A stretch of DNA of 38,323 nucleotides. Source: an uncultured Verrucomicrobia subdivision 3 bacterium. GTDB lineage: Bacteria > Verrucomicrobiota > Verrucomicrobiia > Limisphaerales > UBA11358. The number at the start of each line of letters is the position of its first letter. Position 1 is the stretch's first letter. The translations under genes and the position numbers were made by a program. Of this stretch, positions 1 to 38,323 are shown one piece after another. The notes beneath the pieces were generated by a model. The model saw only the letters and a list, made by a program, of their open reading frames with translations. It was not told where the DNA came from and did no database searches. Location of the stretch: positions 1 to 38,323 of the forward strand of contig CAIQWB010000032.1 in assembly GCA_903875465.1 (NCBI GenBank), written 5' to 3'.

Positions 1-82
1 ACGGACTCGCCCGCCAGGCTTCCATGATTTTTTCCCGCTGTTGCCGTGTTAAATGTTTGCGGAGAGGTAATGAGGTTCGCAT
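1..82 (-). CDS. Partial IS66-like TnpA (insertion sequence accessory protein), cut by the left edge
   Basis: Reading leftwards from an ATG at 82, the minus strand encodes 27 residues with no stop before the window ends. The start is M-R-T-S-L-P-L-R-K-H and continues L-T-R-Q-Q-R-E-K-I-M-E-A-W-R-A-S-P. A basic start followed by 'LTxxQRexIxxAwrxSp' resembles the first helix of the small HTH protein (TnpA) encoded at the head of IS66-type elements. No inverted repeat could be confirmed upstream. This is a family-resemblance call on a very short fragment; another HTH protein is possible. The sequence to the left of the window would settle it. Confidence 0.45.
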   Translation of the reverse strand, partial: MRTSLPLRKHLTRQQREKIMEAWRASP

Positions 83-317
83 CACCACACTCTGGCAGCC
101 AGCTCACCGCCTGCCTAGCCGGGGTTAGCTATACGGATACATTTGAGTCGCACCGATCCCTAATCCAAGAAACGGACTTGGGCCTGGGTATTCGCCGAAG
201 TTCTAAAAAACAAATCGAAAGACACTAACAACTGCCGCCGTTGGAGCGTGGCCATCCGGGCTACCCGACGCTCGTTTAAGGCTTGGATGCCCTAGTCTTT
301 CCAGATAGCTTATCTGT
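83..317. other. Gap between the left-edge fragment and the small membrane protein
   Basis: These 235 bases hold no convincing gene. If the left-edge fragment belongs to an insertion sequence, its terminal inverted repeat should lie here, but the second end is outside the window so no pairing can be checked. A short plus-strand frame (46-228) overlaps the region and has no recognisable motif or ribosome binding site. Confidence 0.4.
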
Positions 318-488
318 ATGGATGAGCTGCCTGTCAATGCAACCAAACGACACTACCGCTGGCCGTGGTTTGTGCTCGCTGCACTATTGCTGCAGGCGGT
401 AATCGTGTTGATTTGGGTGTCCATGGCGGCCAGGCATGTGGAGCAGCAGCGCGATTTTAGCGCGCCGCCATCCGGGGTTCATCACTGA
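318..488 (+). CDS. Small single-pass membrane protein, 56 aa, unknown function
   Basis: An ATG at 318 opens a 56-residue frame ending in TGA at 486-488. The product has a polar, basic start (MDELPVNATKRHYRW), one strongly hydrophobic helix at about residues 16-37 (PWFVLAALLLQAVIVLIWVS) and a charged tail (RHVEQQRDFSAPPSGVHH). This N-basic, single-helix, C-polar layout fits an inner-membrane micropeptide. The Arg/Lys residues before the helix would keep the N-terminus inside. No clear Shine-Dalgarno sequence precedes it. I do not recognise the family. Small proteins of this look often sit at the end of respiratory or cell-envelope operons, but here the neighbour to the left is a mobile-element fragment. 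Support is the composition pattern only. Confidence 0.5.
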   Translation: MDELPVNATKRHYRWPWFVLAALLLQAVIVLIWVSMAARHVEQQRDFSAPPSGVHH

Positions 489-657
489 GCCTTAACCATG
501 CAGTTGAAATGCAGTGTTTGCCTCGTCTTTTTGGGCAGGCCTTCGGCGTTAGCCATTGCCAGTTTCATAAAGGAAATGGCCGCGCGCCACTCCCCTCGAT
601 TTACGCAAAAATCCACCGCGCACCCACTGGTACTTCAATTACATGGTTCCGGCCAAG
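488..657. repeat. Degenerate ~170-bp repeat, copy R1
   Basis: This stretch aligns almost collinearly with 20641-20810, with compensating 1-base indels near the middle. Well matched blocks include GAAATGCAG at 506, TCTTTTTG, CAAAAATCCAC near 606-616, and GG(T/A)TCCGGC at the end. Read on the minus strand, both copies give a shared peptide pattern: P-x-P-C-N, then S-G-C-A-V-D-F-C, R-G, and finally K-K-T-(R/K)-Q-T-L-H-F-x-C. In this copy a TGA stop follows P-E-P-C-N. The pattern suggests a decayed dispersed element or gene family rather than a working gene. It fills the gap between the small membrane protein and the sulfatase-like gene. Confidence 0.6.
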
Positions 658-675
658 CGCCGGTCGGCGCGGGAT

Positions 676-1884
676 TTAATTCGGGGTGGCTTGGTTGGTC
701 AGGGTTTGACCATAGAGCACCGATACCAGGGAAGTGCCGGCAAGGTTGGTGAGGGTATCGATGAAGCCTAGTTCCGCAGCGGTAGGGAGGAAATCGGCTG
801 GGGAGCTATGGTAAGCGCTGACGCGACCGGCGGGAAAGTGCTGCGGCCACCAGGCGAGCAGGGGCAGGCGAACGTCGTTGGTGGAAACCACGCTGGGAAA
901 GAAACTGGGATCCAGCCCGCCCGTTTTCTGGGGGACCGAGGCGCTCGTAAAAAAGACGGCCACATTGTTGGATTGGCGCATCTTTCCGATAGCGCTGATA
1001 ATCGTGCCGATATCCGCATCCAGGCGGGCAATCATGGCTGCCTTATTTTTTTCGGCCTGGGGCCAGGGTTCATCGGAATAAGGGGCGTCGCTGGGGACTT
1101 GCACGCCATTGCCGGTGCGGCGAGCCTCATTTTGATTGGGGCGGGGCGTGGGGTAGCTCAGCCACAGAAAGAAGGGCCGGTAATGATTGGCGGCATCGGG
1201 GCTGTTATTGTGGATAAAATTCTGGGCGGCTTTGGTGTACAGGTCGGGAATATAGACGCCATGAGCCCCGCCTAGATTGGCCATCAGGGGTTCGCGTCCG
1301 ACATAGGTTTCAAATGTGCGGGTGTTGGTATTGAGGACCGTATTGGGAGCGTAGCGCCACATGAAATCGGCGTAGTAATTCTCCGCATCTTCCGGTGTAA
1401 AATATCCGGCGAACTCATCAAAACCTTTTTCCCAGGGGGTGTTGCCGGTGCCGGAACTGCCAAAATCCCATTCGCCGATCAAGCCAGTGTGATAACCATG
1501 GGATTTTAATACCTGGGCAATCGTGGGGTTGCCTGCGGAAAGGGCGCTGGCGGCATTTGCCGGGTTGTGGCCGGTCAGGAAGGCCGCCTGGGAATCGCTG
1601 CGGCCAGTCCCACTGGCATCATAATTCGTAAACAGGAGGCCGAGGGAGGCCAAATGGTCGAGGTTGGGGGTGGCAAAGTTGGTTTGTCCGTAGCAGCTCA
1701 AATCCAGATAACCGAGGCTGTCGCATTGGATGAACAAGATGCAGGGCAAACGCGGGCGGCCAGGTGGCCGGGTGGCATTGAGATTGGTAAAGAGCGACGC
1801 AAGGTCGGCCCGGGTGGACAGCGTCACGCACAGACCGACCACCCAAAACATCCGTCCGATCCAACCAGAACAAATCGATTTCAT
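676..1884 (-). CDS. Sulfatase-fold protein with degenerate active site (probable pseudo-sulfatase), secreted
   Basis: This is a 402-residue protein of the sulfatase/alkaline phosphatase superfamily. The start at 1884 (MKSICSGWIGRMFWVV...) gives a hydrophobic signal segment at residues 1-26. Scaffold motifs are clear: G-Y-L-D-L-S-C-Y-G and T-P-N-L-D-H-L-A at about 58-79, A-A-F-L-T-G at 100-105, G-Y-H-T-G-L-I-G at 130-137, P-F-F-L-W-L-S-Y at 237-244 and V-R-L-P-L-L-A-W-W-P at 338-347. The catalytic positions are not kept. The formylglycine C-x-P-x-R site reads R95-S-D-S-Q99. The second Asp of the N-terminal metal pair is Ser56. G-K-W-H is G-E138-W-D140. The P-H of the central motif is P-R248. 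F-T-S-D-N-G is F-T-S-A315-S316-V. The protein is also short for the family at its C-terminus. It lies 41 bp downstream of a PAT-type transporter gene and is probably co-transcribed with it. The fold is secure; sulfate ester hydrolysis is not expected. Confidence 0.85.
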   Translation of the reverse strand: MKSICSGWIGRMFWVVGLCVTLSTRADLASLFTNLNATRPPGRPRLPCILFIQCDSLGYLDLSCYGQTNFATPNLDHLASLGLLFTNYDASGTGRSDSQAAFLTGHNPANAASALSAGNPTIAQVLKSHGYHTGLIGEWDFGSSGTGNTPWEKGFDEFAGYFTPEDAENYYADFMWRYAPNTVLNTNTRTFETYVGREPLMANLGGAHGVYIPDLYTKAAQNFIHNNSPDAANHYRPFFLWLSYPTPRPNQNEARRTGNGVQVPSDAPYSDEPWPQAEKNKAAMIARLDADIGTIISAIGKMRQSNNVAVFFTSASVPQKTGGLDPSFFPSVVSTNDVRLPLLAWWPQHFPAGRVSAYHSSPADFLPTAAELGFIDTLTNLAGTSLVSVLYGQTLTNQATPN

Positions 1885-1925
1885 GTGAGCTTGGATTCTG
1901 GGAAGGCGAAGGTGTTCAAAGCAAA

Positions 1926-3275
1926 TCAAATCTTCGCGGCCCGCCGGCCAAATTCCGGTTCCAAGGGGAGGCGGGCCGCCACGATGAAACTGGGAATGGT
2001 GGCCAGTACCACCCAAAGGAAAAAGTGCTGGTAGCCCAGCTGGGTCTGCAACCAGCCGCTCCAGTAGCCCGGGACCATCATGCCCAAGGCCATGAAGCCG
2101 GTGCAAATGGCGTAGTGCGCGGTGGCATGCTCACCGCGCGCGATATGAATCAGGTACATCATGAAGGCGGTAAAGCCGAAGCCATAGCCGAATTGCTCCA
2201 CTGCCACCCCGGCGGTGATCCAATGGAGGCTCGCGGGTTGCGCATACGCGAGCCAGATGAACACAGTGTCCGGCAAGTGTATGGCTAGCAGCATAGGCCA
2301 CAGCCAGAATTTCAAGCCCTGGCGGGAGACCACCCAGCCGCCCAGAATCCCTCCCAACACCAGGGCCAGCACCCCGACGGTTCCATAAGCCAGCCCGAAT
2401 TGCTGATTCGTTAAGCCCAGCCCGCCATGACTCCGGGGATCCAGTAGGAAGAGCGGGGCGATGCGGACCAGCTGGGCCTCGCCGAGCCGGTACAGCAAAA
2501 TGAAAAGCAGGAGCGCTACAATTTTAGGTTTCTTGAAAAAGACCGCAAAGGTCAGGAGAAATTCCGTACGAAAGTTCCGAGGTCCTGCCCGGCCGGCGGG
2601 TGGGGGGGGCGCAGAGTCACTTTGCCGGGCGGGTTGGTCGGAGGCCGGCCTGGGTAACAAGCACCAGTGATACACTCCCAGCCCCAGCAAGGCCACTGCC
2701 ATCCCGCCAAAGGACACTGACCAGGCCTGTGCATAATTGCCGGTGTGCTGGTGGATTTGCCCGGCCAGCATGACCAGTCCGCCGGTAACGCAAATGGTGG
2801 CCAGCCGATAACAGGTGTTGCGGATGCCGCTAAAAAAAGCCTGCTGTTGCTCGGTATTGGCGAGCAGGTAAAAGCCGTCCGCCGCCACATCATGGGTGGC
2901 GGAGCACAAGGCCAGCAGCCAAAAAAACACGAGGCTCAGGGGGAAAAATTGCGCCGTGGGAAGGGCCAGGGCCACCGCGGCGAGGGCTCCGCCGATGAGT
3001 AATTGCATGGTCCAAATCCACTGGCGGCGCGTCTTCAACAAATCCACGACGGGGCTCCACAGGGGTTTGATCACCCAGGGCAGGTAGAGCCAACTGGTGT
3101 ATTGGGCTATATCGGCGTTGGAAACGCCCAGGTTTTTGTAAAGCACCAGTGAGACGGACATGGCGAGGGCGTAGGGCAGCCCTTCCGCAAAATAAAGGGA
3201 GGGAATCCAAGCCCACGGGTAGAGGGTGGAAAACCGGAGCGGGAGACGGCGGGCATGCGGCTGGCGGTCTGACAT
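1926..3275 (-). CDS. MFS transporter of the PAT/AmpG-like type
   Basis: This 449-residue protein has about twelve hydrophobic segments. Its N-terminal signature (Y-F-A-E-G-L-P-Y-A-L at about residues 28-37, then W-L-Y-L-P-W-V-I-K-P-L-W-S-P-V-V-D) matches the PAT branch of the major facilitator superfamily, which includes AmpG muropeptide permeases and SLC33-type carriers. It should be an inner-membrane importer, possibly for a muropeptide or glycoconjugate; the substrate cannot be read from sequence. The ATG at 3275 (MSDRQPHARR) was chosen over an in-frame TTG at 3305. AAAGGA abuts the ATG directly, so initiation is not certain. The sulfatase-like gene follows 41 bp downstream. The gene diverges from the DUF554 gene across about 80 bp that must hold both promoters. 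Confidence 0.85.
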   Translation of the reverse strand: MSDRQPHARRLPLRFSTLYPWAWIPSLYFAEGLPYALAMSVSLVLYKNLGVSNADIAQYTSWLYLPWVIKPLWSPVVDLLKTRRQWIWTMQLLIGGALAAVALALPTAQFFPLSLVFFWLLALCSATHDVAADGFYLLANTEQQQAFFSGIRNTCYRLATICVTGGLVMLAGQIHQHTGNYAQAWSVSFGGMAVALLGLGVYHWCLLPRPASDQPARQSDSAPPPPAGRAGPRNFRTEFLLTFAVFFKKPKIVALLLFILLYRLGEAQLVRIAPLFLLDPRSHGGLGLTNQQFGLAYGTVGVLALVLGGILGGWVVSRQGLKFWLWPMLLAIHLPDTVFIWLAYAQPASLHWITAGVAVEQFGYGFGFTAFMMYLIHIARGEHATAHYAICTGFMALGMMVPGYWSGWLQTQLGYQHFFLWVVLATIPSFIVAARLPLEPEFGRRAAKI

Positions 3276-3357
3276 TCCTTTTAGTTTACAGCCTTTGGGA
3301 GGCAACGCAAAAAATTTCCGGCTTGCACTTTGGCCGTCGGCCCAGTGAAGTCAGGGG

Positions 3358-4080
3358 ATGAACGGTGCTTTTCTTAATGCCCTGGCCATATTGCTCGGCA
3401 GCCTATTGGGCCTGGTCCGGTCCGCGCCCCTGCCGGTGCGGGTGCAGGTGTTTTTGCGGACCTCCCTGGGGGCGGCCACCATGATTGCCGGGATCCGCCT
3501 GATCGCGGAGAATTGGGGGGATGGTTTTTGGCTGGCATTGAAGCGCTTGCTGATCACCTTCCTGGCCGTGGTCATTGGCTTTTGGCTGGGTAAAGGGTTG
3601 CGCCTGCAACGCGGATCCAACCAGCTCGGCCGGCTGGCTGGGAAGTATATTACCGCTGCCCGAAATAATCCTCCGGGCAGGCCGGTGGCGGGGCTGGCGG
3701 CCTGTTTGCTATTGCTGGGGGCGGCTCCCCTGGGCTGGCTGGGGGCGGTGGAGGAGGGTTTTTCCGGCGGCTATTATTTGTTTGCGGTCAAAGCGGTGAT
3801 GGATGCCCTGGCCATGGCTGGCTTTGTGCAGCTCTTTGGCTGGCCGACGGCACTGACCGCTTTCCCGATTTTAGCCTTGTTTGGCGCGTTGACGAGCTAT
3901 TGTGAGCACGTGGCGGCGCCCTTTTGCCTGGCACACCATTTAGCGGATTCGGTTAATTCTGCCACCGGGCTGGTGGCGTGCGCGGTAACCTTGGTGATTT
4001 TTGAGGTGCGCAAAGTGGAGCTGGCCAATTTTCTGCCCGCTTTGGTGGTGGCCCCGTTGCTCGAGTGGTTCTGGCGGTGA
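3358..4080 (+). CDS. DUF554 family integral membrane protein
   Basis: This 240-residue protein begins M-N-G-A-F-L-N-A-L-A-I-L-L-G-S-L-L-G-L, the usual opening of DUF554 (YdfK-like) proteins, and carries about seven hydrophobic helices. Family hallmarks include the G-A-A-T-M-I-A-G-I-R stretch near residue 38 and the paired helices near V-K-A-V-M-D-A-L-A-M-A, close to residues 145-155. Function is unknown; members are predicted inner-membrane channels or transporters. The ATG at 3358 has AGGGG immediately upstream. The gene converges on the GH2 gene with a 51-bp gap. Confidence 0.85.
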   Translation: MNGAFLNALAILLGSLLGLVRSAPLPVRVQVFLRTSLGAATMIAGIRLIAENWGDGFWLALKRLLITFLAVVIGFWLGKGLRLQRGSNQLGRLAGKYITAARNNPPGRPVAGLAACLLLLGAAPLGWLGAVEEGFSGGYYLFAVKAVMDALAMAGFVQLFGWPTALTAFPILALFGALTSYCEHVAAPFCLAHHLADSVNSATGLVACAVTLVIFEVRKVELANFLPALVVAPLLEWFWR

Positions 4081-4131
4081 TGCCGGGGAATCGACCAGGG
4101 GAGAAGCCGAGGGTCAGCATGCGCGGAATCG

Positions 4132-7100
4132 TTACGGTTTGGGCTTCGTCGAGCCACCGCCGGCATCAATGTCAGGTGATGCAGTGCGGACATTCTGATA
4201 GTCAATGGTGCCGTCATCCACGGCCAGTTTTGGGCCCTTGTATATTACCGCCACTTCGGCCAGGGCGGCGGTGATATCGGTGCCGAAACCGGAGCGGGCG
4301 GTTAATTTAAGGTGGCGGGTGGTGAAGGACGTGCCAAAATCGATGCGGTGGGGATCAAAGGAGGAGGGTAATTCGCCTTGGCAGAGGGTTTGCCAGTGGG
4401 TGCCATCAACACTGCTGTCCACTTGGTATTCGCGGAGGTCGCCCTGGTGTTCGCGGTGGTTTTGGCGCGGCATGAGGATCAGCCCGCTGAGGGGCTGGGG
4501 TTGGGGAAAGTGGATGGTGATTTCGTGAGGCGCGGAGCGGGTGGGATCACTCAACCAGAAGGTGTTGGGATCGCCATCAATCAATTCGCTTGCGGGCTGC
4601 CCATCGGCCAGCGCGGTGGCTTGCAAATGGTGCATGATGCGCGTGTCGAACCACAGGCTGCGGAGGGCGGCGGGTGGTACCTCCGTGGCGGGTTGGAAGA
4701 GCGGCCCACGAGCGTAATCCAGCAAAGAATGAAATAACTGCCGGGCGACGGGACGGCCGGGCAGGTCGCTAAAATCGAGGGAGGCCACGAGCAATTTGCC
4801 CGGGCCGACCTGGCATTCGAAGATCAGCCCAAGTTTGTCGTTGCGATTCCAGTCATCAATGGCGGAGACGATGGGCTGGAGGCCGGCGGGAAGCGGGGCG
4901 AGATTGATGGCGCGGGGATTGTGCAGGAGTTCGGTCCACTGCCAGTCGCACGCGGATTCGGTGGGGAAGGAGGCCAGAGCGGGGTGGTTGGTCTCGCACC
5001 AGAGGCCCAGCATGCGGCCCCAGGTGGGGCCCATCAAGGCATTCCAGAAAATGGGCAGGCGCGCCAAGGGCGGGCTGCTCCAATCGAGATCCGCCGGGCG
5101 GGGCAGGAACAACACTTTGCCGCCGACGGCCAGTTTGGTTTCTGCGTCGTCCCACGAACTGGTGACGAGCACATCGGCGGTTAAGGCATTTGTGAGGGTG
5201 GCGGGATAGAGCCAAAATTTCCACTTGTTGGCGATGGTGGTGCCATTCAGACGGAGGATTAACTGGTATTGTTCCGGGGCGGGTAGTTGCGACAAGTCCG
5301 CCTTGATTTTTCCCAAGGGAATGTTTTTGCCGAGGCCGATGGTGCGCACCGGCCAGTCGCCCAGGACGGCCTTTCCGGAGGAGCCAACAATTTCCCAAAC
5401 CGGGGCGGCATTTTCGAGGGGCTTTTCGCCGAAGTTGGCGATTTCACAGTCCACGTTCAAGGTGTCTGCTGTCGTAAAAACCCGTTGGTGCAAGCGGGCC
5501 AGGGGAACCACCGGCTGGCAGAACTGGATGAATTCGGCCGGGGTGGCATAGCCTTTGCCCTCCCAGAACGGGTCCAGCAAACCCACCAGAGCGGTGCCCT
5601 GACCGGTGTAGTCGTGCAAATCGAGCAATTGAAATCCCGCCAGGCCGGGCGTGCGGAGGTTGGCTTCAATTTCCTCTTTATAACAGGCCAATTGGTAGCG
5701 CCCGGAGGCCCAGGCGAAGTTTTTGGCCGACTTTAGCACCCCGTGGGCGGCGGCGGAAGCACGGAAGATTTCATAATTACCCGGCTGCATGAAGCCGGTA
5801 AATTTGGTGATGACATCGCAATCGGGATACGCGCACCACTGACCCAGCTCGTGGGCGACGACGGGGACATTCACGCCTTGCAGGGACCGGCGGTAATCGC
5901 CGCCGAACCAGCCGGTTTCGCCGCGGGTGCGACTCGGGCCGATGCGGCCAGCAACGAGGTAGTCGGCGCCGGTCACCGGGCCGGGGCGGTCAATCGCGAC
6001 CCAGCCGGTGTCGGGCGTGTAGAGGCGGCGGGGATCGGCGGCGCGGTAGTGCTCGACCCATTGGGGCAGGCATTGCTGCCAGCGTCCGTGCGCCTCGTTG
6101 CTGGCGCTCAGCAACACGAAGGAAGGATGGTTGCCATAAGCTTGGATAATGCGGTCGGTCTCGGTGTAGAGCATCTTGACCATGTCGCCGCCCGGGCGAA
6201 AATCGTTCCACATGCCGCACTCAATTTGGAGATAAAAGCCGAGCTGGTCAGCGGCTTCAAACGCGGCTTCAGGCGGGCAGTAGGAGTGAAAGCGCATATG
6301 ATTCAAGCCCCAGGTTTTGCAGGTGGTGAAAATCTTTTTCCAGGAATCCACATCGGTGGGCGGGTAACCCGTCAGCGGAAAATCGCCGCCGAAGTGGGTG
6401 CCGCGCAGGTAGACGGGATGATCGTTTAGCGTGAAGTTCTGGCCCTGGGCTTTGAATTCGCGGAGGCCGAACCAAGTTTGGGCCTTTGCGGAAAACGGAG
6501 CCGAGATAAATTGGGACCAATTGCTGCGCAATAAGCCAGCGGTTAACTGATAAAGAGTCGGATGAAATTCATCCCAAAGCGCTCCCCTTGGCATGCCCAC
6601 GTCGATCTCGAAGGTCCCGCCGTTCGTGAGCCAATTGACTTCTTTCAGATTCGTAAAATTGGTAAATGACGAACTTCTCGCTATCCATATTGGATCACCC
6701 AGAACTACGGCAAGATTACCAGATCCGGCCAGTCCGGTCAGATTGCCGATTTTGCCGCGCACGGTCACCGATTTGGTGGCGACGTGCGGGTACACTTGCA
6801 GATCGGAAATCCAGACCGGGTCGGTGGCGCGGAGTTCGATTTTGCCGATGATGCCGTTCCAGGCCTGGTCCAGCGAATCGGAGATACTGTGGGCATCCGG
6901 GCGGTAGGGGAGAATCATGCGGTTGTCCACGCGGATGGTCAGGCGGTGGTGGCCGGCCGGGAGCAAGCCCAGATCATATTCATGGGGGGCGCAGAGGCTG
7001 TTGTTGGAGCCAAGCTTTTGGTCATCGACCCAGACGATGCTCTCCCAATGCGGGCGCTCCAGGAAAAGCGTGATGTGCTGGCCGGACCACCGGGCGGGGA

Positions 7101-7485
7101 TTTCGAGATCGCGCTGATACCAGGCGGCGCCGAGGTAGTGGCGCACGGGCTGGCTGATAAAAGGAACTTTGACTGCGCCGCCGTTCGTAAAGGCCGCGTA
7201 GTCGGAACGGAGATACCAGAAATGATCATACAACGAGAGTACCCAAGGTGTGGTGGTGCTGATGGCATCGCCGTAACCTTGGGATTCGAGGATGCCTGGC
7301 AATTGGACTTTATCGGTTAAATCCTTGGCGAACCATTGTTCGTTGACGCCGATATCCTGACGGTCCAGGGCAAAGGGCCAGGTTCCGGCGAGCGGCAGGC
7401 TTTCAGCGGCGCGCAGGCATGGCGGGAGTAAAGTCCCAAAAGTCAGGCAGCAGAGCAGGACGGCAAACGGCAAATTTAGTTTCAT
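4132..7485 (-). CDS. Secreted glycoside hydrolase family 2 protein with C-terminal discoidin (F5/8 type C) domain
   Basis: This 1117-residue protein starts at an ATG at 7485 with a signal peptide (M-K-L-N-L-P-F-A-V-L-L-C-C..., ending near C-L-R-A-A-E). A GH2 N-terminal jelly-roll domain covers about residues 40-220 (W-Y-Q-R-D-L-E-I-P, H-E-Y-D-L-G), an Ig-like domain about 220-340, and a TIM barrel about 345-680. In the barrel, S-N-E464-A-H is the expected acid/base Glu and V-A-H-E546-L-G-Q-W the expected nucleophile. Their spacing of 82 residues is normal for GH2 (76 in LacZ). Residues about 960-1100 form a discoidin/CBM32-like domain (E-L-I-D-G-D-P-N-T-F-W, S-V-D-G-T-H-W). It probably releases galactose- or glucuronic-acid-type residues from extracellular polysaccharide; exact specificity is unknown. 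It diverges from the cupin gene. No Shine-Dalgarno sequence is visible. Confidence 0.88.
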   Translation of the reverse strand: MKLNLPFAVLLCCLTFGTLLPPCLRAAESLPLAGTWPFALDRQDIGVNEQWFAKDLTDKVQLPGILESQGYGDAISTTTPWVLSLYDHFWYLRSDYAAFTNGGAVKVPFISQPVRHYLGAAWYQRDLEIPARWSGQHITLFLERPHWESIVWVDDQKLGSNNSLCAPHEYDLGLLPAGHHRLTIRVDNRMILPYRPDAHSISDSLDQAWNGIIGKIELRATDPVWISDLQVYPHVATKSVTVRGKIGNLTGLAGSGNLAVVLGDPIWIARSSSFTNFTNLKEVNWLTNGGTFEIDVGMPRGALWDEFHPTLYQLTAGLLRSNWSQFISAPFSAKAQTWFGLREFKAQGQNFTLNDHPVYLRGTHFGGDFPLTGYPPTDVDSWKKIFTTCKTWGLNHMRFHSYCPPEAAFEAADQLGFYLQIECGMWNDFRPGGDMVKMLYTETDRIIQAYGNHPSFVLLSASNEAHGRWQQCLPQWVEHYRAADPRRLYTPDTGWVAIDRPGPVTGADYLVAGRIGPSRTRGETGWFGGDYRRSLQGVNVPVVAHELGQWCAYPDCDVITKFTGFMQPGNYEIFRASAAAHGVLKSAKNFAWASGRYQLACYKEEIEANLRTPGLAGFQLLDLHDYTGQGTALVGLLDPFWEGKGYATPAEFIQFCQPVVPLARLHQRVFTTADTLNVDCEIANFGEKPLENAAPVWEIVGSSGKAVLGDWPVRTIGLGKNIPLGKIKADLSQLPAPEQYQLILRLNGTTIANKWKFWLYPATLTNALTADVLVTSSWDDAETKLAVGGKVLFLPRPADLDWSSPPLARLPIFWNALMGPTWGRMLGLWCETNHPALASFPTESACDWQWTELLHNPRAINLAPLPAGLQPIVSAIDDWNRNDKLGLIFECQVGPGKLLVASLDFSDLPGRPVARQLFHSLLDYARGPLFQPATEVPPAALRSLWFDTRIMHHLQATALADGQPASELIDGDPNTFWLSDPTRSAPHEITIHFPQPQPLSGLILMPRQNHREHQGDLREYQVDSSVDGTHWQTLCQGELPSSFDPHRIDFGTSFTTRHLKLTARSGFGTDITAALAEVAVIYKGPKLAVDDGTIDYQNVRTASPDIDAGGGSTKPKP

Positions 7486-7652
7486 TGATAGGAAACGATT
7501 GTTGGTCGCCAGTGTTGATTGGTTGTGAGGTTTTGGCAAGGCGGTTGCGCGTGCAGCGGTTGCGCGTGCTGGAGAATGCCAAGTTTTTAGTCGTACGGAT
7601 GTTGCCAATTGTGGTAAACCAGCGTACCGGAAGTTACCGGGGTTAAAGCATT

Positions 7653-8015
7653 ATGGATATTAAAAATCTGGATGAGGTGGCGCCGTTCACGACGAAGGAC
7701 GGCTCGGCGATTCGGGAATTGCTGGCGTACCGGAATTCGGTAATCCGCTTGCAAAGCCTGGCGGAGGCGCGGCTGCCGGTGGGGGGTGCCACGCAGGAAC
7801 ATTACCATCCAAAAACGGAGGAGATTTATTACATTACGCAGGGCGTGGGGGCGATCCGTATTGAGGGGGAGGTGAGGGCGGTGCGCGTGGGGGATGCCAT
7901 CGCTATTCCGCCAGGGCAGAAGCATAAACTTTGGAATACCGGCGCGGAGGAGTTACGGCTGCTTTGCTGCTGCGCGCCCGGGTATGAGCATGCGGATACG
8001 ATCATCACCGAATAG
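7653..8015 (+). CDS. Single-domain cupin protein
   Basis: This 120-residue protein is one cupin barrel. The metal ligands of motif 1 are present as H50-Y-H52-P-K-T-E-E56 followed by I-Y-Y-I-T-Q-G-V-G, and motif 2 as P-P-G-Q-K-H91-K-L-W-N-T-G. A mononuclear metal site (Fe, Mn, Zn or Ni) in the cytoplasm is therefore expected. Family members include sugar isomerases and mannose-6-phosphate isomerase-like proteins, and the substrate cannot be inferred. Three consecutive cysteines (105-107) near the C-terminus are unusual. It is read away from the GH2 gene, so joint regulation with carbohydrate use is possible but not shown. It converges on the YfhO gene with a 48-bp gap. Confidence 0.85.
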   Translation: MDIKNLDEVAPFTTKDGSAIRELLAYRNSVIRLQSLAEARLPVGGATQEHYHPKTEEIYYITQGVGAIRIEGEVRAVRVGDAIAIPPGQKHKLWNTGAEELRLLCCCAPGYEHADTIITE

Positions 8016-8063
8016 CGTTGCCTCTAAATGCCAATCATCAGGCTTAAATCATCTCTGATTCTA

Positions 8064-10904
8064 TTATCGGCGACGACCGGGCCGGGCGGTTTGGGCTGCC
8101 TTTTTGCCGGTGTCCGGTTTCATTGGGCTGGTGGGAGTTTTTGAGGGGTTGGACCTAAGCGGGGCAGGAGCCACCAGCAAACCGGGTACGCTCGCTGATT
8201 TTTCCTGAACGGCCTGGGTGGTCGATTGAGACCCAGGGATGTCGCCATCGGCGGGGTCGGTTTTACCACGGGCCGGGCTTGGGAGCAGGACCAAGAGGAG
8301 CACGAGCAAGGCCAGTCCAATAGCTGACAGACTGACGTACATAAGCCGGTAAGGAGGTTGGAATTTGAATTCCACGGTGTGGGCTCCCGCCGCCAGGTAA
8401 ACGCCGCGCATGATGAAGTTGCAACGCAAGAGGGCTTCGGGTTTACCATCGACGAACACATGCCAGTCGGGGTCGTAATGATCATTGAATAACAGCACCC
8501 CGGCGGCGGCGGCATCACTTTTTAAGAGGATATCCTTTGGGTCATAGCTGGCGAAGGTCACGGTGCCGGTGCTTGCCAGACTGGCCGGAACCGGGGAGGT
8601 AGGAGTGGCCGGGTTGGACACCAGCACCCGTTGGCTAAAGTCGTAGTTGGGGTCAGCCAGGTCGGCGAGCACGGCCGCATTATTCGTGTTGATTTCCCAT
8701 CGGTTGAATATTTTCGCGCGGGGCAGAGCCCGGGTGTATTCAAAAAGGGCATAGGGCCCCTGGTCATCCAAAGTGGCGGTCATATTTTCCATGGCGATGG
8801 AATTCGTTGTGCCGGGCTTGGGCACGAGGTTAAAACGTTGCAGGGAGCGGAAGGGCGGGGTGGCAGTGCCGGCGTTTTGATTTACGCTGTCAAAGGCATC
8901 GGCGAGGCCCAAAACATAGCGGCAACTGGTGAGTTGCCAGAGGCGCAGGGGGCCTTCCATGCCGGTGGGATTGGGGATGCTGCCAGTGGCCTTGGCGTAG
9001 GCGGCGAGGTCGGCGGGAACGCGCGGCATTTCGATGATATCGAGGGTCTGAATGTTATAAAAAGGGAATTGTTGTTGCAGCCATTCCAGACGATACACTT
9101 TGTTGAGGTAGGCCAGGTTTGGGGGCGGTTGGCCGGGCATGAGGACCAATCGGTGTTCATAAGGCTTGTCCCGCAACCGTTCTATGATGGGATTGGTGGC
9201 ATATTTCTCGGCATAATTCCAATAAATGATCCAGGGCAAATTTGCCCGGCCCAAATCTCCGATCAAAAACAAGCCAAGGGCTATGGCCCCCCAGCGGGCA
9301 CGCGCACCAGCGAATCCGTCGCGCAGGATGGCGGTGAGGAGGCCGGCCGCGAGGATCAGGGTGGCCAAAAACCAGGCGAATTGACGCACGCTAAAGCTGG
9401 CGATGTCACCAACGGCGTTGGCCTTGATTTGAACGGACAGGAGGTAATCCCTCAAGGATGGGGTATCGGAGGCGTATTTCACCCACGCCAGGAAGCAGAG
9501 TCCGACCAACCCCCAAAGCACGCGCAGGCTGAGCTTATCAAAGGAACCGGTCCGATTTTTTCCGGCCAATGGGGCACCTATCCGGGGTGGCGGGGCCGGG
9601 GTGGCGGGTCGCATATAAAGGCGCCATAAACCATCCACCCCATAAGCAAATAATACCACCAGAGCAAGGCTGACGAGGTTGATGAATTTGACGGGATTGC
9701 GAATGGTGGAAAAATACGGCAGGGCGTAAATCAACTGGTAAAACGGGGCAAAACGACCATAGGCCAGCAACAAGGCCGTGAAGCCCACACTTAGCCAGAA
9801 CCAAAGCCAGGGTCGCTGGGCAGCCGTAAAGCAGGACGCTGGACCGCGTAATAATTGCACCACCGTCCACAACGACAAGAGCAGGACCAGCACCCCGGCG
9901 TAAAACCCGCCCCCAGAATAACGAATAAATCCACGTGGCGGCGGGCCTGGCCGGCCATTGGCCAAATAGCGGGTCACGAGTGGATCCTGGCCAACCCGGC
10001 CCCAATAGGATCCGCCGTTGGGGGTGTCCATGCGGTAGCCAAACAGTCCCGGCACGGCGAGTCCGGCCGTTTCCTCCACCGGCAGGCTCCATTGCGTGGC
10101 AAAATCCCAGTGGGCGGCCTTGGTTTCCGCGTCCTGGCCCGTGCCCACCACGCCTTCGATGGAGGTACCGATCAGAGAGGAAATGGCCTGCGCGGCAATA
10201 AATACTGCGAAAAGGGTCACGATTGCCACGCGGCTAAAACCGGTTGTGAGCCGAACCAGGGGCGACCCGCTGGCGAGGGCGGCTTGAAAGAGGATAAATG
10301 CGACCACGTACAAACTATAAATGGCCCCGATGTCCGAACCTTCCACCACCCCCATGCCCACGGCGAAGCCAGCCAGGATTACCCGCAGCCAGTGGCGGGG
10401 CACGGCGGGATCTGCCAGGGCTGCCAGGGCAAAAAAGAGCATGCCGGCATTGATCGCCTGCGCGGCCACCCCCCAGCAGGCCACGCCAAAAAAGCTGGAG
10501 TTCAAAGCCGCTGCCACCGCGCCCAGAGCACAAGCCACTGGGGCCAGGCGTAATTGAACAAAAAAGCACCAGGCCCCGAGTCCTAAAATGGAGAGTGCCA
10601 GCAAGGCATATAGTTTGGAAAACCAAATGGGTTTGAGCAGATAGAGCAACCCCAGACTGATGCCGGTGGGAGAGGCCCCGCCACTCCCCCCGATGCTGTT
10701 TAAATCCGACCAGCAACCTGTGAACCGGTCGGGGAGCTTATGGCAGTCGGAAATCAGGCGGCCCAAGGGGCCGTCATTGGAAAAAAGGGTTTGGTTGGGC
10801 GCAAAGACACCATGCAATAGAGTGGCCAGCGCGCCTACTAAGAGCAACACCACCAGCGCGAGTTCCACCGCCAGGCGGCGGGAGGTCGAACGTGGGGTAC
10901 TCAT
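8064..10904 (-). CDS. YfhO-family large membrane protein
   Basis: This 946-residue protein has a first membrane helix at about residues 12-33, roughly a dozen helices up to about residue 560, a soluble region of about 250 residues, one more helix near 855-880 (Y-V-S-L-S-A-I-G-L-A-L-L) and a Pro/Ser/Lys-rich tail ending R-P-G-R-R-R. The motif N-D-H-Y-D-P-D-W-H-V-F-V-D-G-K-P near the C-terminal helix, followed by F-I-M-R-G-V-Y-L-A-A-G-A-H-T-V-E-F, is the YfhO signature. YfhO proteins are multi-pass GT-C-like envelope proteins linked to glycosylation of lipoteichoic acid or lipids in other bacteria; the role here is inferred. The ATG at 10904 has GAGGTG upstream at good spacing. A sulfotransferase gene lies 91 bp upstream on the same strand. 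Confidence 0.85.
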   Translation of the reverse strand: MSTPRSTSRRLAVELALVVLLLVGALATLLHGVFAPNQTLFSNDGPLGRLISDCHKLPDRFTGCWSDLNSIGGSGGASPTGISLGLLYLLKPIWFSKLYALLALSILGLGAWCFFVQLRLAPVACALGAVAAALNSSFFGVACWGVAAQAINAGMLFFALAALADPAVPRHWLRVILAGFAVGMGVVEGSDIGAIYSLYVVAFILFQAALASGSPLVRLTTGFSRVAIVTLFAVFIAAQAISSLIGTSIEGVVGTGQDAETKAAHWDFATQWSLPVEETAGLAVPGLFGYRMDTPNGGSYWGRVGQDPLVTRYLANGRPGPPPRGFIRYSGGGFYAGVLVLLLSLWTVVQLLRGPASCFTAAQRPWLWFWLSVGFTALLLAYGRFAPFYQLIYALPYFSTIRNPVKFINLVSLALVVLFAYGVDGLWRLYMRPATPAPPPRIGAPLAGKNRTGSFDKLSLRVLWGLVGLCFLAWVKYASDTPSLRDYLLSVQIKANAVGDIASFSVRQFAWFLATLILAAGLLTAILRDGFAGARARWGAIALGLFLIGDLGRANLPWIIYWNYAEKYATNPIIERLRDKPYEHRLVLMPGQPPPNLAYLNKVYRLEWLQQQFPFYNIQTLDIIEMPRVPADLAAYAKATGSIPNPTGMEGPLRLWQLTSCRYVLGLADAFDSVNQNAGTATPPFRSLQRFNLVPKPGTTNSIAMENMTATLDDQGPYALFEYTRALPRAKIFNRWEINTNNAAVLADLADPNYDFSQRVLVSNPATPTSPVPASLASTGTVTFASYDPKDILLKSDAAAAGVLLFNDHYDPDWHVFVDGKPEALLRCNFIMRGVYLAAGAHTVEFKFQPPYRLMYVSLSAIGLALLVLLLVLLPSPARGKTDPADGDIPGSQSTTQAVQEKSASVPGLLVAPAPLRSNPSKTPTSPMKPDTGKKAAQTARPGRRR

Positions 10905-10995
10905 AATTGTTCACCTCGCCGGGGACTTTGCGGATCAAAAACATCCAGCACATGCGTCCGGGCCCAAATCGGCGCACTGGTTGAGCAGCCCTGGT

Positions 10996-12063
10996 TTATG
11001 AATTGGAACATGTTGTCAACTTGATGGGTTTTGTTTCAGCGGTGGTGGGGCGGTTTTGGAGGGCGGCGGAAGTTGCGGGTGCTTCATTCATTTTGACTTC
11101 GTGCAGCCAACTGGAGAGGTCGCGCTGAAGTAACTCTGCGAACCGTTTTACTTCCGGGGCAAATTCGCGCTGCAGCTGGCAGCGCAAGGCGAGATCCATG
11201 GGGGGGCGTTTGGCCGGGATGATGTTGCGCTGCATCAGTTGGGACTCCATTTGTTGAAGCGCCTTGAACAGGGGGGCAGGCAGCCAGGAACGACTGGCGA
11301 TGAGCGTGCCGCGCACCAAGGGATCACTCATGATGTTCCGAAGCCAGGCATGTTTGACCACCTGGCTGCCATTGATGATCGGGAAGGATTCCGCCGTGGG
11401 CTTGCCCTCCACGCCAAGAAAATGGAGCACTTCACGGTAAACCTCGGCGGTGCGCGCGGCAAAATCATCATAGAGCACCACGTGCACTTGCTGGCGGCCA
11501 AACAAATCAAAATAACGCCGCACTTGTTCCGTGTAAGCTGCCACCGAGCGATAGATCAAACCTTGGGGGAAATAGGTGTGCCGGGTTGTCAGCCTTCCAG
11601 CCAGACGGTCATCCTCGGCTGCCAAAGCGGCTTCAAAGGAGGGTAAATGTTCATTCCCATCCAGGCGGAATTGATTGTAGAGGGAATAAATCATCTCCGT
11701 CGGTTCGCGGAGCATGATAATAATCCGGGCCCGGGGATTGAAGGCCTTGATCTCGGCGGCCGCCCGGGCGGAAAATAAATACCAAACGGAGGCTTCGCCC
11801 GCCCTCGACTGGGAGTTCCACCCGGCAAACTCTTTTAAATAATCTCCCTCAGAGCGGCGATAAATCTGGCTCCCAAACCGTAGATCCCGGCCAAAATGAT
11901 GCATCTCCTTCCGGGCCATGAAAACATCCGGGTGCCGGGATAAATATTCCGCCAAGGCGGTGGTTCCGCATTTGGGGGCGCCGATGATAAAAAAATCCGG
12001 ACGCCTAACTTCCTCTAAGGAAGGCACGAAAGAAGTCACCGGAGGGGCATTTTTTGCGTGCAT
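10996..12063 (-). CDS. PAPS-dependent sulfotransferase family protein
   Basis: This 355-residue cytoplasmic protein has the 5'-phosphosulfate-binding loop F-F-I-I-G-A-P-K-C-G-T-T-A-L at about residues 24-37. The 3'-phosphate motif is R-I-I-I-M-L-R-E-P-T-E-M-I-Y-S-L-Y near 133-149. It therefore should transfer sulfate from 3'-phosphoadenylyl sulfate to a hydroxyl or amine acceptor, like heparan-type Sulfotransfer domain proteins. The acceptor is unknown; a glycan or lipid is plausible given the downstream YfhO gene. The ATG at 12063 is used; the region upstream (12064-12230) is AT-rich and probably carries its promoter. The C-terminal ~25 residues are low complexity. Confidence 0.87.
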   Translation of the reverse strand: MHAKNAPPVTSFVPSLEEVRRPDFFIIGAPKCGTTALAEYLSRHPDVFMARKEMHHFGRDLRFGSQIYRRSEGDYLKEFAGWNSQSRAGEASVWYLFSARAAAEIKAFNPRARIIIMLREPTEMIYSLYNQFRLDGNEHLPSFEAALAAEDDRLAGRLTTRHTYFPQGLIYRSVAAYTEQVRRYFDLFGRQQVHVVLYDDFAARTAEVYREVLHFLGVEGKPTAESFPIINGSQVVKHAWLRNIMSDPLVRGTLIASRSWLPAPLFKALQQMESQLMQRNIIPAKRPPMDLALRCQLQREFAPEVKRFAELLQRDLSSWLHEVKMNEAPATSAALQNRPTTAETKPIKLTTCSNS

Positions 12064-12230
12064 AAAGCAAATGGTGTGCCAGAAAAAGTTGATTATAGCC
12101 TTTATTTATAAACGCCGGTTTTTTTGCCCTCGCTAATTTCACATTTATTTGATTTCGCAAGGCGTTATTCGTAATAAGTATCTGTATTGTAGTAGCTTGT
12201 CAAACAATTACCCGCGAAGGAGGATTTTGG
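12064..12230. other. AT-rich divergent intergenic region
   Basis: About 170 bases separate the sulfotransferase gene (minus strand) from rightward genes. The sequence is clearly more AT-rich than its surroundings, with runs such as TTTATTTATAAA and GTAATAAGTATC. It probably carries outward promoters in one or both directions. A strong AAGGAGG at 12217-12223 ends the region. No paired -35/-10 boxes are convincing enough to mark. Confidence 0.4.
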
Positions 12231-12476
12231 GTGATTTTTGTAAACTGCCCTAAAGGGCATAAATTGAGCAGGCGGTTTTCAGTGGTTTGGAAATCCTTGG
12301 GGGCGGAAGAGGCCGGGAATGGTTGGTTGATGTTCGGGCAGGACCGTGGTGAATTGAAGAAGGTTTGCCCGCCTACATTGGCACACTGGGGATTTGAAAT
12401 TGCCGGGGCGCAGGCACTAAGTCCCAGGGTGTGCCACTGGATTCATGAATTGACCTGTTGGAGCGCCCGGGCTTAA
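12231..12476 (+). CDS. Candidate small protein, 81 aa, unknown
   Basis: A GTG at 12231 sits 7 bases after AAGGAGG (12217-12223), the best Shine-Dalgarno sequence in the neighbourhood. It opens an 81-codon frame that ends 8 bases before the lipoprotein start at 12485. The product begins M-I-F-V-N-C-P-K-G-H and has four cysteines but no recognisable domain or signal. The ribosome binding site and tight spacing to the next gene argue for translation, possibly coupled to the lipoprotein. The ordinary composition and GTG start argue for caution. Confidence 0.35.
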   Translation: MIFVNCPKGHKLSRRFSVVWKSLGAEEAGNGWLMFGQDRGELKKVCPPTLAHWGFEIAGAQALSPRVCHWIHELTCWSARA

Positions 12477-12484
12477 CTACCAGC

Positions 12485-12823
12485 ATGAATTATCTGGCTG
12501 GATTTACTTTGGGATTGGCACTGGTGTGCCTGGTCGGTTGTGCTTCCTCGCCCAAAACGCTGCCTGCCGCCACCCCGGCTGCGATCGTCACGCCGGATAA
12601 TTCCTCCATGGCGACGGTCGTCATGTATAATCCCGTCGGTAGGTTTGTTGTGCTGAATTTCCCGGTGGACCTGTTGCCAAAACACGGCCAAATCTTCTTC
12701 ATCTATCACGGGGGGTTAAAGTCCGGCCAAGTGAAGATTACTGGACCGGAACGGGATGGGAGCACCGTCGCTGATTTGATCGCTGGCGCGGCTGAGGCCG
12801 GGGACGAGGTCCGCGATCAATAA
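12485..12823 (+). CDS. Small lipoprotein, 112 aa
   Basis: The ATG at 12485 gives a lipoprotein signal, M-N-Y-L-A-G-F-T-L-G-L-A-L-V-C followed by the lipobox L-V-G-C, so the mature protein would start at Cys19 and be membrane anchored. A Pro/Ala-rich linker precedes a small domain (G-R-F-V-V-L-N-F, then G-Q-I-F-F-I-Y, V-K-I-T-G-P and A-G-D-E-V-R). The pattern 'V-v-l-(n/d)...G-q...v-Y-r...G-x-v-k-I-T...D-i-x-x-G...G-D-E-V' recurs in lipoproteins of related bacteria from memory, but has no assigned function. It may share a transcript with the 12231 frame. Confidence 0.75.
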   Translation: MNYLAGFTLGLALVCLVGCASSPKTLPAATPAAIVTPDNSSMATVVMYNPVGRFVVLNFPVDLLPKHGQIFFIYHGGLKSGQVKITGPERDGSTVADLIAGAAEAGDEVRDQ

Positions 12824-12831
12824 CTGATAAC

Positions 12832-13158
12832 TCACTCACCTTTGCCGGGCGGCTGGTCTTCCATCACTTTGACGGTTTTCGGAAGCACATGCTTTTGATA
12901 GGGTGAAAATAAATTGAAATAAATGCCGCACAAGGGGCGGGTTTCGTCCCCCTGGCTCAGGATCACCGTGACTTGCTTGTCCAGCGCAATGCCGTGGCGC
13001 ATGCCTTCACCACGATTTTGGTAGGCCTTGATCGCCTTGGCGAATAATGAGCGCAGGGAGGTTTCAAACTCGTCCGGCGTTTTGCCCAGGCATACCACAT
13101 GCTGATCGTACGTCTTGGTGGCGGCCGCAATTTCGCGCTTGAATGAATCGATGGTCAT
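12832..13158 (-). CDS. Hypothetical protein, 108 aa
   Basis: The ATG at 13158 opens a 108-residue frame starting M-T-I-D-S-F-K-R-E-I-A-A-A-T-K. The protein is soluble, with a mixed helix and strand pattern (T-P-D-E-F-E-T-S-L-R-S-L-F-A-K-A-I-K-A-Y, then V-T-V-I-L-S-Q-G-D-E-T-R-P-L-C-G-I-Y-F-N-L). There is no signal sequence or membrane helix, and I do not recognise a family. It converges on the lipoprotein gene with 8 bases between them and lies 156 bp downstream of the glutaminase gene on the same strand, so it could be read as a second gene of that transcript. Its regular codon use and length support a real gene. Confidence 0.65.
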   Translation of the reverse strand: MTIDSFKREIAAATKTYDQHVVCLGKTPDEFETSLRSLFAKAIKAYQNRGEGMRHGIALDKQVTVILSQGDETRPLCGIYFNLFSPYQKHVLPKTVKVMEDQPPGKGE

Positions 13159-13314
13159 CTTATTAAGTATCGTAAATTAGCGTAAAAAACCCGGGGTTGC
13201 AGCAAAATTTAATCAAACTGCTTTCGTTCCAGCCAGGATGGGGTGGACGGGCACACAAGTTGGGTCACGGGAGGTTGCTTTTCGACTCCGCCACCAGCGC
13301 TTGGGGGCAGGTCG

Positions 13315-15162
13315 TTATTGGAACAGGCTTAACTCCCGGTTGGCCTTGCGTAATTTACCAGTGAGGTTGAGGCAGAGCTTTTCCAAAATTTTAATTTTAA
13401 TGGCAGGATGTTGTTTGCCCAAGGCGGTGAAGTCATCCAAAGCCAGCAGGTCGCATTCCACCTCGGTGTCAGCGAGGATGTTGGCCGAACGCGGTGCGCC
13501 GTCCAAAAACGCCATTTCGCCGAAGGCCATGCCGGGCGAAAAGGTGGCCAGCCGGTGTTTTTCCTCATCCCGCAAGTAAACACTGACCATGCCCCGGGCC
13601 AGGAAAAACATTTCCCGCGCCTCATCGCCTGCCCGGATAATCTTCTGGCCGGCCTTGAACTTGCGCGGTTGCAGCAGTGGTTGAATGATTTTTAATTCGG
13701 ATTCGGACAATGCTTGTAGTAACTCATAATCGGCGGGTTTGGACTTGTAATGGGCGGCGTGCGCGTGCCGTGTATTTTCCAGCAGTTGTTCCTCGCACCA
13801 TTCCAGCGCCAGATCGTTGTCCGGAAAACTGGCAAAGATTTGTTCAAACCGGGCACCCAGCTTTTTTTTCATCATGCGACGCAGCAGCGGCAAATGCTGG
13901 CAGTGGGTGAAGATTACCGTTCGCCGGTTGGCGGCGAGTTTTTCCACCAGGGAATTCAGCAAATGCCCGGCGCTTTCATTGAGGCTGAACACCCGCTTGA
14001 GATCGAGGATGAAATAGCGCAGGCCGGGCGCCTGTTCCAGCACATCCCGCAGCACTGGCTCCGTGGTGACAAAGGTCAGGTGTCCCTGCAGTTGGTAAAC
14101 TTTGATGGCCTTTGCGAGTTCGCGCAGTTCCTGGCCCTCGGCCGTCCCGCGGACATGGCAGGAATTAAAATCCGCGCCCGAAAATTGCAGGCGGATGGTG
14201 GATTTGCCGCTGGCGGCGCGGTTGAAGAGGTGCAATTCCAGCTTGCGGGAAAGCGCCTCGCAAATGCGAATGCCGCGCACGCTGTTGCCGTGGGCGTCGA
14301 GGCGCGGGGAAAAAACCCCGATGCCAATCTGGCCCGGCAGCACGGCCAGCACCCCGCCGGCCACGCCGCTCTTGGCTGGAATGCCAACATTATACAACCA
14401 TTCACCGGCATAGTCATACATCCCGCACGTGCCCATCACGCTCAACACGCTTTCGACATATTCGCCGCGCAGGGCCTGCCTGCCGGTCAGCGGGTTCACG
14501 CCGCGGTTCGCCAGGGTGGCCGCCATGATGCCCAGGTCCCGGCAGTTGACGGAAATGGAACATTGTTTGAAGTACAGATCGGTGGTTGGGCCTGGATCGG
14601 AGGTCAGCTTGTCAAAATTGCGCAGCATGTGGCCGATCGCCCGGTTGCGGTGGCCGGTCTCGCTCTCCGAGCGATACACCGTTTCATCCAGCACCAGTTC
14701 CCGACCGGCATACAGGGAAAAGGTTTCCAGAATCCGCCGGAAGCGCGCGGCCGGGGATTTCCCCTCAATCAAGCCGGCCGTGGCAATCGCGCCGGCATTA
14801 ATCATGGGGTTGCGCGGCCGGCCAGTGCCGGGGTCCAGGCTGATGGAGTTGAACGCATCGCCGGTTGGTTCCACGCCCACACGGGCCAGGGTGGTGTCGC
14901 GGCCGTTGTCCTCCAGGGCGAGACCGTAAACGAAGGGTTTGGAAATGGACTGAATGGTGAATTCCTGGCGCGTATCACCAACTTCGTAAACCGCCCCACT
15001 GGCAGTGGCAATGCACAACCCAAACCAGTTAGGGTCGGCCTTGGCAAGTTCGGGAATATAGGTGGCCACCTGGCCAGCAGTTTCCGGCGCACATTGCGCG
15101 TACAATTCTTCCAAAAAGTCCTGAATCGGTGAGCTTAATTTCATTGCTTGTTTATCGTTCAT
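13315..15162 (-). CDS. glsA: Glutaminase with C-terminal STAS and cyclic-nucleotide-binding domains
   Basis: This 615-residue three-domain protein starts at an ATG at 15162 (in-frame TTG at 15177 and ATG at 15144 are alternatives). Residues 1-310 form a beta-lactamase-fold glutaminase: Q-S72-I-S-K75 is the catalytic Ser-x-x-Lys, N-P-M-I-N122-A-G-A-I the substrate Asn motif and Y-N-V-G-I-P-A-K-S-G-V-A-G-G the oxyanion region. It would hydrolyse glutamine to glutamate and ammonia. Residues about 345-465 resemble a STAS domain (F-I-L-D-L-K-R-V near 384-391). Residues about 480-610 are a cNMP-binding barrel with F-G-E-M-A-F-L-D-G-A-P-R558-S-A as its phosphate-binding cassette. Plain bacterial glutaminases have about 310 residues, so half of this protein looks regulatory. 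Nucleotide control of glutaminase activity is inferred. Confidence 0.9.
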   Translation of the reverse strand: MNDKQAMKLSSPIQDFLEELYAQCAPETAGQVATYIPELAKADPNWFGLCIATASGAVYEVGDTRQEFTIQSISKPFVYGLALEDNGRDTTLARVGVEPTGDAFNSISLDPGTGRPRNPMINAGAIATAGLIEGKSPAARFRRILETFSLYAGRELVLDETVYRSESETGHRNRAIGHMLRNFDKLTSDPGPTTDLYFKQCSISVNCRDLGIMAATLANRGVNPLTGRQALRGEYVESVLSVMGTCGMYDYAGEWLYNVGIPAKSGVAGGVLAVLPGQIGIGVFSPRLDAHGNSVRGIRICEALSRKLELHLFNRAASGKSTIRLQFSGADFNSCHVRGTAEGQELRELAKAIKVYQLQGHLTFVTTEPVLRDVLEQAPGLRYFILDLKRVFSLNESAGHLLNSLVEKLAANRRTVIFTHCQHLPLLRRMMKKKLGARFEQIFASFPDNDLALEWCEEQLLENTRHAHAAHYKSKPADYELLQALSESELKIIQPLLQPRKFKAGQKIIRAGDEAREMFFLARGMVSVYLRDEEKHRLATFSPGMAFGEMAFLDGAPRSANILADTEVECDLLALDDFTALGKQHPAIKIKILEKLCLNLTGKLRKANRELSLFQ

Positions 15163-15609
15163 TGGCAACTGCCCCAAAAGTTTTACAATGGCTGTTTGCC
15201 ATGGTTGTCCGGGATGATTCGTGCACGGCAGAGTCCGCAGATCCGTCAGGAGCGGTGGCGAGGGTTATTGGCGGCATCCCTGCAACCAGAGGCGGCCACA
15301 GGCTTTTTATCCCATCCACCCGCATTCGGCACGGATTCCCCAAGTCAACATTTTCAGCCCGGCAAAATCGTTGAACACAACGGCTTAATTAAATTCTAAC
15401 AGCTAAATTTTTTGCGATTTCCCTGAAAATCGCAAGCTTATATGTTGCGCAGTTAAGACTTTTTTATAGGTGAGGCTTGTCACTGGAGCAAAACCAGTGC
15501 GTGTGCAAAAGTCTGATTTCCCGCCGGTTACAAGACTGCCCAATGCCATGAGAGCTCAGCATAATTGCTGGTCTTGCCGGGGAAGGGTGTTAGGATGAAG
15601 GAGTATCCT
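15163..15609. other. 447-bp divergent intergenic region with three strong hairpins
   Basis: The half nearest glsA shows no gene. The half nearest the downstream gene has three predicted stems. The first is a perfect 9-bp stem, 15412-15420 with 15427-15435. The second is a nested hairpin: outer AGACTTTT at 15456-15463 with AAAAGTCT at 15507-15514, inner CACTGG at 15481-15486 with CCAGTG at 15494-15499. The third is a bulged 10-bp stem: CCGG 15524-15527 plus CAAGAC 15531-15536 with GTCTTG-CCGG at 15571-15580. None has a T-tract, so they do not look like terminators. They could form a structured 5' leader or small RNA; no known riboswitch consensus was recognised. Confidence 0.5.
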
Positions 15610-18600
15610 ATGAGCTTATTTTCCCTGGCCGAAAGCCTTCAGCAATTTTGGCGGATTGAATGCAGCTTCAGTTGGGCTGGCCAATGGCGGGGCAATCGCA
15701 GCGCGTGCTGGTTGTTGCTGGCCTGGCTTGGCACGAGCCAAGTGGGGGCTGTTACCAACATGAATCCGGTGGCGGTCACGGGTTTTAACCGGGACTTGGT
15801 CATTGAAAAAACTGCCGCCGGTCCCGCCTATGCCAGTGCCGCGTTGGAATTCAACCCAGGCGAGGGCACCTCGTTTTACCAAGCCGGATTGCCCGGGAAA
15901 TCGTACGGTTTGCCGGCCTCGGGCACCTTCGTTAGCGCGCTGGGCGATGGCACGGTTTTTTCCTTACAACCTTACACCACCAACAACGCGCTGGTGCTGA
16001 GCAGTGCCACGGGGCTGAGCTCGGGCAGTCTGACCCTGCTGGTGCCGAATACCTTCAGCCGTATTGCCATCATTGCCAATTCCGCCTCGGCGGCCTCCAC
16101 CAGTGCCGGCACGCTGATTCTTACCTTCAACGATGGCAGTACGCTGGTGACCAATTACAATGCGGCGGACTGGTTTTTTAACCCTGGTTTTGCTTTGCAG
16201 GGGGTGGATCGCATTACTATTAGCAGTGGGGCAACGGCGGGCGGGCCGAATGGTGATCCACGATTTTATCAAACCACGATCAACCTCGCCGCCGCCCTGG
16301 GGGCGAATAACAAACCATTGGTCAGCCTGACTTTCAGTAAAGCGTCCTCGGCCAATGCCACGGCCATTTACGCTGTGAGTGGCCTGCCGACCTCCGCCAT
16401 TACTTTGCCATCCGTGACCAATGGGTCGGTTGCCGGGATTCAGGCGAAATCGGCCAGCCTTGCCGGTCAGGTCACGGTTACCGGTGGGGAAGCCCCCAAT
16501 GTTACTCTGTTTTATGGTCCTGCAAATGGAGGAACCAATGCCGCCTCGTGGACGCAAACTTTGGCACTTGGTTTACAAACCGGTACATTTAGCCAGGCGG
16601 TGACCGGACTGGCGCCCAACACAGTTTATTATTTTACGAGCCGGGCGGTGAATAGTGCGGGCACGAACTGGGCTGCGGTCCCCGGCAGTTTTCAAACGCC
16701 ACCGCTAGCGCCTCCCAGTTTGATAAACCTGCCGGCCAGCAGTGTGCAGGCAACCTATGCCACACTTAACGGCCAAGTACTGGCTACGGGAGGCGAGTCG
16801 CCCACCATAATGTTGTATTATGGGCCGACGGATGGTGGAACGAATACGGGGTATTGGGCCCACGCCATTCTCCTGGGACAGCAGACGGGTGCTTTTGCCC
16901 AAACCGTCACGGGCTTGACGCTCAAAACGCCCTATTATTTCACGGCCATGGCCACCAACTCCGCAGGCCGGACGTGGAGTGCTCCTTCGTTGAGTTTCAC
17001 AACCCAGGCAACCAACGCGCCATCCACTTTTGTGTCCGTGCTGACCCAGCATAATGACAACGGGCGCACGGGCATGAACTTGAACGAAACGCTGCTCAAT
17101 GTTACCAACGTCAACAGCAACCAATTTGGCCTGGTGTTCAGCCGCGATGTGGACGATCAAATTTACGCCCAGCCGCTGGTCCTGACCAATGTAAGTATTT
17201 GGGGACGGGGCACCCACAATATTGTCATCGTGGCCACGGTTAATGACAGTGTTTATGCCTTTGACGCAGACAATGCCCAGGTGGCCTCACCTTACTGGAA
17301 TGTGAGTTTCATCCACCCGCCCAACATGGTGGCCCCGGCGAACACGGATATGAGTGCGATTGGCGCTTGCGGGGGGGGATATCAAGATTTCAGTGGGAAT
17401 ATGGGAATCGTGGGCACGCCGGTGATTGATCCCGTGGCGGGCACCCTGTACCTGGTGGTTCGTACCAAGGAGAACGGCACGAATTTCGTTCAACGGTTGC
17501 ACGCGCTGGATGTGACCAGCGGGGCCGAACGCGCCAACAGTCCGGTGGTGATCACCGCCACCTATCCGGGGACGGGAGATGGGAATGTGAGCGGAGTTAT
17601 CACTTTCGACCCGATTCGCCAGAATCAAAGACCGGGACTGGCGCTGGTTAATGGCACGGTTTATATCAGTTGGTCCTCGCATTGCGATAATGGACCGTAT
17701 CACGGTTGGGTGATTGGTTACGACCAAACCACCTTGAAACAAGTCGCCGTCTACAACGACACGCCTAACGGCTCCGACGGTGGTATCTGGATGAGCGGTC
17801 AGGCTCCGGCGGCGGATGCCAGCGGCAACCTCTATCTGGTGGTTGGTAACGGTACGGTGGACACCTCGGGAGGACCCAACCGCGGTGAAAGCTTTCTCAA
17901 GCTGGCCCGCAGCGGGACCAATCTGACCGTGGCCAGTTGGTTCACGCCTTATAACTGGCAGGCTTTGGAAAATGGAGATATTGATCTGGGATGTGGTGGT
18001 CTGATGTTAATTCCGGGCACTTCGCTGGCCTTTTCGGGAGGCAAAGAGGGAATTGTTTACTTGGTCAATCGCGATTTTATGGGCGGGCTGACGACCTCCA
18101 CCACGACCAACAATAATATCCTGCAGAGTTTTCCGGTGACGACGGATGAGGTTCATGGCGGGTCCGTATGGTGGGATGGTCCGGGGGCCTCGTACAGCTA
18201 CCTGTGGCCGTCCTCGGTTTATTTACAGCAATATGTTTTTAACCGGACCCTCGGCCGGTTTACACTGCCGGCCCTGGCCCAGAGCCCCACGGCGGCTCCC
18301 AGTGGTCAGCCGGGGGGCATTCTCGCCCTCTCGGCGAATGGAACGAATGCGGGCAGCGCGATCGTATGGGCGGTGCACCAGGTGGGCGGGGACGCCAACC
18401 AGCAGGTGCTGCCAGGGATTTTGCATGCTTATAGCGCCCAAAATGTGGGCGTGGAATTGTGGAATTCGGAGCAACTGAGCTGGCGGGACACGGTTGGTAA
18501 ATTTGCCAAATTTGTGCCGCCGACCGTGGCGAATGGCAAAGTTTACATGGCGACCTTTGCCAATCGCCTGAATGTTTATGGCCTGCAGCCACCGCCGCCA

Positions 18601-18801
18601 GTGAGCCTCGTCCGTGCGGGCACCAACCTCTTCCTTGCCTGGCCCACCAATACCCCGGCCAGTTACACCCTGCAAAGCACCACGAATCTGGTGATCGGCA
18701 CCTGGGTGGGGATTACCAACACCGTGGTGACGACTAATGGGGTCTATCGAGTGACCGTACCGGCGAACTCGTCCGCCCGGTATTTCCGGCTAAAAATGTA
18801 G
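15610..18801 (+). CDS. Secreted protein: two fibronectin-like repeats, PQQ-like beta-propeller and Ig-like C-terminal tail
   Basis: The ATG at 15610 was chosen because AAGGAG lies 6-7 bases upstream; earlier in-frame ATG and TTG codons lack this. The 1063-residue product has a late signal segment at about residues 35-55 (S-A-C-W-L-L-L-A-W-L-G). An N-terminal beta domain follows, then two near-identical repeats at about 285-370 and 385-470 (V-T-G-G-E-A-P and A-T-G-G-E-S-P, each followed by Y-G-P-x-x-G-G-T-N and ending Y-Y-F-T). A propeller-like region spans about 475-990 with PQQ-like blades (N-D-S-V-Y-A-F-D-A-D, V-N-G-T-V-Y-I-S). An Ig-like tail ends R-Y-F-R-L-K-M. There is no catalytic motif; it is likely an outer-surface or exported binding protein. 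It is preceded by a structured leader. Confidence 0.82.
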   Translation: MSLFSLAESLQQFWRIECSFSWAGQWRGNRSACWLLLAWLGTSQVGAVTNMNPVAVTGFNRDLVIEKTAAGPAYASAALEFNPGEGTSFYQAGLPGKSYGLPASGTFVSALGDGTVFSLQPYTTNNALVLSSATGLSSGSLTLLVPNTFSRIAIIANSASAASTSAGTLILTFNDGSTLVTNYNAADWFFNPGFALQGVDRITISSGATAGGPNGDPRFYQTTINLAAALGANNKPLVSLTFSKASSANATAIYAVSGLPTSAITLPSVTNGSVAGIQAKSASLAGQVTVTGGEAPNVTLFYGPANGGTNAASWTQTLALGLQTGTFSQAVTGLAPNTVYYFTSRAVNSAGTNWAAVPGSFQTPPLAPPSLINLPASSVQATYATLNGQVLATGGESPTIMLYYGPTDGGTNTGYWAHAILLGQQTGAFAQTVTGLTLKTPYYFTAMATNSAGRTWSAPSLSFTTQATNAPSTFVSVLTQHNDNGRTGMNLNETLLNVTNVNSNQFGLVFSRDVDDQIYAQPLVLTNVSIWGRGTHNIVIVATVNDSVYAFDADNAQVASPYWNVSFIHPPNMVAPANTDMSAIGACGGGYQDFSGNMGIVGTPVIDPVAGTLYLVVRTKENGTNFVQRLHALDVTSGAERANSPVVITATYPGTGDGNVSGVITFDPIRQNQRPGLALVNGTVYISWSSHCDNGPYHGWVIGYDQTTLKQVAVYNDTPNGSDGGIWMSGQAPAADASGNLYLVVGNGTVDTSGGPNRGESFLKLARSGTNLTVASWFTPYNWQALENGDIDLGCGGLMLIPGTSLAFSGGKEGIVYLVNRDFMGGLTTSTTTNNNILQSFPVTTDEVHGGSVWWDGPGASYSYLWPSSVYLQQYVFNRTLGRFTLPALAQSPTAAPSGQPGGILALSANGTNAGSAIVWAVHQVGGDANQQVLPGILHAYSAQNVGVELWNSEQLSWRDTVGKFAKFVPPTVANGKVYMATFANRLNVYGLQPPPPVSLVRAGTNLFLAWPTNTPASYTLQSTTNLVIGTWVGITNTVVTTNGVYRVTVPANSSARYFRLKM

Positions 18802-18908
18802 AAGGGCAGGGGTGCCAGCACGAAACGGGCAACGCCCGCAGGAATTGAAGGCGTGCACTGGTCCCGGTTTGAGGTATAGTTAATCGGGCTGCAAACCCAG
18901 TCCAAGCG

Positions 18909-19493
18909 ATGAAGAAAATTGTCATGAAAACCACGTTGATTATATTAGGAGCTGCCTTGTTGTTTGTGCTGGTCAGTGCCGGTTGCGCGGCGGTGCGCGG
19001 CGGTTACGCCTCGGCTCCCTGCCAGGTGGTGCGGGCGGAAGGTGATTTCCAAGTACGTGATTACCCGGCTCTCACCCTGGTGGCCACGCCCATGCAGGAT
19101 GACAACCATAGTTTTATGCGGTTGTTTCATTACATCGACCGCCAAAATTCCGCGCAACAAAAGATCGCCATGACCACGCCGGTTTTCATGACCAAAGGCA
19201 CCAACGCCAGCATGGCCTTTGTCCTGCCGGCTTCATTACCCCTGACCCAGGCTCCCCAGCCGGCCGATGGCAATGTGCGCCTCCAAGAGCAGCCGGCGGG
19301 GCGATTCGCGGTGTTGCGCTTCAGTGGAGGGATGAGCCGGGAGCACGAAACCAATGCTTTGGCCCAGTTGCAGGTCTGGTTGGTAAAGCAATCCCTGACG
19401 CCGGTGGGAAAGCCCATCTACGGATATTTTGACCCGCCCTGGACTCCGCCCTTCCTGCGGCGTAACGAGGTTATGCTGCGGTTGTTGCCATAG
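18909..19493 (+). CDS. SOUL-family heme-binding-like lipoprotein
   Basis: This 194-residue protein has a lipoprotein-type signal (hydrophobic stretch to L-V-S-A-G-C, lipid Cys near residue 26). It continues with a SOUL/HEBP domain: Q-V-V-R-A-E-G-D-F-Q-V-R-D-Y, then the signature F-x-R-L-F-H-Y-I-D-R-x-N and K-I-A-M-T-T-P-V-F-M-T, and a late G-Y-F-D-P-P-W-T-P-P-F-L-R-R-N-E-V. SOUL proteins bind heme or other tetrapyrroles; binding here is expected from the family, not shown. A second ATG at 18924 is an alternative start. The gene converges with the pseudopilin gene with only 2 bases between stops. Confidence 0.87.
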   Translation: MKKIVMKTTLIILGAALLFVLVSAGCAAVRGGYASAPCQVVRAEGDFQVRDYPALTLVATPMQDDNHSFMRLFHYIDRQNSAQQKIAMTTPVFMTKGTNASMAFVLPASLPLTQAPQPADGNVRLQEQPAGRFAVLRFSGGMSREHETNALAQLQVWLVKQSLTPVGKPIYGYFDPPWTPPFLRRNEVMLRLLP

Positions 19494-19495
19494 CA

Positions 19496-20332
19496 TCAGG
19501 GATGCGGATTGGGGGTGACCCAGCCACGGTGCCAGGGGTAGATCCAGAGATTATCCAGCCGTACCAACTCGGCATGATTATCCGTAAACACCATGTTGAT
19601 CCGGCCAGGGAGCACTTGGCCGACACGATAATTATAAGCTTTTGGGGCACCGGAGGCGGGACGGCTGCTGTGCCGGTCAATCAAACACAGGCCCAAACCA
19701 TGGGAGCAAAGATTGCGGTGGCCGTTGTAACCGTCATACAAATCGGCGGGGCTCATGGTGGGGTCCGATTCCAGCGGGAACAGATAGTACCAGATGGCAT
19801 CCACAAACATGGGGGTGGTGACGGGGTTGCGCAGGTCCGCTTCCTTTTTGTAAAAATATTGGGTGAGCGAGTTCACCGGCGTATGGTCCACGGCCAGCCA
19901 GCCATTGATGGCATAACTTCCGGCGGCCGTGGGGGAAGCGCTATTCGTGCCGATATAAGTTGAGTCGGCGGTGCCCCAGCCCCCGATTGGACTGTTCCGG
20001 GGCACTTGGGTGGCGGGACAAATCAATACGCGCGCATTGCCTATTTGGAGGGATGCATCCACGCTGTTTTCATTGGCCACGGCCAGGATTAATTTTCCCT
20101 GGTTATCATCGGTATAGATACGGCGTGCGAGGGACAGTTGGCGCAAATTATTGAGGCAGGCTATCCTCCTCCCGCTTTGTTTGGCCCGGCCGAGGGCGGG
20201 GAGCAACATGGCCGCGAGGATGGCAATAATGGCGATTACCACCAGCAACTCAATCAGGGTGAAGGCAATTGAACGCCAGCCGGCTGGCGGGGGGGAAAGT
20301 CGCTGGACTTGCATTCCCGGACTTTGAGGCAT
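19496..20332 (-). CDS. Type II secretion/type IV pilus-like pseudopilin (prepilin N-terminal cleavage domain)
   Basis: This 278-residue protein carries a prepilin peptidase motif at about residues 22-42: [20 protein letters not shown]. The residue before the Phe is Ala rather than the usual Gly; the Glu at +5 is kept. A helix continues into [27 protein letters not shown], the typical DUF1559-like/'general secretion pathway protein G-like' pseudopilin of Planctomycetota and Verrucomicrobiota. The C-terminus has a [11 protein letters not shown] motif related to the family's H-x9-D-G-H end. These genomes usually have many such paralogues; the secreted or surface role is unknown. Start ATG at 20332. 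Confidence 0.85.
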
Positions 20333-20510
20333 TCACGGCAGGTTTAAAAGGAATTTTTGGTTTCCGAAGGAAAGGGCGCCCCCCCGGATTTTTAAAACTT
20401 TGATTCGCTTTGATGAGCTTTGACTCCTGAGGGAAATTGACAGGCCAAGAGCAGGCTTCAGGAGGCACGACGGGCTGGGGCCGGGCCTGGGCTAGGCACA
20501 TTCCTTGAAA

Positions 20511-20600
20511 GGCACGATTAGGCACGATTAGGCACGATTAGGCACGATTAGGCACGATTAGGCACGATTAGGCACGATTAGGCACGATTAGGCACGATTT
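20511..20600. repeat. Tandem repeat, nine 10-bp units (GGCACGATTA)
   Basis: Nine consecutive copies of GGCACGATTA fill 20511-20600; the first eight are identical and the ninth ends in T. Degenerate units flank it: AGGCACGA near 20462, AGGCACA near 20494 and GGCAGGATTT near 20611. The 10-base period is close to one DNA helical turn, so any bound protein would see all units on one face. The unit length and absence of spacers rule out a CRISPR. The array lies about 180 bp upstream of the pseudopilin start. Confidence 0.95.
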
Positions 20601-20640
20601 AGTGCATTTCGGCAGGATTTGTTTCGCGGGGGCCTGGCTA

Positions 20641-20810
20641 AGCCGGAACCTTGCAATAGAAATGCAGCGTTTGCTTGGTCTTTTTGTTCAAGGACTTCGT
20701 TGTGAACCGCTTCCAGATCCATAGTGGATATGCTACGCGTTTCACTCCTCGCCTTGTACAAAAATCCACAGCGCAACCACTTGCCTTTCTATTGCATGGA
20801 TCCGGCTAAG
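20641..20810. repeat. Degenerate ~170-bp repeat, copy R2
   Basis: Aligns with R1 at 488-657. Read on the minus strand this copy keeps an open stretch P-D-P-C-N-R-K-A-S-G-C-A-V-D-F-C-T-R-R-G and, further on, K-K-T-K-Q-T-L-H-F-Y-C before a TAG stop. Between these matched ends, the two copies differ by single-base indels that change frame, so the middle of the peptide does not match. This points to decay or to a non-coding element, with the strongest conservation at the two ends. Confidence 0.6.
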
Positions 20811-21076
20811 GGTGAGTTTTCATGGAGAGAACATAGATTGTCAAAGAGCGGCCACCCACACCCAGGCAACGGCGGACAGGATCACCGCTTGGGCGTGGGC
20901 GCGAGGGCGGCTGGACGGCTGAAGGTACAAGTGATCCTCACCCGAAAGGTAAGATTCGAGCGGCCATTTGAAAATAGCATCGGATGATGAGTTGTCAAGC
21001 GGCTGACACGGGGTTGAGGATGGCAAGTCCTTGGACGGCCCTCGGCTGAGTTTTTGAATTTATTCACTATTAACTG

Positions 21077-22405
21077 TCAGTTGCCTTGCAGACGGTAAAA
21101 ACGGCTTCCATGGTTGCTGATGGGCAGGGATAGATAAAAAGTACCGCCGGTGCTTTGCACGGCGTTGGTCACGGTAATCCAAGCCGTGGTGGTCGTGCTG
21201 GTGGTGGTGGTCAACTGCAGGCCGGCTCCGCTCAAGGGCCACTGGATTTGCAGGTGGTTGGTGACGAGGTTGATACTCAGCTTGAGCGGGGCGCTTAACT
21301 GGCCGAGCGCGCCCGCAGCGGGCAGCAGATTACCCTGGGCATTGAAAAATGAGGTCGTGTCATATCCAGCTTCGTTCACGCCATTGAGCTTTTGATATTC
21401 CGCGCCCCACCAGAAAATTCCCGATCCGAGGCCGTTGGGAATTTGTTTGATGATCTGCGCGACCGCGATGGCGTATTGAGCCTGACCATTGGTGGTGGGC
21501 GCGAATCCATAAAGGTTGGTCGTCCAATACGAATTGGTCCAGGGAAAAGCTGTTTCCATGACCATGACCGGTTTGGCATAGGCAAGCGCAGCATTGGAGA
21601 GACAGAGAAAAAGATTGGTGAGCGGGCCGTGATAAAACGGATAGTAGCTTTCACCGATAATGTCGAAGGGAACATTCTGCGTATGGATCAGGTTGTCGAA
21701 AAAATACTGGGTCCCCGGCCAGTCCCCCCCACGATCAATGTGGATAATGATTTGTGGTGAATTGACAGGCGCGGCGTCGTTTACCCCCTGAACCGCCGCT
21801 TTCAAAAGAAGCCCAACGTTGGACCATTGGGCGGAGGGGTTGGCGGTGCCATAGAGCTGCCCATTCGTCCACAGCAAGCCGCCGGTAATTTCATTGCCGG
21901 TTTGAACATAGTCCGGCAGGGCGCCGGCATTCCGAAAAGCGGCGATGGTGTTACTGCTGTAATTTCGCAATTGGGCGGCAAGCTGGGGGAAATTAAAATT
22001 AGCCCAAGCAGCCGGGGTGGCCTGATGACTGGGGTCGGCCCAAGTATCGGAGTAATGAAAGTCCAGCAGGAGCTTGAGTCCGGCATTTTTCACCCGCATG
22101 GCCAGGGGGATGGAATAGTTGGTATTATTGACGTAGTTGTAGGGGTCCGCCTGGGCCTGGGCAGGATTGCTGGTGAACAGCCGGAGGCGAATGCAATTAA
22201 AGCCGCGATTTTTTAACAACTGCAAAGCATCCTGGGGGACGCCGTTACTGCGATAGGTAATGCCGTTGGTTTGGAAATAAGCCAGCAAGGACATATCCGC
22301 GCCGACCAGAAAATTGGTGGCCGCCTGCGCCCCGCCGGCGATAAAAGCCAATGATAACATGATCAAAAGGCGATATTTTTTTAAAAGGCGGAGCGAATTG
22401 CGCAT
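21077..22405 (-). CDS. Secreted GH53 endo-beta-1,4-galactanase
   Basis: This 442-residue protein starts at an ATG at 22405 with a signal peptide M-R-N-S-L-R-L-L-K-K-Y-R-L-L-I-M-L-S..., cleaved near G-A-Q-A. The GH53 barrel shows F-L-V-G-A-D-M-S-L-L-A-Y-F, then G-F-N-C-I-R-L-R-L-F, L-L-L-D-F-H-Y-S-D-T-W-A-D-P, V-Q-T-G-N-E172-I (acid/base) and V-M-V-M-E284-T-A-F-P-W (nucleophile). The 112-residue spacing agrees with known galactanases (about 110). It should cleave the beta-1,4-galactan backbone of type I arabinogalactan outside the cell. After the barrel, about residues 375-442 form an Ig-like tail (L-Q-I-Q-W-P ... R-F-Y-R-L-Q-G-N) like that of the 15610 protein. It is not physically linked to a transporter here. 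Confidence 0.92.
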   Translation of the reverse strand: MRNSLRLLKKYRLLIMLSLAFIAGGAQAATNFLVGADMSLLAYFQTNGITYRSNGVPQDALQLLKNRGFNCIRLRLFTSNPAQAQADPYNYVNNTNYSIPLAMRVKNAGLKLLLDFHYSDTWADPSHQATPAAWANFNFPQLAAQLRNYSSNTIAAFRNAGALPDYVQTGNEITGGLLWTNGQLYGTANPSAQWSNVGLLLKAAVQGVNDAAPVNSPQIIIHIDRGGDWPGTQYFFDNLIHTQNVPFDIIGESYYPFYHGPLTNLFLCLSNAALAYAKPVMVMETAFPWTNSYWTTNLYGFAPTTNGQAQYAIAVAQIIKQIPNGLGSGIFWWGAEYQKLNGVNEAGYDTTSFFNAQGNLLPAAGALGQLSAPLKLSINLVTNHLQIQWPLSGAGLQLTTTTSTTTTAWITVTNAVQSTGGTFYLSLPISNHGSRFYRLQGN

Positions 22406-22576
22406 TTGAATGAAAATAAGGTACCCGAAGTTTTGACCGCAGGCAACCGGGGTCATTTTAAGTGGTGGCAAGGGCAAACCACCCGGCGGGTGGGTGGAAA
22501 AGTGGGCTGGCTGGCAGCAACCGACGCTGGGACAGATACTACGGGTTTTATGAGGGTTTTTACCGGCGGAAAGAAA

Positions 22577-22651
22577 TGGCGACCCTACCGGGAATCGAAC
22601 CCGGGCTACCTCCGTGAAAGGGAGGTGTCCTAACCGCTAGACCATAGGGTC
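22577..22651 (-). tRNA. tRNA-Glu (TTC), CCA encoded
   Basis: On the minus strand the sequence folds as a complete cloverleaf. The acceptor stem GACCCTA pairs with TAGGGTC, followed by discriminator G and an encoded CCA (22577-22579). The anticodon arm is CCTCC-CTTTCAC-GGAGG, with anticodon TTC. The T arm is CCGGG-TTCGAAT-CCCGG. Length is 75 nt including CCA. It lies between the galactanase and the ilvE operon and reads away from ilvE. Confidence 0.97.
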
Positions 22652-22748
22652 GCAAAGGGCCTCAAATAATACATGAGTTTTTGGGCTTGTCACTAAAAAA
22701 TTCACATTTGCTTCACCCCCCCATTTCCCCTAGGCTGGAAGGATTGGC

Positions 22749-23615
22749 ATGAAAATTTTTATTGATGGTAAATTTTGCGACGAATCCGAGGCGAAGATCT
22801 CCGTGTTTGACCACGGTTTGCTGTATGGAGACGGTGTTTTTGAAGGCATTCGGGCCTATCACGGCCGGGTGTTTAAATTAAAAGAGCATATTGACCGCCT
22901 ATTTTATTCGGCCAAGGCGATTTTGCTCGAATTGCCCATGTCGCACGCGGCGCTCATGGCGGCCACGGTGGAAACCTGCCGCCAGAGCGGCATCACGGAT
23001 GGTTATATCCGCCTGGTGGTGACGCGCGGGGTGGGGACCCTGGGGTTGAATCCCAACCGTTGCAAAAATCCCTCGGTCATCATTATTGCCGATAAAATCC
23101 AGGTGTACCCCAAGGAGTTGTACGAGCGGGGCATGGATATTGTGACAGTGCCGACGGTGCGCAATTTGCACAGCGCGGTCAATCCCGCCATTAAGTCCTT
23201 AAACTATTTGAACAACATTCTGGCCAAAATTGAGGCCAACAACGCCGGGGTGGAAGAAGCGGTCATGCTCAACTCGGAGGGGTACGTGGCCGAGGGGACG
23301 GCGGATAATATTTTCATTGTCCGCAACGGGGCCCTCTTCACGCCTCCGCTGGCGGCGGGAGCATTGTATGGCATTACCCGCCAGACGGTTATCGAGCTGG
23401 CCGAAGCGGCCGGATGGAAGGTCACCGAGCCGAATTTGACTCGTTATGACTTGTTTAATGCCGATGAATGTTTCCTCACCGGCACCGGAGCGGAATTGAT
23501 TCCGGTGGTCAAAATTGACGGCCGGGTGATCGGCACCGGGCAGCCCGGACCCATCACGCGCCAACTCGTTCAAAATTATCATGCCTTGACTAAAACCGTG
23601 GGTGAGCCGATATAG
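22749..23615 (+). CDS. ilvE: Branched-chain amino acid aminotransferase
   Basis: This 288-residue PLP enzyme of fold class IV transfers the amino group between Leu/Ile/Val and 2-oxoglutarate. Motifs include F-D-H-G-L-L-Y-G-D-G-V-F-E-G-I-R-A-Y (20-37), V-T-R-G-V-G-T-L-G-L-N-P (91-102), A-I-K149-S-L-N-Y-L-N-N with the PLP lysine, and E-A-V-M-L-N-S-E-G-Y-V-A-E-G-T-A-D-N. The length is normal, and F-E-G-I-R and Y-L-N-N favour IlvE over D-amino-acid transaminase. GAAGGA precedes the ATG at 22749. It heads a tight operon with mcsA 9 bp downstream, an unusual companion for the stress genes that follow. Confidence 0.92.
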   Translation: MKIFIDGKFCDESEAKISVFDHGLLYGDGVFEGIRAYHGRVFKLKEHIDRLFYSAKAILLELPMSHAALMAATVETCRQSGITDGYIRLVVTRGVGTLGLNPNRCKNPSVIIIADKIQVYPKELYERGMDIVTVPTVRNLHSAVNPAIKSLNYLNNILAKIEANNAGVEEAVMLNSEGYVAEGTADNIFIVRNGALFTPPLAAGALYGITRQTVIELAEAAGWKVTEPNLTRYDLFNADECFLTGTGAELIPVVKIDGRVIGTGQPGPITRQLVQNYHALTKTVGEPI

Positions 23616-23624
23616 CCCTTGTAT

Positions 23625-24149
23625 ATGAGCGCCAAAAAAATGTGTTCGGTCTGCAAAGAAAAGCCCGCGACGGTTTTTCTGACCAACATTTCCGCGGATG
23701 AAAAGGCCCAAAAGCTGGATTTGTGCGATGATTGTGCCAAGGCCAAGGGCTTGGACACCAATTTGGCGATGTTTCCGTTTGCTGACACGATGCTTGGCCT
23801 GGGGGCGTCGCAGGAAATCGAATCCTCCGGTGGTGGCGTGGAAATCCGCTGTGTGAAATGCGGTTTTACCCAGGCTGATTTTAAGAAATCCGGCCGGCTG
23901 GGTTGTTCGGAATGTTACACCACTTTTGCCGAAGGTCTGGGCGGGTTACTCAAGACGATGCACAAGGGAACGCGGCATGTGGGCAAAGCGCCGGAGGCGT
24001 TGCGCGAATCCCGCGACACGGCGGAACGCGTTAAAGCCTTGCAGAAAAAACTGGCGAAAGCCATTGATGATGAGAATTTTGAGCTGGCGGCAGAATTACG
24101 CGACGAAATCAATCGATTAACCCCGCGTCGGACCGCGAAAAGTGCCTGA
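23625..24149 (+). CDS. mcsA: McsA-like zinc-finger/UVR protein, activator of protein arginine kinase
   Basis: The ATG at 23625 is preferred over an in-frame TTG at 23619. The 174-residue protein has four C-x-x-C pairs (C7/C10, C34/C37, C76/C79, C94/C97), consistent with two zinc sites. A C-terminal UVR motif at about 135-166 (L-Q-K-K-L-A-K-A-I-D-D-E-N-F-E-L-A-A-E-L-R-D-E-I) matches the one in UvrB/C and ClpC. McsA stimulates the arginine kinase McsB and helps deliver substrates to ClpC. It lies 9 bp after ilvE and 39 bp before mcsB. Confidence 0.92.
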   Translation: MSAKKMCSVCKEKPATVFLTNISADEKAQKLDLCDDCAKAKGLDTNLAMFPFADTMLGLGASQEIESSGGGVEIRCVKCGFTQADFKKSGRLGCSECYTTFAEGLGGLLKTMHKGTRHVGKAPEALRESRDTAERVKALQKKLAKAIDDENFELAAELRDEINRLTPRRTAKSA

Positions 24150-24188
24150 GTCAGGAAAGTACCGTAACTGGTTATTGCCATAATTAAA

Positions 24189-25298
24189 ATGCAGATTCAT
24201 TCATTCCTTTCGCCGCCAGCGGAAACCGCGCGGCGGCACGGTCCCAACGACCGGATTGTGATGTCCAGCCGCGTGCGTTTGGCCCGCAACATTCGGGATT
24301 TTGCGTTCCCTGGCTGGGCGAAAAAACCCGAGCGTGTGCGGGTGCTGGACGCCATCCGCCCCGCCGTGGAGAGCCTGCCGGAAATGGCGGATGCTTTTTC
24401 GGAGGCCATGGATAATTTGACCGCGCTGGACAAGCAAATTCTGGTCGAGCGCCATTTGATCAGCCGGGAGCATGCCGCGAAGACGGCCGGCAGTGGCTTG
24501 GTGCTGAATCGCGAGGAGACTTTTTGCGTGATGATAAATGAGGAAGATCATTTGCGCATGCAGGCGCTCCGGCCGGGGCTGCAATTGCGCCAGGCTTGGA
24601 ATGCGATTGATGCCCTGGATACGGCCCTCGAAAAAAAGCTCGATTATGCGTTCAGTAACGAATTGGGTTATCTGACTGCCTGCCCCACGAATTTGGGCAC
24701 GGGGATCCGGGTGAGCGCCATGTTACATCTGCCTGGTTTGGTGCTGGCAGAGCACATCAATCCCATCATTCAATCCGTCAACAAGCTGGGCCTGGCGGTG
24801 CGGGGTTTGTACGGCGAAGGCACGGAAGCGCTGGGGAATGTGTTCCAAGTTTCCAACCAAATGACTTTGGGCGAAAATGAGACGACCATTGTGGAGCGCC
24901 TGGAGAAGGTTCTCTCCCAGATTATTGAACATGAGGAGAATGCCCGGCAGACCCTCATGGAACAAAAGCCCAAGGTGGTTTACAATCATATTGGCCGCGC
25001 CTACGGCACCCTTGCCAACGCCCATAGCATCACGTCCAAGGAGACGATGAACTTCCTCTCGCTGTTGCGTTTGGGCGTGGACATGGGGGTGTTTCCGGGC
25101 ACCGAGCGCTCGCTGGTGGATGAGTTGTTTTTGACGACCCAGCCGGCCCATTTGCAACGCAAACTTTCGGACAAGCTATCGGCCGAGGAACGCGATATTC
25201 TCCGGGCAGACATGTTGCGGGAGAGCTTGAAAAACGTCAGCCGTCCCCTGATCAAAAAAATTGAGCCAAGGGAATTGGACAAACCCACGGATTCGTAG
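24189..25298 (+). CDS. mcsB: Protein arginine kinase McsB
   Basis: This 369-residue guanidino kinase phosphorylates arginine in proteins to mark them for ClpC. Visible motifs: S-S-R-V-R-L-A-R-N (26-34) for ATP binding, C165-P-T-N-L-G-T-G-I-R-V with the catalytic-site Cys, and N-A-H-S-I-T-S-K-E near 278-286. The C-terminal R335-D-I-L-R339-A matches the R-D-x-x-R-A phosphoarginine-binding motif that tunes the McsB kinase, so both domains look intact. The ATG at 24189 gives normal length. clpC starts 14 bp after its stop. Confidence 0.94.
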   Translation: MQIHSFLSPPAETARRHGPNDRIVMSSRVRLARNIRDFAFPGWAKKPERVRVLDAIRPAVESLPEMADAFSEAMDNLTALDKQILVERHLISREHAAKTAGSGLVLNREETFCVMINEEDHLRMQALRPGLQLRQAWNAIDALDTALEKKLDYAFSNELGYLTACPTNLGTGIRVSAMLHLPGLVLAEHINPIIQSVNKLGLAVRGLYGEGTEALGNVFQVSNQMTLGENETTIVERLEKVLSQIIEHEENARQTLMEQKPKVVYNHIGRAYGTLANAHSITSKETMNFLSLLRLGVDMGVFPGTERSLVDELFLTTQPAHLQRKLSDKLSAEERDILRADMLRESLKNVSRPLIKKIEPRELDKPTDS

Positions 25299-25312
25299 CA
25301 AACTATAAGCGT

Positions 25313-27826
25313 ATGAGCGAAGAAGCCATGAGCAATTTCACGCCGCGGGCGCAGCAAGTGCTCGCGCTGGCGCGTAAGGAAGCCGACCGGTTTAACCATA
25401 ATTTTGTCGGCACAGAACATCTTTTACTGGGACTGATCAAGCTGGGGCAGGGCGTGGCGGTGAACGTCCTCCAGAAAATGGGCCTCGATCTGGACACTGT
25501 CCGTCTGGCGGTCGAAAAAGAAGTGGGCACCGGCCCGGACCAGAAATTGGCCGGCAATATTCCCTACACCCCGCGCGTCAAGAAAGTCCTGGCACTGGCC
25601 TCCAAGGAAGCCAAGGCCCTGAATCACACCTACGTGGGCACCGAACATATTTTGCTCGGATTGTTGCGCGAAGGCGATGGGGTTGCCGCGCGGGTGCTGA
25701 AGAATCTCGAGATTGACATCGAGCAAACCCGTCAGGAAATTTTAAAGGAACTCGATCCGAATTTCGCCGCGCAGGAAGAACAGGCCGCCGCCGGGGGAGC
25801 CGCGGGCGAAGGGGTGGAAAAGCCTTCTGCCGATGGCAAAAAGGGCGAGGTGAAAACGCCGGCGCTCAAGGCATTTGGCCGGGATCTCACGGAAATTGCG
25901 CGGAAGGGCGACATGGACCCGGTGATTGGGCGCAAGCACGAAATTGAACGGGTCATTCAAATTCTCTGCCGGCGCACCAAAAACAACCCGGTGCTGCTGG
26001 GGGAAGCCGGGGTGGGTAAAACCGCCATTGTGGAAGGCCTGGCGCAGGAAATCATCAAGGGCAATGTCCCGGAGATTCTCCGCGAAAAACGCGTGATTAC
26101 TCTGGATCTGGCGTTGATGGTGGCGGGGACCAAATATCGCGGCCAGTTCGAGGAGCGCATCAAGGCCGTCATGGATGAAATCCGCCGTGCCAAGAACATC
26201 ATTCTGTTCATTGACGAATTGCACACCATTGTGGGTGCCGGTTCGGCCGAGGGGACCATGGACGCCTCCAACATTATCAAGCCCGCCTTGTCGCGTGGTG
26301 AGATGCAATGCGTGGGGGCCACCACCCTGAATGAGTACCGCAAGTATATCGAGAAGGATGCCGCCTTGGAACGCCGCTTTCAATCGGTCAAAGTGGAGGC
26401 TCCCTCCATTGACGATGCCATCGAAATCTTGAAAGGCCTGCGTCACAAATACGAGGAACATCACAAGGCCGAGTTTACGGACAAGGCGGTTGAAGCGGCC
26501 GTTAAACTTTCGGATCGCTACATTCCCGACCGTTTCCTGCCGGATAAAGCCATTGATGTGCTGGACGAGGCCGGTTCCCGCGCCCGCATCACCACCATGA
26601 CCCGCCCGCCCGAGGTCAAATTGATCGAGGCGGAAATCGAGGACGTGAAGATGCGCAAGGAACGCGCCATTAAAAACCAGGATTTTGAGGGTGCCGCCGC
26701 CATGCGCGACAAGGAAAAGCAGGCGAAGGAAAAGTTGGAAAAGCTGCTCACCGACTGGCGGGCCGCCGGGGAGGAAAAGCGCATTCGCGTGGACGAAGAG
26801 GAAATTTTGCACGTGGTTTCCAAATGGACCGGGGTGCCGCTCCAACGCATGGGGCAGGGCGAGATGCAACGCCTGCTCACCGTTGAGAAGGAGATGGAAA
26901 AGGTCGTTATCGGGCAGCACGATGCCGTCACCTCCATCTGCAAGGCCTTGCGCCGCTCGCGGGCTGACCTGAAGGATCCGCGCCGTCCCATTGGTTGCTT
27001 CCTGCTCCTCGGTCCCACGGGGGTAGGCAAAACCCTGCTGGCCCGCACCCTGGCGGAGAACATGTTTGGCGATGCGAAATCGCTGATTCAACTCGACATG
27101 AGCGAGTACATGGAGAAATTCAATGTGTCCCGGCTGGTCGGGTCACCGCCCGGATATGTCGGGTACGAGGAAGGCGGCCAGTTGACCGAAAAAGTTCGGC
27201 GCAACCCGTATTCCGTGGTGCTGTTCGACGAAATCGAAAAAGCACATCCCGATGTTTGGAACATGCTCTTGCAGATTCTGGAGGAAGGCAAACTGACGGA
27301 CAGTGTCGGCCGCATTGTGAACTTCCGGAACGCCATTATTTTGATGACCTCCAATGTGGGTTCGGACACCATCAAAAAGCAATCCACCATGGGTTTCTCG
27401 ACCATCACGGATGAGAGCACCTATGAGCGCATGCGGGAAAAGATCATCGACGAATCGAAGCGTGTGTTCCGGCCGGAATTCCTGAACCGCCTGGACGATA
27501 TCATCGTGTTCCATTCCTTCACGAAGGCCGATCTCATTCAAATTCTAACGCTGGAAGTGGACAAGGTCATCGAACGCCTCCGGCACAAGAACCTGCACTT
27601 GAAGCTGGATGACAAAGCCAAGGACTTTCTGGTCGACAAGGGTTACGACCCGCAGTACGGTGCCCGGCCCATGCGGCGGGCGGTGGAGCGGTTCTTCGAA
27701 GACCCGCTCGCCGAGGAAATCCTCAAGGGGGTTCTGCACGAAGGTGACCTGATCACGGTTACCATGGACAATGACAAGCTCGTCTTCCAGCAGCCGACCG
27801 CCACCGAAGGCGCCGTGGCCAGCTAA
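25313..27826 (+). CDS. clpC: ATP-dependent Clp protease ATPase subunit ClpC
   Basis: This 837-residue AAA+ unfoldase begins with a double Clp-N repeat (about 7-150; [10 protein letters not shown] and [10 protein letters not shown]) that docks phosphoarginine substrates. D1 has Walker A G230-E-A-G-V-G-K-T and a D-E-L-H-T Walker B. The UVR/M-domain is at about 440-475 ([13 protein letters not shown]). D2 has Walker A G567-P-T-G-V-G-K-T. [11 protein letters not shown] pore loop precedes the C-terminal R-P-M-R-R-A-V-E sensor region. It feeds ClpP. No ctsR repressor gene is in the operon. A second in-frame ATG at 25328 is a possible start. A terminator follows at 27848. Confidence 0.95.
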
Positions 27827-27847
27827 ACTGGAATTCAAAACAACCCG

Positions 27848-27880
27848 CCCCGGCCCTTCAGGCCGGGGCTTTTTTATTTT
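27848..27880 (+). terminator. Rho-independent terminator of the ilvE-mcsAB-clpC operon
   Basis: A perfect 8-bp stem (CCCCGGCC at 27848-27855 with GGCCGGGG at 27861-27868) encloses the loop CTTCA, followed at once by C and a run of Ts (27870-27875, then ATTTT). It begins 21 bases after the clpC stop. Confidence 0.93.
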
Positions 27881-27950
27881 ACTGAGGGCCCACCAGACCT
27901 TCGGTTGAGCACTTCAGGTTACATTTTAGCGAAATGGGTTGGGATCGTTT

Positions 27951-28179
27951 AACCCGAACTCCGAAATTAAAACGGCCGGTCGGCATCCGTCGCTTGGGCA
28001 TAAACGCTTTGGAACATTGGCTTCCCAAGCCGCTGCCAAGCAGTTGCCCATTTAAGGGTGTGCGCTGCGCGCAGAGGCAGTCTCACCCGACCACTGCGGG
28101 TAGGCCGGCGATTTTTCCAAAGTGTTTCTGCTCCAACATCTGGACACATCCCAGCCATTTTAATTCCGGAGTTCGGGTT
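27951..28179. repeat. 229-bp hairpin element with terminal inverted repeats, copy A (complete)
   Basis: The ends are 26-bp inverted repeats matching at 24 positions: 27951-27976 begins AACCCGAACTCCG, and 28154-28179 reads the same on the other strand. A second inverted pair lies inside: AAACGCTTTGGAA at 28002-28014 with TTCCAAAGTGTTT at 28115-28127. A short central stem (TGTGCG-CTG-CGCGCA) caps it, so the whole unit can fold into one long cruciform or hairpin. Other copies lie at 34236-34462 and 37768-37973. Open frames on both strands are a by-product of its composition. It has no transposase of its own, as in MITEs. It sits between the clpC terminator and dapF. Confidence 0.85.
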
Positions 28180-28224
28180 TAAAACTATTTTGCGCAGCAT
28201 CCGGGATTTGATATTTTGTGGGTC

Positions 28225-29082
28225 ATGCTTTTTGCTTTTACCAAATACCATGCGCTGGGCAACGATTATATTGTCATCGACCCGCAGGACCTGCCGGCTC
28301 CGCTGACAGTGGAGCAAGTGCGCACCATCTGCCATCGTAATTTTGGCATTGGCTCGGACGGAATTCTTCTGGGACCGCTCCCGGCGGTGAATGCCCAGTT
28401 CGGGTTGAAAATTTATAACCCTGATGGGAGCGAGGCGGAAAAAAGCGGCAACGGGCTGCGGATTTTCTCCCGCTATTTATGGGATCGCAAGCTGGTGGGG
28501 CATGATGAATTCACCATCCAGACTGCTGGCGGCCTGGTCCGGTCCACGGTATTTTCCGGTGGCACCTCGGTGCAGGTGGAGATGGGCACCGTCAGCTTTT
28601 GGAATGAGCAAATCCCCGTGGTGGGTCCATCGCGCGAAGTGATCAATGAACCCATTATCGCCGACGGACGGGAATTCACCTTCTGCGCGGCCACCATTGG
28701 CAACCCGCATTGTGTGGTGCCTTTACCGGAAATCAGCTCCGCCCTGGCACATCGCTTTGGCCCGCATTTGGAAAAGCATCCGTTCTTCCCTCGCAAGACG
28801 AATGTGCAATTCATGAAAGTGCTGGACCGCGCTAATATTCAAATCGAGATTTGGGAACGTGGGGCTGGGTACACTCTGGCCAGCGGCAGCAGCAGCAGTG
28901 CCGCCGCCTCGGTGGCGCACAAACTGGGTTTGTGCGACCGGCAGATTTCCGTGCACATGCCTGGCGGGGTCATCGCCATCGACATTGGCGATGGCTTTGC
29001 CGTTCGCATGACGGGCGGTGTGACCCGGGTGGCCGAGGGGGTTATGGCCGCCGAAATGGTGCAGCAAGTTTTAGCGGGCTGA
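28225..29082 (+). CDS. dapF: DapF-family protein with both catalytic cysteines replaced by serine
   Basis: This 285-residue protein has the two-lobed DapF fold throughout: Y-H-A-L-G-N-D-Y-I-V-I-D near the start, G-I-G-S-D-G-I-L-L-G, N-P-D-G-S-E-A-E-K-S74-G-N-G-L-R, I-G-N-P-H-C, T-N-V-Q-F and E-R-G-A-G-Y-T-L-A-S220-G-S-S-S-S. In true diaminopimelate epimerases these two sites are Cys (M-C-G-N-G and T-x-A-C-G-T-G), acting as base and acid. Both codons here are AGC. The residue after E-R-G-A-G is Tyr rather than Glu. The substrate-binding Asn residues are kept. It may be a Ser-type epimerase, or act on another substrate as PrpF-like relatives do. The symbol reflects family, not proven activity. 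The ATG at 28225 is preferred to a TTG at 28216. Confidence 0.85.
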   Translation: MLFAFTKYHALGNDYIVIDPQDLPAPLTVEQVRTICHRNFGIGSDGILLGPLPAVNAQFGLKIYNPDGSEAEKSGNGLRIFSRYLWDRKLVGHDEFTIQTAGGLVRSTVFSGGTSVQVEMGTVSFWNEQIPVVGPSREVINEPIIADGREFTFCAATIGNPHCVVPLPEISSALAHRFGPHLEKHPFFPRKTNVQFMKVLDRANIQIEIWERGAGYTLASGSSSSAAASVAHKLGLCDRQISVHMPGGVIAIDIGDGFAVRMTGGVTRVAEGVMAAEMVQQVLAG

Positions 29083-29267
29083 GGCGGTGGGCTGGCAAAA
29101 TCCTGCCGGCATTCAACCCGGTCTGGATTTTTTTAGATTCATTCAACGTTACAAGTGGGTGGAGCTTTGTTTTTCCACCAAGCACCCAGCCCATTTGAAG
29201 GTGCGAATTCTCATGCCACGCCACTTTAGTCTTTCGCCCGGGTTGATTTGCCGTTTTCATCTGTGTC

Positions 29268-31325
29268 ATGTCACGTGACTACATCATGCAACCCCTCCGC
29301 CCGCCGGTGGAAGTGCACATTGATTATGCCCGGGAACTCAACCCGCAGCAGCATGCCGCAGTCACGGCTCCGCCCGGCCCGGCCCTGGTGATTGCCGGCG
29401 CGGGATCGGGCAAAACGCGCACCCTGACCTTTCGGGTCGCGTATTTGTTGGAACAGGGCATTCCGCCGGACCGCATTCTGCTGCTCACTTTCACCAACAA
29501 AGCGGCCGGGGAAATGATGCGGCGCGTTACGGAATTGCTTGGCCAGGCGCAACCCCTGCTCTGGGGAGGCACCTTCCATTCCATCGGTGCCCGGATTTTG
29601 CGGACGCACGCCGAGGTTCTCGGTTTTCAGCGCGACTTCACCATCCTGGACCGAGATGACGCGCGGGATCTAGTCAAAGCCTGTGTCACGGAGGCGGGCA
29701 TTGACGTGAAGGCCGCCAAATTTCCCAAGCCGGATGTGCTGGTGGAAATTTTTTCCCTGGCGGGGAATACCCACCGGACGATTACCGAATTGATTGATGC
29801 CCAGTACGGCTATTTCGCGGAACACCTGGAAAAAATCGATCTGCTGGCCAAAAAATACGTGGCCCGCAAAAAGGCCGCCAACAGCATGGATTTTGATGAC
29901 CTGCTGCAACTCTGGCTGAAATTATTGCAAGAGCACGCGGAAATCCGGGAACATTATCAACGCCGGTTTCAGTTCATCCTGGTCGACGAATACCAGGACA
30001 CCAACAAGCTCCAGAGTGATTTGATCGACCTGCTGGCGGCACGCAGCAAAAATGTGATGGTGGTGGGCGACGATGCCCAAAGCATCTATGCCTGGCGGGG
30101 CGCGAATTTCCTGAACATCATCAAGTTTCCGGACCGGTATCCGGGGTCTAAGATTTACAAAATCGAGACCAATTATCGCAGCACCCCGGAGATTCTGGAG
30201 CTGGCGAATGCGGTCATCGCCGGCAATAGCCGGCAGTTTGCCAAGGAACTGGCCCCGGCGCGCCCTACTGGACCGAAGCCGGCGCTGGTGGCCTGCACCG
30301 ATACCACCCAGCAATCGGCCTTCATCGCCCAGCGCATTGGCGAACTCCACGAGGAAGGCACGAGCCTGAACGAAATTGCCGTGCTATACCGCTCGCATTT
30401 CCATGCGCTGGAATTGCAATTGGAATTCACGCGGCGGCAAATTCCCTTCACCATCACCAGCGGCATTCGTTTTTTTGAGCAGGCCCATATCAAAGATGCG
30501 ACCGCCTACTTGAAGTTTGTCGCCAACCCGCGTGATGAAATCAGTTTCAAGCGGCTGGTCCAGCTCATGCCCGGGATTGCGGCCAAGGGGGCGGACAAAT
30601 TATGGGCGGCTTATCAAAGCCGGTTGCCCCAAGCGCCCGGGGAACTGACGGAGGCGCCGCCGGGACTGGCATTGCCCTCCGCCGGCCCGGCCAGCATCGC
30701 CACGGCCCTCCAGGCATGTGCCAAGAGCGTGCCGGCCAAGGCGGCGGTCGCCTGGGCCCAATGGGAGGCCACCATCGCCCAGTTGGAAGCCCCGGCGGTC
30801 CGTAAAAGCCCTGCCAAAATGCTGCAACTCGTGCTGGACGCCGGCTATGAGGATTATTTGAAGGCCAATTTTGATAATTACAGTTCCCGGCTGGATGATC
30901 TGGAGCAACTCGCCGTATTTGCCAAAGACCTGGGCACAGTAGAGGACTTTCTCACCCAGCTCGCGCTCCTCACCAATGTGGAAGCAGAGGACGACAAACG
31001 GGCCAGTGCCGATGAGCCGCGCATCCGGCTCTCCACGATTCATCAGGCCAAGGGTCTGGAGTTCGGGGTGGTCTTTGTGATTATGCTGTGTGATGGCTTA
31101 TTTCCCTCCCACCGTGCCATGGAAGGCGGGGAAGGGGAGGAAGAGGAGCGCCGCCTGTTTTATGTGGCCGTGACGCGGGCCAAGGATGAACTGTATCTGA
31201 GCTACCCCTTTATGCGTGGTGGTTTTGGGGACGCGGGAGATACGATGCAAACGCCCTCCCGGTTCATCAATGAAATTCCCCGAGAATTGATCAATGAATT
31301 GAATTTACGGGCGAATTATTACTAA
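29268..31325 (+). CDS. UvrD/Rep-family ATP-dependent DNA helicase
   Basis: This 685-residue superfamily 1A helicase unwinds DNA 3' to 5' during repair or replication restart. Motifs: Q-motif L-N-P-Q-Q-H-A-A-V, Walker A G44-A-G-S-G-K-T50, motif Ia L-T-F-T-N-K-A-A-G-E-M, motif II V-D240-E-Y-Q-D-T, motif III G-D-D-A-Q-S-I-Y-A-W-R-G-A, motif IV Y-R-S-T-P-E-I, motif V T-I-H-Q-A-K-G-L-E-F and motif VI V-A-V-T-R-A-K-D-E-L-Y. It is shorter than PcrA/UvrD (about 720-750), lacking the C-terminal tail. A low-conservation Ala/Pro-rich insert lies near residues 450-500. It ends 2 bases before the lpxA stop on the other strand. Confidence 0.92.
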   Translation: MSRDYIMQPLRPPVEVHIDYARELNPQQHAAVTAPPGPALVIAGAGSGKTRTLTFRVAYLLEQGIPPDRILLLTFTNKAAGEMMRRVTELLGQAQPLLWGGTFHSIGARILRTHAEVLGFQRDFTILDRDDARDLVKACVTEAGIDVKAAKFPKPDVLVEIFSLAGNTHRTITELIDAQYGYFAEHLEKIDLLAKKYVARKKAANSMDFDDLLQLWLKLLQEHAEIREHYQRRFQFILVDEYQDTNKLQSDLIDLLAARSKNVMVVGDDAQSIYAWRGANFLNIIKFPDRYPGSKIYKIETNYRSTPEILELANAVIAGNSRQFAKELAPARPTGPKPALVACTDTTQQSAFIAQRIGELHEEGTSLNEIAVLYRSHFHALELQLEFTRRQIPFTITSGIRFFEQAHIKDATAYLKFVANPRDEISFKRLVQLMPGIAAKGADKLWAAYQSRLPQAPGELTEAPPGLALPSAGPASIATALQACAKSVPAKAAVAWAQWEATIAQLEAPAVRKSPAKMLQLVLDAGYEDYLKANFDNYSSRLDDLEQLAVFAKDLGTVEDFLTQLALLTNVEAEDDKRASADEPRIRLSTIHQAKGLEFGVVFVIMLCDGLFPSHRAMEGGEGEEEERRLFYVAVTRAKDELYLSYPFMRGGFGDAGDTMQTPSRFINEIPRELINELNLRANYY

Positions 31326-31327
31326 AC

Positions 31328-32095
31328 TCATTTACTGATGCCCCGCTCGCTGGTGCGCACAAATTCAATTAGATGGGCAATTTCCGGCAACGGCGGCAGT
31401 TCGGCCGCAATCCGGGCCAGGGCGTTGGGGATGGACAGGCCACTGCGAAATAAAATCTTGTAGGCCGCTTTCATGGCCGTTTGAGCCTCCTCGCTGACCC
31501 CGTGGCGTTCCATGCCTACTTTGTTAATAGTGCGTGTTTCCGCCGGGTTGCCATCGGCGATCATGAAGGGGGGCACATCCTGCACCACTTTGGAACAGCC
31601 GCCAATCATGGCAAATTTGCCAATGCGACAAAATTGATGGACAGCGGCCAGTCCGCCAATCACCGCATGGTCACCGACCGTCACATGACCGGCCAGCGTC
31701 GCCACGTTGGACATGATCACCTGGTTGCCCAGCGTGACATTGTGGGCCAGGTGGCAATAAGCCAGGATGTGGTTGCGCGAGCCGACGGTGGTCACCTCGC
31801 CATCACTGGTGGCGCTATGGATGGTGACGTATTCGCGAAAGGTATTACCTTCGCCAATCTCCGTCCGGGTAATGCCGCCTTTCCATTTAAGATCCTGCGT
31901 TTTAAGGCCGATACTGGCGAACGGGAAAATCTCATTTTCCTTGCCCAGGCGGGTATGGCCGTCAATGACCACATGGGAATGCAGATGGCAGCGGTCGCCC
32001 AAAGTGACATGCTCACCAATAATGCAATAGGGTCCGATTTGGCAGTCCGTGCCAACCTGGGCACGGGGATGAATAATGGCGGTGGGATGATGCAT
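31328..32095 (-). CDS. lpxA: UDP-N-acetylglucosamine acyltransferase LpxA
   Basis: This 255-residue left-handed beta-helix enzyme catalyses the first step of lipid A synthesis. Hexapeptide repeats run from I-I-H-P-R-A-Q-V-G (7-15) to about residue 185. The catalytic base is H118 in C-H-L-A-H118-N-V, and a helical C-terminus follows (residues 190-255). It is transcribed 15 bp after lpxC-fabZ, and the three activities in one operon are those that start LPS synthesis. Start ATG at 32095. Confidence 0.95.
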   Translation of the reverse strand: MHHPTAIIHPRAQVGTDCQIGPYCIIGEHVTLGDRCHLHSHVVIDGHTRLGKENEIFPFASIGLKTQDLKWKGGITRTEIGEGNTFREYVTIHSATSDGEVTTVGSRNHILAYCHLAHNVTLGNQVIMSNVATLAGHVTVGDHAVIGGLAAVHQFCRIGKFAMIGGCSKVVQDVPPFMIADGNPAETRTINKVGMERHGVSEEAQTAMKAAYKILFRSGLSIPNALARIAAELPPLPEIAHLIEFVRTSERGISK

Positions 32096-32110
32096 GAATA
32101 CTTCGGGATA

Positions 32111-33445
32111 TCAAAGATCGCGAATCATGAAGGTGACCTCAGCCTCGCTTACGATGTCGCCGGCCACTTTGCAAATGCCCTTGGCTTTGCCAATTTTACC
32201 GCGAACCTTGGTCAACTCGACTTCGATGACCAACACGTCACCAGGAACGACCGGTTTGCGCCATTTTACCTCCTCGGCTGACATGAAATAAGCCACTTGA
32301 TTTACCGTCTCACCCTTTTTAATCAAAACGATGCCGGCCACCTGGGCGATGGCTTCCAATTGCAAGACGCCGGGCATGATCGGATGGCTCGGGAAATGCC
32401 CTTCAAAAAACGGCTCGTTCATTGACACATTTTTGACCGCAACGATCTTATTGCCCTCGATTTTCAATACCCGGTCCACGAGCAAAAAAGGCGGCCGATG
32501 GGGCAGCATTTTCATGATCTGCTCAATGTTCATGGCACCATCCTCAGCAGCCGGGGTTTCCGGCACCGCGATTTTGGCCGGCGGCGGGGCGAAAGTCTGG
32601 GCCGCCCGCAAAGGCTTGTTCATCTGGGCCACAATCAGCCGGGCAAACTCACAATTAGCCCCGTGGCTCGGTTTGACGGCGATCAAATGGCCGCGCACGG
32701 CCCGGCCGGTCAGGGACAGATCCCCCAAGATATCGAGCATCTTATGACGCACAAATTCCTCAGGGTAACGAAGCGGTTCCGTGGTGAGCACGGCGTCGTC
32801 GCGGATCACCACGGCGTTCTCCAAGCTCCCCCCTTTGATCAGCCCGTTTTTAATGAGGTACTCAATTTCCTCGAAAAAGCAAAATGTGCGGGCGTGCGCC
32901 AGTTCCTTCTCCCACGTCTGGGGCGTGACTTCAGTGCTGTAAAATTGGGTAAATCGCCCTTGTTTATCGGCGCTGGTGCAGGTGATTTTAAACGATTCGT
33001 CGGGAAAGAGCGTCATGACGGTCTCGCCCAGGCGCAATTCGATCGGCTCGGTGGGCGTATAAAACTCCCGCTTTTCGGGCAAGGCATTAATGCCGACCCC
33101 TTGGATTAGCTTGCAAAATTCCCGCGAGCTGCCATCCGCAATCGGGGGTTCATTGGCGTCCAGTTCAATGATGGCATTGTCGATGCCATAACCTGCGAGG
33201 GCGGCGAGCACATGTTCGACGGTATGAATTTTAACATTGCCCCTGGCGATGGTCGTGGAACGGTTGGTTTCGCTCACGTTTTCCACCCGGGCTTCGATTT
33301 CCGGTTTCCCTTCCAAATCCACACGACGGAAGCGCACCCCGCTGTTGGCGGGGGCGGGCAGGATGGTCATGTTCACCCGGTTGCCACTATGGAGGCCAAT
33401 ACCGGAAAAGCTGGCGGAACGATTAAGCGTCTGCTGATTGAGCAC
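32111..33445 (-). CDS. lpxC-fabZ: Bifunctional LpxC-FabZ fusion (UDP-3-O-acyl-GlcNAc deacetylase / 3-hydroxyacyl-ACP dehydratase)
   Basis: A GTG start at 33445 gives V-L-N-Q-Q-T-L-N-R-S-A-S-F-S-G, matching the usual LpxC opening; an in-frame TTG at 33481 is the alternative. Residues 1-290 are LpxC with its zinc ligands H78 (E77-H), H234 and D238 (V-R-H-K-M-L-D) and the catalytic H261. A Pro/Ala linker (285-305) joins a FabZ hot-dog domain at 305-444 with L-P-H-R-P-P-F, H350 in F-F-E-G-H-F-P and E364 in V-L-Q-L-E. LpxC commits to lipid A synthesis; FabZ dehydrates hydroxyacyl-ACP and so competes for the same acyl pool. This fusion is known in Bacteroidota and relatives. lpxA follows in the same operon. 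Confidence 0.95.
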   Translation of the reverse strand: MLNQQTLNRSASFSGIGLHSGNRVNMTILPAPANSGVRFRRVDLEGKPEIEARVENVSETNRSTTIARGNVKIHTVEHVLAALAGYGIDNAIIELDANEPPIADGSSREFCKLIQGVGINALPEKREFYTPTEPIELRLGETVMTLFPDESFKITCTSADKQGRFTQFYSTEVTPQTWEKELAHARTFCFFEEIEYLIKNGLIKGGSLENAVVIRDDAVLTTEPLRYPEEFVRHKMLDILGDLSLTGRAVRGHLIAVKPSHGANCEFARLIVAQMNKPLRAAQTFAPPPAKIAVPETPAAEDGAMNIEQIMKMLPHRPPFLLVDRVLKIEGNKIVAVKNVSMNEPFFEGHFPSHPIMPGVLQLEAIAQVAGIVLIKKGETVNQVAYFMSAEEVKWRKPVVPGDVLVIEVELTKVRGKIGKAKGICKVAGDIVSEAEVTFMIRDL

Positions 33446-33738
33446 CCAGAGATTAGACCAAATCCAAGGCCGGATTGGCAAGTCCAGTTACAACCCGGCA
33501 GCGGGCGGAGCCCGTCTATCGGGATCACGCCAGTGGCACTTTTGTTGGTGGAAATATAAGTCTTTATTATGGAAAGTCAGAAGTCGCCAATTGACAAAGT
33601 TACCCACCCCAGCCAAAATTAAGAATCGAAATAGGTTTAAAAATGTATGGCCGCTCGCCTTTCGTCCTGGCACAACACTGCATACCAGAGCGGCTTGAGG
33701 AAGCGATGATTCAACCTGGCACGATCCTCTCGGATTAA
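33446..33738. other. Divergent intergenic region, 293 bp
   Basis: No gene seen. The sequence is AT-rich in its right half. TTGACA at 33591-33596 could be a rightward -35 box for the 33739 gene, but no convincing -10 box at 16-18 bp was found. The left side must hold the lpxC-fabZ promoter. Confidence 0.35.
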
Positions 33739-34215
33739 ATGAAATTTTCTTTTATACTGCTGACACTGCTTGGTTTATTGGCGACATCGCGCGCCACCCT
33801 GGCTGGGTCCTTGGTGGTCGGGGATTTGGTGCCGGTTATTTCCGCTCCTGATCAAAACGGCAAGCCGTTTGTTTCCACGAATCATTACCAATTTCTCCTG
33901 ATCGCCACCGAAATGGCCGCCGCCAAAGCGGCGAATCAAAAATTGGCGGAACAGGAGGCGGGCTTTTTGGAATTGCACCACGCCGCCTGGTTGCTGGACA
34001 TCCACTCCATGCCGGCCATTGCCCGCTTCTTTGCATTTCCCAAATTGCGAAAATACCCACAGCGCATTATTCTCGTGGACCGAGCCGAAATACTGGCCGG
34101 ATTTCCCGCTCAGGCGGGGCGGGTAACTGTGGTGGCGGTGACCCCTGACCAGCACATTCGGAACTTTAGTTTTTGGGATCCGAACGCCACGCCATTAGCC
34201 AGGTGCTTTCCTTGA
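33739..34215 (+). CDS. Small secreted thioredoxin-fold-like protein, 158 aa
   Basis: The ATG at 33739 is followed by a signal peptide (M-K-F-S-F-I-L-L-T-L-L-G-L-L-A-T-S-R-A, cleaved near A-T-L-A-G). The mature part begins V-V-G-D-L-V-P-V-I-S-A-P-D-Q-N-G-K-P-F, a peroxiredoxin/AhpC-TSA-like opening, and then P-Q-R-I-I-L-V-D-R-A-E. There is no C-x-x-C or peroxidatic Cys, so redox catalysis is unlikely; YtfJ-like periplasmic proteins look similar. No neighbour explains its role. Confidence 0.65.
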   Translation: MKFSFILLTLLGLLATSRATLAGSLVVGDLVPVISAPDQNGKPFVSTNHYQFLLIATEMAAAKAANQKLAEQEAGFLELHHAAWLLDIHSMPAIARFFAFPKLRKYPQRIILVDRAEILAGFPAQAGRVTVVAVTPDQHIRNFSFWDPNATPLARCFP

Positions 34216-34235
34216 GGGTTTTGCATTAAGAGACT

Positions 34236-34462
34236 GTTTTAAAATTCCAACCGAGCCCCCGGCGGGTCTTTTGCCGCTGACCGGCGTTGGCGCGGTCCAC
34301 TGGCTTATCAAGCCGCTGCCAATCAGTTGCCCTTTTAACGATGCGCGCTTCGCGCAGCGGCAGTCTCACCAGACCACTACGGGTATGCCGGCGATTTTTC
34401 AAAAGTGTTTCTGCTCCAACATTTTAACACATACAAGCCATTTTAATTTCGGAGTTCGGGTT
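34236..34462. repeat. Hairpin element, copy B (left end diverged)
   Basis: From about 34300 to 34462 the sequence matches copy A, including G-C-T-G-C-C-A-A, the central TGCGCG-CTT-CGCGCA stem and the right terminal repeat ending at 34462. To the left (34236-34299) similarity is weak, and the left terminal repeat is not recognisable, so this copy is truncated, rearranged or an older insertion. It lies between the small secreted protein and the ROK gene. Confidence 0.7.
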
Positions 34463-34592
34463 CAATTCCCCTTGTTTCCCAGCGATGGCTGACCTAGAAT
34501 TTTTTCAATCCATGGGCGGCCCGTCGAGCTGGTCAAAAGATCAGGCCGGGAGTTGAATCAAATTTGGCCACCTTGGAGAAGCTTTTTTAAAC

Positions 34593-35633
34593 ATGAGTAC
34601 GATGCGTGGGATTTATATTGGCACGGACAGCGGCGCCACCACCTCCAAAGTGGGGGCGGTTTGGGCGGATGGCAAAACCGTTTCAACCAAACTATTGCAG
34701 CGACCCACCAATTCCCAAAATGGCCCGGCGGCGGTTGTGCAAGGCTGGGTCGATGCCATCGCGGATTACCTTAAACAACATCAATTGAGCTGGGACGCGG
34801 TGCAGGGCGTGGGGTTGGCCATCCCTGGACCTTACGAGAGTTATGGCGTCCTGGCCAAGTCGGCCAATCTGCCGGCCAGTTTCGTTGGTTGGAATGTGCA
34901 CCAGGATTATAGCCATGCGCTCGCCAAGGCCAGCGGACGGGCCATTCCTTTGGTGGTGGGCAACGATGGCATGTTGGGTGGGGTGGCCGAGGCGGCCAAG
35001 GTGCGTGGCGCGCAAAAGTGCTCGGTGCTAATGCTGGCCCCGGGTTCGGGACTTGGCAGTGCTTATATTGATGCCAATGGATTGCCCTTGCAGGGGGATA
35101 CCCTGGCCGGGATGGAAACTGCCCACATGCCTGCGCCTTTGCAATTATTGAATATGAAGCCGCTGCCCTGTGGTTGCGGGCGTACGTGGGGCTGTATCGA
35201 ACCTTACACGACCATTTCAGGACTGCCTTACTTGCTGGCGGACAAGCTCACGCAATACCCGGATCATGATCTGGCCAGATCCACCGCTACGCCGAAGGAA
35301 AAAGTGCTGTCATTGCGTGGACTCGCACAAAAGGGCGATCCGCTGGCGGTGGAGATTTTTGATTTTCAGGCCAAGGCCATGGGCGTGCATGTGGCCAATC
35401 TATGCCTGGCTCTGGACCCGCACTATGTCGTGATCGGTGGTGGCTTGATGGATCATGAATCCACCACCCCCGAATTCCGGGACCGCTATTTGGGCATCAT
35501 TCGGGAAACGGCAAACCAGTTCATTTGGCCGGTGCAGCGGGAGCATCTTAAAATTGTTTCCGCCTCGCTGGGGGACCTTTCTCAATCCATCGGCGCGGCC
35601 CTGGCTGCATTATATCAAGCGCAGAAGGCCTGA
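34593..35633 (+). CDS. ROK-family sugar kinase/glucokinase-like protein
   Basis: This 346-residue protein has the ROK ATP site G-T-D-S-G-A-T-T-S-K at 10-19, the catalytic N124-D125-G motif and a second nucleotide motif A-P-G-S-G-L-G near 149-155. The zinc signature is E-T-A-H178 with C193-G-C195-G-R-T-W-G-C201-I-E. ROK enzymes phosphorylate hexoses such as glucose, mannose, fructose or N-acetyl sugars; there is no N-terminal HTH, so it is an enzyme rather than a repressor. The E-T-A-H variant departs from the usual E-x-G-H. It probably feeds sugars released by the glycosidases into glycolysis; this is inference from content, not operon structure. The ATG at 34593 was chosen, with GGAGAAG somewhat far upstream. 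Confidence 0.85.
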   Translation: MSTMRGIYIGTDSGATTSKVGAVWADGKTVSTKLLQRPTNSQNGPAAVVQGWVDAIADYLKQHQLSWDAVQGVGLAIPGPYESYGVLAKSANLPASFVGWNVHQDYSHALAKASGRAIPLVVGNDGMLGGVAEAAKVRGAQKCSVLMLAPGSGLGSAYIDANGLPLQGDTLAGMETAHMPAPLQLLNMKPLPCGCGRTWGCIEPYTTISGLPYLLADKLTQYPDHDLARSTATPKEKVLSLRGLAQKGDPLAVEIFDFQAKAMGVHVANLCLALDPHYVVIGGGLMDHESTTPEFRDRYLGIIRETANQFIWPVQREHLKIVSASLGDLSQSIGAALAALYQAQKA

Positions 35634-35716
35634 CGGCATAATTTGAGGAGGAAACCTGCACGGTAATTTGGCAGGCTAATGAGGCTTGGGACGGTAGTGT
35701 TGGGGGGCACGAGGTA

Positions 35717-36940
35717 TTAGTCCTCGTGGTCAAACACGTAGGTATTGGCGTCCTGTTTCAAGATCAAGCGCTGGCCGTCGGTGGATCCAGCAAAGGTTTT
35801 ATTGTCAGTGCCATTGGACAGGGTGAAGGTGTAATTGGTGCCATCATTGGTCCAGGGGCCTTTATAATTGATGGTTTCCATGGGCTGGCCGGGCTGAGGA
35901 TTAGGGTTGGGATGCGGCCAATATTTGAGGTAAGCCTGGTTGTCACCGGCCACGATGAGGATGGTGTCGGCGTAGGCTGACGTCATCCAAGCGCGGGCCC
36001 CACGCATCTCAGCCGAGGTGATTTTCGGCTGGGTCAGGCGGAGGTAGGCGAAGCTGACGCGCACATTAAAATCCCAATGACCCAAGACCGGTTGCGGATC
36101 GTATTTGGGTGACTTGCCGGTTTTCAGATAAGTGTTCAGGTCGTCCAAATTCGGTTCGACGATGCCCCATACGGTTTTGAGGAGGTCGTTGTTGTTGATC
36201 AGGTTTTGGACGTTGGGTTGGTTGAGCAGCTCGCCCATGGGGATGTGCGTGGCCCAAGCGTTGGTGAATTGCGCGTCCGCCGCCAAGGCTTGCAAATCGT
36301 CCCGCTCGACGAGGGAGAGGAACATGGGATAACGGGCCAGGCGCGCGCTGAGGCCCGGGTTCTGGCAGATGAGGCCGGCGAGGTTGGCAACTCGATAGTA
36401 ATTTTCTGGCAGGGTGCCCACTGCGCCGGCCGTGCTGGCCAGTCCGGTACTGGTGGCATCCTGCCCCAAGTGATTGATCAGGCGGGTGGAAAACGACTCG
36501 GAATCGGAGGCGGCCACCTGAACGGTCCAGAAACTTAAATTAAAAATAACAAAAGTAATCAGTACCAGATAGGCCGTGCCATTGAGTACGCCCACGCAGG
36601 CACCCAAACGGTGATTCAGGCGGGTCCAAATGGAAAGTTCCAGTTCCCCCACATGGTGTTTGTGATGGACTTCCGATTTGCGATGGAAATAGGCACCGGC
36701 CATTTTGAAAACGGTGAGCACCAAAGGAAACGCGATGATGGGCGCAACCATCCAGGCCATGGTTTCATTAGGAAAACCCACATGGGTAAGCAACGGCTTG
36801 AGCAAATGGCCCAGGGGGCCGGCGAGCAATGCCGCAAAAATAATGCCCACGAAGGAGAAGGAGGCCCGAATCACCCCCTGGCGATAACCCATTCCCACCG
36901 TTGAACCTACCAGCACCAATGTCAGAATCCAAATGGTCAT
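35717..36940 (-). CDS. CvpA-like membrane protein with a soluble C-terminal domain
   Basis: The ATG at 36940 gives a 407-residue protein with four membrane helices in about the first 160 residues (M-T-I-W-I-L-T-L-V-L-V-G, V-I-R-A-S-F-S-F-V-G-I-I-F-A-A-L-L, I-I-A-F-P-L-V-L-T-V-F and G-T-A-Y-L-V-L-I-T-F-V-I-F). This is the CvpA/colicin V production arrangement, with G-x-x-x-G-x-x-R-G after the first helix (G-M-G-Y-R-Q-G-V-I-R). A soluble region follows (N-P-G-L-S-A-R-L-A-R-Y), ending in a small beta-rich domain (N-Y-T-F-T-L-S-N-G) resembling other short verrucomicrobial C-terminal domains. It diverges from the glycosyltransferase gene. Confidence 0.75.
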   Translation of the reverse strand: MTIWILTLVLVGSTVGMGYRQGVIRASFSFVGIIFAALLAGPLGHLLKPLLTHVGFPNETMAWMVAPIIAFPLVLTVFKMAGAYFHRKSEVHHKHHVGELELSIWTRLNHRLGACVGVLNGTAYLVLITFVIFNLSFWTVQVAASDSESFSTRLINHLGQDATSTGLASTAGAVGTLPENYYRVANLAGLICQNPGLSARLARYPMFLSLVERDDLQALAADAQFTNAWATHIPMGELLNQPNVQNLINNNDLLKTVWGIVEPNLDDLNTYLKTGKSPKYDPQPVLGHWDFNVRVSFAYLRLTQPKITSAEMRGARAWMTSAYADTILIVAGDNQAYLKYWPHPNPNPQPGQPMETINYKGPWTNDGTNYTFTLSNGTDNKTFAGSTDGQRLILKQDANTYVFDHED

Positions 36941-36998
36941 GTGTACAGTTAAAAATATTCTCTTAAAAAAGCACGCAGAAAATGCTAATCTTTCTCCC

Positions 36999-37724
36999 TT
37001 GAAGATATCGATCATTGTCCCGGCATTCAATGAAGAACGCTTGCTGGCCGTTTCACTGGCTAAAATCCAGGCGGCGGCGGCGGCGTTTTCCCGCCGTGGT
37101 TGGGGGGTGGAACTCATTGTGTGCGATAACAATTCCACGGATCAAACGTCTGCCATCGCCACCGCTACGGGGGCCAGGGTCGTGTTTGAGCCCATTAATC
37201 AAATCGCCCGGGCCCGGAATTGCGGGGCGGCTGCGGCCACCGGCGACTGGCTGCTGTTTGTGGATGCGGATTCCCATCCAAGCGAGGAACTGCTGGACGA
37301 CGTGGCGGAAGCAATCCTTGCGGGTCGCTGCCTGGCCGGGGGCAGTACCATCCGCCTCGACGAACGACTGCTGGTGCCCAGCTTAGTTACGCAATTCTGG
37401 AACCTGAGCAGCCGGTTGGGGCGGTTGATGGCAGGATCATTTATTTTTTGTGAAACCTCAGCCTTCCGGCAACTGGGCGGGTTTAGCCATGAATTGTTTG
37501 CGGCGGAAGAACTGGAGCTCAGCCAGCGTTTCAAACGCCTGGCAAAGCAGGCTGGGCGCACAGTAGTGATCCTGCATCGGCACCCATTGATCACTTCCGC
37601 ACGCAAAGTGCATTTGTACACGGCCCGGGAGCATTTGGGTTTTATGTGGCGCGCGATTTTTCGTCAGCGGCAGGCCTTGGGCAGCCGGCAAGCAGCTTAT
37701 CTGTGGTATGATGGGCGGAGGTAG
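36999..37724 (+). CDS. Glycosyltransferase family 2
   Basis: GT-A type transferase, about 241 residues from a TTG at 36999 (L-K-I-S-I-I-V-P-A-F-N-E-E-R), which aligns with the usual GT2 start. An ATG at 36933 would add 22 residues but would overlap the first codons of the divergent CvpA-like gene. Motifs are V-C-D-N-N-S-T-D-Q-T, A-R-A-R-N-C-G, and the D-x-D equivalent V-D-A-D-S near residues 89-93, with an E-E-L-E-L-S-Q-R-F motif later. There are no membrane helices. It transfers a sugar from a nucleotide donor, acceptor unknown; envelope glycan or lipid is likely. Confidence 0.85.
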   Translation: MKISIIVPAFNEERLLAVSLAKIQAAAAAFSRRGWGVELIVCDNNSTDQTSAIATATGARVVFEPINQIARARNCGAAAATGDWLLFVDADSHPSEELLDDVAEAILAGRCLAGGSTIRLDERLLVPSLVTQFWNLSSRLGRLMAGSFIFCETSAFRQLGGFSHELFAAEELELSQRFKRLAKQAGRTVVILHRHPLITSARKVHLYTAREHLGFMWRAIFRQRQALGSRQAAYLWYDGRR

Positions 37725-37767
37725 GGCGGGGAATAGATGAGGCTTTGGGCGCTGGGCGGTGGGCTTT

Positions 37768-37973
37768 AACCCGAACTCCGAAATTAAAACGGCCGGTCTG
37801 CATCAATCTTTTGGGCATAAACGCTTTGGAAAATTGGCTTCCCAAGCCACTGCCAAGCAGTTGCCCATTTAAGGATGCGCGCTTCGCGCAGAGGCAGTCT
37901 CACCAGACCACTGCGGGTATGCCGGCGATTGTTCCAAAGTGTTTCTGCTCCAACATCTTGACACATCCCAGCC
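37768..37973. repeat. Hairpin element, copy C (right end missing)
   Basis: The left terminal repeat AACCCGAACTCCG at 37768 and the following about 200 bases match copy A with about 14 differences in 206 positions by eye (93%). Matching stops at CCCAGCC (37967-37973), where copy A continues into its right terminal repeat and this copy runs into unrelated sequence. The central stem TGCGCG-CTT-CGCGCA is perfect here. Confidence 0.85.
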
Positions 37974-38041
37974 GGTTCCTCGCTGTTTTCGGTGGCATGT
38001 GAATCGAGCTGACCAATTGAGCGGTTGGGGAATTGCTGCTT

Positions 38042-38181
38042 CAATCCCAACGGGATTGCGTCCGCCAGCCCAAGGTTGCGAGGCACGAGCTACCTTGGGT
38101 ATTCCCCCCAACGACCGCCAACCCCAAAGGGGTTGTGCCCGTTGGCCGGTACCGCCCCATGGCACAACCCCGTTGGGGTTG
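38042..38181. repeat. Cluster of four short perfect hairpins
   Basis: CAATCCC-AAC-GGGATTG (38042-38058), CCCAAGGT with ACCTTGGG (38069-38076, 38092-38099), CAACCCC-AAA-GGGGTTG (38119-38135) and CAACCCC-GTT-GGGGTTG (38165-38181). Three have 7-bp stems and 3-base loops. The last two can also pair with each other into a longer stem. The repeated CAAYCCC...GGGRTTG unit looks like REP-type intergenic sequence common in Planctomycetota and Verrucomicrobiota (from memory). Open frames across it on both strands are probably not genes. Confidence 0.75.
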
Positions 38182-38222
38182 CCTGGAGTTTGGCTCAGTT
38201 AGACTATTTCACGCTTAAAAAG

Positions 38223-38323
38223 ATGGCTGATTCGAGTGGGTGGTCGCATTTTCGGGCGTTGTGGTCTGGGGCGGTGTTGGGGGTGAAGCCGGTAAAATGG
38301 GTTTGGAGGGCATCGGACCAGAG
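38223..38323 (+). CDS. Possible partial CDS at the right edge
   Basis: An ATG at 38223 opens a frame that reaches the window end: M-A-D-S-S-G-W-S-H-F-R-A-L-W-S-G-A-V. The opposite strand is also open across the same bases, and both translations are of ordinary composition. It could be repeat sequence translated by chance. No domain is recognisable in 33 residues. Confidence 0.25.
   Translation, partial: MADSSGWSHFRALWSGAVLGVKPVKWVWRASDQ

Follow-up and report, generated by a model that had tools for sequence, protein, structure and literature searches.

A DapF subfamily with serine at both catalytic cysteine positions: a candidate diaminopimelate epimerase of Verrucomicrobiota and some cyanobacteria

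The activity of cofactor-independent racemases of the diaminopimelate epimerase (DapF) fold is accounted for by a thiolate/thiol pair. O-ureidoserine racemase, which shares this fold, likewise carries a pair of cysteines. The histidine racemases HisR and CntK, also of DapF fold, are described in the available part of PMC11602996 as cofactor-independent enzymes with a cysteine pair, and in HisR the single changes C67S and C209S were found to cut turnover strongly; Cys-to-Ser replacement has furthermore been used to hinder catalysis for crystals, according to the accessible portion of PMC12039745. The PrpF, PhzF and proline racemase/hydroxyproline families belong to the same fold class, and the excerpt at hand of PMC5690661 indicates that C107 of PrpF is the equivalent of the DapF base and that Lys73 of PrpF matches the catalytic Glu of PhzF. 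The closest described systems are the DapFs themselves (TIGR00652), with solved representatives from Anabaena (9mro), Arabidopsis (3ejx) and P. aeruginosa (8qzy).

A homologue of these enzymes, P0001, is encoded in the window, that is, the whole stretch of 38,323 nucleotides analysed here, which belongs to a verrucomicrobial genome of 5.32 Mb (96% complete). It has the fold and length of DapF, is 34-36% identical to the three representatives just named, and differs from DapF, HisR and CntK alike in having serine where these carry the catalytic cysteine pair. A search limited to open-licence PMC literature found no published description of such a Ser/Ser DapF. We infer that this protein is the LL-/meso-diaminopimelate (DAP) epimerase of its host, with DAP bound as in DapF and a rebuilt acid-base site, a predicted activity that we regard as fairly probable.

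Catalytic and substrate-binding residues

The features of the gene to which the argument refers are the following, with counts taken from 134 Ser/Ser and 63 Cys/Cys protein sequences.

28225..29082, + strand: Ser/Ser DapF homologue P0001, 285 aa plus stop (open frame; profile, alignment and AF2 model)
28330..28332, + strand: Cys36 codon (Cys in 134/134 Ser/Ser and 42/63 Cys/Cys rows)
28441..28443, + strand: Lys73 codon AAA (Lys in 134/134 Ser/Ser rows; Met in 60/63 Cys/Cys rows)
28444..28446, + strand: Ser74 codon AGC, first catalytic Cys position (frame, alignment, loci counts, codon survey)
28711..28713, + strand: Cys163 codon (Cys in 132/134 Ser/Ser and 12/63 Cys/Cys rows)
28807..28809, + strand: Gln195 codon (Gln in 134/134 Ser/Ser rows; Glu, Asn or Asp in Cys/Cys rows)
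28846..28848, + strand: Glu208 codon (Glu in 133/134 Ser/Ser rows; Arg in 62/63 Cys/Cys rows; a charge reversal)
28855..28860, + strand: Glu211-Arg212, distal-end DAP ligands, kept (alignment; ligands from Anabaena DapF, available part of PMC12039745)
28870..28872, + strand: Tyr216 codon (Tyr in 133/134 Ser/Ser rows; mostly Glu, Ile or Val in Cys/Cys rows)
28882..28884, + strand: Ser220 codon AGC, second catalytic Cys position (frame, alignment, loci counts, codon survey)

Directly upstream of this gene, McsA-like (115.5 bits, cut-off 210), McsB arginine kinase and ClpC/ClpB-like genes lie in a row at 23619-27826 (+), and further along the window an LpxC-FabZ fusion gene adjoins LpxA (32111-33481, -).

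P0001 passes the curated equivalog threshold of TIGR00652 (228.7 bits, cut-off 114.65; NCBIfam profile search), and PF01678 is its sole Pfam match at E values up to 0.001. Within the same limit its NCBIfam matches are TIGR00652 and NF038284 only, the latter at 69.9 bits against a cut-off of 350, and no match to the PrpF, PhzF or proline racemase family profiles was found at E 0.001 in either Pfam or NCBIfam, the shared fold class notwithstanding. The AF2 model (mean pLDDT 92.0) has predicted helices beginning at residues 75 and 221, and its best Foldseek matches are DapFs (8qzy, TM 0.90; 5ha4, TM 0.92). All of ranks 1-26 are DapF entries save O-ureidoserine racemase 7vdy at ranks 7 and 15, with PhzF, proline racemase and hydroxyproline entries at far lower ranks and 12-16% identity; the predicted fold of P0001 is that of DapF. 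In alignment, S74 and S220 coincide with the cysteines of the '..EMCGNG..' and '..TLACGTG..' motifs of solved DapFs. The initial annotation had read serine for both catalytic cysteines from the AGC codons at 28444 and 28882, and the frame, the profile match and this alignment agree with that reading. The catalytic Cys pair is absent from P0001 and from 184/184 loci of its subfamily. Classified by sequence, the Ser/Ser form is thus a variant of DapF which, judged by its catalytic pair, is not a two-cysteine DapF.

Residue comparisons rested on 246 motif-filtered rows, which reduce to the 197 distinct strings counted above, a few genes being perhaps present twice with different ends. Lys73, Ser74 and Ser220 each occur in 134/134 Ser/Ser rows, as does Ser223, where 63/63 Cys/Cys rows have Gly. 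Beside the exchange of the Cys pair for a Ser pair, the Ser/Ser form therefore differs from DapF by Lys73 (Met in DapF), Gln195, Glu208 (Arg in DapF), Tyr216 and Ser223, and many further positions also differ between the two groups. The DAP ligands tell a different story. According to the available part of PMC12039745, Anabaena DapF holds DAP through Asn13, Asn66, Asn164, Asn197, Glu215 and Arg216, with main-chain and Thr226 contacts; these residues correspond by alignment to Asn13, Asn65, Asn160, Asn193, Glu211, Arg212 and Ser222 of P0001. N65, N160, N193, E211 and R212 are found in 134/134 Ser/Ser rows and N13 in 133, with one gap, while position 222 is Ser in 130 and Thr in 4; N13, N65, N76, N193, E211 and R212 are identical in the Ser/Ser and Cys/Cys groups, and His162 is likewise common to DapF and the Ser/Ser form. 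Because the DAP ligands have been kept while the neighbours of the catalytic motifs have changed, the substrate pocket resembles the DapF pocket, and the acid-base site looks rebuilt. The earlier view that everything apart from the two serines is intact holds, accordingly, for the DAP-binding residues and fails for Lys73, Gln195, Glu208, Tyr216, Ser223 and many other positions.

The catalytic sulfurs of Anabaena DapF have no basic residue within 4 A (PMC12039745, in the part available), whereas in the Ser/Ser form a Lys stands immediately before Ser74 in sequence. This residue and Lys73 of PrpF are not counterparts: the PrpF residue matches the catalytic Glu of PhzF, and the Lys73 and C107 on which PrpF relies stand at other positions (available excerpt of PMC5690661). 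The analogy with PrpF drawn in the initial annotation is consequently a weak one.

A DAP epimerase whose thiol has moved elsewhere, an instance of the third residue foreseen in the initial annotation, was also considered, the candidate positions being Cys36, which is invariant, and Cys163, which is nearly so and adjoins the invariant His162. The invariance of Cys36 and the much higher frequency of Cys163 in the Ser/Ser form would suit such an arrangement; however, two Ser/Ser rows (L197, L198) have Val at 163, Cys36 is frequent in Cys/Cys proteins too, where it is not catalytic, and a displaced thiol leaves the invariance of Ser74 and Ser220 without a reason. We consider this explanation very unlikely.

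Descent and distribution of the Ser/Ser subfamily

Among 266 fetched loci with a DapF, 184 carry Lys73-Ser74/Ser220, 82 are Cys/Cys and none is mixed. This set was free of any motif filter and is the only one able to show mixed Cys/Ser types; it is no census, since some genes occur at two or more loci and the choice of many loci for their similarity to P0001 inflates the proportion of Ser/Ser. Within the fetched material, the 112 loci with a match that come from the 80 best relatives in named genomes and from other searches (some genes twice) are all Ser/Ser. Across 137 distinct gene sequences of the Ser/Ser type, the codon for Ser74 is AGY in 95 and TCN in 42, and that for Ser220 is AGY in 52 and TCN in 85. 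An exchange between AGY and TCN is impossible by a single base change and needs either a double change or a step via Thr or Cys. Because both codon classes are in use and are not interchangeable by a single base change, it is serine itself that is being kept. Sequencing error, chance and pseudogene decay as origins of S74 and S220 are ruled out by the loci counts and the two codon classes, and the judgement of the initial annotation that an error at both codons was improbable stands.

Dead catalytic sites usually drift, and the invariance of Lys73, Ser74 and Ser220 with both codon classes in use argues against a catalytically dead DapF that is retained for binding or regulation, for instance as a partner of RppH, with meso-DAP coming from elsewhere. 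The usual presence of the gene as sole copy and the scarcity of Ddh, both documented below, also count against this possibility, which we hold to be distinctly improbable, although E. coli DapF does form complexes with RppH, to judge from PDB entry titles, and Cys-to-Ser change is as damaging to HisR as noted above (PMC11602996, available part).

The phylogenetic comparison of Ser/Ser with Cys/Cys DapFs that had been proposed at the outset was made with quick maximum-likelihood trees of 106 rows. One branch, with SH-aLRT 100, has all 55 Ser/Ser rows on the same side, and this value is retained when 17 catalytic and neighbouring columns are omitted. The 106 rows were taken from the 197 by removing those with at least 80% identity to a retained row or fewer than 220 aa, and the trees are unrooted; the branch is compatible with a single origin of the Ser/Ser form.

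DapF is carried by 261/288 Verrucomicrobiota genomes, and the Ser/Ser type by 58 of them when at least 48% identity is taken as the criterion; residues were read in 48 of these 58, and the other 10 were assigned by their 58-61% identity to P0001 alone. Exactly one TIGR00652 match is present in 54/58 Ser/Ser genomes and two in the remaining G177, G248, G281 and G338, the second one of G281 being Cys/Cys. The window's own class is mixed, as G286 is Cys/Cys though its family code (f5) is that of many Ser/Ser genomes. DapF matches are absent from 27/288 Verrucomicrobiota genomes, and among the 20 of these that were listed 11 come from a single genus code (group f17/g56). Viral copies were not found with peptide patterns from P0001, and plasmid relatives amounted to 117 records, all below 60% identity, the best among the matches listed being 40.2%.

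The search for a second, Cys/Cys DapF in the window's genome, suggested in the initial annotation, found none. The next best PF01678 match, below cut-off, is a gene on contig 28 (L115, 1955-2908), which was rejected as a second DapF: it is a homologue of 4-hydroxyproline epimerase (424.9 bits on that model, under its cut-off of 450), and a match on contig 5 is weak (E 0.195). It could be argued that the contig 28 protein, which keeps Cys at both motifs, moonlights as the DAP epimerase, but its score and its position beside a gene for a DadA-type-like oxidase (judged by eye) fit hydroxyproline breakdown, so that such a role is extremely improbable.

In cyanobacteria the distribution is sparser. 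With a completeness filter of 90, a match at 60-69% identity is present in 7/386 genomes and reads as Ser/Ser in every one; a further DapF match accompanies it in five of the seven (at 35-37% identity for the four listed), and in G429 and G585, two of the 386, the Ser/Ser form is the only one. Within Nostocales, 8/8 genomes have both Cys/Cys and Ser/Ser DapF, and Dulcicalothrix has two Ser/Ser copies. Nostoc paralogues go by the labels DapF1 and DapF2. The Nostocales copies group with Pedosphaera-type Verrucomicrobiota (SH-aLRT 85, quick tree), a placement that would fit gene transfer. No dap gene was found among the 12 annotated genes flanking Nostocales copies (L060, L062, L073, L075, L079), which share no theme.

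Pathway genes, neighbours and the use of meso-DAP

The genome from which the window derives encodes DapL on contig 60 (TIGR03542; 580.5 bits, cut-off 364.7) and LysA on contig 99 (462.8 bits, cut-off 297.9), and a profile search of it gave no match to Ddh. Ddh is present in 3/80 Ser/Ser genomes (G081, G143, G162), and a Ddh bypass was accordingly rejected as the usual source of meso-DAP. Five loci (L031, L036, L039, L047, L049) have dapA and dapB after the Ser/Ser gene, an order shared with the Cys/Cys dapF of L171, and a sixth (L052) has dapA there; together with DapL and LysA in the window's genome, this context places the gene in the DAP/lysine pathway, as for DapF. These six were found among the 75 named-genome loci, out of 80, whose downstream sequence extends for at least 1 kb, and in the other 69/75 neither dapA nor dapB was found downstream within the stretch covered; nor were dap genes found among the profiled neighbours of the window copy. 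Pathway genes are patchy in some relatives, G235, G191, G165, G194 and G146 having no TIGR03542 DapL over cut-off, and G154, G235, G191, G197, G165 and G194 having LysA-like matches only below cut-off.

These data bear on the choice, left open by the initial annotation, between a Ser/Ser epimerase and an enzyme that does something else. In related folds, changes at catalytic positions go with other reactions, and the protein might act on DAP or a close relative by one-sided exchange, elimination or isomerisation, meso-DAP then coming from an enzyme of unrelated origin, for instance a PLP-dependent racemase. The coexistence of both forms in Nostocales would suit such a division, and isomerisation by PrpF is known to need Lys73, and C107 for growth on propionate (PMC5690661, in the part available). 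On the other hand, the Ser/Ser form is the sole DapF in 54/58 Ser/Ser Verrucomicrobiota genomes and in two cyanobacteria, dapA or dapA-dapB lies beside it at six loci, and P0001 keeps the DAP ligands and has no PrpF or proline racemase match. We therefore regard another reaction as unlikely; of the two original options, the genome evidence (usual sole DapF, DapL with LysA, no Ddh, dapA-dapB neighbours, kept DAP ligands) favours the epimerase.

The use to which meso-DAP is put appears to vary with the lineage. All 8 genomes of the window's genus contain only three Mur-ligase-type genes, compared with 6 in each of two genomes from other families; in the window's genome these lie on contigs 24, 33 and 148 (L298, L302, L318). 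MurF-type and Mpl-type genes are present in 8/8, and the third gene is FolC in the window's genome (L318), the only one of the eight profiled for FolC. The Mpl of this genome scores 454.7 bits (cut-off 388.7), and the same protein reaches 314.2 on MurC, under the cut-off of 335.1. MurC, MurD and MurE were not found in the 8 genomes, TIGR01085 MurE over cut-off being seen in 0/5 of those tested, and a literature search found no paper on Mur ligase loss in Verrucomicrobiota. With three Mur-ligase-type genes and no MurC, MurD or MurE, the meso-DAP step of this lineage therefore probably serves lysine, and the significance for peptidoglycan proposed in the initial annotation is here probably secondary. 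Any peptidoglycan would then depend on Mpl salvaging tripeptide, and the gene content suggests that the genus is either wall-less or builds peptidoglycan from salvaged Ala-Glu-DAP tripeptide via Mpl plus MurF.

The DNPR motif of MurE, whatever its meaning for the amino acid added, need not separate LL- from meso-DAP; it is present in 20/20 MurE matches over cut-off from 24 genomes, Cys/Cys ones among them. Three things speak against a cell that does without meso-DAP, in which LysA and MurE would take LL-DAP and the Ser/Ser protein would play some secondary part: these matches, with the reservation just made; the LysA of the window's genome, which belongs by score to the standard family; and the invariant active site of the Ser/Ser proteins. 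In favour of this quite unlikely alternative is the DAP of Opitutaceae, in which, according to the available part of PMC5303756, DAP amounts to 3-7 nmol per mg compared with 63 in E. coli, about tenfold lower, DL-DAP was unseen by TLC and ornithine is also present. The Opitutaceae-labelled loci in our set are Ser/Ser; they were chosen by similarity to P0001, and the Lacunisphaera DapF of PMC5303756 may differ. DAP stereochemistry in Opitutaceae and related Verrucomicrobiota is the weakest link in the case for an epimerase.

Proposed chemistry and implications

If the Ser/Ser DapF is indeed a DAP epimerase, DAP would be held as in DapF, with the Asn, Glu and Arg ligands unchanged and each serine placed immediately ahead of a predicted helix, and the alpha-proton would be removed and returned by something other than the usual thiolate/thiol pair. 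From the conserved residues, the acid-base pair would be the two serines, with the invariant Lys73 as their activator, possibly in partnership with the near-invariant Glu208; alternatively, Lys73 itself may act on one face. In the window's genome LysA would turn the product into lysine; in relatives with MurE, the product would also go into peptidoglycan. Taken as a whole, the Ser/Ser DapFs are probably a family, widespread in bacteria, that carries out the reaction of DapF by different chemistry. The more specific proposal, that a cofactor-independent epimerase inverting the alpha-carbon with a Ser/Ser pair and an invariant Lys (and Glu) took the place of DapF in much of Verrucomicrobiota and some cyanobacteria, is put forward tentatively, at a confidence just short of even.

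Several observations count against an epimerase, among them the effects of Cys-to-Ser change in HisR and in the crystal work, the acidity of serine, which is much weaker than that of a thiol, and the Nostocales gene context with its coexisting Cys/Cys DapF. To these are added the 69/75 loci without dapA or dapB, the patchy DapL and LysA, the second DapF of G281, the DAP of Opitutaceae and the presence of Cys36 and Cys163.

If true, a natural subfamily without a thiol at either catalytic position, usually present as sole copy, would show that the chemistry of this fold can be arranged otherwise. Thiol-directed inhibitors of DapF, aziDAP among them, should moreover be less effective against a Ser/Ser enzyme. 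Reports on DAP in Opitutaceae and their verrucomicrobial relatives disagree with one another, and the finding also bears on meso-DAP and lysine synthesis in these bacteria.
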